A stretch of 64,000 nucleotides of DNA, from the NCBI GenBank assembly GCA_021740915.1, contig JAIOYW010000005.1, positions 124,001 to 188,000 of the forward strand, read 5' to 3'. Below are positions 1 through 64,000 of this stretch, one piece after another. Position numbers and translations under genes: made by a program. The notes beneath the pieces were generated by a model, which ran no database searches, had not been told where the DNA came from, and saw only the letters and a list, made by a program, of their open reading frames with translations. The stretch comes from Ignavibacteriales bacterium. Its GTDB lineage: Bacteria; Bacteroidota; Ignavibacteria; Ignavibacteriales; Melioribacteraceae. Numbering within the stretch: position 1 is the stretch's first letter; each line of letters begins with the position of its first letter.

Positions 1-2225
1 GCTTCTGTGGGAGTCTCACAGGAAATTCGTCCGATAGCTATATCGGGAATATAATCATCACCTGCAACGGCAGCAAGATTATTATCACTTACAGCAAACC
101 CATATCGGGTGGAGTGATACATGAGCGATGGAATAAAATTGGGGCGGCTGGTGCTAATTATACGACGATAATCCCAACTCATATCGCCAAGCAGTGCGGC
201 ATATGTCGGAGCAGGACTAGTCCACTCCTCAAATGTATATTTCAGGAAATTTTGAATTGCAGAAGCGCTGAGTAATCCGCCATTGAATTCATTATAAATA
301 TCCTGAACATCGACTACCGCTACCCTGGCATTAGGGAAATTACTGAGATTATTCTTTCGGAAATTTGCAAGGTTTTGAGCCGCATCGCTGAAACTATGAT
401 GTTTAATGATTATGTAATCAGCCCCATTGGTAATATTTCTGAGATCTGAATTATGATTCACAGAAATTGAATCAGGCTTTTTATAATAATCGCGGGCGAA
501 ACAATAATACTCTGTCTTGTTGTATGTGGAATCACTGAAAAATATAGTGCCGTAAATATCATTCCACACCGTCAGTCTGTCAATCATTTCATTTTTTTGC
601 GGGATATAAACTTTAGCAGAATCCCTGAAAAACTGCCAGATCTGATACCGTATAATACCATTAACGTTCGCCGGACTTGTAAAAAAGTAGCGATTCGTAT
701 CAGCGCGGTTAAATCTCCAGTAATCAAATTCGAACCAGTTTACGCGGTATTCGTCTGAGAAAAAACCATTACATACTCTGCCGTCAGTCGATACCTGTAA
801 AATATTTCCCGTCGGGTAAATTTTAATACTATCAGCGGTGTTCGAAAAATTTCTTTCAACAGTAATTGCATTTTGTCCATCCCAGTTCGCAAGTCCCAGA
901 TATTGATCCGTGATATAAATATCTGCACGATGATCCGGATTACAGTTCAGACTTGTAATTCCATGCAGATTCACCCTCAGTGTCATGCTGTGATTATCGG
1001 AACTCATATTGCGGAAAGCATCGAAGTGCCCTTCGAAAATCTTTCCTTTTACTCCGCTCGAACCGTTTACTTTTCCCCAGTACCACTGGTCGCGGTTTCC
1101 ATCAACGGCATATCCCATCCTTTCAAATAATGTATCTTTTTCAAATCGGACGGTTGCCTGTGTATGCTTAAGCGTCCTCGTGAAATCTGTCCGATTTCCA
1201 CTTTTTTTGACATATCTTAATCCGTCGATTTCCCCGCTGAAAGTGAGCCAATAAATATTATTGGAAGTATAAATATTTAGTTTGGAGTTTTCTGAAGCCG
1301 GAGGTGGATACCCGACGAACTGAAGATAATCTGTGCCATTAAACAAACTATCCCCATCGTCAACAACATCGACCGGGATTTCCAGTCCTGAACTGTAGAT
1401 TTTTATTTTGGAGATTCTCAGGTTGGTGGTATCGTTCAACATCTTGGATTTGATATCGTCATAGGTGACTCTGTAAACATCTTTGTCCCTTACATATAAT
1501 TTTAGATATTTATGCCTCGGATTGTACCAGTAATCATCCTCAGAAGATGGTTTCTGAACTGTTTCGAATTTTTTTGCAATATGACTGAGGGCAAATTCTT
1601 TATTTAAAATGCTCCTCCTGATAAATTCTTCAGTAGTCTTATCACTAACCGGAATATATTCTTCACCGGAGATGGCTTTCTCATTATATTTTATCGAAAC
1701 TCTGATTCGGCTGTTGAATTTTAAAGTCCGTTCAACCGGATTGAATTGAAAAGGATTAATAAGTAATGTCGCGATTCTTGAATATCTGTATATAAAAGTA
1801 GTGGAAATCTCAGAGGGCTGTTCAGGGAAATTAATCGATCTTGAATATAATTCAGAGTTAAAATACAGATCATTAAAATTATCTTCCGGGTTTACGATAT
1901 CCTGATACGGATATATAAGTTTTTGAGAATAGGATTCAGATTCAATTATGCTGTAAGTAAGTAAGGGTTTCGAGTTATGCGGAATACCAATGTTAACACT
2001 GAAATAAGGGAGCCACGGATCGCCAGGAATACGAGCCGGCATATCAACGCCCGTTATTTTTGTCAGCTTTTGTCCATTAACAGTCTCTTCGGTGAGCGTG
2101 TATATATTTTTGAAGTTAATCTCCAGTATTATACCTTCATTATCTGATTCAATCAATTTATATTGCTGGCTCCATACATCCTGAATAAGCAGGGTAATAA
2201 GAATAAATAGCATAAATTGCTTCAT
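1..2225 (-). CDS. Gingipain-like C25 cysteine peptidase (PorU-like), 5' part only
   Basis: My translation from the ATG at 2225 is open to the window edge, giving about 741 residues; the 3' end lies outside. An AAAAGGA ribosome site sits 7 bases before the ATG. A signal peptide (MKQFMLFILITLLI, then a cut near WSQ) opens the protein. A long beta-rich region follows, with a DQWYWGK motif and a jelly-roll-like stretch ending in ANWDGQN. The start of a C25 catalytic domain comes at about residue 600, with YAALLGD, a VSDNN segment and IGRISCE, which resemble gingipain VGD, SDQVY and IGRFSCE. The catalytic His and Cys should lie beyond position 1, so activity cannot be judged. C25 members include secreted proteases and PorU, the sortase that cleaves T9SS signals. 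It follows the glycan genes by 58 bases. PorU identity is only a guess. Confidence 0.82.
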   Translation of the reverse strand, partial: MKQFMLFILITLLIQDVWSQQYKLIESDNEGIILEINFKNIYTLTEETVNGQKLTKITGVDMPARIPGDPWLPYFSVNIGIPHNSKPLLTYSIIESESYSQKLIYPYQDIVNPEDNFNDLYFNSELYSRSINFPEQPSEISTTFIYRYSRIATLLINPFQFNPVERTLKFNSRIRVSIKYNEKAISGEEYIPVSDKTTEEFIRRSILNKEFALSHIAKKFETVQKPSSEDDYWYNPRHKYLKLYVRDKDVYRVTYDDIKSKMLNDTTNLRISKIKIYSSGLEIPVDVVDDGDSLFNGTDYLQFVGYPPPASENSKLNIYTSNNIYWLTFSGEIDGLRYVKKSGNRTDFTRTLKHTQATVRFEKDTLFERMGYAVDGNRDQWYWGKVNGSSGVKGKIFEGHFDAFRNMSSDNHSMTLRVNLHGITSLNCNPDHRADIYITDQYLGLANWDGQNAITVERNFSNTADSIKIYPTGNILQVSTDGRVCNGFFSDEYRVNWFEFDYWRFNRADTNRYFFTSPANVNGIIRYQIWQFFRDSAKVYIPQKNEMIDRLTVWNDIYGTIFFSDSTYNKTEYYCFARDYYKKPDSISVNHNSDLRNITNGADYIIIKHHSFSDAAQNLANFRKNNLSNFPNARVAVVDVQDIYNEFNGGLLSASAIQNFLKYTFEEWTSPAPTYAALLGDMSWDYRRIISTSRPNFIPSLMYHSTRYGFAVSDNNLAAVAGDDYIPDIAIGRISCETPTE

Positions 2226-2283
2226 AATTGATCCTTTTCGGGAAATATTAAGTGACAAAGTTATAATTAAGATTCAATATCTT

Positions 2284-3687
2284 TCAAGTCATTTCATTTT
2301 GACCATTACCCAAAGGTAACAGGTCATTAATTCTTGCTAATACGAGCACAAAAGTCCAGAATGGAAGATCACGGGTTATCCATCCATAGGTCATAAAACC
2401 GGTGGATTCAAACATCGAACGAACAAACAATCCGAGTCCGGCTCCAGTTATTATTATTGCGATAATCCTGTACTCCTGATCCGATGATCTCATTGCTCTG
2501 AAGCCGAGCCTGAAAAAAATTCCAATCATTGCTCCCACAATGATAACCCCGGCAATACCGAGTTCAGAGAATAAAAAGAGCAATAAATTGTGAGCATTAC
2601 CCACATTCACCTGACTGCTAATATAAATAATATCCAGCTCTTCCCATGACCCAAGCATCACTGGAATATATTTGTACATATAATGCTTAAACTGACCAGG
2701 ACCAACACCGAAAAAAGGATTATCTCTTATGACCTCAAAAGCTATCTGCCAGAGATTATACCTGGCGTTTTCAAAAATTCTCCCCACTCTGAAATAGAGC
2801 CCAAGATAATCTAATGTTGTCGGATAAACAACGAAAATAATTATAAGCAGAATCATGAATGCAGATAAAAATATCAGCAGTTTCTTTCGGCTAAAATGCC
2901 ACAATATGAAAACGAGACCCACTATAAAAGCAAGAATTGCAGCTCTTGAATTCGTGAGAATAAGTCCGGTTAACTGGAATAGAATCATGATTTTCAGAAT
3001 AATTTTAACTCGGTTATCAAATCCTATATAATAAAGCATCCCGATTGTAGTCAGGAGACTAATTGTTATGAGTCCTCCGGCAGCGGCAACGTTATTGAAA
3101 TATCCTCCCTCATATACCTGCCCCTGAGTGATAAAAAGAACAAGTGCATTTGGTGAAATTATAAAAGTGAAAATAACCCCCAGGCTTATGACCAGTCCGG
3201 GAATTGACAGTGTTAACACCCTGTTGCGGATAGTTTTCCGATCGGTTGTAAAATTGTAAACGACATAAACAATAAAAAAGAATACAAGATATTTAAATAG
3301 ATACTCTGAACTCTCAAGCGGATCTCTGCTTAAAAGTGTGGAAATAATTATTGCAAATAATGTAAAAAAGAAAAAATAAACTATTGACTCTCTTACCTGC
3401 GCGTACTCTTTGATAACAAATCCTTTTTTGTAAAGAAACATTGCAGAAAGCAAAACAATAACAAAAAGATTCGCAAGGTTTCTAAACATTTCTCCAAGGT
3501 CACTTGTTAGAAGAAGCAGGATGAGATAAGAGAAAGTAATAATAATTTCTGTACTTATTTTGGTATAGAAAAAGTATCCCAAAACAATTAGCAAACCAAG
3601 CGCCAGCGCATAATATCCTAAAAATGCAGATACCACTGAAGCAAGCACTGCGACAATCAAATAATTTCTTTCAGAAATATCTGACAT
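2284..3687 (-). CDS. O-antigen ligase / Wzy-type polymerase family membrane protein
   Basis: A 467-residue polytopic protein with about ten or more hydrophobic segments. It contains the conserved LTNSRAAILAF stretch found in Wzy/WaaL (O-antigen ligase) proteins and a large extracytoplasmic loop at roughly residues 310-370 (NPFFGVGPGQF...GNAHNLLLFLF), where this family carries its functional Arg/His residues. Such enzymes polymerise lipid-linked glycan repeats or transfer them to lipid A core in the periplasm. Sequence alone does not separate the two. It overlaps the upstream flippase gene by 17 bases and closes a run of glycosyltransferases, fitting export and assembly of a surface polysaccharide. 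Family call is firm; ligase versus polymerase is open. Confidence 0.85.
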   Translation of the reverse strand: MSDISERNYLIVAVLASVVSAFLGYYALALGLLIVLGYFFYTKISTEIIITFSYLILLLLTSDLGEMFRNLANLFVIVLLSAMFLYKKGFVIKEYAQVRESIVYFFFFTLFAIIISTLLSRDPLESSEYLFKYLVFFFIVYVVYNFTTDRKTIRNRVLTLSIPGLVISLGVIFTFIISPNALVLFITQGQVYEGGYFNNVAAAGGLITISLLTTIGMLYYIGFDNRVKIILKIMILFQLTGLILTNSRAAILAFIVGLVFILWHFSRKKLLIFLSAFMILLIIIFVVYPTTLDYLGLYFRVGRIFENARYNLWQIAFEVIRDNPFFGVGPGQFKHYMYKYIPVMLGSWEELDIIYISSQVNVGNAHNLLLFLFSELGIAGVIIVGAMIGIFFRLGFRAMRSSDQEYRIIAIIITGAGLGLFVRSMFESTGFMTYGWITRDLPFWTFVLVLARINDLLPLGNGQNEMT

Positions 3688-5236
3688 TACTTTTCCATTT
3701 ATTAACTTTTATTTTTATTTCTGCTATTATACCGTCAAACATACTTACTTCGGCTCCATTAAGCACCAGGATATTCAATATAAAAATTGCCGGAAACAAT
3801 ATGAGAAAAAGATAATCTGCCGGAGAATTTATATCAACTGCCAAAGAAGGAATATAAAACGCAGATATTATAGAGGCGCCCGATACTATAATAAAAAATA
3901 TAAAATCGATTGATGATCTCCCGATAATACCTGGGATTTTCCTGGCGACAGGTATTAAGCTAAAAACTGTCATCACTATATAGGCTATGGTTGTGCTTAA
4001 TGCCAGTCCTGAAAAATCCAATAAATCGACAAAGTAAATATTCAGTGTTGCCTTGATGATCAATCCAGAAACCGCGATAAAAAGGAGATATCTAAAGGAG
4101 TGAGTACCGTACAGATATTTAGTGATCAGTGAGAAAATAGCATAAAAAACCAGACTGATGCTGTAATAAATAAGCGCAGTATTTGTCATACCGGTCCCGG
4201 AGCTATCAAATTTGCCCCGCTGAAAAATGATATAGATCAGATCACTTCCAAACACAATAAAAATAAAAAGAATCGGCACATAAAGAAGAGAAGTAATCCT
4301 GATTCCATTGTAAAGCTGATTTTTCAGTGCCTGATCATCATTCATCGAAGCGCTTTCTGAAAATTTCGATAAAAATGCTGTGCCAAGGGCTATCGACAAT
4401 ACTGATATTGGCAATGAATATAAAGTGTAAGCATAATTCAGTGCAGCTACTCCACCAGGTGATACTTTAGCCAGAAACGCTCTGTCAATCAGGATAAATG
4501 ACAACATTATTATTTCAGTAAGTGTCACGAAAATAAGGTCCGGATCAAATTTTAAGCTGTTGCTGCCTCTACTAAATTTCAGGACGATGTGTACTCCTGA
4601 TATTTTTCTGATATAGAAATAGAGAAGGAAGAATTGCAAAAACATTCCTACTGTGAGTGCTAAGGGCACCGAATCTATTCCAATAATACTATTGAGAATA
4701 ATAATAAAAAGAATAGTAAAAAGATTATTTGCTAACCGGGCATAAGCCGGAAAATCAAATCGAAACTCCGCGTTGAGATAAGCAGTGATAATGGAGAGTG
4801 CTGAAGCCGGCGGAATAGAAAGAATAAAGTAGTTAAACAAACGGACGGCTGTTCTTAACTCATTTTCACCAGCACCAGTTAGATAAGACTTCAATAGATC
4901 GTAAGAATAAATGTAAAGTATAAATGTTATTATTGAGCCCGCGGCTGTAAAAATAAAAAGATTGTATCCGGTAAAATGATTGGCTGAATCAGCATCAATG
5001 CTTTTAATCCTGTTATATTTCGGCACAAAATAATTTTGTCCGAGATACGTAACAGTATTAATAATTATGAGCGGGAAGGCAATACTCACCAGATATACAT
5101 CGAAATCAGCTCCAAGCCCGAAATAATTTGCGAGAAGAATCTCCCGAACAAAACCGGTCCCGCGAGTTATCAACCCCAGAAGCGTGATTATAACAGTCGC
5201 GCCGGCTATTGATCTGAGCAATTTTCGCTCAGTCAT
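3671..5236 (-). CDS. MurJ/MviN-family lipid-linked glycan flippase
   Basis: A 521-residue protein with about 14 hydrophobic segments. The N-terminus (GLITRGTGFVREILLANYFG) is the classic MviN/MurJ opening with the GFxRE motif, and YFVPKYN follows in the first loop. The family (MOP superfamily) flips undecaprenyl-linked precursors, either lipid II or glycan repeat units. Its position between glycosyltransferases and an O-antigen ligase/polymerase suggests it flips the product of this locus rather than being the housekeeping lipid II flippase, but the sequence resembles MurJ more than Wzx, so either is possible. It overlaps the upstream glycosyltransferase gene by 8 bases and the downstream gene by 17, implying translational coupling. 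Confidence 0.85.
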   Translation of the reverse strand: MTERKLLRSIAGATVIITLLGLITRGTGFVREILLANYFGLGADFDVYLVSIAFPLIIINTVTYLGQNYFVPKYNRIKSIDADSANHFTGYNLFIFTAAGSIITFILYIYSYDLLKSYLTGAGENELRTAVRLFNYFILSIPPASALSIITAYLNAEFRFDFPAYARLANNLFTILFIIILNSIIGIDSVPLALTVGMFLQFFLLYFYIRKISGVHIVLKFSRGSNSLKFDPDLIFVTLTEIIMLSFILIDRAFLAKVSPGGVAALNYAYTLYSLPISVLSIALGTAFLSKFSESASMNDDQALKNQLYNGIRITSLLYVPILFIFIVFGSDLIYIIFQRGKFDSSGTGMTNTALIYYSISLVFYAIFSLITKYLYGTHSFRYLLFIAVSGLIIKATLNIYFVDLLDFSGLALSTTIAYIVMTVFSLIPVARKIPGIIGRSSIDFIFFIIVSGASIISAFYIPSLAVDINSPADYLFLILFPAIFILNILVLNGAEVSMFDGIIAEIKIKVNKWKSNVRYF

Positions 5237-6335
5237 TTAGAATATCCTCGTAATGTTTGATCATTAATTTTGTGTTTTCCTTTATATCATATTTTAAAGA
5301 TACGTGCTTAGCCGCATTCTCAGTTATTTCACACCATAATTTTTTATTATAAAAAAGCCTGATAATTGCATCTGTGATTCCCTTTATATCTCCTTTTTTT
5401 ATCAAAATGCCGGTTCGTCCGTTCTCAATTATTTCTGCCAGCCCCATTATATCATAAGCGATAACCGGATTACCAGATGCCATAGCTTCAAGAGGTGCCA
5501 CACCAAAACTTTCAGATTCTGAGGGATAAACTTCGATATCCAATAGTTGATGTGCTTTGACAATATCAGAATACGCAAATCTACCCTTAAAAATTATTTC
5601 TTCTCTGCAGTCAAGCCCTTCACACAAATTTTTAAGATTACCTTCCTCTGTCCCATCCCCAATAATTAACAATCGGGACTTTATTTCTGGGCGGATTTTT
5701 CTAAAGTCACTATAAGCCAGTATTAAATGATCAATATTATACACTTTCTCAAGAGATTTTATTATCCCGATATTCAAGATTTCCGAAGTGCTTTTACTTG
5801 TTTTTCTGTCAAATTTGTCAGCATCAATCCCGAAAGGAACCGTTCTGATCTTTGATCTATTAATATAAAGAGCAAGTTCTTCAGCCATAATTTTGCTCGA
5901 CGAGAAGATCTTCTTTGCTCTTGAAAGAATAATTCGGAATAAATAACTGTGCAAAACTGATCTTCGTGGGAAATAATAGACGTCAGAACCCCATGTGGAT
6001 ATTAAGAAATTGTTTCGGAAAAGTAAGGAACCCAGCAGTCCATAACTGCTTGCATAATGAGCATGAATGATGTCCGGTTTTTCATTCTTGTTAATTTTTT
6101 CCAGGAGAGTAAAACCTTTAAGATACTTTAGTTTTGAAAACTTGCCATGAGCAGCCTTATCCAGCTCCCTTTTAATATTGTAATCATAAATTTTCAAATT
6201 CAGGATATTATCATAATCACTTACTGTTCTGGGTGTTATACTGAATAAAATTATATCAAGCCCTGCCGCTGTGAGTTGTGTCACCCATTTTATTGTGTGC
6301 GGTGAGTCAGCGTCTGAAAGAATCAGGATTTTCAT
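5229..6335 (-). CDS. GT4-family glycosyltransferase
   Basis: A 368-residue GT-B glycosyltransferase, the usual length. The N-terminal acceptor domain has KPDIIHAHYASSYG, typical of GT4 enzymes, and STWGSDVYYFPR. The C-terminal nucleotide-sugar domain has VPFGIDADKF, LLIIGDGTEEG and YPSESESFGVAPLEAMASG, which contains the ESFG..PLEAMA motif of the E-x7-E donor site. No membrane segment is evident, so it probably works at the inner face of the cytoplasmic membrane adding a sugar to a lipid-linked glycan. Its ATG overlaps the stop of the upstream GT9 gene (ATGA arrangement). Donor and acceptor sugars cannot be told from sequence. Confidence 0.9.
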   Translation of the reverse strand: MKILILSDADSPHTIKWVTQLTAAGLDIILFSITPRTVSDYDNILNLKIYDYNIKRELDKAAHGKFSKLKYLKGFTLLEKINKNEKPDIIHAHYASSYGLLGSLLFRNNFLISTWGSDVYYFPRRSVLHSYLFRIILSRAKKIFSSSKIMAEELALYINRSKIRTVPFGIDADKFDRKTSKSTSEILNIGIIKSLEKVYNIDHLILAYSDFRKIRPEIKSRLLIIGDGTEEGNLKNLCEGLDCREEIIFKGRFAYSDIVKAHQLLDIEVYPSESESFGVAPLEAMASGNPVIAYDIMGLAEIIENGRTGILIKKGDIKGITDAIIRLFYNKKLWCEITENAAKHVSLKYDIKENTKLMIKHYEDILND

Positions 6336-7432
6336 TCTGATAATCTCCCGGAAGATGGGCTGATCCTCACTGCATATTTATTTTTAAGGCGCTCTGCAAA
6401 TTTCATGGTTTCTTCATAGACCTCCTGTACACTCAGCAGGTGCATACACTCGAAAGAGGGACAGCCAATTCTTCCGGCAAAAGTAAAACAATATCTTTCC
6501 TTTTCTGAGGGTGTGCAGGCTATTTTTTTCTGCATGACTCTGTGGAAGTCCTCCGAAGGCGCAATAAATGCAGGGTTAGTCGGACCAAATATTGTCAATG
6601 TGGGAACTCCCAGCCAGCGTGCAATATTATAAGGACCGCTGTCGTTTCCGATAAAGAGTGCTGCCGACTCGATTTCCCGGATAAGCAGTTCGACTTCTCC
6701 AACTTCCTTAAAATTAAGTTTTTCCTTAATAAACTCATGCCGGAAATCTTCATCAAGTTTTCCGGGCAATGTGATATAGCAAATGTCATAATTTACAGAT
6801 AATAATCTCTGAAGCTCAAAGAATTTTGAATATCCCCATTGTTTTGCTTCCCAGCCCGCATCGGCAACGATAAGTATTTTTCCATGCAGTTCACTTTTAA
6901 TATCCATTAACTTTAACGATGGATCAACAGTTTCACTCTCAGCGGTAACTGAAAGATACATATCAATGGAATGTTTATTAATATTTTTTTCATAGAATCT
7001 GGAATAGACTCCTCGGAATAATTCTCTGTTAAAACCGATTGAGTTATTGGGGCGAAGATAAGCAGTGATTATTGCAGACCGGAATTCTGCGGTGAGATCA
7101 TATACTGTTTCCGGTTTAATATTTCTCAGGATATTAAAAACACTTTTAACCGGAATGCGATTATTAAAAATAAAATCGGAATTTTCAAACAGAATTAATT
7201 CGGAAGGAAAAACTCGTTTAAGGATAGGTGCATTTTGAGAAAAAGTTATTATTTTTAGTTTTTTACCAAATTTTCCGTATAGGAATTTAAGAGCCGGTAA
7301 GGTGAATACAGTATCCCCGATCTTTTGTAATACAATAACAATAATTGAATTATCCCTAACAAAAACAAATCGTTTGGATAGCAGAATCAGAGGTCTTAAT
7401 AAAAACCAGAATGATTTTTCAAGAATGATCAA
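6332..7432 (-). CDS. GT9 (heptosyltransferase-family) glycosyltransferase
   Basis: A 366-residue protein of the ADP-heptose:LPS heptosyltransferase family (GT9). The N-terminal Rossmann strand reads IVIVLQKIGDTVFTLPALKFL, with the characteristic IGD after the first strand. The donor-side motif FIGNDSGPYNIARWLGVPTLTIFGPTNP matches the family's GxDSGxxHxAxxxGxPtxxlfGpt, though the usual His is Tyr-Asn here. The start is TTG at 7432; no ATG lies between it and the upstream in-frame stop. About 25 residues precede the usual first strand. A Cys-rich tail (CTPSEKERYCF, GCPSFECM) is common in this family. It probably adds a heptose or similar sugar in LPS core or glycan assembly. Confidence 0.85.
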   Translation of the reverse strand: MIILEKSFWFLLRPLILLSKRFVFVRDNSIIVIVLQKIGDTVFTLPALKFLYGKFGKKLKIITFSQNAPILKRVFPSELILFENSDFIFNNRIPVKSVFNILRNIKPETVYDLTAEFRSAIITAYLRPNNSIGFNRELFRGVYSRFYEKNINKHSIDMYLSVTAESETVDPSLKLMDIKSELHGKILIVADAGWEAKQWGYSKFFELQRLLSVNYDICYITLPGKLDEDFRHEFIKEKLNFKEVGEVELLIREIESAALFIGNDSGPYNIARWLGVPTLTIFGPTNPAFIAPSEDFHRVMQKKIACTPSEKERYCFTFAGRIGCPSFECMHLLSVQEVYEETMKFAERLKNKYAVRISPSSGRLSE

Positions 7433-7471
7433 TGAATAATCCGGATTAATTCTAAGCAGTATAAATTTTCC

Positions 7472-8680
7472 CTACCGCTTTCTCCCTCTGGTTTCTTTGA
7501 TCTCTTCGACGAGATAGTAATGCAGTTTATCGATCTGAATATCCCTGTTGAAAGTTTCGTTAGCAGCCTTATAGCCGTTATTCCTAAAAAATTCGCTTTT
7601 CTGGGAATTAGTCCTGAATTCCTGGATATTCTTTATTAATTTATCGTAATCTCCTGGTTTTGACGCCCAGCCTACCTGATACTCCTGAATAATTGAAGCT
7701 CCTTCACCATTTCCGGAAAAAATTATGGGAAGTCCTGCTGCCATTGACTCATATATTTTGGATGGCACGGCGCCGTATATATTCTTCACAAGCGGAATTA
7801 CAGAACCGTCAAATTCCTTTAATAAAGAAGGGATCTCCTCCCTCCTGACCGGCTTGTGAACAAAAATATTTCTGCCAGGATTCGATTCAATAAAATCCAA
7901 AAGTTCTTTCCGCTCTGCTCCATCACCGAAAATATGAAGTTCTATATCAAAATCTTTGAAATTAACTTTTTTACAAAGATTTAGAATACCCTGTGCCACA
8001 CCAATCAAACCGGCATAAACGAGCTTTTTATTTGCCCTGCCATTCGAATGGATGTGCCCCAGAAATCTCGTAGTATCCACTCCATTCCTGAAAAGATGAG
8101 TTCTGTTGGCACCCTTCTTTTTCAGATGAGTCACTATCTCACCAGACTGCCCAAGACAAATATCAGATTGCTTATAGATAAATTCTTCGATTTTTTCAAT
8201 CTGCCGATAAAGAAAACCTTGTGAGATCGCATTTAATTCAAGCGCTGAAAGCGGCCAAAGATCAGCTACGTTCATAATCAACCGTGAACCGGTAGCCTTT
8301 GCCAGAACATAACCGGAGAGTCCGAGAAGCAGGGGTGGACTTTCGACCAGAATATATTCGGGTTTTTGCTTTTTAATAAACCCGAATGAGAAGAGTGAAC
8401 TGAATGCGAAGGAAAGCATATTAATAATTCTTGGTAATACTCTCTGAGAATTTGAAGCAAAGAGCCAGTATCGTTTAACTTTTATCCCGTCAACTGTCTC
8501 GGTGACAGAGAATTTTCCCTTGTAATTTTTAAATATTTTTCCGGTCGGATAGTTAGGCATTGCAGAGATCACACTGATCTCCCAGCCTCTTTTTTTTAGT
8601 CCCTTAGAGAGTTCTAATAGTCTTGATGCCGCCGCACCTATTTCAGGATAAAAATATTGCGTTAGAATAATTAGTTTCAT
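7472..8680 (-). CDS. GT4 glycosyltransferase, WbuB-like
   Basis: A 402-residue GT4 enzyme. It opens with LIILTQYFYPEIGAAASRLLEL and continues with VISAMPNYPTGKIF, the hallmark N-terminus of the WbuB-like subgroup (glycosyltransferase WbuB and relatives, which add N-acetyl-fucosamine-type sugars). LLVESPPLLLG-like (ILVESPPLLLGL) and a C-terminal VPSKIYESMAAGLPIIFSG motif, the donor-binding E-x7-E region, support the call. It is the first gene of the glycan operon on this strand, 40 bases ahead of the GT9 gene. A 144-base gap upstream probably holds the promoter, but I recognise no clear boxes. The exact sugar is unknown. Confidence 0.87.
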   Translation of the reverse strand: MKLIILTQYFYPEIGAAASRLLELSKGLKKRGWEISVISAMPNYPTGKIFKNYKGKFSVTETVDGIKVKRYWLFASNSQRVLPRIINMLSFAFSSLFSFGFIKKQKPEYILVESPPLLLGLSGYVLAKATGSRLIMNVADLWPLSALELNAISQGFLYRQIEKIEEFIYKQSDICLGQSGEIVTHLKKKGANRTHLFRNGVDTTRFLGHIHSNGRANKKLVYAGLIGVAQGILNLCKKVNFKDFDIELHIFGDGAERKELLDFIESNPGRNIFVHKPVRREEIPSLLKEFDGSVIPLVKNIYGAVPSKIYESMAAGLPIIFSGNGEGASIIQEYQVGWASKPGDYDKLIKNIQEFRTNSQKSEFFRNNGYKAANETFNRDIQIDKLHYYLVEEIKETRGRKR

Positions 8681-8824
8681 ATGCTGCGGACTATATGGAT
8701 AACACTATTGTAATTATCCTTTCTGCCTTGCTCCAAGACTTTTTTAATAATAACCAAAACTAAAAATAAGTAATGTTTTTTAATATAATAAATAAAATAT
8801 CCAGTGAAACTGATTTTTTGGTTC

Positions 8825-9844
8825 CTATCGATAAAATTTCTTATCAGACAATATATCAAAAATTTCAGAATAACCATTTGATTCGAATATTGATTTGTTC
8901 TGGATCATAATTTCAGAAAAATCTTCAATCGGGATTATTCTTGTAATCCCATATATCATATCATACTTTTTCTCAATATATAGCTCACCCGAATAAGGCT
9001 GATATTCGGAATACAATTTATCAGTTTCATCAGTGCCAGGTACTACAATTAATCTCGAATCAGCAGGATTACTTTTGATAAATCCCACAAGTTCAAACTT
9101 GCCCTGCGGATTTCTCGACATCACGATACTTCCGCTGCTTCCTTTATTGATCACCGCATCAAGATATATTCCTGCACGAAGATTTTCTCTCTCAACGCCG
9201 ACTGTCCCGACGCTGAACATTTTGATATTGCGCGGAAAACCGCCAATAAGCACAAAACTGCCGGTTTCCAGTTTATCTGTTGATCCATAATCAAATTTCC
9301 AGGCATTCAATTTATTCAGATCACCGGCAAAGTAATTTTTTCCTATGAATGCGAGATCAGTTCCTGCATCCTTATATATAAGCTCAACTTCTCCGCCAAG
9401 CGGCAAACCTATCACATAAATTTTCTGCTCCGTTTTTATGCTCTGGGAGCTTAAGCTGCCTTCCCTGTCCCTGGTATTAACTGTATCAGGGAAATCAAGT
9501 ACATGAGCAGCAGTTACGAGGAAATTTTTCTCCGGTGAAGCGTATAACAACACAGCAGTTCCTGATGCAGATTTATCAACTTTTTCTAACCTGATAATTC
9601 TACCAGGATGATCACCTTCCTGAGAATAAATGTATCGCTCATAATAGGCTATTGTATTAAGCAGAAATAGATTCTTTGACAAAGAATCTATTTGTGGGGA
9701 AACCGGTGTTTGATTACCAAAAATATTTTGATAATATCCGTAACGTTTTTCTATTGCCGCTTCACCTGAACAGGAAGCGAAAAAAGTTGCAATCAAAAAA
9801 AGGATCAGAATAGATACCGGCTTCAAAGTGCGTCTGAAGCACAT
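8825..9844 (-). CDS. Trypsin-like serine protease lipoprotein
   Basis: A 339-residue predicted lipoprotein: a hydrophobic signal followed by a lipobox ending at Cys25 (ATFFASC). The body has the S1 trypsin-like triad in order: His114 in TAAHVLDF, Asp163 in DAGTDLAFIG and Ser237 in NKGSSGSIVM, where GSSGS replaces the usual GDSGG. No PDZ domain follows, so it is not a full HtrA/DegP. It would act at the envelope on unknown substrates. Its start overlaps the 3' end of the upstream DD-carboxypeptidase gene by 22 bases, suggesting co-translation and a role in envelope maintenance or processing; that link is inference. Confidence 0.85.
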   Translation of the reverse strand: MCFRRTLKPVSILILFLIATFFASCSGEAAIEKRYGYYQNIFGNQTPVSPQIDSLSKNLFLLNTIAYYERYIYSQEGDHPGRIIRLEKVDKSASGTAVLLYASPEKNFLVTAAHVLDFPDTVNTRDREGSLSSQSIKTEQKIYVIGLPLGGEVELIYKDAGTDLAFIGKNYFAGDLNKLNAWKFDYGSTDKLETGSFVLIGGFPRNIKMFSVGTVGVERENLRAGIYLDAVINKGSSGSIVMSRNPQGKFELVGFIKSNPADSRLIVVPGTDETDKLYSEYQPYSGELYIEKKYDMIYGITRIIPIEDFSEIMIQNKSIFESNGYSEIFDILSDKKFYR

Positions 9845-11322
9845 AAAAGTTCGAGCACAGCATCTGTAACTTTGTCTGTAGCGGAGGACTCTTCTAAGTG
9901 CCCGTTAACAAGGAAAGAAAATACGTAGTCCTTACCTGAACGGGAAGTGAAATATCCAGACAGTCCCCTTACATTTGAAATGGTACCGGTTTTGGCTCTG
10001 ACGTTCCCGTGGGCAAATCCTGACTTCATCCTGTTCCTCAGAGTTCCATCAATGCCGGCAACAGGAAGTGCATCCATCCAGATATTCTTATACTCAGAAA
10101 AATACATGCTTGTCAATATCCGGTTTATCTGCTCAGGAGCAATGTAATTGTATCTTGTTAATCCCGACCCATCCCTGAAAGCATAAGTTCCGGGTTCTAC
10201 TCCCATTTTTTTTAATTCCTCGGAAATAATCTTCCGTCCATTCCGGAAAGAACCCATTTGGGCAAACTCTTTTCCAAGAATCCGGACCATAGTCTCAGCA
10301 TATAAATTTTGGCTTGGCTTCAAAAGATGTTTAATAATCTCTTTCAGAGGCGGTGATTTATGAGTAAGTATTTTATTTTCTCTTATTTCAGAAGTCTGAA
10401 TATCATCAATATCAATTGCCTCGCCTGAAACAGATATGTGATTTTTATTCAAAACCCCTTTCAGCACTGAAACGTAAAAAGCAGTAGGATTTTCTATGGA
10501 GGGAGATAAATTCAATGTGTCGGCATCAAGACCTAATTCACCAAATAGCGTTATCACATTGGTTTTATAAGGACGGGTGTAATTAACACGACGAGTTTTC
10601 CCCATTACAGGTTTAATATTATTAATTATTCGAATATAATCGGTTTTAATATTCGGAAGAATTTCAGGAGTTGAAAGGGTGTCTTTAGCAGGAATTATTT
10701 TCAGATCAATATAATTTTCATTTAGCTGAAGAGGGCCGATTTCTGCTGAATACCAGGCATCAAGTCCATCAAGAGGCCATCCATCCCCGATATTTTCATC
10801 GTCAAAAAAATTATCATCGCCAATAATATTTCCTTCAATTTTGGAAATACCTTGCAGCTTGAGTGAATCACACCATTTTTCAAATATCTCTAAAGGACTT
10901 GAATAGAACCTTGTATAAAATGTCGGATCACCGTCTGCCCTGATCACAAGGTCACCTTTGAGTACAGAATCCACAATCTGACCATTCGCTATTAGTTCAG
11001 TAGTAAACCTGAAATCAGGTTTCAATTTCATTAATGCTGCAGATGTTGTCACAATTTTTTGATTAGAAGCAGGCATAAACATTTTGTTGCTGTTTCTTGA
11101 AAAAAGAAGTTCGCCGCTCCCTAATTCTTTTATCTGTACACCCCAGAATGCATTATCAAAGGCGCTGGAATTAAATATTGAATCAACTTTCTGCACGAGA
11201 GATTCTTTTTGTGAATAAGTTCGTATAACCTGGTCAGAAGAAGTACAGGCATGAAAAAGCACAATTACGATAATGAGTAATGAAAACCTTTTAACGGAGT
11301 CGAAAATCTTGAAAATATTCAT
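9823..11322 (-). CDS. dacB: D-alanyl-D-alanine carboxypeptidase/endopeptidase (PBP4, S13)
   Basis: An S13-family penicillin-binding protein of about 499 residues. I take the ATG at 11322 because it opens directly into a signal (FSLLIIVIVLFHAC), probably a lipoprotein signal; an in-frame start 39 bases upstream adds an unlikely leader. The three active-site motifs are present: SNQK (Ser86 nucleophile, Lys89) in PASNQKIVTT, SQN in KPSQNLYAETM, and KTG in RAKTGTISNVRGLSGY. The long insertion between the first two motifs is typical of S13. It trims peptidoglycan stem peptides or cross-bridges in the periplasm. A second S13 enzyme lies at 39140-40612. Confidence 0.92.
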   Translation of the reverse strand: MNIFKIFDSVKRFSLLIIVIVLFHACTSSDQVIRTYSQKESLVQKVDSIFNSSAFDNAFWGVQIKELGSGELLFSRNSNKMFMPASNQKIVTTSAALMKLKPDFRFTTELIANGQIVDSVLKGDLVIRADGDPTFYTRFYSSPLEIFEKWCDSLKLQGISKIEGNIIGDDNFFDDENIGDGWPLDGLDAWYSAEIGPLQLNENYIDLKIIPAKDTLSTPEILPNIKTDYIRIINNIKPVMGKTRRVNYTRPYKTNVITLFGELGLDADTLNLSPSIENPTAFYVSVLKGVLNKNHISVSGEAIDIDDIQTSEIRENKILTHKSPPLKEIIKHLLKPSQNLYAETMVRILGKEFAQMGSFRNGRKIISEELKKMGVEPGTYAFRDGSGLTRYNYIAPEQINRILTSMYFSEYKNIWMDALPVAGIDGTLRNRMKSGFAHGNVRAKTGTISNVRGLSGYFTSRSGKDYVFSFLVNGHLEESSATDKVTDAVLELLCASDAL

Positions 11323-11430
11323 ATCACATTTTATTAGTTTATATAAATTTATTATTAACAACTTATCTCTGAATAATTTCCTTTCAAGAGTCCTATTATT
11401 TACTTAGATTTGTAGATTGCATTAAATAAA

Positions 11431-11453
11431 ATATGGCAATTTTATGCCCATAT
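11431..11453. promoter_or_regulatory. Imperfect inverted repeat between dacB and rpoD
   Basis: ATATGGCA at 11431-11438 can pair with TGCCCATAT at 11445-11453 with a single bulged C and a six-base loop. It lies in the roughly 240-base divergent region between the DD-carboxypeptidase and rpoD. There is no T-tract, so it is not a terminator. It could be an operator or leader hairpin. This rests on the inverted repeat alone. Confidence 0.3.
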
Positions 11454-11564
11454 TTACGCAAATATTACATTTCTGAAACAAAAAGCACTATTAACACATC
11501 AAATATAATGAATTTAATTTCTGATTTGGTTGTTTGATTTATAATCAAAAAGGAGAGTTGATAA

Positions 11565-12425
11565 TTGAAAATTACCAAGCAATACACTAACCGGGAAAGT
11601 CAGTCACTTGATAAGTATCTTCAGGAGATTGGGAAAGTTGACCTGATTACTTCAGAAGAGGAAATTGAGTTGGCTACCCGTATCAGGAACGGAGATCAGA
11701 AAGCGCTCGAAAAGCTTACCAAGGCTAATCTCAGGTTTGTAGTAAGTGTTGCCAAACAATATCAGAACAAAGGACTCAGTCTTGGTGACCTCATTAATGA
11801 AGGGAATCTCGGATTGATTAAAGCAGCAAAAAGATTTGATGAGACACGCGGATTTAAGTTCATTTCATATGCTGTCTGGTGGATTCGTCAGTCTATTATG
11901 CAGGCGATTGCTGATCAGGCAAGACTTGTGCGTTTACCGCTCAACAGAGTCGGTGCCCTTACGAAGATTGGCAAAGCTTATGGACAGTTAGAACAGGAAT
12001 ACGAAAGAAAACCCTCTGCCGAAGAGATCGCCAAAGAACTAGATATGGATGTTGATGAAGTTGATTATGCTCTTCAATACTCTGGGAAACACGTTTCCGT
12101 TGATGCACCAATAAAACAAGGTGATGACGGGAAAAATAGCCTTATTGATATTATGGTTATGGACGATCAGCCTATGCCTGATATGATCCTTATGAAAGAA
12201 TCTCTCAGAAAAGATATTGAATACGCATTATCTTCACTTTCAGAACGTGAAGCTACTGTCATCAGACTTTATTATGGTATCGGCTCAGAACATTCTGCTA
12301 CTCTCGAGGAGATTGGTGAGATGCTGAATCTTACTCGTGAAAGGGTTCGCCAAATAAAAGAAAAGGCTCTTATACGGCTGCGGCATGCATCCAGAAGTAA
12401 AAATCTTAAGGTTTATCTTGGATAA
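11565..12425 (+). CDS. rpoD: Primary RNA polymerase sigma factor (RpoD/SigA)
   Basis: A 286-residue primary sigma factor without region 1.1, the short form typical of Bacteroidota/Chlorobiota. Region 1.2 ([11 protein letters not shown]), region 2 with the [12 protein letters not shown] core-binding part and the -10 recognition helix [10 protein letters not shown], region 3 ([11 protein letters not shown]) and region 4 with the -35 helix-turn-helix [23 protein letters not shown] are all present. The start is TTG at 11565, preceded by AAGGAG at about 11549-11554; the other TTG nearby (11558) is out of frame and soon stops. Transcribed alone, divergent from dacB, and closed by a strong terminator. 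Confidence 0.97.
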
Positions 12426-12457
12426 AAAAAAGCCCGGTCATGCCGGGCTTTTTTTCG
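12424..12457. terminator. Bidirectional rho-independent terminator between rpoD and gldC
   Basis: AGCCCGG at 12431-12437 pairs with CCGGGCT at 12443-12449 around a five-base loop, flanked by an A-run on the left and a T-run on the right. It therefore can end rpoD on the plus strand and gldC on the minus strand; the two genes are convergent. Confidence 0.92.
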
Positions 12458-12481
12458 TTTTAATGTAGTGTTATTTCTGAA

Positions 12482-12817
12482 TTAATGCTTATGACCGAAT
12501 TTTTCTTCCTCAGAAATTTTCCCAGCGCAATCTAATAGAATACCCATAAGATTCTGATCACCGGTGGCATTTTTGCAAATTTCTGCAAGACCCATTATCT
12601 GTTGATAAATATGCATTTTCATATCCGGGACAAGCATTGAAGTTGTCCAGAGATCAAGGCTCATCGTATTTTTTTCTTCTTTATCCCAGAAAGAGAGCAG
12701 CATCGAATCAGCCTGCTTGGTTCCCGGAAATCCTGCATCGGTAGAACTCCATTCAATTGATTCAGGAATATTATTGTCATCAAGATTAACGAAAATTTCT
12801 ATTTTTGCTTTTTTCAT
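12482..12817 (-). CDS. gldC: Gliding motility-associated protein GldC
   Basis: A 111-residue small protein matching GldC: KAKIEIFVNLDDNNIPESIEWSST near the N-terminus, then SFWDKEEKNTMSLDLWTTSM and MKMHIYQQIMGLAE. GldC is found across Bacteroidota and was first linked to gliding motility, but it is also present in non-gliding species, so the function here is uncertain. The ATG at 12817 is preferred over the GTG one codon upstream. The C-terminal tail is His-rich (GHKH). Convergent with rpoD and sharing its terminator. Confidence 0.85.
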   Translation of the reverse strand: MKKAKIEIFVNLDDNNIPESIEWSSTDAGFPGTKQADSMLLSFWDKEEKNTMSLDLWTTSMLVPDMKMHIYQQIMGLAEICKNATGDQNLMGILLDCAGKISEEEKFGHKH

Positions 12818-12898
12818 CACTAACCAATCTAAAATATTATTATTCTACAAAGATATTTAAAAGATTTAGACTTTTCATTATATTTAGAGTCTTGATTT

Positions 12899-12982
12899 GC
12901 CCGGATGGCGGAATTGGTAGACGCGCTAGGTTCAGGGTCTAGTTGGAGTACTCCAGTGGGGGTTCGAGTCCCCCTTCGGGCA
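12899..12982 (+). tRNA. tRNA-Leu (CAG anticodon)
   Basis: An 84-base class II tRNA. The acceptor stem GCCCGGA pairs with TTCGGGC, the discriminator is A at 12982 and CCA is not encoded. The anticodon loop TTCAGGG gives CAG (reads CUG). A variable arm (TTGGAGTACTCCAGT region) and the T-arm GGGGGTTCGAGTCCCCC are clear. Confidence 0.97.
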
Positions 12983-13276
12983 CTGTAAAAAGGATTACTT
13001 ATAACAATCCTTTTTAATTTAATAATTCCTTCACATTCCACAAACGTAAATTTCAGCCTACCTGAAATCCCTCGCTTCTTTTTTCTGCACTTTTATATTT
13101 GGCTAGTATCATCGTTATTATTTTAGCCTGGTGATAATTTTTATCTCAATGTCTAATTCATTTTATTTCAAAGAGTTACATTCTGAAGTCATTTTTTTGC
13201 CCAGCGAAATTTTGCTAAACTTGGTTTTTTTATTAGAATTCGAATAATATTATTAACAAAAAAATAAAAACTGATA

Positions 13277-13765
13277 ATGTCATTAGGTAAAATGGTGCGA
13301 GAGACTATTTCTCTCTTGAAAAAAAATCCTTCACCGCTTGATAACAAGGCAACAATCTGGGAATCATTAAATGATCAATTAACGGACGAAGGAACCTGGG
13401 ATCAGGTTCTTATAAATGAAATTGAAAAGATAATCATAACCAAACTTTCCAAATTGGAGTTGGATAAGATACAGGAACTCTGGGAGAACACCGAAGCTGC
13501 CTACGATACATTTGAAGATATTATGGATGTCCCTCAGGAAAAACTATTAGTTGATGTTAAAGAGGATATTCTTAATAAAGTCCTCGATAGTCTTGGAGGA
13601 TATTATAGTTCCGGTGATACCTCCGGCGATTATCTATTTAATAAATCCCGGAAAAAGGAAAAAGATGACGAAGAATCAGATTCAGATGAACTCTTTGACG
13701 ACACGATCGGTTCAGATGAATTCGATGATGAGCAGAATTTTTTTGAAGAAGATGAGAAGTTTTGA
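13277..13765 (+). CDS. Hypothetical acidic protein
   Basis: A 162-residue protein I do not recognise. The first 110 residues look helical and soluble (MVRETISLLKKNPSPLDNK..., TWDQVLINEIEKIIITKLSKLE). The last 40 are strongly acidic and low-complexity, with runs such as DDEESDSDELFDD and DDEQNFFEEDEKF. There is no signal peptide or membrane segment, so it is probably cytoplasmic. The acidic tail suggests a nucleic-acid mimic or a partner of a basic protein, which is speculation. It stands between tRNA-Leu and an SDR gene; the 290-base gap upstream contains no recognisable gene and presumably the promoter. Confidence 0.7.
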   Translation: MSLGKMVRETISLLKKNPSPLDNKATIWESLNDQLTDEGTWDQVLINEIEKIIITKLSKLELDKIQELWENTEAAYDTFEDIMDVPQEKLLVDVKEDILNKVLDSLGGYYSSGDTSGDYLFNKSRKKEKDDEESDSDELFDDTIGSDEFDDEQNFFEEDEKF

Positions 13766-13832
13766 GACAGTATTTTCTCCTGCTTCTTTGTGAGGAATAT
13801 TCATAAAATAATATATTTAGCGATAAATTTTA

Positions 13833-14588
13833 ATGAACTGGAATCTGAAAGAAAAAAAAGCAGTCGTGACCGGAGGCACCAAGGGAATTGGCAAAGCGAT
13901 TGCCGGGGAATTTTCCGAACTTGGGGCTGATGTGCTCGTTGTTGCCCGAAATATTGCGGATATCACAAAAAAAATTGAGAATGAGGGTAATGGTAACATC
14001 TATGGTATCAGCGGAGATATTTCCGATCAGGAAACACTAATTGAAATCTGTAATTTTGTCAGCGAGAAATGGGGTAAACTGGATATACTCGTTAATAATG
14101 TTGGAATTAATATCCGCAAAAAGACTGTTGAATATAACCGTGAAGAATTTGACCGGATAGTTGCTGTTAATCTTAATTCAATGTTCTGGTTGACAAAGGA
14201 ACTTCACAAATATTTACGGTTAGCCGAAAATGCCTCTGTAATAAATATTTCTTCAGTCGCCGGACTGAAGCATATGCGAACTGGTTCAATTTACGCAATG
14301 ACAAAAGCAGCTATAGTCCAGCTTACAAAGAACCTTGCAGTTGAATGGGCTGATGACGGAATTAGGGTAAATGCTGTTGCTCCCTGGTATATCGATACAC
14401 CGCTTGTGGAACCCGTTCTCTCAAATAAGGAATATCTTAACGAGGTTCTTGCCCGCACACCAATGAAAAGGATCGGGAAGCCTGAGGAAGTTGCTGCTGC
14501 CGTTGCATTTCTGGCAATGCCGGTTTCTTCTTATATTACTGGAAATTGTATTACTGTTGATGGTGGTTTTACCGTACTAGGATTTTAA
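13833..14588 (+). CDS. Short-chain dehydrogenase/reductase (classical SDR, tropinone reductase-like)
   Basis: A 251-residue classical SDR. It has the cofactor motif [10 protein letters not shown] (TGxxxGxG), NNVGIN in place of NNAG, the catalytic Ser in NISSVAGL, Tyr-x-x-x-Lys in YAMTKAA, the [13 protein letters not shown] stretch and the C-terminal [12 protein letters not shown] ending. This order and the [12 protein letters not shown] sequence are typical of the tropinone-reductase-like group, which reduces or oxidises a carbonyl using NADP(H). The substrate cannot be read from sequence. It lies 18 bases ahead of the PRPP-synthetase-like gene and may be co-transcribed with it and pyrC. Confidence 0.9.
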
Positions 14589-14606
14589 TTTTTTCCCGGA
14601 GGAGTT

Positions 14607-15677
14607 ATGCCAGCGAAAGCATTACCAAGCCCCGCCTTTTGTAATCCAAGAGGTAAGCCTATGCTCATCAGCTGTAAATCTGGTACTTTTCTCGCCCGTA
14701 AAGTTATCTCACTGCTTAATAAAAACTTCTTCGGATCATCTGAGGATTGTTTCTCGCTAATCCCGGATATTGAATTCAGTTTTTCTGATGGTGAGTCGAA
14801 TGTAACCCTCGACAAACATGTTGCCGGACATGATTGTTTTCTTTTCCAATGTTTGTTCGACCCTCTCTCTAAAAGATCAATAAACGAAAATTATAGTGTG
14901 TTCCTTATTGCAGCGCGGGCATTAAAAGAGAATGGGGCTAATCATATTACCGGAGTTTTACCTTATCTTGCTTATGCCAGACAGGACAAACCCACTAAAT
15001 TTAAGCGGGAACCGACCACAGCCAGACTCTTCGCTGACCTTTCCATTAAAGCCGGTGTCGATAGGCTGATCGCCTGGGAACCCCACAGCGATCAGATAAG
15101 AGGTTTTTACGGCAATACCCCCGTAACTATGCTGGAGTCTCTTTCTCTCTATCTAAAAGTTTTCAACCGATTCAAAAACAGAGATGATGTCATTGTTATT
15201 GCACCAGATGTCGGAGCCTCAAAATATGTCACGCATTTCAGCAAGGCGCTGGGACTCAGGAGCGCAATAGCAGCAAAATTCCGCGAAAACCCGGAAGAAG
15301 TAACCATAAATGAATTGATCGGCGACTTTTCCGGGATCAAAACTGCAATTATCCTCGATGATCTTATCAGCAGCGGAGAAACCATTTACCAGTTGATCAA
15401 AAAATTAGCCAGGGATATGAGATTTGAAGAAATACACCTTGGTATATCTCACGGACTGTTTGTCAAAGATTCTCTTTCCCTTCTGAAAGATCTCTCAGAA
15501 AACTATAATTTGAAATCGCTAATAATAACAAATAGTATTAATCAGCCGCATTCTATCAAAAAACTACCGTTTATCCGAATTGAATGCCTTTCTGAATATC
15601 TTTCGGCTGCCATCGAAAGAATACATAATGATTTGTCTGTAAGTGAAATTTTTTACACTCCGGGAAAACTTGTATGA
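14607..15677 (+). CDS. Ribose-phosphate pyrophosphokinase (PRPP synthetase) homologue
   Basis: A 356-residue PRPP synthetase homologue. It has the flexible-loop motif LPYLAYARQDKPTKFKREPTT-type sequence (family PY..YARQDR....EPI..), PHSDQIRGF (family H..Q..GFF), VIAPDVGASKYV (family P D.G...R) and the PRPP loop AIILDDLISSGETI (family DDxxxTGGT). The ribose-5-phosphate loop has SSGE instead of the usual TGG, and the protein is some 40 residues longer than standard. A GGAGG ribosome site precedes the ATG. PRPP feeds pyrimidine, purine and other pathways; the 4-base overlap with pyrC downstream points to pyrimidine synthesis. Whether it is the main cellular enzyme is not known. Confidence 0.82.
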   Translation: MPAKALPSPAFCNPRGKPMLISCKSGTFLARKVISLLNKNFFGSSEDCFSLIPDIEFSFSDGESNVTLDKHVAGHDCFLFQCLFDPLSKRSINENYSVFLIAARALKENGANHITGVLPYLAYARQDKPTKFKREPTTARLFADLSIKAGVDRLIAWEPHSDQIRGFYGNTPVTMLESLSLYLKVFNRFKNRDDVIVIAPDVGASKYVTHFSKALGLRSAIAAKFRENPEEVTINELIGDFSGIKTAIILDDLISSGETIYQLIKKLARDMRFEEIHLGISHGLFVKDSLSLLKDLSENYNLKSLIITNSINQPHSIKKLPFIRIECLSEYLSAAIERIHNDLSVSEIFYTPGKLV

Positions 15678-16684
15678 TTAATGAATTCAGGATAAATTCA
15701 CCGCTGGATATGCATATTCATTTCCGTGAGGGAACTATTCTAAAACATACAGTACCGGTCACCGCAAAATTTTTTTCGGGTGCTGTGGTAATGCCCAACC
15801 TTTTACCGCCGCTTACTACTTTTGAAAAGTTAAAAACTTACCGCGCTGAAATAATTTCTGTTGCAGATAATCCTGATTTCATTCCTTATATGACCTTATT
15901 CTTTAAGGAATATGATCAAAACTTCCTCGAAAAAATTCGGGAAGAAATTATCGGGATCAAACTATATCCTTCCGGAATTACAACGAATAGCGACGGCGGG
16001 ATAAAGAATCTTTCAGATGCAGAAAAGACTCTTCACATTCTTGAAGAACTCGACATCCCCCTACTTGTTCATGGTGAAACAAATGATTTTGTAATGGATA
16101 GGGAAAAGAATTTCGGGAGTCAGTATGAAATTTGGGCAAAAAAATTTCCCAAATTAAGAATAATAATGGAGCATATAACAGACAGGCATACTTTAAGATT
16201 ATTAGAGGATTATAATAATCTTTATGCGACTGTTACAGTTCACCACCTGCTTTATACACTCGACGATCTCGCTGGCGGTTTACTGAATCCACATCTTTTT
16301 TGTAAACCAATTCTTAAAACTCCTGCAGACAGACAGGCACTCATTGATGCAGTAGCCTCCGGATCCGATAAAATAATGTTCGGAAGCGATTCAGCGCCGC
16401 ATCCAAGGGATAAAAAGGAGTCTGCATATTGTGCTGCCGGTGTTTTTTCTTCTCCGGTGGCGCTTCAATATCTCGCTGAGGTGTTCAGTAAATATGGCAC
16501 GAATGAATCTTTTGAGAAGTTTGTTTCAACAAATGCTCAAATTATTTATAGAATTACACCACCAAAAAAGCACGTAAGACTTTTTAAAAGTGAGAATATT
16601 ATTCCGGATAATTTTGGAGGGATAGCGCCGATGAATGCAGGACAATCCCTTTTCTGGGATGCTGAATTACTCATAAATAATTAA
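15674..16684 (+). CDS. pyrC: Dihydroorotase (PyrC, class II type)
   Basis: A 336-residue dihydroorotase of the E. coli PyrC type. Metal-binding and catalytic motifs: DMHIHFREG (HxH), GIKLYPSGITTNSDGG (carbamylated Lys), LLVHGET, IMEHITDRHT, ATVTVHHLLYT and the catalytic Asp in MFGSDSAPHP. It closes carbamoyl-aspartate to dihydroorotate, step 3 of pyrimidine synthesis. The ATG overlaps the stop of the PRPP-synthetase-like gene (ATGA), so the two are translationally coupled. Motifs are intact, so it should be active. Confidence 0.95.
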   Translation: MINEFRINSPLDMHIHFREGTILKHTVPVTAKFFSGAVVMPNLLPPLTTFEKLKTYRAEIISVADNPDFIPYMTLFFKEYDQNFLEKIREEIIGIKLYPSGITTNSDGGIKNLSDAEKTLHILEELDIPLLVHGETNDFVMDREKNFGSQYEIWAKKFPKLRIIMEHITDRHTLRLLEDYNNLYATVTVHHLLYTLDDLAGGLLNPHLFCKPILKTPADRQALIDAVASGSDKIMFGSDSAPHPRDKKESAYCAAGVFSSPVALQYLAEVFSKYGTNESFEKFVSTNAQIIYRITPPKKHVRLFKSENIIPDNFGGIAPMNAGQSLFWDAELLINN

Positions 16685-16780
16685 AAGACGACAATAATTT
16701 TTTTTAAATTGGAATAATTCAGTATTTTCAAGTTGAATCATTTGTTAAGTTGCATCAATGTTCATTTCTAAAATAATCGG

Positions 16781-18529
16781 ATGTGGTGTCTTAAGATGGA
16801 TGTTCAAAAACTAACAAAACCCAGCCTGAGAAAAAAACTTCTCTTCTACTCCATTTTGCTCGCAATAATTCCTCTTGGAATTGCCGGGCAAAGAATGCTT
16901 ACTATAACGCAGGACGAATTAAAAAGCGCCGCGAATGATGAATTAAGCAATGCTGCAAAAGGACTCGCGGCAGAAATTGATAATTTTTATTACGACACCT
17001 GGCTGGCGCCTTTGACACTGATCCGCAACGGGATGGAAAACGAAAATCTTGGCGTACTTGAAAAAATTTCTCTTCTCACAAGCACCAAGGATATAATCGA
17101 TATTGTTTCTGTTCAGGTTACTCTCGAAAACCTGCCCGAGCCAATTCTTATCAGGCAGGAAAAATTCAGCTCAAAACTCGAATCTCTGGGTTTGAATGCA
17201 ATCGAGGTCCTTCGGATTAATAAAGAAAATATCAAATCTTATTTTGGTGCAAAGTCGGGTGGACCTTCTGAGCCATTCTATGTACCGGAGGCTGATACCT
17301 GGCTTATCGATCTTAATCTGCCTCTCAGTAAGAAGATTAACAATAATAATGTCGTTCTGTCTGCCCGGATTAACGCCGAACGACTAATCGGAAGGGTTAG
17401 CGATCACTCTTTTAACAAAACCGGATCAATAATACTGACAGATAAGAATGGAATGGAGCTATTCACTCCGGAGAAGAATGACGTGTCGGCTCTTGAATTG
17501 GTAAAAAAAGCATCCGGTTTTCTTAGTTCCGGCAACAGGACTATCGGAGTTGAGCCTTATACAAAACCGGATGGCTCCAAAATGCTCGGCGCTTTTTCTT
17601 TCCCGAATGCTTTTGACTGGGCAGTTATTTCTGAACGTAAGGAAGATGATGCATATCTCGCGGTTTACAAAATGTTGAACAGCCTGCTGATCTGGTTATC
17701 AGTCGGATTGTTTGCAGCTATTTTGGTCGGCATCTTCAGTTCCGGGAGAATCAGCAAACCAATTCTTGAAATCGGGCAGGTTGCTCAAAAGGTAGGAAAA
17801 GGTAATTTTAATATCCGGGTTTCTAAGCTTTCCTCTAAGGATGAGATAGCTGAACTTGGTAAACGAATTAATGAGATGATTGAAGGGCTTAGAGAAAGAT
17901 TTGAACTTCAGAAATTTGTATCAGGTACCACGATCGATGCAATTAAGAGTTCGGATCATGACGGCATCAAGCTCGGCGGGAAAAGAGACACTGCAACGGT
18001 GTTTTTCTCTGACATCCGTGGTTTTACTGCCTTCTCTGAAAAAGTTGAGCCCGAAATAGTTATTGATATGCTGAATACATACCTTCGCCACCAGGCAAAT
18101 ATTGTTAAAAAATGGAACGGCGATATTGATAAATATGTCGGGGATGAACTTGTCGCCGTCTTCAAGGGAGATGGGATGGTTGAAAACGCCTTACTCTGTG
18201 CGATCGAAATTCAGGTTAAAATGGCTGAACTGAATAGGGAAAATCCACAGTGGGATATAGGTATCGGGATAGGAATTAATACCGGCGATATGATTATGGG
18301 TGCAATGGGAAGTGAAGAAAGAATGGATTATACCATTCTTGGTGACAATGTCAACCTGGGTGCCCGATTGTGCTCAGCTGCATCAAAACATACTATCATT
18401 ATCTCGGAGAATTCTAAAAATTACCTGAAATCTGCTGAGCAATTTGATATTGAAAAACTGGAACCAATCAAAGTTAAAGGGAAGGAAAAGCCCATAAACA
18501 TTTATAAAGTCAAAGGGCTTGTTTCATGA
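16781..18529 (+). CDS. Membrane-anchored class III adenylate cyclase with extracytoplasmic sensor and HAMP
   Basis: A 582-residue protein. TM1 is at about residues 20-37 (LLFYSILLAIIPLGIAG), a roughly 270-residue periplasmic Cache-like sensor follows, then TM2 (LLIWLSVGLFAAILVGIF), a HAMP domain at about 325-375 (ISKPILEIGQVAQKVGKGNF) and a class III cyclase domain at about 400-575. Metal-binding Asp residues are visible in FFSDIRGF and GDELVAVF. The Lys of DKYVGDELVAVF and Asp of MDYTILGDNVNLGARL fit ATP specificity, so cAMP is the likely product. An ATG five codons downstream is an alternative start. It heads a set with the LysM/FecR and PKD proteins, suggesting an envelope-sensing role. 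The ligand is unknown. Confidence 0.92.
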   Translation: MWCLKMDVQKLTKPSLRKKLLFYSILLAIIPLGIAGQRMLTITQDELKSAANDELSNAAKGLAAEIDNFYYDTWLAPLTLIRNGMENENLGVLEKISLLTSTKDIIDIVSVQVTLENLPEPILIRQEKFSSKLESLGLNAIEVLRINKENIKSYFGAKSGGPSEPFYVPEADTWLIDLNLPLSKKINNNNVVLSARINAERLIGRVSDHSFNKTGSIILTDKNGMELFTPEKNDVSALELVKKASGFLSSGNRTIGVEPYTKPDGSKMLGAFSFPNAFDWAVISERKEDDAYLAVYKMLNSLLIWLSVGLFAAILVGIFSSGRISKPILEIGQVAQKVGKGNFNIRVSKLSSKDEIAELGKRINEMIEGLRERFELQKFVSGTTIDAIKSSDHDGIKLGGKRDTATVFFSDIRGFTAFSEKVEPEIVIDMLNTYLRHQANIVKKWNGDIDKYVGDELVAVFKGDGMVENALLCAIEIQVKMAELNRENPQWDIGIGIGINTGDMIMGAMGSEERMDYTILGDNVNLGARLCSAASKHTIIISENSKNYLKSAEQFDIEKLEPIKVKGKEKPINIYKVKGLVS

Positions 18530-18568
18530 TTAATAAATCGGGAATTTCAATTTGAGAAAGCGTACTCT

Positions 18569-20896
18569 ATGAAGGCATTAACTCTTACTATTTTGATATT
18601 CCTGCTCTCACTTGAACTGTTTTCGCAAGGGAAAATTGTTGAGATAACATATCAGAAAGGGCAGAATATCAGAAATATTGCCAAAGAATATCTTAATAAT
18701 GAAAATCTTTGGCAGGAAATCCTGAAGTTTAATGATTTGAAGAAGGTAACAGATCTTAAACCAGGGATGAAAATTAAAATTCCCTCATCTGATGTTTCGC
18801 TGGCGGTTGAAGAAATTGAAAGATCACTTAAAATGATTCAGCAGGCTACTGAAGCAGGAGCAAGGCTGTTTGCATCAGGTGATATTAATACCGCGATCGG
18901 CAAACGTAACACAGCGCTTGAGGAAAAGAAAAAAAGCAATTGGAAAAAAGCATTGGAAAACGCCCAGGCAGCTACAAAATCAGCTTCCGATGCTTTGGAG
19001 ATAAGCAGAAAAGAGAATGATGTAAAGGCTCAGGCAATTCTCAATGACCTTGCCGGAACCGTCCAGGATCGTAAAGAATCCGATCTCTCCTGGATTGATT
19101 CCGACCTAAAAAAAACACTCATCGAGCAGCAGAGATTACGAACATTATCTGAATCATCCGCTGAGATTCTTTTTAAAGACGAAAGCCGTTTGCGTCTTAG
19201 TTCTAATTCAACTGCTGTTATTCAAAAAATGAGATACGATATCCTCAAAAACAAACAGGAATCGAAAGTAAGTCTTGTTGAGGGAGATATTTATGCTCTG
19301 CTCTCAGGTAATCCAAGAAAAAAAATGGATGTAGCTCTGCAAGGGATGAAAGTTGATTTTAATTCGACGAATTTTTGGGTGAACAAAAATGAGGATGAAG
19401 TTAAACTTGCAAATTATGATGGCGAAATAGAAGTATCAAGCGGCGGCGAGACGCTGATGCTTGGTAAGAACAAGGGAACAAGAATTCTTAAAAATCAAAA
19501 ACCCATGCGCCCTGAAGATCTGCTTCCACCGGTTTTCCTGAATGCCCCTTTACATGGTGACGATCTTTACAGGACGAAAAGCAGCAGAAATCTGAAATTT
19601 CAATGGAAACCGCTGCCCGGGGCTGTGGCATATTGGTTCGAACTGGCTTTTGAAAAATCTTCCTTCTCAAGGATTGTATTGAACGCTCAGTCGGTGAGGG
19701 ACACAGCTTTTATTACAGATAAGATCAAAGAAGACGGAATATATTATTGGCGGGTCGCAGCCATTGATAAAAATGGATTTCCCGGTGTTAAAAGTGAACA
19801 TAGGCTCGTAAAAATTATTACAGATGAGTTCCCGCCATTCCTTTACATAGAGAATCCTAAGGATAAGTCTGCATACAATCAACCCGGATTGCATATCAAA
19901 GGGGAAACTGAGGAGAATGCAGAATTATTGATAAATGATAGAAAAGTACCTGTTGATGATAACGGTAAATTCAGCATTGATTTTACTCTGAACCCGGGAG
20001 AAAATGAGATTAGCTTTAATACAAAGGACATTGCAGGTAATATCGTGAGCACATCGAGGACAGTAACTTATTTTCCTTCGCAGGATGTCAGGTTAGATCT
20101 TGCTGAATTCGGTGCTGATGGAGAAACTGGCGCGATAAAATCACGGGGAGGCGGATATAATCTACGCGGGTTCACTGAACCTGATTCCAGGTTAGATCTC
20201 AAAGAAATTAATAGTAATATTGCCTCCCGGACATATGCTGACAGTAAAACGGGGAATTTTTCATTAAGCATACCGCTTAATAATGAGATGAATAATTTTA
20301 ACCTGAAAATTGAAACACGTTCCGGAAATACTTCAAGCAATGATTTTGCTGTGAAGAAGGATATTACTCCCCCTGAGCTGTTTATTATCTCAAATCTGCC
20401 GAAATACACAAATGAAGAGACAATAATGATTGAAGGATTGGCTGAAGGGACCGATGAACTGCAAATATCCAGAAATAAAGTCCTTGTTGAAGATGATTTA
20501 TTCGAGTATAAAGCCAGCCTTAATCCTGGAAATAATAATATCCCGATTGAAGCGAATGATTCCTCAGGTAATCAAACTAAAATAGAGCTGGGAATTATTC
20601 TTGATCAGGAATCGCCTAGACTCATATCCTCAGATTTTTTTAGAGGTATTCTTTCCGGAGGAGAGCTAATCGAATTCAGATTTACAACACAAGATATTTC
20701 GGGTATGAAACAAACCGCACAACTCGAATTTTCTATAGGCGATAAAAAATTCAATCAAATTGCCAGACTCAACAGAGTTGCGAATGTTTATAACGCGATT
20801 TTTCCGGTACCTATAGATTCAAAAGGGAAAATTGCTAATATCAGGTTAACTCTGACGGATTACTTTTCGAATACTAAAATTTATGACATTAAATAG
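18569..20896 (+). CDS. Secreted LysM-FecR-Ig-like multidomain protein
   Basis: A 775-residue exported protein with a signal peptide (LTILIFLLSLELFSQ). Domain order: LysM at about residues 22-74 (QKGQNIRNIAKEYL...LKPGMKIKIP), which binds peptidoglycan; a Lys/Ala-rich helical stretch to about 165; a FecR-type domain at about 185-315 (SVLVEGD-like SLVEGDIYAL, then ANYDGEIEVSSGG); a fibronectin-III-like part (FQWKPLPGAVAYWFELA ... GIYYWRVAAID); then several bacterial Ig-like modules (IKGETEENAELLIN, FTLNPGENEISFNTKDIAGN). FecR modules are known from signalling and from surface proteins. It lies 39 bases after the cyclase and 5 before the PKD giant. It may couple the wall to the cyclase sensor, which is inference. 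Confidence 0.85.
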   Translation: MKALTLTILIFLLSLELFSQGKIVEITYQKGQNIRNIAKEYLNNENLWQEILKFNDLKKVTDLKPGMKIKIPSSDVSLAVEEIERSLKMIQQATEAGARLFASGDINTAIGKRNTALEEKKKSNWKKALENAQAATKSASDALEISRKENDVKAQAILNDLAGTVQDRKESDLSWIDSDLKKTLIEQQRLRTLSESSAEILFKDESRLRLSSNSTAVIQKMRYDILKNKQESKVSLVEGDIYALLSGNPRKKMDVALQGMKVDFNSTNFWVNKNEDEVKLANYDGEIEVSSGGETLMLGKNKGTRILKNQKPMRPEDLLPPVFLNAPLHGDDLYRTKSSRNLKFQWKPLPGAVAYWFELAFEKSSFSRIVLNAQSVRDTAFITDKIKEDGIYYWRVAAIDKNGFPGVKSEHRLVKIITDEFPPFLYIENPKDKSAYNQPGLHIKGETEENAELLINDRKVPVDDNGKFSIDFTLNPGENEISFNTKDIAGNIVSTSRTVTYFPSQDVRLDLAEFGADGETGAIKSRGGGYNLRGFTEPDSRLDLKEINSNIASRTYADSKTGNFSLSIPLNNEMNNFNLKIETRSGNTSSNDFAVKKDITPPELFIISNLPKYTNEETIMIEGLAEGTDELQISRNKVLVEDDLFEYKASLNPGNNNIPIEANDSSGNQTKIELGIILDQESPRLISSDFFRGILSGGELIEFRFTTQDISGMKQTAQLEFSIGDKKFNQIARLNRVANVYNAIFPVPIDSKGKIANIRLTLTDYFSNTKIYDIK

Positions 20897-20901
20897 ATCA
20901 G

Positions 20902-23900
20902 ATGGAGAAACTGATGGTAAGGTTTACTAAATTGTTCTTATTTCTTGCTTTTTTTTCCGGACTAACTTTTCCGCAGGAAAGAATATTGCTAATCACATAC
21001 GGGCCAAAAGCAGAGACCAGGGAAGGCGATTACGATTACACACAGGTAATCTATATTAAAGTCAATAAAGCCGTTACTGATCATCTTTATTTGCGAATTT
21101 TTGATGCAGATTGTTCCGGTAAAATTGATTCACCTGCCGGTGAATTCGACACAGAAACGAATTTCAAATTATTTGGAGGGATTGGTGCTTTCGGTAATCC
21201 GTCCCTTGATGCTCAGAGAAATCTGGTCGAGGACAGAGATTCGGGTGTTCTGATCAAAGAAGAGACATTTTCCGTAAATCCCTTTCAGGATAATAAATGG
21301 TATAACTTCCAGAAATTAAATCCACTCGATGGCGAACTCAGGGGGGAACATTACTATTTTAAACTTGTTGTAAAAGGCAGTTCCGGTAATGATGGAAATA
21401 TTTTTGATGTTGCAGTAAGCAGCAATGAAAAAAGTAACAGCCCCGTTGATGGTGTTGAGGTTTTAAGTTATGCTCCGACAATCAGGCTGCCCGAAAAAAA
21501 TATCTTCGCTGAAATGCGGTTTTTTACTCCGGGTGACGCCGAGGCATTAGAAATTCACAATTTTGATGCTGCTAATGCGTTGATAAATCTTGAGACAAAG
21601 TACCGTTCGAATCTTAAAGTCACTCCTTCGCAGCAAGACAACTGGTCTTACAGCAGAATACAGCTTGACCCGATTGAAAAAAATACTATTAACGCTGTTT
21701 CATTCAGGGATGGTGGTGAGATACCGAACGATGCAACGTTTTTTGTTACCGACGACAAGGACAGAATACTGCCGATAATCCATCCGGTTTACCAGCACAA
21801 ACCAAATAGCAGACCAGTACCTGATGCTACAGCAAAAATACTCGCTGATTGTTATTCAGTGGTTTTTGATGCTTCCAAATCGACCGATGCCGATGGCGAT
21901 GCTCTCGATTACAACTGGGATTTCGGTGATGGTGAGAAAGGCTCAGGAATTAGAGTTGCCCATGTATATAAGGAAATAGGATTATATAGCATCCGGCTTA
22001 TTGTTTCGGACAGGTCGGGTGTAATAAGTAACAGTGCAATTAAGGATATTTCAGTTAAATTGAATAATGCCCCGATCGCCTCTGCCGGTAAAGATATTGT
22101 TGCTGCCCCGGGTGAATCCTTTTTTCTGGATGGATCAGCTTCCTCTGATTCTGATGGTAAAATTATTAAATACTTCTGGGAAATTGCGGATGGTGGTAAA
22201 TTATCCGGTATTACCCAATCCTATAAGATCAATAAAGCAGGGAAGTATTCGGTGAAACTTAGAGTGGAAGATGACTCCGATACTCCGTGCAACAATGCTG
22301 AGGATGAGCTTTTTGTTATTATAAACTCCCAGCCTGTAGTTGATATTGGAGAAGATCGGATCGCTGCTGTTGACCAATTACTGGAATTCTCCGGAGCAAG
22401 GAGTTTCGACAGCGATGGTGAAATTCAGGAATATTCCTGGGATATGGGTGATGGCAATCTATTGAAAGGAGAGGTTATCAAACATGCTTTTGCCTCCCCC
22501 GGAAAATATAAAGTAAAACTCACAATCAAAGATAATACTGAAGTATCGAACAATTCCGCTAACGATGAAATGACAGTTTTCGTAAACGACCGCCCTGTTG
22601 CTGAAGCAGGCAAAGATTTCCGGGTTGCAAAAGATGAAGAAATCATTTTCGATGGTTCAGCTTCGGTTGATAGAGATGGTTCAATTATTAATTATTCCTG
22701 GGATTTCGGTGATGGTTCTGAAGGAACAGGAAAATCTGTAAAACACTCATATACTGCTCCGGGTGTTTATAAAGTCTATCTGACTGTTCAGGATAACTCA
22801 ACTTCCATTTCTGATAAAAATTCTGATTCTCTCACAGTTATCATTAATTATCCGCCAGTTGCACAGGCTGGTACAGACCAGGTGGTTACAACAAGCAGTG
22901 TCTCATTTGATGCGGGAGAATCATCCGATCAGGATGGGGCGATTACACAATATGCCTGGGATTTTGGGGATAACTCATCGGGCAGTGGTCAGACCACAAC
23001 ACATTATTACAAGAATCCTGGTATCTATAAGGTTATTCTTACTGTTACTGATGATTCGAAAACAGGGACACAGAAAACTTCCGATGAACTCTTCGTGAAT
23101 GTCAACCGAAAGCCTATTGCCGATGCAGGAATGGATCAGATAGGCGCTCCTGGTCAGGAACTGGCTTTTTCTGCAGCGAATTCATCAGACCCTGATGGAG
23201 AAATTGTATTTTACAGATGGGATTTCGGTGATGGTGAAACTGCTGATGGAATTGAAACTTCTCATAAGTTTCAATATCCGGGGACTTATACTGTCGGACT
23301 CATTGTCGGAGACAATACCGGGCATAAGGAAGCGATTGATTTTGATAATATCAAAGTTGTAATAAATGAATCTCCTGTTGCAGTAGCCGGTAAAGATATC
23401 ATCACCGCACCAGGTCTGAGTGTTAACTTTTCCGGAAATTTATCAACTGATCCTGATGGATCCCTCGTCGATTTCGAATGGACATTTACCGATACCGGCA
23501 GCGTTTTTATGGGGAATCAGATTACAAGAAGTTTTTCTCATCCGGGGATATATACTGCTGTCCTGAGAGTCAAAGATAACGGCGAGGCGATAAATTCATT
23601 CGCTGAAGACCGGATAAATATATATGTTAATGACAGACCGGTTGCCCGTTTGGCAGGTGATATTATCACCTGCGATCCATCGGTTGTTATCTCCGGAGCA
23701 GATTCTGGTGATCCGGATGGTGATCCCCTGACCTACTCATGGGATTTTGGTGATGGGAGTCCTCTGCAGCAGGGAATCACTGTGAGCCATAATTATTCTG
23801 AGGGAGGAACCTACCCTGTAATCCTGACAGTGGATGATGGGAAATCACTTCCAAACTCAACCAGCACAGCATCAATTCTTGTAAAAATTAATAAAGCACC

Positions 23901-25740
23901 GTTGGCTGAAGCAGGACCAGATAAAACAATATGCGCGGGAGATATTGTCCTTTTTGATGGCGGCGCTACCGTTGATCCTGAAGGCGGGTTGATAAAATTT
24001 ATCTGGGATTTTGGTGACGGAACAACTGCCGAGGGAATGAATCCATCAAAAACTTATAAAAAAGGCGGCATATACAGAGTTACACTCTTTGTGAAAGATG
24101 ACTCCGGATTGGAATGCAATTCGGATGCTGATTTTCTTATTGTCACTGTCGCAGATTCTCCGATAGCCAATGCAGGTGAAGATAAAGTTGTCTGTTCAAA
24201 TACTGTTGTACAGTTTGATGGTTCAAAAAGTTATGACTTTGACGGTGTTGTGAATAATTACTCCTGGGACTTTGGTGATGGCTCGGTTGGTGGTGGTGCG
24301 AAACCAACACATGTTTATACAAAACCTGGTGAATACAGAGTGTTGCTGACAATTACAGGTGATTTGGTTGGCGAGTGCGACAATACTGATAAAGATGAAC
24401 TTATTGTTAAGGTTTTGGAAGCTCCTGAAGCGAAATTTACTTTTGAAAAAATCGTTGCAAAAGATCAGGTTGTTACTTTCGATGGCACTTCATCAACATC
24501 AGTTTCCTCGAATATTGTCGAACATATCTGGGATTTCGGAGACGGCAACACCAAATCTGGGGGAATAGTCAGCCATTCTTACTCTGAGCCCGGCAAATAT
24601 TTTATTGATCTTACTATCAGGACGGATGGGAAAAGTGAATGTAGTTCGGCGCCTGCCAGGGATTATATTATTGTTAATGCTGCTCCGATTGCACAGGCAG
24701 GTAACGATATTTTCGGAGGAGTAGGAAATCAGCTTATATTTAATGCGATCAACTCCTATGACCCGGATGGAGCAATTGTTAAATACGCATGGGATTTTGG
24801 TGACGGCAACTCATCAGAAGGCATTGAAGTAAAACACACTTATAAGTCTCCAGGTGATTACATTGTGATACTCAAAGTTAATGACAATACCATGCTGTCT
24901 AATAGCGATAATTCAGATACTCTCACCGCAAAAATCAATTTTTCACCTGAGCCGCAAATAATCCTTTCTGAATGGGCATGTCCGGGTGAGAACGTGAAAT
25001 TTGACGGTACTTCTTCAACTGATAAGGATAATGAACATGTTTCATATAAATGGGATTTTGGAGATGGTACACAGGCAGATTCTGCTATCGCCTATCACAT
25101 GTACACTGTGACCGGCACTTATAATGTCTCCCTAACGATTGATGATGGAACTAATACCGCCAATGCAGTGGCAGTAGCACAGAAAATTCTTAAAGTTAAT
25201 AATTCCCCCTTCGTTTATGGCGGATCCGATCGGATCGTCTGTCCGGGAAATGATGTTGTTTTCGATGCTTCACAAAGCCATGATATCGACGGATCTGTTG
25301 ATAAATATCTTTGGGATTTTGGAGATGGTTCCGTGGCTGAAGGTATTAAAGTTCTCCATAGTTATTCAAGAGGCGGCAGATTCCTTGTTACAGTTACAGG
25401 TTCGGATAATTCCGGAATACCATGTGGAATTGCTGCTGATTCGCTGATCGTTATAGTAAATACAAGTCCGGTTGCCGATGCAGGACCGGATAGAAAAATT
25501 TTCACTGGCGGTGCACACGATGCTGTCCTTTTTGATGCCGGTAATTCATATGATACTGATGGAGATCCCCTTAGCTATATTTGGGATTTTGGCGATGGAA
25601 ATACAAAGACCGGAGAGAAAGCCTATCATTATTTCGCGAAGCCTGGTGTGTATAAAGTTAAATTAAGGGTTTCCGATAATACTGGTCTCCCCTGCGCGTT
25701 CTCTGAAGATGAACAGTTAGTGGAAGTAATATTAAGATAA
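20902..25740 (+). CDS. Giant secreted protein with 15 PKD repeats
   Basis: A 1612-residue exported protein. The signal peptide lies at residues 1-24 (FLFLAFFSGLTFPQ); a Met at residue 5 is a second possible start. Residues 25-300 form a unique N-terminal domain including a Ca-binding-like LRIFDADCSGKIDSP. From about residue 305 to the end there are 15 PKD modules of about 87 residues, each marked by WDFGDG or a variant (EIADGG in repeat 2, DMGDGN in repeat 3, WTFTDT in repeat 7). PKD domains are beta-sandwich spacers or ligand-binding modules in surface proteins. No T9SS tail, LPXTG or membrane anchor is seen, so it is either released or held by partners. It begins 5 bases after the LysM/FecR gene and ends at a strong terminator. 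Confidence 0.93.
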   Translation: MEKLMVRFTKLFLFLAFFSGLTFPQERILLITYGPKAETREGDYDYTQVIYIKVNKAVTDHLYLRIFDADCSGKIDSPAGEFDTETNFKLFGGIGAFGNPSLDAQRNLVEDRDSGVLIKEETFSVNPFQDNKWYNFQKLNPLDGELRGEHYYFKLVVKGSSGNDGNIFDVAVSSNEKSNSPVDGVEVLSYAPTIRLPEKNIFAEMRFFTPGDAEALEIHNFDAANALINLETKYRSNLKVTPSQQDNWSYSRIQLDPIEKNTINAVSFRDGGEIPNDATFFVTDDKDRILPIIHPVYQHKPNSRPVPDATAKILADCYSVVFDASKSTDADGDALDYNWDFGDGEKGSGIRVAHVYKEIGLYSIRLIVSDRSGVISNSAIKDISVKLNNAPIASAGKDIVAAPGESFFLDGSASSDSDGKIIKYFWEIADGGKLSGITQSYKINKAGKYSVKLRVEDDSDTPCNNAEDELFVIINSQPVVDIGEDRIAAVDQLLEFSGARSFDSDGEIQEYSWDMGDGNLLKGEVIKHAFASPGKYKVKLTIKDNTEVSNNSANDEMTVFVNDRPVAEAGKDFRVAKDEEIIFDGSASVDRDGSIINYSWDFGDGSEGTGKSVKHSYTAPGVYKVYLTVQDNSTSISDKNSDSLTVIINYPPVAQAGTDQVVTTSSVSFDAGESSDQDGAITQYAWDFGDNSSGSGQTTTHYYKNPGIYKVILTVTDDSKTGTQKTSDELFVNVNRKPIADAGMDQIGAPGQELAFSAANSSDPDGEIVFYRWDFGDGETADGIETSHKFQYPGTYTVGLIVGDNTGHKEAIDFDNIKVVINESPVAVAGKDIITAPGLSVNFSGNLSTDPDGSLVDFEWTFTDTGSVFMGNQITRSFSHPGIYTAVLRVKDNGEAINSFAEDRINIYVNDRPVARLAGDIITCDPSVVISGADSGDPDGDPLTYSWDFGDGSPLQQGITVSHNYSEGGTYPVILTVDDGKSLPNSTSTASILVKINKAPLAEAGPDKTICAGDIVLFDGGATVDPEGGLIKFIWDFGDGTTAEGMNPSKTYKKGGIYRVTLFVKDDSGLECNSDADFLIVTVADSPIANAGEDKVVCSNTVVQFDGSKSYDFDGVVNNYSWDFGDGSVGGGAKPTHVYTKPGEYRVLLTITGDLVGECDNTDKDELIVKVLEAPEAKFTFEKIVAKDQVVTFDGTSSTSVSSNIVEHIWDFGDGNTKSGGIVSHSYSEPGKYFIDLTIRTDGKSECSSAPARDYIIVNAAPIAQAGNDIFGGVGNQLIFNAINSYDPDGAIVKYAWDFGDGNSSEGIEVKHTYKSPGDYIVILKVNDNTMLSNSDNSDTLTAKINFSPEPQIILSEWACPGENVKFDGTSSTDKDNEHVSYKWDFGDGTQADSAIAYHMYTVTGTYNVSLTIDDGTNTANAVAVAQKILKVNNSPFVYGGSDRIVCPGNDVVFDASQSHDIDGSVDKYLWDFGDGSVAEGIKVLHSYSRGGRFLVTVTGSDNSGIPCGIAADSLIVIVNTSPVADAGPDRKIFTGGAHDAVLFDAGNSYDTDGDPLSYIWDFGDGNTKTGEKAYHYFAKPGVYKVKLRVSDNTGLPCAFSEDEQLVEVILR
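21805..25737 (+). repeat. Tandem coding repeat: 15 PKD modules
   Basis: About 260-base coding units repeated 15 times, each with a variant of TGGGATTTTGGTGATGG. Units have diverged at the DNA level in most places, so the array is old rather than a recent expansion. Roughly the last half of the array carries extra Cys codons at fixed positions (see findings). Confidence 0.85.
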
Positions 25741-25747
25741 AGAAATT

Positions 25748-25775
25748 AAAAAGCCCCGGTTAACGGGGCTTTTTA
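25748..25775. terminator. Bidirectional terminator between the PKD gene and ytxH-like gene
   Basis: AAAAAGCCCCG pairs with CGGGGCTTTTT around a GTTAA loop. It follows the PKD gene stop by 7 bases and also sits downstream of the convergent YtxH gene. Confidence 0.92.
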
Positions 25776-25801
25776 ATTGTACATTTTGAACAATCTATGA
25801 T

Positions 25802-26179
25802 CTAATCTCCTGAAGTATGTCTCTTTTTGGAACGGGCGATCGAAAGAACTTCATCAATCTCTTTTCTTAATTCCGAAACTTGCTCCTTAAATTCTTCAAT
25901 CGCTTTTTTATCACCTGAGTCTTTTATAGAATTCGAGTACTCAAGTAATTTTTCAGCTCTGGAGACTAAACTTAAAGAGATTTCTCTGGCTTCTTTTATA
26001 GCTTTAATGCCTCTCTGCCTTGAGTCTGCAAATAATTTTTCAATATCATCGCTGATTTCTTTGCGGAGATCAGAACCTTTCATCGGAGCCAGAAGCAAAC
26101 CAATAGCAGCTCCGGCTAAGCCACCAAGTATAAGTCCCGCCATAAGATTATTTAATGATACATTATTTTTATTCATCAT
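25802..26179 (-). CDS. YtxH domain protein
   Basis: A 125-residue protein with an N-terminal glycine-rich membrane segment (LMAGLILGGLAGAAIGLLLAP) followed by MKGSDLRKEIS, the YtxH (PF12732) signature, and a helical, charged C-terminal half that probably forms a coiled coil. YtxH proteins are small stress-related membrane proteins of unclear function. The ATG at 26179 has a GGAG site eight bases upstream. It ends at the shared bidirectional terminator. Confidence 0.88.
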   Translation of the reverse strand: MMNKNNVSLNNLMAGLILGGLAGAAIGLLLAPMKGSDLRKEISDDIEKLFADSRQRGIKAIKEAREISLSLVSRAEKLLEYSNSIKDSGDKKAIEEFKEQVSELRKEIDEVLSIARSKKRHTSGD

Positions 26180-26269
26180 TTTTTAAGCTCCGATATTAAG
26201 TAAAAATACTTTTTCAAAGATAACCAAATACAGGTAAATTACCTTAAAAAACGATGATCCGAAAATTTC

Positions 26270-27175
26270 TTATTTATTCGAGACAATAACATCTCCACCA
26301 GAGGACTTGGCAATCAGCTCAGGACCGCCGCCATTTATTGTCCCTTCATATTTTGATGACTTTGCCACTTCTGCCTTTGAATTCTCAAGTTTTACTTTAG
26401 CTCTCCCTCCGGAAGTCGAAAGATAAACATCAGCTTTAATTTCAGAACTGACAAAAACTTCTATATCGCCGCCTGAAGTACTGAGGTTAATCCCTTCATT
26501 TTCGCCGGAATATATCAGTTTTACATCCCCTCCGGAAGTGGAAGCTCTTACAGCTCCATCATTTACTTTTAAATCAATATCGCCACCGGATGTTCTTGCT
26601 TCAACTGCTCCGGTAAATTCTTCAGTCGATATATCCCCGCCGGATGTTCTGAGTTTGACTGGTCCCATAAAACCTTTAACCACAATATCCCCGCCCGAAG
26701 TAGAACCATTAATTTTCCCCGACATATCCATGAATTTCAAATCTCCGCCTGAAGTTTTGCATTCTTGAATTCCATTCACTTTTGAAAGGCTTATATCTCC
26801 GCCTGCAGTCGAAATATCAGTGTTGAATTTTGAAGGGACAAATATTTCAAAATTTATTTTCACATTTCTTAGCCACGAGCCAATTCGCCATGCACCTTTC
26901 CGTTTACAGCGAACATCAACCCCGTTGGAAGTTTTTTCAATACTGAAGCTGTAATTCTCAACTGCATTTTCATTACCTGAAATCTTCACTGATACTTCGT
27001 CACGATCCCAGGCTGTCAGTTTAATTGATCCGGCATCTGCTTCAACCGTCAGATCGCCGCCAGACCCGACAGCTATCAATTTTTCTTCAATAATCCTTAC
27101 ATCCTGGGCAAATAAAGAGCCGCTAATGATGACTATACCGAGAATAATTGCTGATAAAAATCCTGCTTTTCTCAT
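26270..27175 (-). CDS. Exported DUF4097-type beta-repeat (adhesin-like) protein
   Basis: A 301-residue protein with a signal peptide (FLSAIILGIVIISGSLFAQ) and a parallel-beta repeat body. STSGGD/RTSGGD/TAGGD motifs recur about eight times at 16-25 residue spacing, the pattern of DUF4097/DUF4098 putative adhesins, which fold as right-handed beta solenoids. Some family members in other phyla sit beside anti-sigma or stress genes; none is visible here. The AGGAGA ribosome site is 5 bases before the ATG. It is probably periplasmic or on the surface; its ligand is unknown. Confidence 0.87.
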   Translation of the reverse strand: MRKAGFLSAIILGIVIISGSLFAQDVRIIEEKLIAVGSGGDLTVEADAGSIKLTAWDRDEVSVKISGNENAVENYSFSIEKTSNGVDVRCKRKGAWRIGSWLRNVKINFEIFVPSKFNTDISTAGGDISLSKVNGIQECKTSGGDLKFMDMSGKINGSTSGGDIVVKGFMGPVKLRTSGGDISTEEFTGAVEARTSGGDIDLKVNDGAVRASTSGGDVKLIYSGENEGINLSTSGGDIEVFVSSEIKADVYLSTSGGRAKVKLENSKAEVAKSSKYEGTINGGGPELIAKSSGGDVIVSNK

Positions 27176-27317
27176 TTGTTTCTCCTGAAATTATACTATT
27201 TAGACTCATTTCGGTGTAAAAGGTTGTAAAATTATTGGGAATTGAATTGGTTAACGACTGCAGCCGATAAATTGAAAAGGAAATAAGTCCAGGTGGAAGG
27301 GAATAATTTAAAAATAA

Positions 27318-27340
27318 AAAACCCGGATAAACCGGGTTTT
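27318..27340 (-). terminator. Terminator after tRNA-Cys
   Basis: Read on the minus strand, AAACCCGG pairs with CCGGGTTT around TTTAT and is followed by a T-run, directly after the tRNA-Cys 3' end. Confidence 0.85.
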
Positions 27341-27341
27341 G

Positions 27342-27415
27342 AGGCGGCGATCGGATTTGAACCGATGAATAAAGGTTTTGCAGACCTTCGCCTTAGACCA
27401 CTTGGCCACGCCGCC
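27342..27415 (-). tRNA. tRNA-Cys (GCA anticodon)
   Basis: A 74-base tRNA. The acceptor GGCGGCG pairs with CGCCGCC, the discriminator is U as expected for tRNA-Cys, the anticodon loop CTGCAAA gives GCA, and the T-loop is GTTCAAATC. CCA is not encoded. Confidence 0.97.
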
Positions 27416-27464
27416 GAAATTTGCTCAGAAATTTCAGTTTTTAAAAAAATGAAACTTCATAAAA

Positions 27465-27490
27465 AATAAAATCCACATTTAGTGGATTTT
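27465..27490 (-). terminator. Hairpin between tRNA-Gly and tRNA-Cys
   Basis: On the minus strand AAAATCCAC pairs with GTGGATTTT around a five-base loop, followed by a T-rich stretch. It lies directly after tRNA-Gly, so the two tRNAs may be separate transcripts or the hairpin may be a processing signal. Confidence 0.7.
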
Positions 27491-27492
27491 TG

Positions 27493-27565
<73 letters not shown>

Positions 27566-27783
27566 ATAAACATATCAAAATTGAGTTAGTAAATATAATA
27601 GTCTTAACTTATTTAATCAAGTCTTAAAAATATTTCTTTACAATTATCTGACTAAAATGCTGATTTATTTCAAGCAAGTATTGACTGCCATTTTTCAAAG
27701 ATTCAGCTAAAAGTGAAAACTATTTACTTATCTCAGAAAACCAAAATTATCCAGTTAACGAAATTGTTCTCTCTAAGCCGCAA

Positions 27784-28302
27784 TCATTTCCTCGAACCAT
27801 GCACAAAGCCTCTATAAGGTCTCGAATGCTGAACCGTAACAAATGCGTTACTATCGATCGAATCAATGAGCCTGATGGCATTTTTTAACTCCCGGCGTTT
27901 TATAATACAGATCAGCACATCAACTTCGCCTTTGATTCCTTCACCGTTTATCACAGTCACACCAAATTGACTTTCCCTCAGTTTTCTGGCAATCGTCTCG
28001 GAAAAATCTCGGGAAATTACATTTAACTGCACAAATCCCAGAGCGACTTTCTCCTCAAGAGTTATACCTAAAAGATTTCCAATCGCAAAACCTGCAGCGT
28101 ATCCCAGCAAATTCATCCACTCATCCATGTGACCAACTATATATTTCATGGCCGTAATCCAGATTAGTACTTCAAAAAAACCAACAATCGCTGCATGATA
28201 TCTTTTAGCCTGGACAACAAGAATTGTGCGAAATGTACCTATTGTAACATCAAAGATCCTTAAAACCATAATAAACAATGCGCCGAGCAAAGTTTCGAGC
28301 AT
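27784..28302 (-). CDS. UPF0316 / DUF2179 membrane protein
   Basis: A 172-residue protein. Three N-terminal hydrophobic segments (TLLGALFIMVLRIFDVTIGT, AIVGFFEVLIWITAMKYIV, GYAAGFAIGNLLGI) carry the UPF0316 motifs RxxDVtiGTxR and GFxExxxW. A soluble C-terminal domain from about residue 95 (FGVTVINGEGIKGEVDVLICIIKRREL) matches DUF2179, which is thought to bind nucleotides. The family is conserved but of unknown function; related proteins from Firmicutes have been discussed as cyclic-dinucleotide or ion-related. Divergent from pcm. Confidence 0.88.
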   Translation of the reverse strand: MLETLLGALFIMVLRIFDVTIGTFRTILVVQAKRYHAAIVGFFEVLIWITAMKYIVGHMDEWMNLLGYAAGFAIGNLLGITLEEKVALGFVQLNVISRDFSETIARKLRESQFGVTVINGEGIKGEVDVLICIIKRRELKNAIRLIDSIDSNAFVTVQHSRPYRGFVHGSRK

Positions 28303-28367
28303 AATATTTCCGAAATTTTAATATAATTGACTTCAAAAATAACAAATATTGTCAGTATATTTTAGGT

Positions 28368-29006
28368 ATGTACGAAAGAGAAAAAAAACAACTTATTGAG
28401 ACCCTTCGGACTCGGGGCATTTCTGATGAAAGTGTGATTCAGGCTTTTAATGATGTTCCGAGACACCTTTTTGTGCCTAAAATACTAAGCCCCCATGCTT
28501 ATAAGGATAATCCGCTTCCAATCGGACAGGGTCAGACTATCTCACAACCATATACAGTTGCATTTATGACTGAGAAACTTGAGCCTGTACGTGGTCTGAA
28601 AGTACTTGAAATTGGAACCGGATCCGGTTATCAGGCTGCGATTCTGGCTGCTCTGGGAATGCGGGTTTACAGTATCGAAAGAAGTGCAGCACTTTATGAT
28701 ATGGCACAAACTCTTTTTGATCAATTGACAATCCACGCTGTCCTTAAATGCGGCGACGGGACTCTTGGTTGGAAAATATTTTCACCCTATGATCGTATTA
28801 TTGTGACAGCGGGTGCTCCAATTGTTCCGGAAAAACTTATTGAGCAGCTTTCACCGGAAGGTATTATGGTTATCCCTGTTGGAGACAGGCAATCCCAAAC
28901 GATGAAAAAAATCAGAAAGCAGGCAGATGGTAACTATACGGTTGAAGATCACCCTTATTTCAGCTTTGTTCCACTTATTGGAAGAGAAGGTTGGAAAACA
29001 GAGTAA
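28368..29006 (+). CDS. pcm: Protein-L-isoaspartate O-methyltransferase
   Basis: A 212-residue Pcm, the normal length. It has the conserved DVPRHLFVP, PIGQGQTISQPYTVAFMTE, the SAM-binding VLEIGTGSGYQAAILA and a later IIVTAGAPIVPE. The enzyme methylates isoaspartyl residues so that damaged proteins can be repaired, using SAM in the cytoplasm (some are periplasmic; there is no signal here). Its 3' end overlaps miaA by 16 bases. Confidence 0.95.
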   Translation: MYEREKKQLIETLRTRGISDESVIQAFNDVPRHLFVPKILSPHAYKDNPLPIGQGQTISQPYTVAFMTEKLEPVRGLKVLEIGTGSGYQAAILAALGMRVYSIERSAALYDMAQTLFDQLTIHAVLKCGDGTLGWKIFSPYDRIIVTAGAPIVPEKLIEQLSPEGIMVIPVGDRQSQTMKKIRKQADGNYTVEDHPYFSFVPLIGREGWKTE

Positions 29007-29911
29007 TTATAATTGCCGGTCCGACCGCTTCAGGAAAAACCGCGTTGAGCATTGAAGTTGCGATGAGGTTAAATACGGAAATTATCTCCGCGGATAGCAG
29101 GCAGATATTCAAATATCTTAATATCGGGACTGCGAAACCACCTCTTTGCACTCTTGCATTGGTAAAACATCATTTAATTGACATCCTCGAACCCGATGCA
29201 AAATACAACGCTTCGATGTTTGAGCAAGATTCAATTGAAATAATCCGACGTCTTCACATTCTTAATAAAATTCCGGTTATTACAGGAGGAACAGGTTTAT
29301 ATATCAGCGCTCTTAGAGATGGCATCTTTAATACGGCAGATACTGATGATGATTACAGACAAAAACTGCATAAAATAAAAGATTCTGAAGGCAACGAAAA
29401 ACTTTATTCTATGCTCAAAGAAGTTGATCCGCAAAGCGCTGAAACAATGCTTCCACAGAATTGGAAACGTGTTATACGGGCTCTCGAAGTATTTCATCTG
29501 ACTGGAATTTCTCTTATTGATCATCACAAAAATCAGGAAAAATATACCGGATTTAATTTCTTTTACTTCTCGATTGAACCTGAAAGGAATATTCTTTATG
29601 AAAATATCGAAAAAAGGGTTGATATTATGATACTGAATGGACTTGTCAAAGAAGTTAGCGATCTGATCCGGGACGGCTGGTCGCCAAAATTAAATTCGTT
29701 AAATACAGTTGGATATAAGGAAATAATATCTTTCCTTAATAAGGAAATTTCGCTTCAAAGAGCCGTTGAACTGATAAAGAGGAATTCCAGGCATTATGCA
29801 AAAAGACAGTTTACCTGGTTGCGAAGGATTGAAGATCGGATACCGATCGATCCGCAAAACTATGATTCCATAGATTCTATTTGTGATTTTATTATATCTT
29901 ATGTCAAATGA
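28991..29911 (+). CDS. miaA: tRNA dimethylallyltransferase
   Basis: A 306-residue MiaA. The N-terminal P-loop is AGPTASGKTALS, then ISADSRQIFKYLNIGTAKP, TGGTGLYISALRDG, and a C-terminal YAKRQFTWLR. It adds a dimethylallyl group to A37 of tRNAs reading UNN codons. The start must be TTG at 28991: it is the only start codon before the P-loop, lies inside the end of pcm, and is directly preceded by AGAAGG, a tight ribosome site. The overlap of 16 bases suggests translational coupling. Confidence 0.95.
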   Translation: MENRVIIIAGPTASGKTALSIEVAMRLNTEIISADSRQIFKYLNIGTAKPPLCTLALVKHHLIDILEPDAKYNASMFEQDSIEIIRRLHILNKIPVITGGTGLYISALRDGIFNTADTDDDYRQKLHKIKDSEGNEKLYSMLKEVDPQSAETMLPQNWKRVIRALEVFHLTGISLIDHHKNQEKYTGFNFFYFSIEPERNILYENIEKRVDIMILNGLVKEVSDLIRDGWSPKLNSLNTVGYKEIISFLNKEISLQRAVELIKRNSRHYAKRQFTWLRRIEDRIPIDPQNYDSIDSICDFIISYVK

Positions 29912-29972
29912 TATTTGGTAAAATATTTTTCTTTGAATATATTTGATCGCACTTCATAATATTGGCGAACTA

Positions 29973-31346
29973 ATGAAAAAAAACATCAGGATTGCATCTG
30001 GTCAGGGTTTTTGGGGTGATCTGATTGACGCTCCTTATATGCAGGTTACTTCAGGGGATATTGATTATCTTGTGATGGATTACCTTGCCGAAGTAACCAT
30101 GTCAATTCTTCAAAAACAAAAAAATAAAAATCCGTCGCTTGGATATGCCAAGGACCTTCCCCCTCTTATTGGTCGGATTCTCCCGCATTGTGTTGAGAAA
30201 AATATCAAAGTAATAACAAATGGCGGTGGTGTCAATCCTTTTTCCTGTGCGGCTGAAATAAAAAAAATAGCCTCTGGATTAGGGTTCGGGAATATTAAGG
30301 TTGCTGTTGTTTCAGGCGATAATATTCTTGAGAACATTGACGAAATTCTTGATAAAGGCTGTTTACTGAATAATATGGACACCGGAGAACCGGTCGAATC
30401 AATTAAGGATCAACTCCTGAGTGCTAATGTTTATTTCGGCGCATTTCCCGTCGTAGAGGCGCTTAGAGCAGGAGCTGATATCGTGATCACCGGCAGAATG
30501 ACTGATACCGGACTTACGCTTGCACCAATGATCTATGAATTCGGCTGGGACAAAACAGATTTTGATAAAATGGCTTCCGGTATCATCGCCGGACATATTC
30601 TCGAATGCGGAGCACAAGCTTCAGGCGGCAATTTTCTTGGCGACTGGAAATCTGTTGATAATTTTGCAAACATCGGGTTCCCTATTGCCGAAGCTTATCC
30701 CAATGGTGAATTTATAATAACAAAACATGATAAACTTGGCGGGCTCGTTAATTTTCAGACAGTCGCGGAGCAGCTCGTATATGAAATCGGAAATCCAAAA
30801 GAATATATCACTCCGGATTGCATCGCCGATTTTACTTCAATAAAACTTGAGGACCTCGGCAACAACCGTGTTAAAGTATTTGGTATTAAAGGATTGCCGG
30901 CTACTCCTTTTTTCAAAGTGTCATGTTCGTATGAAAACGGCTACAGCGCCAATGGGTCACTTACCTATTCGTGGCCTGAAGCACTAACTAAAGCAAAAGC
31001 GGCAGATCAGATACTTCGGGATAGGCTCGATAACCTTAACTTAAAGTTTGATGAAATCCAGACTGAGTATATTGGCTATAATGCCTGCCACGGGCCACTC
31101 TCAGCAGAGATTGATGAGGATCTTATTAACGAAATCACATTAAGATTTGCGGTACGGGCTGCCGATTATAAAACAGTCGAGAGATTTGGGAAAGAACTTG
31201 CACCGCTGATTCTGACAGGACCTCCGTCAGTCACCGGATTCGCAGGCGGAAGACCGCATCCCCATAGCGTGGTTGCTTACTGGCCTGCCCTTATTCCAAA
31301 AGAACTTGTACAGCCTCAGGTAACTATACTGGAGATCGAAAGATGA
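29973..31346 (+). CDS. AtuA-family protein (DUF1446), main domain
   Basis: About 457 residues from the ATG at 29973; an in-frame TTG ten codons earlier is less likely because IRIASGQGFWGD is the usual start of this family. It contains the acyclic terpene utilisation family (AtuA, DUF1446) motifs: VMDYLAEVTM, TNGGGVNP, VVSGDNI, DIVITGRMTDTGLTLAP, and GHILECGAQASGGNF. AtuA is required for citronellol/geraniol degradation in Pseudomonas, but its chemistry is unclear and homologues are widespread where no terpene pathway exists. The next gene supplies the C-terminal AtuA-like domain. No other acyl-CoA or terpene genes lie nearby. Confidence 0.9.
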   Translation: MKKNIRIASGQGFWGDLIDAPYMQVTSGDIDYLVMDYLAEVTMSILQKQKNKNPSLGYAKDLPPLIGRILPHCVEKNIKVITNGGGVNPFSCAAEIKKIASGLGFGNIKVAVVSGDNILENIDEILDKGCLLNNMDTGEPVESIKDQLLSANVYFGAFPVVEALRAGADIVITGRMTDTGLTLAPMIYEFGWDKTDFDKMASGIIAGHILECGAQASGGNFLGDWKSVDNFANIGFPIAEAYPNGEFIITKHDKLGGLVNFQTVAEQLVYEIGNPKEYITPDCIADFTSIKLEDLGNNRVKVFGIKGLPATPFFKVSCSYENGYSANGSLTYSWPEALTKAKAADQILRDRLDNLNLKFDEIQTEYIGYNACHGPLSAEIDEDLINEITLRFAVRAADYKTVERFGKELAPLILTGPPSVTGFAGGRPHPHSVVAYWPALIPKELVQPQVTILEIER

Positions 31347-31654
31347 AGATTAGATTAATAGACATCGCGCATGGAAGAAGTGGCGACAAAGGAGATGCTG
31401 CAAATGTCGGCATTATTGCTTATGATGACATAGGTTTTGAGATAATCAGGAAGCACCTCACAACCGAAAGAGTAAAGGAGCATTTCCACGGAATATGCCT
31501 CGGTCCTGTCGAACGTTACGAAATGCCGAATATCCGGGCAATTAATTTCCTTCTGCACAATACCCTTGGCGGGGGCGGGACTGTCTCATTAAAATTTGAT
31601 GCCCAGGGTAAAACATTAGCTGCTGCTCTTCTCAGAATGGAACTGGAAGTCTGA
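31343..31654 (+). CDS. AtuA-related C-terminal-like small protein
   Basis: A 103-residue protein overlapping the upstream AtuA-like gene by 4 bases (ATGA). It matches the separate small domain that in many bacteria is fused to the C-terminus of AtuA: LIDIAHGRSGDKGDAANVGI, then a C-terminal LGGGGTVSLKFDAQGKTLA. The SGDKGDxANVG motif is strongly conserved. The pair probably forms a complex equal to the fused form. Substrate unknown. Confidence 0.87.
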   Translation: MKIRLIDIAHGRSGDKGDAANVGIIAYDDIGFEIIRKHLTTERVKEHFHGICLGPVERYEMPNIRAINFLLHNTLGGGGTVSLKFDAQGKTLAAALLRMELEV

Positions 31655-31721
31655 AACGATTCTGTTTTATTCTTGTTTTCGTATCTTTAGGGTTTGAATA
31701 ATTTGTAATACAGAGGATAGA

Positions 31722-32823
31722 ATGTTTGACGATCAAAAACGTGAAGTTGGTATAAGTGAAGATAAGATAACGAAACTACGAGGTTATCTTTAAGGTCGAT
31801 AAAAAAGAAAGTGAAATTGCAGCATTAAAACTTCAGAGTGAAGCAAGCGACTTCTGGACTGACCAGAAAAAAGCTCAAAGTGTTCTTCAGAGAATCAAGT
31901 CGCTTCAGAATTCAATCGATCTGTGGAACGGACTAAAAATTTCATACGATCATATTATCGAATTCCTTGAACTTGCCGAGTCAGAAGCTGAAGAAAGTCT
32001 TATCTCTGATATTGATTATCAGATCAATGAATTGTCGAAAAAAGTTGAAGAGGCTGAATTTAATAGTATTCTCAGCGGCAAAGATGATGAGAATGACTGT
32101 ATTCTGACTATTCATTCCGGCGCAGGTGGCACTGAGGCTCAGGATTGGGCTGAAATGCTTATGAGGATGTACATACGATGGGGTGAACAGAATAATTTCA
32201 CAGTAACAATCCTCGATATATTGGAAGGTGATGGTGCCGGTATTAAAAGTGCAAGTCTTGAATTTAAGGGACAGTATGCTTACGGCTATCTCAAAGCAGA
32301 GATAGGTGTTCACAGACTGGTACGTATTTCGCCTTTCGACTCAAATAAAAGGCGTCACACATCATTTGCATCCGTCTTTGCAATGCCGGAAGTTGATGAT
32401 GATATTGAGATTGATATTAACCCGGCTGATCTCAGAATCGATACCTATCGTTCAGGGGGAAAGGGCGGTCAGAATGTTAATAAAGTGGAAACAGCGGTCA
32501 GGATAACGCATATTCCGACTAATACTGTTGCTGCCTGCCAGAGTGAACGTTCGCAGAACCAGAACAAAACTAATGCTTTTAAGATGCTTAAAGCCAAACT
32601 TTATCAACTTGAAATTGCAAAACAGGAAGCTGAAAGAGAAGAGCTTGAAAACTCAAAAATGAAAATTGAATGGGGAAGCCAGATCCGATCCTATGTCTTT
32701 CATCCATATAATATGGTAAAAGACCACCGTACAGATCACGAAACTTCAGATATTCATACTGTTATGGATGGCGACCTTAATACTTTTATTCGTGCATTTC
32801 TGCTGAAATCAGCTACTTTATAA
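31722..32823 (+). CDS. prfB: Peptide chain release factor 2, with programmed +1 frameshift
   Basis: Read as join(31722-31790, 31792-32823), giving 366 residues, close to the usual 365. The ATG at 31722 follows AGAGGA. Frame 0 runs 23 codons to a TAA at 31791-31793; skipping T31791 gives [15 protein letters not shown] and the rest of RF2 in frame to the stop at 32821. Family motifs are intact: the SPF stop-recognition tripeptide in RISPFDSN and the catalytic GGQ in [15 protein letters not shown]2 ends translation at UGA and UAA. The frameshift is the known autoregulatory device of prfB, but the stop here is UAA, not UGA. The stop overlaps the next ATG by one base. Confidence 0.93.
31780..31793 (+). 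promoter_or_regulatory. RF2 programmed frameshift site
   Basis: GAGGT TAT CTT TAA: a Shine-Dalgarno-like GAGG four bases before the slippery CTT and an in-frame TAA. In E. coli the site is AGGGGG TAT CTT TGA. The geometry matches; only the stop differs. The peptidyl-tRNA-Leu slips from CUU to UUU. Confidence 0.88.
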
Positions 32824-33137
32824 TGCCCGATACCGATTTCTTCAGCCGCGTGAAAGATGTTGTTGCCCGAATCCCCGCCGGTAAAGTAACGACTTATGGG
32901 GCAATTGCTGAATTCTGCGGAATCAGATCATCAGCCAGAACGGTTGGCTGGGTATTGAACTCATTAAAAGGAAGCAATCTCCCCTGCCACAGAGTAGTTA
33001 ACAGAACAGGGGCGCTGACTGGCAAATTCCATTTTGATGATCCGTTTCTTATGGAATCCCTTTTAAGATCAGAGGGTATAGAATTTGGACAGGATGAAAG
33101 GGTTATTCTCGAGAGACATTTCTGGAAGCCGGAATAA
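32823..33137 (+). CDS. Small MGMT-family DNA repair protein
   Basis: A 104-residue protein equal to the C-terminal DNA-binding domain of O6-alkylguanine-DNA alkyltransferase: IPAGKVTTYGAIAEFCG, ARTVGWVLNSL, then LPCHRVVNRTGALTGK. Short alkyltransferase-like (ATL) proteins usually have Trp or Ala in place of the acceptor Cys; here PCHRV is retained, so it may still be a self-inactivating methyltransferase. The VGWVLN part differs from the VGxAlxxNP of classical Ogt, with NSL in place of NNP. The ATG shares its A with the stop of prfB (TAATG), so it is translationally coupled to RF2. Confidence 0.87.
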   Translation: MPDTDFFSRVKDVVARIPAGKVTTYGAIAEFCGIRSSARTVGWVLNSLKGSNLPCHRVVNRTGALTGKFHFDDPFLMESLLRSEGIEFGQDERVILERHFWKPE

Positions 33138-33144
33138 TTAATAA

Positions 33145-33933
33145 TTATAATGATATTTTCATGATAATGACCGGAAACTGAGTTAGGTTTTCGGTCTTTT
33201 GATTTTGTTCGTGCTTCTTTAGTACCCAGGTAGCCGTCAGTATTCCCACTGCCGAGCCGATAACGACATCGGACAGCCAGTGTTTGTCATGGTAAATCCT
33301 TGAAATGGCAGTGATAATTGCAGGTGCGAAGAATAATACTTTCAGTTCAGGAGAACTTGAATTACCCGCCAGAATTGTTGAAAGTGAAAACGCAAGAGAG
33401 GAATGGCCTGAAAAAAAAGACATTCTGTCATCTGTAAATCCCAGTAGTCCAAAATCATTTGGCCCGTCAGACAAATACGGCCTTGACCTTCCGGCAATTA
33501 CTTTTACGAGCAGAGTAACCGTCCCCGTATAAACGAATGATTGCAAAATTTCGAATCCTGTTTTTTTCAGTTCGGTATTCTTGCTGCCCATCCCCATCAT
33601 AGCGGTTCCCAAAACAAGCGAAGTAAGGGGTTCGCCATAATACTTTCCTGCTTCCATAAGGACAACTGGAAAATTCTGGTTTTCTTTTATTATGTCTCGG
33701 ACATCTGAATCGAGGTATGTTAATCCGTAAGCAGCAGCACCCATAAGTCCCAAAATGGTGAAATCATTCGAGTTCCATGAATTGGGTATTTTGATGAATT
33801 CCCTCGATTCTGATGAAAATTGGCTGTAATTATAAATATTCTGGGCTGATAATGTTGTCTGGAATATGATAAAAGTGAGGATTAAGCTCATAATAAGATT
33901 CGGACAACTGTATAAGTAGATAAAGAACCTCAC
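33145..33933 (-). CDS. PAP2-family phosphatase
   Basis: A 262-residue protein. The phosphatase motifs are KVIAGRSRPYLSDGP (KxxxxxxRP), SFFSGHSSLAFS (SGH) and SRIYHDKHWLSDVVIG (SRxxxxxHxxxD), all intact. Several hydrophobic segments and a signal-like N-terminus place it in the membrane with the active site outside. Such enzymes dephosphorylate undecaprenyl pyrophosphate, phosphatidic acid or similar lipids. The first possible start is GTG at 33933; ATG at 33891 (MSLILTFIIFQTTLSAQ) gives a cleaner signal and may be the true one. It converges with the MGMT-like gene, ending 7 bases away. Confidence 0.9.
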   Translation of the reverse strand: MRFFIYLYSCPNLIMSLILTFIIFQTTLSAQNIYNYSQFSSESREFIKIPNSWNSNDFTILGLMGAAAYGLTYLDSDVRDIIKENQNFPVVLMEAGKYYGEPLTSLVLGTAMMGMGSKNTELKKTGFEILQSFVYTGTVTLLVKVIAGRSRPYLSDGPNDFGLLGFTDDRMSFFSGHSSLAFSLSTILAGNSSSPELKVLFFAPAIITAISRIYHDKHWLSDVVIGSAVGILTATWVLKKHEQNQKTENLTQFPVIIMKISL

Positions 33934-34023
33934 CCGTATGCAGGAACTTAATAAGAAGAATAAACCGGGGAAGTAATTTTGAACTGTGATTTTAATTTTT
34001 CCTGACGAATTAAGTTTCTCATT

Positions 34024-34053
34024 AAAAAAACCGCCTTAAAAAGGCGGTTTTTA
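34024..34053. terminator. Terminator downstream of the DUF2911 gene
   Basis: AAAAAACCGCCTT pairs with AAGGCGGTTTTT around an AAA loop, flanked by A- and T-runs, so it works on either strand. It lies about 120 bases past the DUF2911/TPR stop. Confidence 0.88.
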
Positions 34054-34170
34054 GGGGAGAAAACACCTCTAATAGTAAAGGTATTTTCACTTTTTTATTT
34101 TCGTTAAAAGTAATCTTAAGATACTCAGACTTTAATAAAAAATCAAACCTGACTCTATTTCATAAATCTG

Positions 34171-35205
34171 TTATTTTTTTGAAAGCGCTTCAATAGTTTT
34201 TTCTATTCTCTGCTTTTGCGAATCAGGAGCTCTTTCTAAAGCTTCACTATAATTTTTTATTGCAGAATCCTTATCTCCGGCTTTTTCAAGAGCTTCTGCA
34301 AGACTGTCATAAACATTCCAGGAATCCGGGAAATTGTCAACATTATTATAAAACATTTTTAAAGCTTCTTCGACTTTTCCCTGCCCTAAAAGCTCGTACC
34401 CATAAGTGTTGATACTGGCTTCAGTCGCAATTGAAAAAGCTTTTTGTAAGGTTTTATCTGCTTCATCAGTTTTTCCAATCATTCGTAAAAGCCGAGATTT
34501 TACGGAAAGATTATCGAAATTTTCATTTCGAAGGATTGATTTTTCAACCCAGTCCAGTCCCATTCCCAGTTCAACGTCGTTATCTGCGCAATACTTTGCA
34601 GCCTGAAGATTTGCCTGCCAACTGAATCCCTCCACATTTACGAGTTGTTTACGGAAATTATCAAGAACAATCTTATGAAGATCCATTGCAACACTAAATG
34701 ATATTTTAAAGTTTTCCCACTTCAGATTAATATCGACTGAGGAAGCGGTGATATTATTAAAATCGAATTGCATCCACTCGTTATATTCAGAATGTTCAGG
34801 TTTAACCCTTACCCTTAGTGCATCTTCATTCTCGTCGTAGAAAAAGCTTCCCCATGCTGTATTCACTTTGTTGAATATAAGAATCCATTCATCTTCTCCG
34901 GGAATGGTATGGAAACCATAAACACCGGAAGGCAATTTTGCACCTTTAATTGTAACGTCATCGCTAAAAGAAATTGTTGTGTTTTCATTAGCCCCTGCTC
35001 TCCAGACAATATTGTAAGGAACAAGCTCGCCCAAAATCTTTCGTCCTTTTACTGCCGGACGACTGTAATTAACCCTGATTTCAGTGAGTCCTATCTTCTG
35101 TGAGACTGAAGACTGTGGACTAACTCTGGGTAGAATCAAATTTTGTGCTGAAACAATTCCTGAGAAAACAAACGCCAGGATTAAGATCAATAAGGATTTG
35201 GACAT
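34171..35205 (-). CDS. DUF2911 and TPR exported protein
   Basis: About 344 residues from the ATG at 35205, which has AGGGAG just upstream; an earlier TTG at 35220 is inside that ribosome site and unlikely. Signal peptide SLLILILAFVFSGIVSAQ. Residues about 20-165 match DUF2911 (RVSPQSSVSQKIGLTEIRVNYSRPAVKGR, LVPYNIVWRAGANENTTISF, LPSGVYGFHTIPG). The C-terminal third has two or three TPR-like helices (EALKMFYNNVDNFPDSWNVYDSLAEAL). The family is common in Bacteroidota; the function is unknown and it is probably periplasmic. Confidence 0.9.
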   Translation of the reverse strand: MSKSLLILILAFVFSGIVSAQNLILPRVSPQSSVSQKIGLTEIRVNYSRPAVKGRKILGELVPYNIVWRAGANENTTISFSDDVTIKGAKLPSGVYGFHTIPGEDEWILIFNKVNTAWGSFFYDENEDALRVRVKPEHSEYNEWMQFDFNNITASSVDINLKWENFKISFSVAMDLHKIVLDNFRKQLVNVEGFSWQANLQAAKYCADNDVELGMGLDWVEKSILRNENFDNLSVKSRLLRMIGKTDEADKTLQKAFSIATEASINTYGYELLGQGKVEEALKMFYNNVDNFPDSWNVYDSLAEALEKAGDKDSAIKNYSEALERAPDSQKQRIEKTIEALSKK

Positions 35206-35253
35206 ACAAACTCCCTGCAAATAACAAAAATACGTTTGTGAAATATTGTTTAT

Positions 35254-35793
35254 TTATTTTTTCGGTTCAAAATCAAGAGCTATTGAATTTATACAATACC
35301 TCATGCCTGAAGGATTTGGACCGTCATCAAATAAATGCCCCAAATGTGAACCGCATTTGCTGCAGATAATTTCAGTCCGTGTCATAAAATGGCTGTTGTC
35401 GGTTCGTTCAATCACAGACTCGCTTTTGTATGCATTCCAAAAACTGGGCCAGCCCGATCCGCTGTCGTATTTGGTTTCTGAACTAAAAAGTTCATTTCCG
35501 CAGGCAGCACATTTATAAATACCGCTTTCTTTATTGTAGGTGTACTTGCCTGTAAATGCTCTCTCAGTACCCTTTTCCCTTAAAACGCTGTACTGCTCGG
35601 GGGTCAGTTTACTTTTCCAATCCTCTTCGCAGCTAAATGATTTATCTGACATTGATGTATTTCCTTTTTCTGTGTCATTTTGTATTAATGAATCCGCAAC
35701 CATAGCTTTCAAACCTTCAGGCGGAGTTTTATCAACTGTTTCCCAAATAGATATTGCAATAATAATAAGGATGATTATCGATAGATTTCTCAT
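35254..35793 (-). CDS. msrB: Methionine-R-sulfoxide reductase MsrB, membrane-anchored
   Basis: A 179-residue MsrB. The catalytic domain starts at about residue 55 ([19 protein letters not shown]). It has the Zn-binding pairs CAAC and CSKC, the [11 protein letters not shown] motif, and the catalytic Cys in [13 protein letters not shown]. An N-terminal hydrophobic segment ([14 protein letters not shown]) should anchor it or export it, so it repairs oxidised methionine in envelope proteins using thioredoxin-type reductants. It is followed 33 bases later by the DUF2911 gene on the same strand. Confidence 0.95.
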
Positions 35794-35856
35794 GCTCAGT
35801 TCCTTTTAAGACCTTATGTCTTATTATAATACAAAATTTTAGCCTTATTAGTTTAA

Positions 35857-36768
35857 TTATTTTAAACTTTTATAACTTTTTGTGGCTGAATCTTCAGATC
35901 CGAACAGACCAACCCGAACTCTGAACCATCTTCCACCTTTGGAATTAACGATGGCTTCCTGAATATATGAATTATATCCTTTTCTTTTAAGTTTCGCTGC
36001 TTCCGATTCAGCATTAGACCGGCTTCTCCAGGAAGAGACCTGGAAACAGAAGTACTTTCCGTCAGTATATATAAAATCCCTCACATATTGTTCACTTGGG
36101 AAATCGTAAAAGGACGGATCGTACATAGCACCCGGATCAGGAATCGCTTCATTTGTTTCTTCCGGCATCGACGGTGTGACCTCGGGTTGAGTTTCCTCGA
36201 CTACAGCGGGGACTGGATTCGGGGCTTCAGCGATTTCCTCTGAGTCGGCAGTAGAATCTTCAATTTCCTCATTTTGGGATGCGCTGTCTTCTTCTGTTTC
36301 GGCAGGACTACCTGAATATTCATTATTTTCATTTAAAAGACCTGAACCCATTAGATAATTTCTTGCATTATCATAGATAATTTCAAAATCACTGCCTCCC
36401 TGCACAGGAACAAACAGATCAATTTTACTGCCGGAAAAAGCCTGCTCGGATTCACTTCCAGCGATCATGCCATCGGCGCCGTAATAAATCGCTCCCACTA
36501 CACTGTACTTTCGCTCTGGCTGGTTAAAAATGAGGCTGCGTTTAATTTTCGATACTTTTTTGGGGATTGTTGAAAATTCACGAGGCTCTTTATAATATAC
36601 AACGCTTTGAAGATTGATCAGATCACCGGACATTCGAATTGATGAAGTGTCTAAAAATACCACCTGATCATCTGTATCCTGAATGATCTGCCATTTCTGA
36701 TTTTCATTTTGAGCATTAACAGATGTAAATAGAACAAAAATGAAAAGTATATTTTTAATAATCTTCAT
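35857..36768 (-). CDS. Exported SPOR-domain protein with surface-adhesin-E-like N-terminus
   Basis: A 303-residue protein with a signal peptide (ILFIFVLFTSVNAQ). Residues 25-145 resemble the surface-adhesin protein E fold (WQIIQDTDDQVVFLDTSSI ... NLQSVVYYKEPREF ... GAIYYGADGMI), then a Glu/Pro/Ser-rich linker (about 150-225). A C-terminal SPOR domain at about 237-303 (CFQVSSWRSRSNAESEAAKLKRKGYNS...WFRVRVGLF) binds denuded peptidoglycan. It overlaps the upstream permease gene by 14 bases. The domain set suggests an envelope protein that senses or decorates the cell wall; function unknown. Confidence 0.8.
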   Translation of the reverse strand: MKIIKNILFIFVLFTSVNAQNENQKWQIIQDTDDQVVFLDTSSIRMSGDLINLQSVVYYKEPREFSTIPKKVSKIKRSLIFNQPERKYSVVGAIYYGADGMIAGSESEQAFSGSKIDLFVPVQGGSDFEIIYDNARNYLMGSGLLNENNEYSGSPAETEEDSASQNEEIEDSTADSEEIAEAPNPVPAVVEETQPEVTPSMPEETNEAIPDPGAMYDPSFYDFPSEQYVRDFIYTDGKYFCFQVSSWRSRSNAESEAAKLKRKGYNSYIQEAIVNSKGGRWFRVRVGLFGSEDSATKSYKSLK

Positions 36769-38119
36769 CAGGTTTTTCCGTAACTAAAGTTCTTTTTTTA
36801 TAAAAATACAAATAAACTGGTGCCCCTGTCAAGATCAAAAAGGCTGCAGAAAATAATCCGGCAGTCGGATATGTCACAAAAACACCACCGGCAATGAACA
36901 CCTGACTTATAACAGCAAGTGAAGCCATTAGTTTCCAGAATGGTGATTTGAATTTGGGATTATAATCTTCTCTTTTTTTAAGAAAAAATATTGCACTGTA
37001 AACTAAACCATTCTGAAGAACATATGAAAGAGTAAAATAACCGAGCAGTTCCTCAATATTTCCCAGGAAAAGTAGAATTACTGCGAGTGAACACTGAATA
37101 GTGATTGAATAATGAGGTGTACCATATTTGGGATGCAATCTTGCAAACGGTTTAAAAAATAATCCGTCTTTTGCCATTGCATATTCAAGACGGGGTTGAG
37201 CCATTATCCCCGCATTAATCACTCCAATCATTGAGATAAAGGCTGCAATTGAGAATATGGCGCCGGCACCGCTCCCGAATAATGAAATAAAAGAGAATGG
37301 ATTTACAAAACTCCCTTCCGCTTTAACAATTTCATGGAAAGGAACCAGGCTGTTTATCGCTATTGAAATCAGACTGTAAATAGTCATGACAAAGAATAGT
37401 GAGCCCAATAGAGCAATAGGCAGATTTTTCTCCGGATCTTTTACTTCTCCTGCCATATAAAGCACATTCCCAAAACCAGCATAAGACCAGGCTGTTGCTG
37501 ATATTCCGGTAGTAATCAGCACAAAAAAGGAAATGTTTTCACCTGAAACGTTTTCAGCCGAAAACGTTCTACTTCCATCAAAATAGATGAATCCGAAAAG
37601 AACAACTGCGATAAGAGGCAGCATCTTCCCGACAGTAAGTAAAATCTGGAAATTCCCCCCGGTTTTGACACTCCTAATCTGAACAAACATAAGTGAGAGA
37701 ATTAAAAAAGCCGTAAAAACCGCAGCATAGATATGTTCATTTAACATCGGGAAAAAGAAAGCCAGGACAGAGGCAGCACTTAATCCCACAATAGTTAATG
37801 TTGGGGTATCACTTGTCAGGAATGCAGTCCATGTGTATAGAAATCCTAAAAATGGAGACCCTGCTTTATTGAGGTAGTAATAACCAAACCCCTGCGAGGG
37901 ATATGCGCTGCCCATCTCAGCAATTACGAGTATCTGGGGAATCCAGATGACGCCTGAAACAAACCAGATTATTGTTGAAAATAATGGTGATCCTGTTTTA
38001 GCCGCCACAATTGGAATGCTAATGAATACTCCTGAACCAATAACTGTCCCAATAATGATTGCAAAAACCTGGGCTAAAGTTAATTCTCGTTTAGGTTGGG
38101 ATAAATTTTCCTCAGCCAT
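36755..38119 (-). CDS. APC-family amino acid permease
   Basis: A 454-residue permease with about 12 hydrophobic segments. The first, FAIIIGTVIGSGVFISIP, carries the GSGVF(I) motif of APC amino acid transporters, and later segments include GFGNVLYMAGEVKDPEKNLP, typical of the family (GxExxNPxxxxP). It imports amino acids by proton symport or exchange; the substrate is not deducible. It overlaps the UroD-family gene by 8 bases upstream and the SPOR gene by 14 bases downstream. Confidence 0.92.
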   Translation of the reverse strand: MAEENLSQPKRELTLAQVFAIIIGTVIGSGVFISIPIVAAKTGSPLFSTIIWFVSGVIWIPQILVIAEMGSAYPSQGFGYYYLNKAGSPFLGFLYTWTAFLTSDTPTLTIVGLSAASVLAFFFPMLNEHIYAAVFTAFLILSLMFVQIRSVKTGGNFQILLTVGKMLPLIAVVLFGFIYFDGSRTFSAENVSGENISFFVLITTGISATAWSYAGFGNVLYMAGEVKDPEKNLPIALLGSLFFVMTIYSLISIAINSLVPFHEIVKAEGSFVNPFSFISLFGSGAGAIFSIAAFISMIGVINAGIMAQPRLEYAMAKDGLFFKPFARLHPKYGTPHYSITIQCSLAVILLFLGNIEELLGYFTLSYVLQNGLVYSAIFFLKKREDYNPKFKSPFWKLMASLAVISQVFIAGGVFVTYPTAGLFSAAFLILTGAPVYLYFYKKRTLVTEKPDEDY

Positions 38120-39143
38120 ATTTTACTATTGTCTCAATAATTTTCAGATAATTTTCAGTTTTTACATATTCCGGAATAGAGTTTGAAGATCCGGCAGACC
38201 ATCCGCCCCTTTCTTTGAAATGTTCGGCAAATCCTCTGACCAATTGTTCCACGTGATGTGGTTCTCCCCGGCTGAGCAGATCAAGATCAATTCCGCCGCA
38301 AACAGATATTTTTCCTTTTAAGGTATCGCTAACTTCAAAAATACTCATTGCTTTAGGCTCAATCGGGTGCAAAGCAGTAACACCGCAATCGATTATATCT
38401 TCAAAAACAGGACGGAGATCACCATCAGAATGATATATAAGCGGTTTATTATATTTTGAGGCAATATCTCCGATCCTTTTCAGCAAGGGGAAAAAATACT
38501 GCTTAAGATGTTCAGGCGATAACATAGGTCCATTAACAAAAGCAATATCATCGCTATACCATAATATATCGACTTTATCTCTTTGAGCCATCGATTCAAA
38601 CATTGGAATAATTAATTCCGAAACTCGATTAAATGCGGACTCAATCAATTCCGGATCTGTATATAGGGCAACAGCAAAATTCTCGAACCCCATCATTTCC
38701 CAAACAAGTGTGAAAATGTCACCATATTGACCGATCACTGCCATATTATCAGGGACAATTTTCTCTGCTTCATCAAATCTGCGAAAATCGATATCTGAAA
38801 TTCTTGGCCAGGGAAATTTTTCGAGATCATCGAATGTGCTGATTATACCCTGCGATTCCACAGCCCATGACCTGTCAGATGATGCGCCGGAGGCCGATTT
38901 CTCTCCGGGGGTAAATTTCCGGTAGCTAATATCCATATTGAAGCCGGGCTGTATTTTTACGAAATCATAACAATATCTGCCCATAAATTCAATTTCGTCT
39001 TGTAATGAGAAAATATCCTTTCCCATTAACTCTTTTTTAATTACCGGATGTATTCCAAGTTCAATTAATGGTATATGATCCGGCACTCTGCCGTATAAAG
39101 CATTTAAAAGCCTTTCTTTGTTGGGTGTCCGGGATATCTTCAT
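38112..39143 (-). CDS. Uroporphyrinogen decarboxylase-family (URO-D/MtaA-like) protein
   Basis: A 343-residue TIM-barrel protein of the URO-D superfamily: NKERLLNALYGRVPDHIPL at the N-terminus, YSDDIAFVNGPMLSPEHLKQYFFPLL, YHSDGDLRPVFEDIIDCGVTALHPIEP and KGKISVCGGIDLDLLSRGEP. The HSDG and ALHPIEP motifs match the corrinoid/methyl-transfer MtaA-like group more than HemE, which starts with FLRALR. Likely a methyltransferase or decarboxylase of unknown substrate rather than the haem-pathway enzyme. It overlaps dacB upstream (4 bases) and the permease downstream (8 bases). Confidence 0.87.
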   Translation of the reverse strand: MKISRTPNKERLLNALYGRVPDHIPLIELGIHPVIKKELMGKDIFSLQDEIEFMGRYCYDFVKIQPGFNMDISYRKFTPGEKSASGASSDRSWAVESQGIISTFDDLEKFPWPRISDIDFRRFDEAEKIVPDNMAVIGQYGDIFTLVWEMMGFENFAVALYTDPELIESAFNRVSELIIPMFESMAQRDKVDILWYSDDIAFVNGPMLSPEHLKQYFFPLLKRIGDIASKYNKPLIYHSDGDLRPVFEDIIDCGVTALHPIEPKAMSIFEVSDTLKGKISVCGGIDLDLLSRGEPHHVEQLVRGFAEHFKERGGWSAGSSNSIPEYVKTENYLKIIETIVKYG

Positions 39144-40612
39144 AATTCTGCGATCGCTATCATTAATTCTTTAAATTTGTTATCAATTATTTTGGGCGAG
39201 GATTTGTGATTATTAACTATCATCGAGTATGCAATTAAATCTCCTTTCTTATTCTTTAGATAACCACTCATGCTGCGAACTCCGCCAATAAGTCCTGATT
39301 TAATCCTTGCATTTTTTTCTAAAACTGTCCCGGTTCCAAAATTCCTGAAGAAGCCTTCATCATTTTTATCTCCGGCTAAAGCAATAGAATTTAGATAAAT
39401 ACTAAAGTAATCTTTCCTCGTCATTACGGATAACAATTCACAAAACATCCTTGCCGTCACCAGATTTTGTCTTGCGAGTCCACAGCCGTCATAAAGCTCA
39501 ACTCCTTCAGTTGTGACCGCATTTTTTTTCAGGAATTGAAGAATAAGTTCAAGACCATTTTCAGTTTCACCACGTCCTGACTTGTTTAAGGAAATCAGTT
39601 TAGGCAACTGTTCGGCATATAGATTAAATGATCTTTTATTAACAATACAGATAATATCTCTGACAGGTGGCGAACTAAATCTTGTAAGTTCTTTTACATT
39701 ATCATATTTTTCAGCGATGTCAGTTGTCCGGAGTCTTCCATTAAAATTAACTCCAATTGTCTTAATAATTCCTGCTATCTTCTGCAAAGCAAATAATGCA
39801 GGATCAGGAACTGATCCTTTTATGCGGAATTCCTTCTCCCCTGCCGGGACGGTTCCTCGCACAACTGTGTTGTACTGATAGGGTGCACAATAAATATAAC
39901 CGTTATCACCGGAACCAGGTTTTCCAGTTTTAAGCCGATTATTAAAAACGAGTCCCTGAACTTCAGGTGCAGTACCGGCAATATTCACCGGATCGCCTTC
40001 ATTTTTCCCGGGATTTAATATCAGTTCATATAGATTTTCATTAAAACAAAGAGCGGATGTCTGCGCTCCATAATAATTTCCAATATCAATCCAATTCCAG
40101 TAACCGGAAAGATTATTCTCCTCAAATGCCGAAATATCTGCAATGATATCGCCCGATATTGATTTTATTCCGTGGGATTCAAACGATTTTTTCAAACCAG
40201 CGGCAATTTTTTCACCAGTAGCGCAATTGGGTAATAAATTACCGCCAAAAGTCGGATCACCGGCACCTTGTATTATCAGATCACCATTTAACACGCCGCC
40301 TGATACCGAACCCCGATACTTAAAAACTGTCTGGAAATTTGCGTCTGCTCCAAGATATTCCAAAGCTGCTGCTGTTGTTAGTAATTTTAGTCCGGATGCA
40401 GGCGCAAGACTAAAACCGGAATTATGATCAAGAAGAATTTTACTGTTTTTAGTATTGAGTGCAAAAAGGGAGATTTGCGAATGGTCGAGACCTTTGGTCT
40501 GAAGAAGATTCTTGACTTTCGATTCTATATTATCCTGGTCTCCACGATTTTCTGAAGAACCGGAAAGCACGAAACTACTTAACAGTAGTAAAACAATTTG
40601 AAATATTCTCAT
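39140..40612 (-). CDS. dacB: Second PBP4-type D-alanyl-D-alanine carboxypeptidase (S13)
   Basis: A 490-residue S13 enzyme with a signal peptide (IFQIVLLLLSSFVLSGS). Active-site motifs: SGLK (Ser73, Lys76) in PASGLKLLTT, SFN in KRSFNLYAEQL, and KSG in RIKSGLIGGVRSMSGYL where the usual KTG has Ser in place of Thr, a tolerated variant. It is a paralogue of the enzyme at 9823 but not close to it. Its stop overlaps the start of the UroD-family gene (ATGA). It trims or cleaves peptidoglycan cross-links in the periplasm. Confidence 0.92.
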   Translation of the reverse strand: MRIFQIVLLLLSSFVLSGSSENRGDQDNIESKVKNLLQTKGLDHSQISLFALNTKNSKILLDHNSGFSLAPASGLKLLTTAAALEYLGADANFQTVFKYRGSVSGGVLNGDLIIQGAGDPTFGGNLLPNCATGEKIAAGLKKSFESHGIKSISGDIIADISAFEENNLSGYWNWIDIGNYYGAQTSALCFNENLYELILNPGKNEGDPVNIAGTAPEVQGLVFNNRLKTGKPGSGDNGYIYCAPYQYNTVVRGTVPAGEKEFRIKGSVPDPALFALQKIAGIIKTIGVNFNGRLRTTDIAEKYDNVKELTRFSSPPVRDIICIVNKRSFNLYAEQLPKLISLNKSGRGETENGLELILQFLKKNAVTTEGVELYDGCGLARQNLVTARMFCELLSVMTRKDYFSIYLNSIALAGDKNDEGFFRNFGTGTVLEKNARIKSGLIGGVRSMSGYLKNKKGDLIAYSMIVNNHKSSPKIIDNKFKELMIAIAEL

Positions 40613-40767
40613 GGATAAAGAATTTTTTAGGAATCTTTTAATTTAGGTAAATTATTAGAAATCCCGGTCGCTATTCCCGTAAAAACTTAGCCTGGTTAAT
40701 AATTCTTATGTTTTATAATTTATCCGAAAGATTAGTCATTTATCTCAGATATCGCTTATTACAGGTC

Positions 40768-40797
40768 AAAAAAAAACCGCTCCATACGAAGCGGTTC
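40768..40797 (-). terminator. Terminator after the large T9SS protein gene
   Basis: On the minus strand AACCGCT pairs with AGCGGTT around an eight-base loop and is followed by a long T-run. It sits about 25 bases past the stop of the 1028-residue gene. Confidence 0.9.
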
Positions 40798-40822
40798 TTA
40801 AAATAAATACTTGCACTATTAA

Positions 40823-43800
40823 CTATTTGATGAGCAGCATCTTCCTGCTGATATCCAAACCATTTCCGCGCAGTCTGTAAATATACATCCCTGTACTGAG
40901 TCCGGAAGCATCAAATTTAACATTATACTCGCCGGGAGCATAATCACCTTTTGCAACTGTCCTAATTAGCTGTCCGATAGAATTAAAAATAGCGAGAGAA
41001 TATTCCCCTTCTTCGGCAATATTAAACAGAATTGTTGTAGATGGATTGAATGGATTCGGGTAATTTTGAACAAGTTCAAATTTAGCCGGCTGAAGGTCAA
41101 TCCTGGAATTTAATGAAGTGAGCGGACTACTGTTGGAATAAATATTTCCGCTGCTGGTACCAGCATAGAGGATATTATTTTTAATAACAAGTGAACTGAC
41201 ACCAAGTGTACCCATGCCCAGCGAACCCCACTCGTCAGATTTATCGGCACTAAGAACATAAACACCTGAAGACCAGCCGCTGACAAAAACATTATTGGAA
41301 GCATCAATTCGAATGGAGTAAATATGGGAAGCCATAAGATTATTGTTGATAGCGAACCAGTTCTCTCCCCCGTCGATTGATCGGATGACTCCGTTACCAT
41401 ATGTACCGGCATATACTTTCCCCTGAGAATCAATACCTAAAGACCATACGAATAAGTAGCCGAAGTTTAACTGATCCCAGCTTTCCCCTCCATCTTTCGA
41501 TCTTAACACACCCGATCCAAAAGTACCGGCATAAATATTTCCGGAAGCATCACTTTCAAGAGCATGAACTGGCAGGTTAGTATTTGTTTTTCCAACTCCC
41601 GTCCAGTTGTTTCCTCCATTTGTGGATTTGAAGATGCCCTCTCCCCAGGTACCGGCAAAAATATTAGTCCCTGATTTTGTAATGGCTCTGGTATCTTTGC
41701 CTGAAAGTCCGGTAATATTCCAGTCGCTGCCATTATTTATTGATTTATAAACTCCATTTTCGGTAGCAGCATAGATTGTATTTCCATCAATTAGAATATC
41801 CCAGATAAACGCCACGTTCATCCCGCTGTTAAGCAAAACCCAGTCGGCTCCCTCATTGGTTGACCGGTATATTTTACCGCCCCAGGTTCCGCTGATAAAA
41901 TTACCGGCATCATCCTGATCGAGTACCCAGACAATTTCTCCTGTCCCTGTATTTCCGGTAAGCTGCCAGGAAACCCCGCCGGTATTTCCCGGATCACCAA
42001 ACCCTGCCAGATTTAAAATGGCCTCAGAAGAATTGTTTGAGGGATTTGGATCCTGCTGTTTTACGGATAATATTTCTGAAACGTTTGATATTTTATCTGA
42101 GACTGGGATATTTCCGATAAAGTGAGTGCTGTTATCGGAACCGGAATTAAACTGTCCTGTACCTAAAACCGATTTAGCAATAACCTGTCCATTGACAACT
42201 CCGCTCGGAAAATCAACCGTGGCTTTCGGTGCGAGGATTGATCCTCTTACATCTATTCCCTCAATTATTAGATCAGAACATTCGTAAAAATTATAAAGGA
42301 CATTGCTGATCGCCGTACCGTAAACATTCAGAGCACCTCCCCAGTCAATTGATTCACCGGATATATTCAGCAAAACTACAGCTCCATTTGGAACAGTAAT
42401 ATTTAAACTGGTAGCAAGATTTAACTGACTGCCTGTAACACCAAATACATTAAGGAAAGGATCGTTGCCGGTAAGAGTGAGTCCGCTGTTTTCAAATATT
42501 ACATCACCGTTAGCCTCATAAACTTTTAGCGAGGCGGCCAGTTCATTTAGATAAACAGACGCAGCTTCAAAATTTATCACGCTATCCTGACGGAGTGTGC
42601 CATCAAAAATTGTCACCAGATCAATAGGCAGATTAGTACCCTGACCATAAACAACATTGCCGCCTTTCACAGTGCCGCTCAGAAAAGTAAGATTCTCACC
42701 GACAATAAGAACATCTTCAGTCCCGCCGGATGGGTCGAGCTGATCTCCGATACTATAGCTTGAGAAAAAAGCATCTCTTCCCACAGCAACTTTCCCCTCA
42801 GTATCAGCCGAGGGCTGGGATATATCCTCAAAAACAAAAACATTATAATCAACAGCAGGTCCCAGATCGAAAGCGCTTTGACTGATTGCAGCCAAATTAA
42901 CCGCTGCTTTCACTTTTAATTCAATGGTACTTCCGTTTGTTAGTCCCTGAATACTCCATATTCCGCTGGAATAATCATATTCCCCCGCACCGGTAGTGTG
43001 AGACTTATAGATTAATCCCTCCGGAAGAATTTCAGAAACGACGATTTCAGTCGCATTATTAGGACCGTTGTTTGTAAGAGCAACTGTATAAGTGACAATA
43101 TCTCCGTCCGCCGGATTTGTATTATCGGCACTTTTAGTGAGTGAAAGATCAGCCAATGCTGTATTTCCCGGATCTTCGATTAGAACAACATTTTCGTAGC
43201 TGATTGCATTTGTAGGTGTTGCAGTTACGTAAAATATGGCATCATTAAAATCTTCATCACATGATCCATAATCGCGCCGGATATCTTCAAAAGCAAGAAT
43301 CACTCTGCCTGATCCAAGATCATTCAAAAGCACATTATGCTGCTTTTTATCAGGATTCGTCTCAGGATTTAGGATTTTGTTCGAATAAAGCAGCCAATTT
43401 CCGGATGTGGCGTTCCCATTACGGAATCCATCCGCGCCAAGCCACCACCCGATCACTGTTCCGGGCTGAAATGTCCCAATCTTGACTTTATCTCCCGATT
43501 TGAGTCCCCCGCCGCTGCCGGCAAGAGACGTATTCGGGAAAATCACGGTCATTGAACTTGCAATTTCCTGAGTCGTCTGCGGTGGATTATTTATGTTATA
43601 TGTGTAGAAGCCAAGCACATTTCTATATCCAGCACCTTCTGTAACGAAGGTAACGAATACGTCGGCTGTCTGAAGTACAGTGATATTCGTCTGAACATTA
43701 TCTGCCAGGTATTCAGGATGTTTAACCGGAACTCTTGAATATTCAGGTACTGAGGCAGCTATTCTGCTCAAGAGATCCCGCGGAACATTATCGCCAGGCT

Positions 43801-43909
43801 GCTGAAGATAATTTGGAATTCCGACAGAATTCCAGGTGCCGAGCGTCTGGAATGATTGTGCCGAAATCATCCCGGAAAATATAAACAAAAGTAAAAATAT
43901 TTTTCTCAT
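40823..43909 (-). CDS. Large T9SS-secreted surface protein (DUF4114, DUF11, choice-of-anchor A, beta-propeller, sorting domain)
   Basis: About 1028 residues from the ATG at 43909; a TTG four codons upstream is less likely. Signal peptide KIFLLLFIFSGMISAQ. Domains: DUF4114 at about 130-235 (VILAFEDIRRDYGSCDEDFNDAIFYV), DUF11 at about 255-340 (DLSLTKSADNTNPADGDIVTYTV), choice-of-anchor A beta-helix at about 345-600 (FVFEDISQPSADTEGKVAVG ... DVRGSILAPKATVDF), a sortilin/YCF48-like propeller at about 640-920 (GIFKSTNGGNNW, GVYKSINNGSDW) and a T9SS type A sorting domain at about 945-1028 (NYPNPFNPSTTI ... GMYIYRL). Probably an adhesin or matrix protein on the surface. Transcribed alone between terminators or gaps. 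Confidence 0.93.
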   Translation of the reverse strand: MRKIFLLLFIFSGMISAQSFQTLGTWNSVGIPNYLQQPGDNVPRDLLSRIAASVPEYSRVPVKHPEYLADNVQTNITVLQTADVFVTFVTEGAGYRNVLGFYTYNINNPPQTTQEIASSMTVIFPNTSLAGSGGGLKSGDKVKIGTFQPGTVIGWWLGADGFRNGNATSGNWLLYSNKILNPETNPDKKQHNVLLNDLGSGRVILAFEDIRRDYGSCDEDFNDAIFYVTATPTNAISYENVVLIEDPGNTALADLSLTKSADNTNPADGDIVTYTVALTNNGPNNATEIVVSEILPEGLIYKSHTTGAGEYDYSSGIWSIQGLTNGSTIELKVKAAVNLAAISQSAFDLGPAVDYNVFVFEDISQPSADTEGKVAVGRDAFFSSYSIGDQLDPSGGTEDVLIVGENLTFLSGTVKGGNVVYGQGTNLPIDLVTIFDGTLRQDSVINFEAASVYLNELAASLKVYEANGDVIFENSGLTLTGNDPFLNVFGVTGSQLNLATSLNITVPNGAVVLLNISGESIDWGGALNVYGTAISNVLYNFYECSDLIIEGIDVRGSILAPKATVDFPSGVVNGQVIAKSVLGTGQFNSGSDNSTHFIGNIPVSDKISNVSEILSVKQQDPNPSNNSSEAILNLAGFGDPGNTGGVSWQLTGNTGTGEIVWVLDQDDAGNFISGTWGGKIYRSTNEGADWVLLNSGMNVAFIWDILIDGNTIYAATENGVYKSINNGSDWNITGLSGKDTRAITKSGTNIFAGTWGEGIFKSTNGGNNWTGVGKTNTNLPVHALESDASGNIYAGTFGSGVLRSKDGGESWDQLNFGYLFVWSLGIDSQGKVYAGTYGNGVIRSIDGGENWFAINNNLMASHIYSIRIDASNNVFVSGWSSGVYVLSADKSDEWGSLGMGTLGVSSLVIKNNILYAGTSSGNIYSNSSPLTSLNSRIDLQPAKFELVQNYPNPFNPSTTILFNIAEEGEYSLAIFNSIGQLIRTVAKGDYAPGEYNVKFDASGLSTGMYIYRLRGNGLDISRKMLLIK

Positions 43910-43957
43910 ACCCCTTCCCAAAATTATTTGGTGATCTATAATTCGAATATATTGATA

Positions 43958-45142
43958 TTAACGCTTAACTACAAGCCACTGTTCGGGATTCTGATAATCT
44001 CTCGCTTTCCAGATTTCAAAATGCAGTATGTTTCCTTCAAGGTTCTCGCCGACCTTTCCTAAAATATCTCCGGCTTTAAGTTTTGAGCCTGATTTTACCT
44101 GTAAGTCGCGCACATTACCATAAACCGTTCTGAAATCGTTCTTGTGAGTAACAATAATTATTCCACCGTAACCAGGGATCCACTCTACAACAGACACAAT
44201 GCCTTCAGCAACAACGAAAACATCAGCGGCATTCTGTGTCTTAATGTCAATCCCATAGTTTAATGTAACAGTATTGAGTTTTTTATTCCGGATCTCTCCG
44301 GATTTCCTGAATATTGAACCGCGGGAAACTGGCCAGTTTATTCTGCCCTTCAACCTCATCAAATCGGCTTCATCGGAGAATACAGGAGGGGGAACAACTT
44401 TTTTTTCTCGTTCAGCCGCTAACCTTCTATTCTCTTCTTCTATAAGCCGGGTGATATATTCTTTGATTTTTTCCTGTGCGCGGCGTTTTTCTTTTATTTC
44501 CTCCGCGATGGATTTTTTATCCTTTTGCAGTCGGCCTATAAGTTTTTGCTGGTTACTTTTATTTGCCTGGATATTTTTTTCTTCCTCTTCACGTGCTGTG
44601 AGTACCCGGACATTCTGATCTGATAATTGTTCCAGATAACGCTTCTTGCTGAGGAGAGCTTGATTCATATCCTTAAGTGAACTGAGTTTGATCTTAATAT
44701 TATCGTCAATAACCGAGAGGTATTTCCATCTTTCAAAAGCTTGACGAATAGACCCGGCTTTAAAAAGATAACTTATCCATGATTCTCCCCCATTTTTATA
44801 AAGCCAATTGAGGTATGAGGAATATTCCGACTTTAATTTTCCGGATTTTTCATGAATTTTTGTGATTTCACTTTGTGTCGCATCAATCTGCTTTTCAAGA
44901 TTCGATTCCTTATCCCTTAACGAAACGATAACCTTATCGAGAAGAAGTTCCTGATTTTTAAAATTCTCAAGAACAGTATAATTCTCTTTTTCCTTTTGTG
45001 AAATTTCATCGAATTTTTCGCCCAGCATCTCAATATGCTTTTTTAGGCTGTCAATAGCACGCCAGTTTTTATCTATCTCGGTCCTGCTTTGAGCAAAAAT
45101 CCCAGAGAACATTAGTAAGAGTAAAAGAAAATATTTGATCAT
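43958..45142 (-). CDS. EnvC/NlpD-like murein hydrolase activator with degenerate LytM domain
   Basis: About 394 residues from the ATG at 45142, which overlaps the upstream stop (ATGA) and opens into a clean signal (MIKYFLLLLLMFSGIFAQ). A long coiled coil spans about residues 25-230, then a LytM/M23 domain from about 280. The Zn ligands are lost: LNYGIDI has Asn for the first His, TVYGN ends in Asn where active enzymes have YxH, and ILHFEIW lacks the first His of HxH. EnvC and NlpD share this decay and activate amidases rather than cut murein themselves. A role in cell separation is likely. It is the last gene of the TPR-DUF4292-EnvC trio. Confidence 0.88.
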   Translation of the reverse strand: MIKYFLLLLLMFSGIFAQSRTEIDKNWRAIDSLKKHIEMLGEKFDEISQKEKENYTVLENFKNQELLLDKVIVSLRDKESNLEKQIDATQSEITKIHEKSGKLKSEYSSYLNWLYKNGGESWISYLFKAGSIRQAFERWKYLSVIDDNIKIKLSSLKDMNQALLSKKRYLEQLSDQNVRVLTAREEEEKNIQANKSNQQKLIGRLQKDKKSIAEEIKEKRRAQEKIKEYITRLIEEENRRLAAEREKKVVPPPVFSDEADLMRLKGRINWPVSRGSIFRKSGEIRNKKLNTVTLNYGIDIKTQNAADVFVVAEGIVSVVEWIPGYGGIIIVTHKNDFRTVYGNVRDLQVKSGSKLKAGDILGKVGENLEGNILHFEIWKARDYQNPEQWLVVKR

Positions 45143-45930
45143 TCCTGTCGCCATTCAATGACTTCGGCATCCTCAGGAATTTTTATTTTAAAAAGCTTAC
45201 TTGTTTTATTGATTTCAATATTCCTGTATTCTATTTCGATATTTTGCTTCAAGTCCGGATTTTTTACTGAAATTCTATAAGGAACCGGGACTTCTTCAAA
45301 ATTTCGAAATTCAGAATAGCTGCCTTCTATCATCGTTTGTCCATCTGAGTTGGAAACCAGATATCTCTTAAGAGTAAGTTCATCACGGGCAATGAGATAA
45401 GATGTGTTTTTTGAATATTTAGAATCATAATAATTGATCTTAATATCGTCTCCCTGCGAAGTAAAATTATCCGGTTCGCCGCTAAGTTGATCGGTAAGGT
45501 TTACAGAACCGGCAAATGCATCCACAATCTCATCAAAACTTAAGTCAATTCTGAAAATTTTCTTAAGCACTGGTGCATTACTTTTTCCTTTGTAAACTTT
45601 ATTCTGCAAAACATCATGAAATATAAAATCCTTTCCCGTAACCATGGCCTGGGCGATATCAATGCCAAATGGTCCAAATACCGCAATTTTTATAGAATCC
45701 GGCTTTTTAAGATTAACTTCAAAATTTGCCTTTCCGCTAAATTCCGGGCTGTCAATATTCAGGATTCCTGTCCCATAAAAAGTTTTAACCTTTCTTCGGT
45801 TCGCTTCAAGTTTTTTAATTATCCTTTCCGGCGATGCATTCAGTTCTTCTTCAACTGGTTTTGAAGGTATGCAGGAACTTATAGTTGTGGCAATAACTGC
45901 CAGTATAATCAATAATTTTAATTTATTCAA
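45139..45930 (-). CDS. DUF4292 lipoprotein (LolA/LolB-like fold)
   Basis: A 263-residue predicted lipoprotein: LIILAVIATTISSC gives the lipobox Cys at about residue 20. The body matches DUF4292: FYGTGILNIDSPEFSGKANFEVNLKKPDSIKIAVFGPFGIDIAQAMV-type, with later SFDEIVDAFAG. The fold is thought to be half-barrel like LolA/LolB. In Bacteroidota the gene usually stands between a TPR lipoprotein and an M23/EnvC-like gene, exactly as here. Suggested role: lipoprotein or hydrophobic-ligand handling at the outer membrane; unproven. Overlaps both neighbours by 4 bases. Confidence 0.9.
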   Translation of the reverse strand: MNKLKLLIILAVIATTISSCIPSKPVEEELNASPERIIKKLEANRRKVKTFYGTGILNIDSPEFSGKANFEVNLKKPDSIKIAVFGPFGIDIAQAMVTGKDFIFHDVLQNKVYKGKSNAPVLKKIFRIDLSFDEIVDAFAGSVNLTDQLSGEPDNFTSQGDDIKINYYDSKYSKNTSYLIARDELTLKRYLVSNSDGQTMIEGSYSEFRNFEEVPVPYRISVKNPDLKQNIEIEYRNIEINKTSKLFKIKIPEDAEVIEWRQE

Positions 45931-47717
45931 ATTTCACCTCTTTCAATCTTTTCCTTTAATCCCTGGTCTCCCGGCTGGAGTTCAAGAGCCATTTTCCAAT
46001 ACTCAATAGCTTTATCTTTTTCACCAAGTTTAAAATGAACATCACCTAAATGATTCAATACCTCCGGGCTTTCAGGATTTACCTTATGAGATCGGTAAAT
46101 AAACTTCTGGGCATCATAATATTCACCCTGCTGGAAAAGTATCCACCCTTTTGTGTCGAGAAAAGAAGAATTTTCCGGTTCACTTTCCAATGCTCTGTCC
46201 ACCATCTCCATCGCCCTGTTCAGGTCAATCCCCCTCTCACTCAGAGCATAGGCGAAATTATTGAGCAGAGTCGGATTATCCGGGTCGAGTAAAATAGCAT
46301 AAGAGTAAGCAGAATCACATTTATCCCATTGCTCAAGTGAATTGTATATCAGCCCCTTTAATCCCCAAACTTCGGGACTCCCTGGCTGGAGACGGGACGC
46401 GATATCCAAAGATTCAATCGCCTTTTGAGGTTCATTAAGACGGTGGAGTGTAAATCCTAATAAATAATGCGGAAAAAACTCAGAAGAATTTATTCTGACT
46501 GCTTTTTCAAGATAAGACCTGGATTCCAAAAAATTCTCTTTGGCGCTGAAAGCAAGACCAAGTATAAGATTTAGCTGGTAACTGTCAGGAAAATTATGTA
46601 TGGCTTTGGATAATTCATCCTTTACTTCATCGTATCTTGCCTTATCAATCAGCAATTGGCCGAGTCTGTTCCAGTAGAATTCATTCCAGGGCGCAAGGCG
46701 GGCAGCTTCTTTATAATTTGTGACCGCGGCAGAATCCTTTTTTTCAAGAATGTTTAATTCACCAAGGAGTGCGAGTGTTCTGTGATCAGTCGAATCGGAG
46801 ACCATTTTCTCAAGTATTTCTCTTCCTTTTCCCAGAAATGTGCTGTCTCTGCTTCCTTTTTGCAGAATAAATTCGGCGTACGCAAGTTTGTCTTCCAGCC
46901 TGACTTTGCTCATTTCAGTAAGTCTTGAATAGATATCTATTCCGCCCTCCCAGTTATTATTGAGCAGATAGGAACGCGCAAGTAATTCGAGTACTGCAAT
47001 ATCATCGGGATAAAGCATCGCAGCTTCTTCAGCCCTCGCAAGCGCTGTCTCGTTCTCACCAATACTCATATATGCCATAATGAGGGAAATCATAAGGTTT
47101 TGGTCAGACGAATAATTTTCCCTGAATTGCTCTAGTGTTTCGACAGTCGCCTTTTTGTTCCCTAATTTTTCATTCATTTCTGCTATTTTAATAAGAACTT
47201 CCGGATGAGGTCCCTGCAGGTCGATGAGTTTTTTATAAAGTTCAAGGGAATATGATGGCTTTTTCTGTTCATTGAGCTCAGCCAGTGCGTAAATCACTCC
47301 GGAATTTTCCGGATTCTTAACAGCAATTTTTTCGAGGACAGCAATTGCAGAATCAGTAAGATTAGCGCTTCGGTAAATTGTTGCGAGCAAAGTCTGATAA
47401 TCCAGGTTATCCGGTTCAGCTTTTGCTGCAATTTTTGCATGGTCCAATGCTGGCGATAGTCTGGCTAATCGGAAATAATTCTCTGCCAAAGCATGGTGAA
47501 CGCCGGCTGTTGGATCCAATTTCAGCGCTTCCTGATAATTAAGTATTGCACCGGCGAAGTCCGAAGACATCTCCGCCATAGTTCCATCAATAAAAGCAGA
47601 AAGGGCTTTTTCCTTTCTAGCACTTTCGGCTTGTTTTTCATCTTTATCCGGAAATTCTGAAGTGGCGGCACATCCGAATAAAAATAACATAAGTGTATTG
47701 ATCAGTATTTTTTTCAT
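45927..47717 (-). CDS. TPR-repeat lipoprotein
   Basis: A 596-residue protein with a lipoprotein signal (LINTLMLFLFGCAATS, Cys16) and more than a dozen TPR-like helix pairs through its length, for example GAILNYQEALKLDPTAGVH, ALAENYFRLARLSPALDHAKI, ALLGELNILEKKDSAAVTNYKEAARLAPW and GDVHFKLGEKDKAIEYWKMALELQP. It is probably a scaffold on the periplasmic face of the inner or outer membrane. It heads the overlapping TPR-DUF4292-EnvC unit common in Bacteroidota and lies 21 bases after rsgA, so rsgA may be in the same transcript. Confidence 0.92.
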   Translation of the reverse strand: MKKILINTLMLFLFGCAATSEFPDKDEKQAESARKEKALSAFIDGTMAEMSSDFAGAILNYQEALKLDPTAGVHHALAENYFRLARLSPALDHAKIAAKAEPDNLDYQTLLATIYRSANLTDSAIAVLEKIAVKNPENSGVIYALAELNEQKKPSYSLELYKKLIDLQGPHPEVLIKIAEMNEKLGNKKATVETLEQFRENYSSDQNLMISLIMAYMSIGENETALARAEEAAMLYPDDIAVLELLARSYLLNNNWEGGIDIYSRLTEMSKVRLEDKLAYAEFILQKGSRDSTFLGKGREILEKMVSDSTDHRTLALLGELNILEKKDSAAVTNYKEAARLAPWNEFYWNRLGQLLIDKARYDEVKDELSKAIHNFPDSYQLNLILGLAFSAKENFLESRSYLEKAVRINSSEFFPHYLLGFTLHRLNEPQKAIESLDIASRLQPGSPEVWGLKGLIYNSLEQWDKCDSAYSYAILLDPDNPTLLNNFAYALSERGIDLNRAMEMVDRALESEPENSSFLDTKGWILFQQGEYYDAQKFIYRSHKVNPESPEVLNHLGDVHFKLGEKDKAIEYWKMALELQPGDQGLKEKIERGEI

Positions 47718-47738
47718 AGTCAGTTCATTCGTTCATCA

Positions 47739-48692
47739 TTAGAACAACATATCGTCTTCTATTGTTTCAAGCATATTCAGATATGACTCATATCTGAATG
47801 GATTGACTTTCTCGTTTTCAAAGGCTTCGATTACGGCGCATCCGGGTTCATGATGGTGTGTGCATGTGTTAAACCTGCATTCGAATGCATAAGGACTCAA
47901 ATCTCTGAAATAATGATGCAGATCTTCTTTCTTCAGCCCATAGGGTTCAATCTCCCTGATCCCCGGAGTATCAATTAAAAAAGTATTTTCGGAAACCGGA
48001 ATTAGCAGAGTTGTTACAGTGGTATGCGTGCCCTTATTTGTTTTGGCACTAGTGTCCCCAATTTTGAGATTAAGCCGGCTATCGATACAATTCAGGATTG
48101 AGGATTTTCCCACTCCTGAAGCGCCCCAGAACACCGAGGTCACTCCTTGCATGTCTTCTTTTATCGCCTCAATACCTTTCCCTGTCCTTGCATCTGTGAA
48201 ATAAACTCTGTAACCAAGGTTTTCATATACAACTTTCCAATAAGACATTTCATCCGTGAAATCAAGATCAATTTTATTGACAATAATATGCAGTTGCAGG
48301 TTTGCCGATTCTCCCGCCACTATTATTCTGTCGAGAAGCCTGTTGTTGAATCTTGGATTATCAGCACTGCAGACAATAAATAATTTTTCTATGTTCGCGG
48401 CTACAATTTGTTCAAGCCTTTCACCACGGAATCCAGCACCTTTAATACTTGGGGCTTTTCTTGAAAGGTAGTTTTTACGGTTTATCACCTCCAGGATCAC
48501 TCCGCTTTTATCCTGATTCAGAGTAAACTCTACATAATCCCCGACTGTAACAATATCAAGGTTATACTGCTTGTTCTTTTTTAGATGGAACTCTTTCTTG
48601 AATTTGCCAGGCAAAGTACACCTGACCTCTTTTCCTTCGGGACCAATGAGGTAATAATTATTACTTTCAATTTTATTAATTCTGCCGCGGAT
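47739..48692 (-). CDS. rsgA: Ribosome small-subunit GTPase A, apparently with a non-canonical start
   Basis: A circularly permuted GTPase: IVNKIDL (G4) comes before GASGVGKSSILN (G1), KGTHTTV (G2) and DTPGIREI (G3), followed by a Zn module (CRFNTCTHHHEPGC). RsgA matures the 30S subunit. The only usual start is TTG at 48614, which removes the first strands of the OB-fold. The reading frame stays open upstream and encodes RGRINKIESNNYYLIGPEG..., which looks like a genuine RsgA N-terminus. It stops at a TAA (48705-48707) with no ATG, GTG or TTG. I set the start at ATC, 48692, as the best guess; ATT at 48680 is the other. Confidence 0.85.
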   Translation of the reverse strand: MRGRINKIESNNYYLIGPEGKEVRCTLPGKFKKEFHLKKNKQYNLDIVTVGDYVEFTLNQDKSGVILEVINRKNYLSRKAPSIKGAGFRGERLEQIVAANIEKLFIVCSADNPRFNNRLLDRIIVAGESANLQLHIIVNKIDLDFTDEMSYWKVVYENLGYRVYFTDARTGKGIEAIKEDMQGVTSVFWGASGVGKSSILNCIDSRLNLKIGDTSAKTNKGTHTTVTTLLIPVSENTFLIDTPGIREIEPYGLKKEDLHHYFRDLSPYAFECRFNTCTHHHEPGCAVIEAFENEKVNPFRYESYLNMLETIEDDMLF

Positions 48693-48779
48693 ATATTTAC
48701 CTGATTAAAAACTTTAAAAATAATAATATTCCGGCAAAAAAGATTTAGGACTGATCGTTAACGGTAATTATCAGTATTA

Positions 48780-50219
48780 TTAAAAACGATAACCGACAGA
48801 GAGCATAAAATTATGCGAACTCAAATCGTGATTAACGACAGAAACGTCCTGACCATAATTATCACTGAAGTTTTTCCACCAGCCATAAGCATAAGCGGCA
48901 TCAATCGACACCTCAGGAGTTGCAAATATTCCGAGTCCGCCTGTTACAAAATTCCTCGTATATGTCGAGGGATCACCCTTGAACGACGAAGGAATCGACA
49001 TAAATCCCGCACGCATCCTTAGCGGAGTCATAGGGATAAGATACTCAAGACCGGCATTATATGAAAAAATCCCTGTGAGCAAATCCTTGATCTCAGTATT
49101 AACACTTTCCCTGTAGCCCTGATCAAATCCATCCGAAAAACTCATCTGAGTCAGATCGGAATACTTAAAATCAGCATTAATCCTTAATCCGACGATCTGA
49201 TAAGAAAAGCCTCCGGCTATCTCAAAAGGAGTGGTTATATCATATTCATAATCGCTGCTTTGTGAAGGATTATTTGAGAACAATATATCTTCAAAAGCAG
49301 CTTCTCCTGTAAGATAGTATTTTTCCTTTACAGTGAAATATGATGGAAGTTTGATGCTGATTCCGATGCTTCCATCCCGATTAAATCTGTAAAGTAATCC
49401 AAGTTTGATATCCCAGCCTGTAACATCCCAGTCAACAATATCATTCATATAGAAATATCTAAAATTTCTGGTATCGTTATCTCCGGGAATAATAAGCATT
49501 GCTGAAGTATAATAATCCCGGGTATCGGTCTCACTGAATTCTCTGTTGCTTTTATAGGTGCCTGAATAGGCATTGAGCGAAATGCCGGCGAAAAGATTTC
49601 TTGATATTTCAGATGCAAGTGAGATAGTCCAGGCATCAAGCGAACCTTCCTGAAGATTTCTCCCTTCTTCCAGCAATCTGCCTCCTATCAGCGTGGTATC
49701 TTTAATATAATTACCGGAATTTGTCAGTAATTCATAACTTAGATAGAGATCATAAATTAAATTATCATTTGAAAGAGATCTTTCTTTAATCATCGATGTA
49801 TTACCGGGATTAAAGGCTGCAAATTTGGTGGCATAATTAAAATCTTTCATTTTATTATATCCAAATCCAAAAACCAGACTTCCCCTGTAAGTTGGAACGG
49901 GATAAGCAAAACTAAATTGGTTCAGCGATGTTGAGCTGTTTGAATTCTCCAAGTACGTATTAAAAAACTCAGAATTGTTGCCGAGGGAATTATAATTTAA
50001 GCTTGTGGAAAATTCAAGCTTTTTTAATTGTGCAAGTCCTGCGGGGTTGAATAGCATTGAATTAACATCATTTGCAAGACCAATAAAAGCATTGCCCATT
50101 CCCAGCGTTCTTGCATTACCATAAATGCCCGGTTCGCCAAGTCTCAGCGCATCGTTAAAATTTTGCGCAAGTAAAGTTGAAAATGAGAATAAAAACAAAA
50201 ATAAATTCGACTTTTTCAT
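48780..50219 (-). CDS. OmpP1/FadL-family outer-membrane protein
   Basis: A 479-residue outer-membrane protein with a signal peptide (NLFLFLFSFSTLLAQ). The N-terminus after cleavage, ARTLGMGNAFIGLANDVNSMLFNPAGLAQL, is the hallmark of the OmpP1/FadL/TodX family and of PorV-type barrels (aRxxGMGgAfiA.addv.a..wNPAGLa). The body alternates beta strands and ends in an aromatic residue (SVGYRF), as outer-membrane barrels do. FadL moves hydrophobic compounds; PorV is a T9SS component. Which applies is not clear. The upstream gene (50220) directly abuts it with no gap, so both share one transcript. Confidence 0.87.
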   Translation of the reverse strand: MKKSNLFLFLFSFSTLLAQNFNDALRLGEPGIYGNARTLGMGNAFIGLANDVNSMLFNPAGLAQLKKLEFSTSLNYNSLGNNSEFFNTYLENSNSSTSLNQFSFAYPVPTYRGSLVFGFGYNKMKDFNYATKFAAFNPGNTSMIKERSLSNDNLIYDLYLSYELLTNSGNYIKDTTLIGGRLLEEGRNLQEGSLDAWTISLASEISRNLFAGISLNAYSGTYKSNREFSETDTRDYYTSAMLIIPGDNDTRNFRYFYMNDIVDWDVTGWDIKLGLLYRFNRDGSIGISIKLPSYFTVKEKYYLTGEAAFEDILFSNNPSQSSDYEYDITTPFEIAGGFSYQIVGLRINADFKYSDLTQMSFSDGFDQGYRESVNTEIKDLLTGIFSYNAGLEYLIPMTPLRMRAGFMSIPSSFKGDPSTYTRNFVTGGLGIFATPEVSIDAAYAYGWWKNFSDNYGQDVSVVNHDLSSHNFMLSVGYRF

Positions 50220-50756
50220 TTATTTCCTTCCTGAATTTCCTGATCTTCCGCTATTATTATTTCTATTCTGTCTTTCGGGAGATGAACTTTCCCTCGTTGT
50301 CGTCGTTTGATTATCGTCCCTCTGTTTGTCCCCGGATTCCTGTGAAACGTTAACTGGACGACTGACAGTTGGTGAAGGTATAATCATATCTGAAACGGGA
50401 TAAGCAGGAATATAATTCCTTTCCGGTCTTGAATAATATATCCTTTCGCCACTTAAGCTATCGGGATAATAAGTGTTTTCCTCGGATGTGATTAACGGGC
50501 TGAATGAGAGCCACCATGGGTCTGAATCGTAATAATTTTGATCAGGTTTTTTCTCGTCTATTTGCTGATTTTGAAATGAATAGAATGAATCAAATTCACT
50601 GCCGGTATGGCAGGACATACAGTCATCGCTTAGAATAACTCCGAATCTGTCCAGCCTTCCTGAATCATCCTTATATTTTACGGCGGGGTGTTCGGTTAAG
50701 GTATAACACCCCGTCAAAAAAGTTGCAATAAGAAAGACAATGATTGCAGTTTTCAT
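50220..50756 (-). CDS. Lipoprotein with a single CxxCH haem-like motif
   Basis: A 178-residue predicted lipoprotein: MKTAIIVFLIATFLTGC gives the lipobox Cys at residue 17. At about residue 47 it has CMSCHTG, a complete c-type haem attachment motif, in an otherwise haem-free short protein with no axial Met/His region that I can identify. The rest is low-complexity: a Tyr/Asp/Pro-rich middle and an Asn/Ser/Arg/Gly tail ending SGRSGNSGRK. I recognise no family. Its tail and lipobox (GCYT) resemble those of the upstream lipoprotein. It abuts the OmpP1-type gene, suggesting a joint outer-membrane role. Confidence 0.75.
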   Translation of the reverse strand: MKTAIIVFLIATFLTGCYTLTEHPAVKYKDDSGRLDRFGVILSDDCMSCHTGSEFDSFYSFQNQQIDEKKPDQNYYDSDPWWLSFSPLITSEENTYYPDSLSGERIYYSRPERNYIPAYPVSDMIIPSPTVSRPVNVSQESGDKQRDDNQTTTTRESSSPERQNRNNNSGRSGNSGRK

Positions 50757-50758
50757 AT

Positions 50759-51976
50759 TTACTTTCTGCTCCTGTCCCTGCCCGAAGATGAGGAGGATGA
50801 CCTTGAAGAGCCGGAAGACTGACTTCTCGAACTGCTCGATGAACTGCTTTTTGGTGCTGAGTATGAACGAGGAGTACTGCTCTTCGGTGTTGAATATGAA
50901 CGGCTTCCGGATGAACTGCTTTTTGGTCTATCAACTTTCGGGCGTGAGGAACTTGTTTTAGGAGAATCCCTGTATGTCGATCCGGATTTGATTTTTTCCT
51001 TTTCAGTAGTTTGCCGCGGAGTTTCTTTTACTTTATAACCTGGACTCCTGTAAGTCTTCCTCGAATCCTCAGATGTACTTTTTGACGATCCGGGATTAAC
51101 TCTATATGTCCGGCTGCTCTGTTCTCGCACATCTGTCTTAGTTCTGCTGCCTGCATCCGATCTTTTTACAGAAGGAGAAGGTGTTCTCTCTCCGATACTT
51201 TCTCTTGCCGGGATTCTTTCCCTTGAAGTTGAGGTAGTGCGATCAATTCCTGTTCTTGGAACTATGCCTCTTACGCGTTCACCGTCACGAACAGTTCCTC
51301 TTGAAACACCTGATGATCTTGTAGGAATTCCCCTGTCACCAGTGTAATCGGGTGTAGTCCTGGAAACTCCGGTACGGGAAATCGCTGATCTGTCGCCGTA
51401 AAGCCTTCCTGATCCGCCGCTTCTCAAAGCAGAATTTCTTCCTGATGATCCCCTCCCTGAATTGGAATTCCTGATGCCCGCATATAGATTTGTGCGATAT
51501 TTGGTTTGTGGGGAATTATAGACAGGCGGATAATAATAATAGTATGGATTCCAGTAAACCCAGTTATGCGAATAATACGGATAATAAAACGGATCCCAAA
51601 CCCTGAAAGAATAATAATTATCGTACCAGTACCAATCGTACCAGAAACCATAATTGTAGTCATTTACCCAGACCGAAATTGATGGGGAGTAGTGCCAGAG
51701 ATATCTACGGTAACCTGGCCGGTAATAATAATTATTAATTACAGTTACGTCCTCACCATTTTCATAATATTCAGAAGATTCAGAATATTCAGAATCTCTG
51801 TATTTCTCCTGATCTGCATATTCTTCCTCATAATTGTAGGCTGGCTGCTGGGCTTCTTCAGTGTACTGAACATAGCTGTCTTCATACTCTTCAGCATCTC
51901 TGACTGCAAGTTGTGTATAACAACCGGGCAGTATCGGTGTGAAAGCGAATAACCAGATAAATAGTGTCTTCTTCAT
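50759..51976 (-). CDS. Tyr/Trp-rich lipoprotein with Ser/Arg-rich tail
   Basis: A 405-residue predicted lipoprotein (LFAFTPILPGC, Cys19). Residues about 30-75 are acidic and Tyr-rich. About 75-160 hold roughly 35 aromatic residues (WYDWYWYDNYYSF, NPYYYYYPP). From about 175 to the end the sequence is Ser/Arg/Gly/Thr-rich and low-complexity, ending SSSGRDRSRK. No catalytic motif or known family is apparent. It could be a disordered, aggregating or wall-binding surface protein. It has a GGAGG-type site (GGAACCTCC region, AGGAGG read on this strand) upstream of the ATG and is first of three genes ending at the OmpP1-type barrel. Confidence 0.75.
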   Translation of the reverse strand: MKKTLFIWLFAFTPILPGCYTQLAVRDAEEYEDSYVQYTEEAQQPAYNYEEEYADQEKYRDSEYSESSEYYENGEDVTVINNYYYRPGYRRYLWHYSPSISVWVNDYNYGFWYDWYWYDNYYSFRVWDPFYYPYYSHNWVYWNPYYYYYPPVYNSPQTKYRTNLYAGIRNSNSGRGSSGRNSALRSGGSGRLYGDRSAISRTGVSRTTPDYTGDRGIPTRSSGVSRGTVRDGERVRGIVPRTGIDRTTSTSRERIPARESIGERTPSPSVKRSDAGSRTKTDVREQSSRTYRVNPGSSKSTSEDSRKTYRSPGYKVKETPRQTTEKEKIKSGSTYRDSPKTSSSRPKVDRPKSSSSGSRSYSTPKSSTPRSYSAPKSSSSSSSRSQSSGSSRSSSSSSGRDRSRK

Positions 51977-52316
51977 GGGAACCTCCTGCTGACTTAAATA
52001 TAACTACTTTTAATCATTCAATAATTATGCCTGAATTATTTTCAAGAAGGCACCGGAATTCTGATATTGAAGAGTGGATGTCATAAAAGAAAAATTAATT
52101 TGGTATTAATGAGTCTTCAAAAAGAAATGCGAAGCTAACTATAACAGAGAAAATAACTTAGCCTTCAGATACAATTCCTGGTAAATCATTCAGAGTTCGC
52201 TGCTCCGAAGAATGAAAATTCTCCGGAAGAGATTTTTGCTCGATTGATTATTGTAAAATTAATAGTATTCTTTTTTTTGTTCAATTAGTTAAACATAGTG
52301 TCTAAAAAACACTACA
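51977..52316. other. Intergenic region
   Basis: Between the Tyr/Trp-rich lipoprotein and the downstream end of the 257-residue gene, both on the minus strand. It must hold the promoter of the lipoprotein operon; the AGGAGG ribosome site sits at about 51983-51988. A small inverted repeat (TAGTGT...ACACTA, 52296-52314) lies just after the stop of the 52317 gene but lacks a T-tract. I see no gene. Confidence 0.5.
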
Positions 52317-53090
52317 CTAAAAAATCGATCGCATAAATTCAACAAATAAAGCTCTATCAGCCGCATTGCTGTTTATTTTTTTATTATCAAGCAGATCCCG
52401 TAATTCGAATCCAATGGTGAAACCGGGTGATACAGACCATCTCGCGCCTATATTGAAATAGCCCTGACCATCTCCGAATGCACTTCCATTGTTGTCGTTT
52501 ATTGCAAAATCATATTCTGCAACCACAGAAACCTGTCCGCCGATTGTTTTTTCGATTCCGGCTGTCAGATTGAGGTCTTTATCCCCATCCTTGCGTTCAA
52601 GACTGAAATTAGTTCCGGCATGCAGTGTCAGATAGCCAAGCATTTCAAATGTTTTTGATGCTGCTGCAAAAAAGCCCGGTGATTTGATCTGGTACCTTTC
52701 GAGATTCTCATCGTAGAATCCTTTACCTTGCGAGTTAAAACCAATAACAACAGCAGGAGAACCAAGAGTTTCATCGATAATTCTGAACCTTACGATCAAT
52801 GCGGGAAGCTTATACCACCCAATTTTTCCGCTGCCTATTATATTAGCTCCGCCATAAGCAAAACCAAAAGAGAGGTTATCAAAAACGCCTGTCTCAAGAC
52901 CCGCAATTACAACCCCATCAGGCAGATAACGCATGTCAATTCCGATAAATCCCTTTTTTACGATACCGGCGGTCTGCACATCAACAAGCGTACGGTATTC
53001 GTAACGGGCATTACTACCTGAACTTCCCTGTCCGTAGCTTATCAGATTCAGAAGAAGGATTATCACAAAAATTATACTCAATTTACGCAT
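52317..53090 (-). CDS. Predicted outer-membrane beta-barrel protein, unknown
   Basis: A 257-residue exported protein with a signal peptide (IIFVIILLLNLISYGQ). After it, alternating hydrophobic and polar strands with many Gly and aromatic residues (YLPDGVVIAGLETGVFDNLSFGFAYGG, GYFNIGARWSVSPGFTIGFELRDLL) and a terminal aromatic residue (MRSIF) suggest a small beta-barrel. I do not recognise a specific family, though YjbH-type and porin-like barrels share this look. It overlaps the upstream 126-residue gene by 13 bases, and that gene follows cysS directly. Confidence 0.75.
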   Translation of the reverse strand: MRKLSIIFVIILLLNLISYGQGSSGSNARYEYRTLVDVQTAGIVKKGFIGIDMRYLPDGVVIAGLETGVFDNLSFGFAYGGANIIGSGKIGWYKLPALIVRFRIIDETLGSPAVVIGFNSQGKGFYDENLERYQIKSPGFFAAASKTFEMLGYLTLHAGTNFSLERKDGDKDLNLTAGIEKTIGGQVSVVAEYDFAINDNNGSAFGDGQGYFNIGARWSVSPGFTIGFELRDLLDNKKINSNAADRALFVEFMRSIF

Positions 53091-53458
53091 TTTAACCCCA
53101 TAGGTTGAGAAATTATTTTTACAATATTTTTTCTTAAAGAATACTCCGACTCAATTACTAATTCAATTTCGCCTGAATCGCTGATCTTTTCCAAAATCAT
53201 TTCACCCTTTTCAGCGCTGATGCTTTTTATGTTTATCATCTTTACATCTCCCTTTACTGAGAATTCCGATCTGCATTTACGGAAAGGAACATCCATACCT
53301 AATGAATTCAAAGGGACAACCGTAAGGACATATTCCACATCTGATCCGGTTTTTTTTCGAAAGTCAATCCTGACTTCATAAATATTAAAAATGAAATACC
53401 AGACAAAATATGAACCAGCTAAAATTAATATAGCAAAAATGTAGAACATTCTACGCAC
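53078..53458 (-). CDS. Small membrane-anchored protein, unknown
   Basis: A 126-residue protein with one N-terminal membrane segment (MFYIFAILILAGSYFVWYFIF) followed by about 95 residues of mostly beta-type sequence (VEYVLTVVPLNSLGMDVPFRKC, IELVIESEYSL). Two Cys residues (Cys in FRKC and in LKCVN) could pair. I do not recognise it; the topology suggests a periplasmic beta-sandwich held by a single helix. It begins 3 bases after the cysS stop and overlaps the barrel-like gene by 13 bases, so the three form a tight unit. Confidence 0.7.
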   Translation of the reverse strand: MRRMFYIFAILILAGSYFVWYFIFNIYEVRIDFRKKTGSDVEYVLTVVPLNSLGMDVPFRKCRSEFSVKGDVKMINIKSISAEKGEMILEKISDSGEIELVIESEYSLRKNIVKIISQPMGLKCVN

Positions 53459-53461
53459 TGC

Positions 53462-54868
53462 TCAGACTGTGATGCGGTAGGTAGTACCTTCTTTTGAATC
53501 CTGTAATGTAACTCCGATAGCACCCAGTTTCAGCCTTATCTCATCAGCAAGTTTATAGTTTTTATCAAGTTTGGCTTGCTGCCTCATCTCAATCAGGAGT
53601 TCAATAAGTTTTGATTCAATCCCCGCTTCAGTTTTTGCGTTAATTTCATCAAAATGAACAATCCCGAATACAGTCTCGCCAATAGCTTTAGTAAGCTCAT
53701 AAGCTTCCCGGAAAAATTCTTTTCCCGGCTTATTGTTCTGAATAAATGAATTTGCATCTTTAATAAAATCATAAAAGACAGCCAGTCCTTTTGGCGTATT
53801 AAAATCATCATCCATCACTTCTGTGAATTTTAGGCGATATTTCTCAAAGTCAAATCTGCTTTCCCCGTATGCAGGTGAGGAATTTATATTCTCTTTGATC
53901 AATAATGCAAAATTCTTTATCCGCTCAAATCCCTTGGATGCACTAATAAGAAGATCTTCAGTAAAACTGAGTGGTCCGGAATAATGTGTCTGCAGATACA
54001 GCAGTCTGAGCGCTTCAGCAGGATATTTCCCCAGAATTTCGCGCGCAGTAAAAAAATTGCCGAGTGATTTACTCATTTTCTCTTCCTGAATATTAAGGAA
54101 GCCAAAATGCAGCCAGTACTTAACAAATTTTTTGCCGGTTGCAATTTCACTCTGGGCAATTTCATTTTCATGATGAGGGAATATTAAATCATTTCCACCA
54201 CAATGTATATCGATACTTTCTCCAAGATGTTTCATACTCATAGCGGAGCATTCAATATGCCATCCCGGACGTCCTGGTCCCCATGGACTTTCCCAGCTCG
54301 GTTCTCCCGGTTTTGCCTTTTTCCACAACGCAAAATCGAGGGGGTCTCTTTTGGCTGAATTCACCTCAACGCGGGCACCTGACTCCAGCTCATCAAGTTT
54401 TTTTCCGCTTAATTTTCCATATTCCCTGAATTTTGAAATATCATAGTATATAGAATCTAAACCATCATAAGCAGCCCCGTTAAGTTCAATTTTTTTAATG
54501 ACATCAATGATCTCTTCAATGTGCTCTGTCGCGCGGGGAAATACGTCCGCCTGGTTTATTTTCAGCTTTTCGAGGTCATGCAGAAAAGCATCAGAAAACC
54601 TGGATGCAATCCCGGATGTATCTGTTTTTTCTTCAGCAGCCTTTTTAATTATCTTATCGTCAATATCTGTAATATTCATCACGAATTTTACTCTGTAGCC
54701 TCTGAATATGAGGTACCGCCGTATAATATCCCCCATTATGAAAGAGCGGGCATTGCCAATGTGGAAATAATCATAGACAGTTGGCCCGCAAATATACATT
54801 GTGACTGCCGGGGGATTTACTGGTTCAAATTCTTCTTTTTTTCTTGAAAATGTGTTGTATATAAGCAT
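53462..54868 (-). CDS. cysS: Cysteinyl-tRNA synthetase
   Basis: A 468-residue class I synthetase of normal length. It has MYICGPTVYDYFHIGNARS (HIGH-type motif HIGN and the first Zn Cys), WHIECSAMSMKHLGESIDIHCGGNDLIFPHHENE-type Zn and substrate motifs, and EEKMSKSLGNF (KMSKS). It charges tRNA-Cys in the cytoplasm. The first gene of a minus-strand run with two envelope-type genes; the 312-base gap upstream should hold its promoter. Confidence 0.97.
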   Translation of the reverse strand: MLIYNTFSRKKEEFEPVNPPAVTMYICGPTVYDYFHIGNARSFIMGDIIRRYLIFRGYRVKFVMNITDIDDKIIKKAAEEKTDTSGIASRFSDAFLHDLEKLKINQADVFPRATEHIEEIIDVIKKIELNGAAYDGLDSIYYDISKFREYGKLSGKKLDELESGARVEVNSAKRDPLDFALWKKAKPGEPSWESPWGPGRPGWHIECSAMSMKHLGESIDIHCGGNDLIFPHHENEIAQSEIATGKKFVKYWLHFGFLNIQEEKMSKSLGNFFTAREILGKYPAEALRLLYLQTHYSGPLSFTEDLLISASKGFERIKNFALLIKENINSSPAYGESRFDFEKYRLKFTEVMDDDFNTPKGLAVFYDFIKDANSFIQNNKPGKEFFREAYELTKAIGETVFGIVHFDEINAKTEAGIESKLIELLIEMRQQAKLDKNYKLADEIRLKLGAIGVTLQDSKEGTTYRITV

Positions 54869-55180
54869 ACTTACAATATTTATATTATTCTAAACTTTAA
54901 ATATAGTTCATAAAGCAATAATTTTCCTTATAAGAATCAATCTGATGGCTGACGAAACTTGTTCAATTTACCTCATGATTGTCACATAAGAGACTTTTCT
55001 GGATTCCTCGCTGCGAAAATAATTCATTTTTTAATCGACATTTTTTGCTAAAGGGTAGAATATTTTGACTTTAGAATTCGGCAGAAGAAGCTGATGATCA
55101 AGTTAATTGACTGTTGTGAGATTCTTTTCCGTTTATTAAGTTACTATCTGTAACATTTTTTTTATAAATACTTTAGCAGT
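54869..55180. other. Divergent intergenic region
   Basis: Between cysS (minus) and the SirB1-type gene (plus). It must hold both promoters. The sequence is AT-rich; I see no clear -35/-10 pair, riboswitch or conserved hairpin, and no gene. No T-box-like leader is evident upstream of cysS. Confidence 0.5.
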
Positions 55181-55999
55181 GTGGACAAGACAGAACTTAA
55201 ATATTTACTCTCACTTTTGGACGATGACGATGCCATAGTCCGGCAGGAAATTCTTTCCGCGTTTACTAGATACGGACTGCGTCTTGAATCTGATATTGCA
55301 GAGTTCGATTCCGCAATAAATAACTATTCGAGATCACTTCTGGCTCCGATTCTAAAAGAAAACAGGAAAAAATGGCTTTCTGTAAATTGGTACGCGTTAA
55401 ATTTTATTGATGATGCCGACACCCGCCTGGAATCGGCATTAAATTATGTCGATAAATTCCTTTATGGATTGTCAGTTGATAAGTCTGCTTCTGACTATCT
55501 CGACATTATTTCCGAATCGTTCAGGTCCAAATTCGTAAATGGTGATGAATTTGATCTTGCTTTTTATCTTTTTAAAGAATACGGTATAGAAGGCTGCACT
55601 GAAGATTATTATAATCCTTTTAACAGCAGTATCCGTTTTGCACTGGAAGAAAGAAAAGGATTGCCAATCACCCTTGCCCTTATATATATGCTGACTGCAA
55701 AACGTCTTGGATTAAAAGTAGAAGGCTGCAACTTCCCCGGGCATTTTCTGGCAAAGATTTTTGTTGATAATAAGCCCGTTCTGATTGATTGTTATAATAA
55801 AGGGAAAATACTCTACAATAGTGATATCCGGAAACTCGTTGGTGATGAGTCCTTTGATTCAGTTCTGAGTCTTGTCCATAATCAGGTCGATGCCGATATC
55901 ATTGTTAAAAGGATTGCGGCTAATCTTGCAAATGCTTATTCTCATGTTAATGACCGGGAAACTTCTGACTTTTTTCAATCCCTGCAGAAAACGGCATAA
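55181..55999 (+). CDS. SirB1-type transglutaminase-like protein
   Basis: A 272-residue cytoplasmic protein. The SirB1/transglutaminase-like domain spans about residues 75-240: YYNPFNSSIRFALEERKGLPITLALIYMLTAKRLGL-type sequence, then GCNFPGHFLAKI and LIDCYNKGKIL. In family members a Cys-His-Asp arrangement is partly retained; here the usual Cys position is occupied by the LPITLALIY stretch, while Asn-His (NFPGHF) is kept, so catalysis is doubtful. The start is GTG at 55181; no ATG lies near. Family function is unclear. Transcribed alone, divergent from cysS. Confidence 0.83.
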   Translation: MDKTELKYLLSLLDDDDAIVRQEILSAFTRYGLRLESDIAEFDSAINNYSRSLLAPILKENRKKWLSVNWYALNFIDDADTRLESALNYVDKFLYGLSVDKSASDYLDIISESFRSKFVNGDEFDLAFYLFKEYGIEGCTEDYYNPFNSSIRFALEERKGLPITLALIYMLTAKRLGLKVEGCNFPGHFLAKIFVDNKPVLIDCYNKGKILYNSDIRKLVGDESFDSVLSLVHNQVDADIIVKRIAANLANAYSHVNDRETSDFFQSLQKTA

Positions 56000-56239
56000 A
56001 TTTTTAAAATAGCATTTATAATAGATATTTATATCTTTTTATCTGCTCTAAAATTGATTTTTTATCATTTTTTAGATTGCTGTGCTATCGATTTTTCTTA
56101 ATTATTGGAATGGCGAAAAGCCTTGAAAATCTTAAACTATTGTATAACATCAGCCTATAGGATGGCATATTTTTTGCAGTTTTTTAGTTGCTAAATCATA
56201 TAATATTATCTTTTAGACTTTTTTATAAGGGAGTAATTT

Positions 56240-57736
56240 ATGAAACAAAAAATACTTTTCGCCGCAATCTTCCTTCTCCTTGCAGCCGCTTCTCTTTCGG
56301 CTCAAAGTTATTATATAGGAAATCCTTCAGCAAACTGCGCAGGATGCCATTCAGAGGCTGTTGGAATCTGGCAGGCCTCAAAACATGCCGGTTCTTTCAC
56401 CAATCATCAATCATTTCTGAGTTTCGAGTGTATGAAGTGCCACAATACCGGTTGGGACACTGAAACCGTCAATTACGGAGTGGATGAATACGTCACATCT
56501 AATCCTGGCGGAACACCGGATTATACTGTTACTGATCAGACTAATTTCGATCTTGTGAAAAATGTACAATGTGAATCCTGCCATGGTACTCAAGGGACAA
56601 GTAACAGACAGATTGATTTTGGAACTCATTTTGGTCCCCGCGTCACTGATTTCGGCGCTGAGAAATGCGGAACCTGTCATAACGACAAACATCATCCTTA
56701 TTTTGATGAATGGACTGAGTCAACTCATTCAAGTGGTGCTCCATCTTTTATTAACAGAGCAAGTTATTCCAGTTGTATGAAATGTCATTTTACTCAGGAT
56801 TTTGTTGCCTATGTAACAGATCCAGCTTACGATGCAACAACTTTCCAGGTTGAAGGCGGTGATGAAAATCTCAAACCGATCACCTGTGTTGCCTGCCATG
56901 ATCCTCATGGGAATTCTAATGACGGTAACCTAAGAAACGTACCCGATGCTTTTGCCGACAAGCCCCTTTGCGACGTGTGCCATAATGCTGCTCATGTTAC
57001 TTCCGTGAACCTTACTCGCAATCCCAGCCATACTAAAGCACTTGTAATCGATGGTTCGCCGTTCTTTGGCTTTCAGTACCCCGGTCAGACTTACGAGAAT
57101 TCTTTTCATACAAATATTTCAAACCGTTGCGAATCATGCCATGTTCATAAGGGTGCCGATGATGCAACCGGACATAAATTTCTGCCTTCAGAAGAAAAAT
57201 GTCAGCAATGTCATGCAGATTTCAATCTTACTGGCTTTGACTACAGAGGAGTTCAGACAGAAATAATGGGATTGATCGACCAGCTCCAGGCAAAACTTGA
57301 TGCTGCAACATCAGCAGATTCACTTACCGATACATTCCTCCAGGCTCGCTATAACTTACGCTCGGCGCAGGCTGAGGGCAGCTATGGAATCCATAACACC
57401 AAACTTGTGCGTAAACTTCTGAATGATGCAATCGGTTCGCTTACCGGTGTTGCATCTGAAAATGGTGTTCCTGCCACTTACCAGCTTGCTCAGAATTATC
57501 CGAATCCTTTTAATCCGGCAACTACTATAAAGTTTTCGGTGCCTGAAGCATCAAATGTTAAAATAACTGTTTATGATGCATTGGGTAAAGAGATCAGTGT
57601 TCTTGTGAATGAATACCTCACTCCTGGTAACTACAACACAAGTTGGAACGCAGCCGGCAACGCTTCTGGTATTTATCTCTACAAGTTGGAAACAACTGGA
57701 TTCACAAAAGTGATGAAAATGCTTCTCGTAAAATAA
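56240..57736 (+). CDS. Nine-haem c-type cytochrome with T9SS sorting domain
   Basis: A 498-residue protein with a signal peptide (ILFAAIFLLLAAASLSAQ) and AAGGGAG ribosome site 6 bases before the ATG. Nine CxxCH motifs occur at about residues 33, 64, 111, 143, 179, 216, 244, 297 and 321. A helical region at about 338-400 (EIMGLIDQLQAKLD ... SYGIHNTKLVRKLLNDAI) is like the C-terminal helices of multihaem cytochromes such as NrfA relatives. Residues about 418-498 are a T9SS type A sorting domain (NYPNPFNPATTIKF ... GIYLYKLET). It is therefore predicted to be an electron-transfer protein exported through the outer membrane. Its redox partner is not in the window. A terminator follows. Confidence 0.93.
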   Translation: MKQKILFAAIFLLLAAASLSAQSYYIGNPSANCAGCHSEAVGIWQASKHAGSFTNHQSFLSFECMKCHNTGWDTETVNYGVDEYVTSNPGGTPDYTVTDQTNFDLVKNVQCESCHGTQGTSNRQIDFGTHFGPRVTDFGAEKCGTCHNDKHHPYFDEWTESTHSSGAPSFINRASYSSCMKCHFTQDFVAYVTDPAYDATTFQVEGGDENLKPITCVACHDPHGNSNDGNLRNVPDAFADKPLCDVCHNAAHVTSVNLTRNPSHTKALVIDGSPFFGFQYPGQTYENSFHTNISNRCESCHVHKGADDATGHKFLPSEEKCQQCHADFNLTGFDYRGVQTEIMGLIDQLQAKLDAATSADSLTDTFLQARYNLRSAQAEGSYGIHNTKLVRKLLNDAIGSLTGVASENGVPATYQLAQNYPNPFNPATTIKFSVPEASNVKITVYDALGKEISVLVNEYLTPGNYNTSWNAAGNASGIYLYKLETTGFTKVMKMLLVK

Positions 57737-57755
57737 TAAGCAATATTCTTACTCG

Positions 57756-57786
57756 AAAAGGCTGCGTCAAGGCAGCCTTTTCTATT
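57756..57786 (+). terminator. Terminator after the multihaem cytochrome
   Basis: AAAAGGCTGC pairs with GCAGCCTTTT around GTCAAG, followed by T-rich sequence, 20 bases past the stop. Confidence 0.92.
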
Positions 57787-57975
57787 TATTTTGTAATGTC
57801 CTCTCCTTTCCTTAAATAATTCCTTCATTGCTCGATTTTTTTCCCATATTTTCTGTGAAGGATTTTTTCGATTTTGCTTCAATTCGGTCTGCACTCAACT
57901 GTAAGCCGGATACAATTTTAATCATCTTATGTTAAATCATTCTTTGATGAATTGCCATTTATTTGAAAGAAAAAT

Positions 57976-58599
57976 ATGAATATTAAACCTGAAGAATTAG
58001 AATTGAACGGATATGTTCTTCTCGAAAGCCTTAATCATAAAGAATTAATTCCTTTTGTTCAAAAATATATAAGAATTAAAACCAGGTTTTCATCTTTTTA
58101 TTGGATTGCAAACATTTTTTTCGCGGGTTTGATTGCGGGACTATTATATGCACATATAAATAATAATACATTTAACCTGAGTGAAGGAATTACACACCTT
58201 TCATTTGGCTTTGCTATTGCTTTTCTTCTTATTCCTATGCATGAATATATCCATGTTTTAGCTTACCGGTTTCGTGGCGCAACCAGTACTTCATATGACG
58301 CTAACCTGAAAAAATTCTATTTTATGGCAATCGCAGATGCATTTGTCGCAGATAAAAATGATTTTCTTGTTGTCGCAATGGCTCCTTCGGTTGTAATAAC
58401 CTCGATCTGCATTCTGCTATTGTTCTTTTTATCACCGCTCTGGTCAGTAACTTCAGCCGGCGTATTGCTCACTCATACTGCTTTCAGTTCAGGTGATTTC
58501 GCATTGATGAGCTATTTTGATTTTCACAGGAATAAAGAGGTTGTAACTTATGATGATAAATCAAATGGGATTTCGTATTTCTACGGGAAATGTCAATAA
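57976..58599 (+). CDS. DUF3267 putative zinc metalloprotease
   Basis: A 207-residue membrane protein with about four hydrophobic segments. It carries MHEYIHVLAYRFRG, in which HEYIH is a zincin HExxH motif, placed in or beside a membrane segment as in DUF3267 (putative zincin peptidase) proteins. Further segments include FLVVAMAPSVVITSICILLLFFL, typical of site-2-protease-like folds with a third ligand (Asp or similar) unclear. Substrate unknown. The 240-base gap upstream after the cytochrome terminator has no gene. Confidence 0.85.
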   Translation: MNIKPEELELNGYVLLESLNHKELIPFVQKYIRIKTRFSSFYWIANIFFAGLIAGLLYAHINNNTFNLSEGITHLSFGFAIAFLLIPMHEYIHVLAYRFRGATSTSYDANLKKFYFMAIADAFVADKNDFLVVAMAPSVVITSICILLLFFLSPLWSVTSAGVLLTHTAFSSGDFALMSYFDFHRNKEVVTYDDKSNGISYFYGKCQ

Positions 58600-58604
58600 C
58601 TGGC

Positions 58605-58640
58605 TTTGCAATTATCCCGATTACTGCAAAATATTTTTTT
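58605..58640 (+). terminator. Possible weak terminator after the DUF3267 gene
   Basis: TTTGCA at 58605-58610 can pair with TGCAAA at 58625-58630, followed by ATATTTTTTT. The stem is short and AT-rich with a 14-base loop. Confidence 0.4.
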
Positions 58641-58796
58641 GATTCTGGATTAGTCGTATTCAATTTTCCTGAAATTCTCTGTTAATAATATTACCGGATC
58701 CGGTTTGGATTTAACTGAGGTATTCCGGAAAAGGACATGTGAAGTATTACTCAATCCAGCAGGAAGTATGCTCCCGAGGTATCCATCATGCAATTG

Positions 58797-59831
58797 TCAG
58801 AATAGATTGGCTATCTTCATCAGCAGACGGAATGAGAGTGATGGATTGTTTATCTGATTAACTGTCCCGGAAAGATAAAGATTTTTTTCCGGTGCATAGA
58901 AGGCAAAAGCCCCGGATAGCCCAGAGTGACCAATCAACTCAGGAAGCGTCTGAAATGGCGAAAATATTCCCGGAATTTTAAATCTTACAATACCAACACC
59001 AGCCTGCAATGGGAAAAATATTCTATTCCAGATCGTCATTTCTTTTAGATAATCAGGGTGGAAGAATTTTCCGCCAAAAAATGACCTGATAAAAACCATC
59101 ATATCCTCAGAAGTCGATACTATTCCTCCATCCGCCCAAAATGAGCACATTGCCAATGGTATATTCAACACCACGTTTTTATAGCGGAGCGATTTCGGGA
59201 CAGTATCCTGTGGATTGGAATAGAGATAAGTGCGGGACATTCCAACCTGATCAATCACGATTTCGTTTATGACATCTTTAAGTGAAGATGATCTTATTTT
59301 TTCGATAATTTTACCAAGCAACTGAAAATTAGTATCCGAATAATGAGCCTTTCCCTTTTTACCGGGGGGAAAATGCGGCTTAATGCCCTTCGATAATTCA
59401 AGAATCTCCTCAAATGAAAATGCACGGTCGGAATTCCTGAGAAGCATCTTTTCAAGACTCTCACCGGAATTATTTTTATCCTGGAAATAATCCGGCAACC
59501 CCGATGTGTGAGATAAAAGGTGCCTGATAGTTATATGCTCCGAAAAGTCTGTTCCATTATGTATATGCAGTCCCTTCAGAAAATCACTTCCTAAATACCG
59601 GGAGATCGGGTCATCTAAAGTAAGTGTCTTCTCTTCACGCAAATGCATTATTATTGCTGTGATAAACAATTTTGTCACACTTGCAATAAAATACGGCTCA
59701 TTTATTTTAAAATCACCTGAATATCCGCTAAAATCAAATTCATCATTCTTCACTGAAAGACTGATTCCGAAAATGTTTTTTGAATCAATTGATTTGTCAA
59801 GGATACTTTGAATTTTTATTTGCTTTTCCAT
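58797..59831 (-). CDS. Class C beta-lactamase-family serine hydrolase
   Basis: A 344-residue protein without a signal peptide. The active-site motifs are SVTK in IASVTKLFIT (SxxK), YSDTN in AHYSDTNFQLLG (YxN replaced by YSD-T-N, where Asp or Asn takes the third position), and HSG in GHSGLSGAFAF in place of KTG. HLLSHTSGLPDY is typical of the family. Such proteins are D-aminopeptidases, esterases or transpeptidase-like enzymes rather than true beta-lactamases. Cytoplasmic location is inferred from the lack of a signal. Substrate unknown. Confidence 0.88.
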   Translation of the reverse strand: MEKQIKIQSILDKSIDSKNIFGISLSVKNDEFDFSGYSGDFKINEPYFIASVTKLFITAIIMHLREEKTLTLDDPISRYLGSDFLKGLHIHNGTDFSEHITIRHLLSHTSGLPDYFQDKNNSGESLEKMLLRNSDRAFSFEEILELSKGIKPHFPPGKKGKAHYSDTNFQLLGKIIEKIRSSSLKDVINEIVIDQVGMSRTYLYSNPQDTVPKSLRYKNVVLNIPLAMCSFWADGGIVSTSEDMMVFIRSFFGGKFFHPDYLKEMTIWNRIFFPLQAGVGIVRFKIPGIFSPFQTLPELIGHSGLSGAFAFYAPEKNLYLSGTVNQINNPSLSFRLLMKIANLF

Positions 59832-59883
59832 ATTAAGACCTGATTCTTAACTGAAAATAAAAACAGACTGATTTGAGAGACTA

Positions 59884-60915
59884 CTATTCTGAGATCTTCA
59901 GAGATTGGCCTAAAAACATGCCCATTTTTTTACTGGAAGCAAAAGCCGGAAAAGATAGATCGTACCGGTAACCGGCATTATAAACTTTTAACCCCCGGTA
60001 CGCGATCATTGCAGCATTATCCCCGCAGTATTTGAGATCGGGAATAATTAGGCTTTTCCCATACTTACCCGCCAATTCCCTAAAGGATTCTCTGAGTAAG
60101 AGATTAGCCGCCACACCTCCGGTAAGGGAAAGCGATTTAACTCCAAATTTTTTAAGAGCTTTTTCCGTTTTCGAAACTAGTGCTTTAACAATGGCGTTTT
60201 GATAAGATGCGGCAATATCAGCAATATCATTCCTGTGCGGAATTTCGTTTCCGTACTGAGATTGAAGATACCTTAGGAGAGAAGTTTTAACTCCGCTGAA
60301 GCTAAAATCATATTGATTCTTACAATGGGCGATTGGGAAATCAATTGATAAATTTCCTTGCCTGGCAGCGTTTTGAAGCGCCGGGCCTCCGGGATATCCA
60401 AGTCCAAGCATTTTAGCTCCTTTATCGAAGGCTTCCCCTGCTGCATCATCTATTGTCGAACCGATTACCCGAAGATTATCATATCCCGCGACGTAAACAA
60501 GGAGCGTATGCCCGCCGGAAACAGTCAGACAAAGGTATGGGAATTCCGGTTTCTCTTCCTGGAGAAATCCGGAGAAAATATGTCCCTCAATGTGATTTAC
60601 AGGGACAAAAGGAATATTGTTGGCAAATGAAAGTGATTTTCCAAAAGTCAGCCCCACGAGCAAAGCTCCAATCAGCCCCGGACCTGCAGTAGCAGCAACA
60701 AGCTCAATTTCATTCTTCAAGCCGCTCTTTTTTAATGCTTCACGAATAAGGGGCAGAACAATCTGAAGATGTGCCCGGCTTGAGAGCTCAGGAACAACAC
60801 CTCCATATTTGGTATGAAAATCCTGCGATGATACCAGATTTGATATTACTTTATCGTCATCGAGAACCGCAACCGAAGTTTCATCGCAGGAAGTTTCTAT
60901 TCCAAGAACAATCAT
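59884..60915 (-). CDS. tsaD: tRNA N6-adenosine threonylcarbamoyltransferase
   Basis: A 343-residue TsaD, normal length. It starts VLGIETSCDETSVAVL and has YGGVVPELSSRAH, the metal-binding HIEGH (HxxxH), SVSGGHTLL-type LTVSGGHTLLVYV, GAAFDKG-type GEAFDKGAKMLGLGYPGGP and a C-terminal CGDNAAMIAYRG. It transfers the threonylcarbamoyl group to A37 of ANN-reading tRNAs together with TsaB and TsaE, which are not in the window. Its ATG overlaps the stop of the proline dehydrogenase gene (ATGA). Confidence 0.97.
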   Translation of the reverse strand: MIVLGIETSCDETSVAVLDDDKVISNLVSSQDFHTKYGGVVPELSSRAHLQIVLPLIREALKKSGLKNEIELVAATAGPGLIGALLVGLTFGKSLSFANNIPFVPVNHIEGHIFSGFLQEEKPEFPYLCLTVSGGHTLLVYVAGYDNLRVIGSTIDDAAGEAFDKGAKMLGLGYPGGPALQNAARQGNLSIDFPIAHCKNQYDFSFSGVKTSLLRYLQSQYGNEIPHRNDIADIAASYQNAIVKALVSKTEKALKKFGVKSLSLTGGVAANLLLRESFRELAGKYGKSLIIPDLKYCGDNAAMIAYRGLKVYNAGYRYDLSFPAFASSKKMGMFLGQSLKISE

Positions 60916-61811
60916 CTAAAAGAGAACAAACTTTTTGTAATATACCAGGCTACCTGAGGATTTTCCTGAAGTCTCCTTATGGAATAGTGATACCATTTCT
61001 CTCCATATGGGACATAGATTCGGAGCCGGTGTCCATCCTCATTGATTTTATTCCTGAGTGAATCTTTAACACCATACAACATCTGAAATTCGTATCTCGT
61101 CCTGTCAGTCTTTTTCTCAGCTAATAATTTGTATGATCCATCAACGAGATAATCATCATGAGTCGCAATACCGACATAATTACCATGGGTAATCATTCTG
61201 TCAAGAATCTGCATAAAATTATCGCGGACTTGCTGTCTTTCCTTGTAAGCTATTTCTGCCGGTTCAACATAGATCCCCTTGCAGAGTCTGTAATTTGTTC
61301 CTTCGACATTCAATTTCTCAACATCCTGGTACGTTCGTTTGAGATAAGCCTGAACGACAATACCCAGATTTGAATGATCCTGCCGCAGTCTCCTGAAAAG
61401 ATTAATCGTTTTTGATGTAAACGGTGAATCTTCCATGTCGATGCGGATAAAATTATTATACTCCGCAGCCTTTTGAACTATTTCTTTGATCTGCCCAAAA
61501 CAAAAATCTTCATCGAGTCCCAATCCTAACTGTGTTGGTTTCAATGAAACGTTCGCATTGAGTTTGTTTTTTTCAATCGTGTCGAGAACTGTCAGAATTT
61601 CTTTCTTAGCATCAACAGCTTCCTGTTTCGTCTTAATTGCTTCACCTAAAACATCGAGTGTAGCCATTATTCCTTTTGAATTAAGTTCTTTTACCACTCT
61701 TACGGCATCTTCGAGTTTTGTGCCTGCGATATACTTTCTGGCAAATACAAAAACAACAAATTTTGGCAAAATCTTAACAAATTTTACGATATAAGAATTT
61801 AATATACCCAC
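60912..61811 (-). CDS. Proline dehydrogenase (monofunctional)
   Basis: About 299 residues. I prefer GTG at 61811, 5 bases after GAGG; a TTG one codon earlier is also possible. FAD-barrel motifs: NVSLKPTQLGLGLDED, RIDMEDSPFT, YRLCKGIYVEPAEIA, YEFQMLYGV, and RIYVPYGEKWYHYSIRRLQENP, whose Arg and Tyr bind proline. It oxidises proline to pyrroline-5-carboxylate, passing electrons to quinones at the membrane. The partner P5C dehydrogenase is not next to it. The pairing with tsaD, translationally coupled, is probably just genome compaction. Confidence 0.93.
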   Translation of the reverse strand: MGILNSYIVKFVKILPKFVVFVFARKYIAGTKLEDAVRVVKELNSKGIMATLDVLGEAIKTKQEAVDAKKEILTVLDTIEKNKLNANVSLKPTQLGLGLDEDFCFGQIKEIVQKAAEYNNFIRIDMEDSPFTSKTINLFRRLRQDHSNLGIVVQAYLKRTYQDVEKLNVEGTNYRLCKGIYVEPAEIAYKERQQVRDNFMQILDRMITHGNYVGIATHDDYLVDGSYKLLAEKKTDRTRYEFQMLYGVKDSLRNKINEDGHRLRIYVPYGEKWYHYSIRRLQENPQVAWYITKSLFSFR

Positions 61812-61987
61812 CAAAACCTCGGAAAAAATGAATATTAAAATTAACTTTTAATAAAATTCTGTGCAAGGAAAGACAATGTTATCCGTTTATTTGCGGTGGC
61901 ATCACTTCAAATATCAGAGTCTTTTCGCAGGCCGATTGATGTACGGGAGTAAGTTTATCGAAATGAATTGCAATAAATCTGAGGCAA

Positions 61988-62608
61988 TTATTTATTTTGA
62001 ATCCCCAGTAAAAGGAAAACGAGAAATTCGGTTTTCTTTTTAAGGTCTTCAGTTGAGCCGGAGTTATCTATTGAAATATCAGATCCCTTTTCTTTTTCAG
62101 CATCGGCAATCTGATTTTCCATACGTTTGACCACTTCGTCTCTGCTTAGTGAGAGTTTCTGCATCGCTCTCTCAATCCTCATCTCGACCGGAGCCTTTAT
62201 CAGCACAACAAAATCAAAAAGGGTTTCCATTTCAGCTTCAAAAATCAGAGCTGCTTCCACAAAAATGATTTCCGAGGGATTTTTTTCAAATCTGGCTTTA
62301 ATAATTTCTTCCAATTTACCTATCACCAGAGGATGTATGATGCGGTTCATTTTTAAAACATTTGTTGGATTGGAAAAAACATTTGCAGATAAAAACCGTA
62401 TATCGGGTTTGCCATCCTTATAGGCATCATTTCCAAAAAGTTTTTCAATACTATTCTTCACTGCCGCATCATTATATAGAAATTCTTTAGCTATCTGATC
62501 GGCATTCAGAACCAAGTAACCCTTCTCGGAAAGGAATTCCGCGACCAGACTTTTTCCGCTTGAAATTCCACCTGTTATTCCAACGATGAGGTTTTTTTTA
62601 ATTTCCAT
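61988..62608 (-). CDS. coaE: Dephospho-CoA kinase
   Basis: A 206-residue CoaE. Walker A is VGITGGISSGKSLVAEFL; NADQIAKEFL gives the conserved Asp of the acceptor site (A-D-x-I-A), RIIHPLV is the HP motif, and VLIKAPVEMRIERAMQKLSLSRDEVVKRMENQ carries the lid Arg residues. It phosphorylates dephospho-CoA in the last step of CoA synthesis. The 170-base gap after it holds no gene I can support. Confidence 0.95.
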   Translation of the reverse strand: MEIKKNLIVGITGGISSGKSLVAEFLSEKGYLVLNADQIAKEFLYNDAAVKNSIEKLFGNDAYKDGKPDIRFLSANVFSNPTNVLKMNRIIHPLVIGKLEEIIKARFEKNPSEIIFVEAALIFEAEMETLFDFVVLIKAPVEMRIERAMQKLSLSRDEVVKRMENQIADAEKEKGSDISIDNSGSTEDLKKKTEFLVFLLLGIQNK

Positions 62609-62663
62609 TAGTGTTCTCCCGATTCAAAATAAATCTCCAAACGCAGTCTATCGTTTAAAAACA

Positions 62664-62694
62664 AAAAGCCCGTCATTTTAACTGACGGGCTTTT
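62664..62694. terminator. Terminator after the RNase Y gene
   Basis: AAAAGCCCGTCA pairs with TGACGGGCTTTT around TTTTAAC, with A/T-runs on both sides. It lies 10 bases past the rny stop and ahead of coaE, so rny and coaE are separate units. Confidence 0.92.
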
Positions 62695-62703
62695 AATACT
62701 TTT

Positions 62704-64000
62704 TTATCGTGCGTAAGCTATTTTTCTCACTTCACGTATCACGGTAACCTTAATCTGCCCGGGATACTCCATTTCTTCCTGAATTTTTTGTGAAATCTCA
62801 TATGCCAAACGGTCGGAGAGTGTATCGTCTATCCTGTCGGGTTCAACAACAACACGAACTTCCCTGCCTGCCTGTATTGCATATGTTTTTGCAACTCCCT
62901 CAAAGGATTTTGCAAGATTTTCAAGATTTTCGAGACGCTTGACGTAACTTTCGAGAGGTTCCCGTCTTGCACCGGGCCGAGCCCCGCTTATTGCGTCTGC
63001 CGATTGTACTAATGCAGCAATCGGATGCTCCATCTCAATATCTTCATGATGGCTGCCAACAGCATTTACAATAATCGGATTTTCATTATATTTTTTTGTC
63101 AGTTCATATCCAAGCAAAGCATGCGGTCCTTCGATGCTTTTATCAACAGTCTTTCCAATATCATGCATCAATCCGGCTTTTTTGGCAATTGAAGTATCAA
63201 ACCCAAGTTCCGATGCCATTATGCCAGTGAGATAGGCAACTTCAATACTATGCTGCAGAAGATTCTGTCCATAGCTGGAACGGTATTTCATTCTGCCGAT
63301 ATGTTTAATGAGTTCGGGATGAACTCCGTGCAAACCTAACTGAATGAGTGTGTTTTCACCTTCCTTGATAACTTCCTCTTCAAGTTCAGACTCAACCTTC
63401 TGCACAACTTCTTCAATCCTGGCGGGATGAATACGCCCATCCTGAATTAATCTTTCAAGAGATATTCTGGCAACCTCTCTCCGGAACTGGTCGAACGCCG
63501 ATAGAATTACCGCCTCGGGTGTGTCGTCCACAATAACATCAACGCCTGTAGCAGCTTCGAAAGCCCGGATATTTCTTCCCTCCCTTCCGATAATTCTGCC
63601 TTTCATTTCATCGTTCTGTATCTGAACAACTGACACTGTAGTCTCAACCGAATGATCGACTGCTGTCCTCTGAATTGCCTGAACAACTACTTTCTGAGCT
63701 TCCTTCTTTGCTTCGGCTTTAGCGTTATCTCTTATCTCCTTAACCATGTGAGCTGCATCAGATTTCGCCTTTTCGGTTATGTTTTCCATCAGCATTTTTT
63801 TTGCTTCATCGGCAGTTAAACCGGCAGTTTTTTCAAGCCTGATATTTTGCTCCATTATCAGCCGTTCAAGTTCACCCTGCTTTTTCCCAAGGTCCTCTTT
63901 TTGCTGCAGGATTTCTTTTTCAATTCTTCTGAATTCTTTTTCTTTTTGCTGGATCAGATCATATTTTTTCTCGAGATTCTCTTCTCTTGATTTTACCTGT
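62704..64000 (-). CDS. rny: Ribonuclease Y, 5' end beyond the window
   Basis: The frame is open from the stop at 62704 to the window edge, giving about 432 visible residues; RNase Y is normally about 520, so roughly 90 N-terminal residues (the membrane anchor and start of the coiled coil) are missing. Visible parts: a Lys/Glu-rich coiled coil (EENLEKKYDLIQQKEKEF), a KH domain with MKGRIIGREGRNIRAFE, and an HD domain with HDIGKTVD and SHHEDIEMEHP. An internal ATG at 63855 should not be taken as the start. RNase Y is an endoribonuclease of mRNA decay at the membrane. Confidence 0.96.
   Translation of the reverse strand, partial: QVKSREENLEKKYDLIQQKEKEFRRIEKEILQQKEDLGKKQGELERLIMEQNIRLEKTAGLTADEAKKMLMENITEKAKSDAAHMVKEIRDNAKAEAKKEAQKVVVQAIQRTAVDHSVETTVSVVQIQNDEMKGRIIGREGRNIRAFEAATGVDVIVDDTPEAVILSAFDQFRREVARISLERLIQDGRIHPARIEEVVQKVESELEEEVIKEGENTLIQLGLHGVHPELIKHIGRMKYRSSYGQNLLQHSIEVAYLTGIMASELGFDTSIAKKAGLMHDIGKTVDKSIEGPHALLGYELTKKYNENPIIVNAVGSHHEDIEMEHPIAALVQSADAISGARPGARREPLESYVKRLENLENLAKSFEGVAKTYAIQAGREVRVVVEPDRIDDTLSDRLAYEISQKIQEEMEYPGQIKVTVIREVRKIAYAR

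Follow-up and report, generated by a model that had tools for sequence, protein, structure and literature searches.

A predicted prfB frameshift site with a UAA stop is shared across a family of Ignavibacteriales

The window analyzed here is a 64,000-nucleotide stretch of an Ignavibacteriales genome (family Melioribacteraceae), and it contains a prfB gene whose coding sequence is divided between two reading frames. As the first-pass annotation had read directly from the sequence, frame 0 opens with an ATG at 31722 and closes after 23 codons at an in-frame TAA (31791-31793), with GAGGT TAT CTT just before it; the full reading is ...CGA GGT TAT CTT TAA(G), in which CTT occupies 31788-31790. The +1 frame picks up at AAG 31792 and runs on as RF2 without a break to the stop at 32821-32823, again as annotated (position 32821 is where that stop begins). 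The features of the locus are:

31722..31793, + strand: prfB ORF0, 23 codons from the ATG, closed by the in-frame TAA (the sensor stop)
31779..31784, + strand: internal SD-like sequence CGAGGT, of which GAGGU could pair with the anti-SD ACCUC
31785..31787, + strand: spacer codon TAT (TAT in 60 of 63 UAA genes, TTT in 3 of 63)
31788..31791, + strand: slippery CTT T (CTT in 62 of 62 UAA genes, in a search that permitted other codons)
31791..31794, + strand: stop tetranucleotide TAAG, where TGAC is usual
31792..32823, + strand: RF2 body, read in the +1 frame and beginning with Lys; it carries the SPF and GGQ motifs and stops at TAA 32821-32823

The product was identified as RF2 by a match to TIGR00020 of 509.9 bits (cut-off 370) and by its PCRF and RF-1 domains (Pfam). 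Two sequence traits of prfB frameshifting were present, namely an early in-frame stop with RF2 carrying on in the +1 frame, and an SD-like sequence followed by a 3-base spacer and a CUU-U slip site. The sensor stop is also one that RF2 reads (UGA or UAA in the survey PMC12421855). The site falls outside the canonical UGA-C subtype on both counts, its stop being UAA rather than UGA and its +4 base G rather than C. Cassette anatomy and the TIGR00020 match thus agree with the annotation of a prfB +1 frameshift site that uses UAA.

A continuous RF2 frame, named in the first-pass annotation as an observation that could overturn it, was absent from the window prfB. Upstream of the site, the +1 frame is interrupted by a TAA. 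Because this frame offers no ATG, GTG or TTG before the TTG at 32032, RF2 is listed only as a 263-residue ORF starting there. We infer that making RF2 from this gene takes a frameshift, since UGA is read by RF2 alone and terminates 38 of 91 genes (sampled, with a simple ORF caller).

The site shares with the E. coli-type prfB shift (CUU UGA C) the early stop (codon 24 here, codon 26 in E. coli), the SD-like sequence, the UAU spacer, the CUU-U slip and the RF2 body in the +1 frame. It differs in having UAA instead of UGA and G instead of C at +4, and in the post-shift residue, which is Lys rather than Asp. The CUU UGA CNN arrangement is termed always conserved in PMC5289835, which cites Baranov et al. 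2002. According to the main text of Prince et al. 2025 (PMC12421855), 8,164 motif-bearing RefSeq representatives carried TGA in 98.6% of cases, TAA in 1.4% and TAG in none, which upholds the earlier remark that UAA is uncommon across bacteria. The CTTTAA variants described there, from several phyla, have the same slippery sequence and stop as the site here, and that text judged UAA to be poorly tolerated, without broad fixation in clades.

We searched 164 genomes of the order and classified the prfB of 142; 18 had no match above the cut-off, and four genes were truncated by contig ends (G301, G362, G372, G423). The site state was set by hand in six genomes (G403, G263, G363, G251, G397 and G144, the last being TGA once a chance site was set aside). 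Overall, 65 genes had UAA, 72 had UGA and five were continuous; that is, the frameshift-bearing genes read CTT TAA in 65 of 137 and CTT TGA in 72 of 137. The window's family comprised 49 UAA, 16 UGA and five continuous genes (UAA in 49 of 65 frameshift-bearing), the second family 14 UAA and 53 UGA, and the third two UAA and three UGA. Outside the order, the 31 of 45 genomes examined from the same class yielded 28 UGA, three continuous and no UAA genes (UAA in 0 of 28). Eighty named loci were also considered, six of which were left out as matching genomes of the order; the other 74 comprised 67 UGA, four without a site, two at a contig end and one doubtful UAA. In the doubtful case, the Bacteroidetes contig L202, CTT TAA C lies close to where the prfB site would be expected, unaccompanied by an SD-like sequence. 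Within the family, UAA was found in a closed genome (G188, one contig of 3,300,414 bp) that appears to be Melioribacter roseus; no second member of the window's genus was among the genomes compared. The prfB starts of relatives, whose alignment the first-pass annotation had proposed, are therefore not all of the UGA type: UAA is widespread in the order and, far from being a local oddity, is the majority form of the family and an already published variant.

The state of the site largely followed descent. We built an RF2 tree of 152 rows with the site itself excluded; it is a quick tree with long branches, many of them weakly supported. On this tree the UAA rows need 18 changes, compared with a shuffled mean of 48.5, and the best tree has 17 to 18 state changes. 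One branch, of 30 genomes in 8 genera (SH-aLRT 97), is UAA throughout, and 30 of 31 multi-member genera are uniform in state. As none of the 14 outgroup rows is UAA (each is UGA or continuous), UAA is likely the derived state. A single origin of UAA was rejected by an AU test (p 0.003, on this quick tree with long branches), and because the supported branches alone force just 2 changes, the number of switches is unsure. Judged by these comparisons, the UAA form of prfB is real and inherited across a family. Genome G397, which was left out of the tree, encodes an RF2 with GGK where GGQ is expected; an error in the sequence or a genuine change could explain this.

The remainder of the cassette was equally conserved in UAA and UGA genes, in its SD-like core, spacer, slip codon and start distance alike. 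The ATG lies exactly 23 codons before the stop in 63 of 63 UAA genes of the order, and the same distance was found in its UGA genes with ATG in 69 of 70 and GTG in 1 of 70. An SD-like core is present in 63 of 63 UAA genes, and SD duplex energies are the same in both types (median -7.1), so compensation for UAA by a stronger SD was rejected. Of five genomes searched, three from the family have 16S genes with the anti-SD CACCTCCT. The recurrence in relatives of frame 0, the SD-like core, the spacer, CTT and the stop shows that the site is more than a chance arrangement.

The base that follows the stop changes together with it. Among UGA genes of the order (n=70), +4 was C in 61, T in 6 and A in 3, and with 12 class rows from outside the order included (n=82) the counts were C 72, T 6 and A 4. 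Among UAA genes of the order (n=63), it was G in 33, A in 25, T in 3 and C in 2. With the loss of +4 C, Lys mostly takes the place of Asp: over 145 rows, the first post-shift residue was Asp/Glu in 78/4 UGA genes and Lys/Asn in 58/5 UAA genes. This Lys is encoded by AAG in 33 of 58 cases, against a background of 21% among the 17,244 Lys codons of the regions sampled; counted by genus, the figure is 16 of 31 (p 2e-4, uncorrected for deeper relatedness). The excess suggests that the nucleotide, and not Lys alone, is under selection. Ordinary TAA stops in the sampled regions are followed by G in 39 of 343 cases, and TAAG is thus atypical. According to one review, termination is weakened by +4 C, most strongly at UGA, and favoured by +4 U (PMC5289835). 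We tentatively read the AAG/TAAG pattern as a nucleotide preference at +4. Co-change of stop and +4 base in independent pairs ran mostly in the expected direction, over just 2 supported pairs, which are too few for power.

In the main text of Prince et al. 2025 UAA sites are sporadic, whereas here UAA is the majority form of a family, uniform over a 30-genome branch and followed by a purine at +4. The UAA variant itself is thus already in print, and this lineage looks like an exception to the statement in that text that it is not broadly fixed. We found no earlier report of family-wide UAA prevalence with a linked +4 change in the literature covered, which was mostly outside subscription journals and supplements.

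Several candidate causes of the switch were rejected. Loss of RF1 does not apply, as the window genome encodes an intact RF1 elsewhere (527.4 bits, cut-off 423.25) and, among 76 family genomes, 71 (with the window's own) have an RF1 match above the cut-off. No altered RF2 decoding motif was seen, SPF and GGQ being present in 63 of 63 UAA rows. AT mutation pressure was dismissed on GC medians of 0.358 in 36 UAA-type and 0.359 in 37 UGA-type genomes. Low demand for UGA was likewise discarded, since UAA types do not use UGA less: the median share of UGA stops is 23.5% in UAA-type and 12.9% in UGA-type genomes of the window's family (p 0.015, uncorrected for descent) and 21.8% and 23.1%, respectively, in the other two families (overall p 0.36). 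These stops were counted with a simple longest-ORF caller, run for most genomes on one 20-kb stretch from long contigs.

Our preferred reading, to which we assign a probability of about 0.72, is that of a working prfB +1 frameshift with a UAA sensor and a purine at +4, gated by RF1 and RF2 together, in which RF2 feedback is kept in diluted form. What has been observed is the anatomy of the site, its inheritance across the family and the intactness of the genes for RF1 and RF2; the reading predicts that ribosomes shift there, that feedback operates and that RF1 takes part in it. Ribosomes would pause at CUU-UAA, the internal SD would base-pair with the anti-SD, and peptidyl-tRNA-Leu would move from CUU to UUU, a +1 slip that is the default reading because the anatomy is the known one. 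Translation would then restart at AAG (Lys) and yield RF2. The shifted fraction is expected to fall as the sum of RF1 and RF2 rises, with RF1 counting too. Given an intact RF1 whose family reads UAA, the feedback should be shared. RF2 would still be feedback-controlled, but, because both factors read UAA, the RF2-specific part would be diluted by the RF1:RF2 ratio.

The first-pass annotation had foreseen a feedback that is either diluted or of different logic. The intact RF1 and a precedent in B. subtilis sustain this proposal in kind, while the extent of dilution is not readable from sequence. In that precedent, swapping the stop of the rsbV site to UAA left no sigma-B response to knockdown of RF2 or of RF1/PrmC (PMC8073009), which supports, by analogy, a different logic at UAA. 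In E. coli, RF2 stands at 453 ppm and RF1 at 53.1 ppm, and in Microcystis RF1 exceeds RF2 (PMC4989110); where RF2 far exceeds RF1, RF1 would contribute little and the logic would be nearly unchanged. In a two-factor model, with the rates taken as equal and the shift at the set point as 30%, the open-loop shift at 10% RF2 was 0.81 for UGA, and for UAA it was 0.70, 0.52 and 0.38 at RF1/RF2 ratios of 0.1, 0.5 and 2. On this model, the family's RF1:RF2 ratio would decide between a nearly unchanged and a different logic.

Not far below even odds is the alternative that UAA is near-neutral, either because RF2 dominates the reading of UAA or because autoregulation matters little, with nothing substantial altered. 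The main text of Prince et al. 2025 expects TAA sites to stay RF2-sensitive (PMC12421855), and the several-fold excess of RF2 over RF1 in E. coli points the same way. Removal of the prfB frameshift did not obviously reduce fitness in Flavobacterium johnsoniae (PMC8710568) and had no detectable effect in Pseudomonas fluorescens (PMC13245932). The similar GC of both genome types and the 17 to 18 flips of state would also fit near-neutrality. However, UAA is accompanied by the loss of +4 C and by the AAG excess, it has been retained throughout the 30-genome branch, and in B. subtilis a UAA site responded to neither factor.

A bolder version of the preferred shared-gating reading is tentative, with the odds leaning against it: the lineage may have rewired an RF2-only sensor (UGA-C) into a sensor of joint RF1 and RF2 capacity at UAA, in which UAAG or UAAA resets the efficiency and RF2 synthesis buffers changes in RF1. 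The UGA sensor stop has hitherto been read as a sign of RF2-specific autoregulation, and a UAA-majority family bears on that view. Together with its UGA relatives and a frameshift-free genus, the family offers a natural experiment on the input to which the switch responds and on the reasons for its loss. The cultured Melioribacter roseus appears to be UAA-type, and bench testing is therefore possible.

We consider it unlikely that UAA marks a switch that has weakened and is decaying towards a loss of autoregulation. The frameshift-free genus, represented by five family genomes (L095, L100, L101, L103, L104), has a continuous prfB where the window gene needs a shift, and by eye no SD-like sequence. 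Its genes read CTT or CTC and then AAA, AGG or AGA, giving Lys or Arg rather than Asp after the Leu, as if descended from a UAA form; the genus fits a loss from a UAA ancestor, although its position in the tree is unsure. Against ongoing decay, the cassette is as well conserved in UAA genes as in UGA genes, with equal SD energies.

Slightly less credible still is a compensatory role, in which slow termination at UGAC after loss of RF3 favours a stronger stop. RF3 gave no match above the cut-off in the window genome, and in the order it is present in 15 of 63 UAA and 40 of 70 UGA genomes (Fisher p 1e-4, with three split or partial matches scored present). Yet this association comes from the other two families (2 of 11 UAA, 29 of 40 UGA); in genomes of the window's family at least 90% complete, RF3 occurs in 11 of 37 UAA and 2 of 11 UGA (p 0.70), and a pairs test allowing for descent had just one supported pair.

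Production of RF2 by re-initiation in the +1 frame is very improbable: the first available start there is the TTG at 32032, whose use would cost 80 domain 1 residues that align in relatives, and the frameshift cassette is conserved. The possibility of a sequencing or assembly error, raised in the first-pass annotation, is negligible: the window genome (4.35 Mb in 35 contigs, in which no 16S gene was found) looks like a metagenome assembly, but the same UAA stands at the same place in 64 other genomes of the order, the closed G188 among them.

The neighbours of the window prfB are also of note. A gene for a 104-residue protein (32821-33137) has an ATG that overlaps the RF2 stop TAA; the protein contains a 6-O-methylguanine DNA methyltransferase DNA-binding domain (PF01035) and presumably resembles an alkyltransferase-like protein, and the two genes are possibly translationally coupled. 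The gene directly upstream (31343-31654) encodes an AtuA ferredoxin-like domain (PF23544), and a very similar sequence also lies upstream of prfB in G397 (locus L092).
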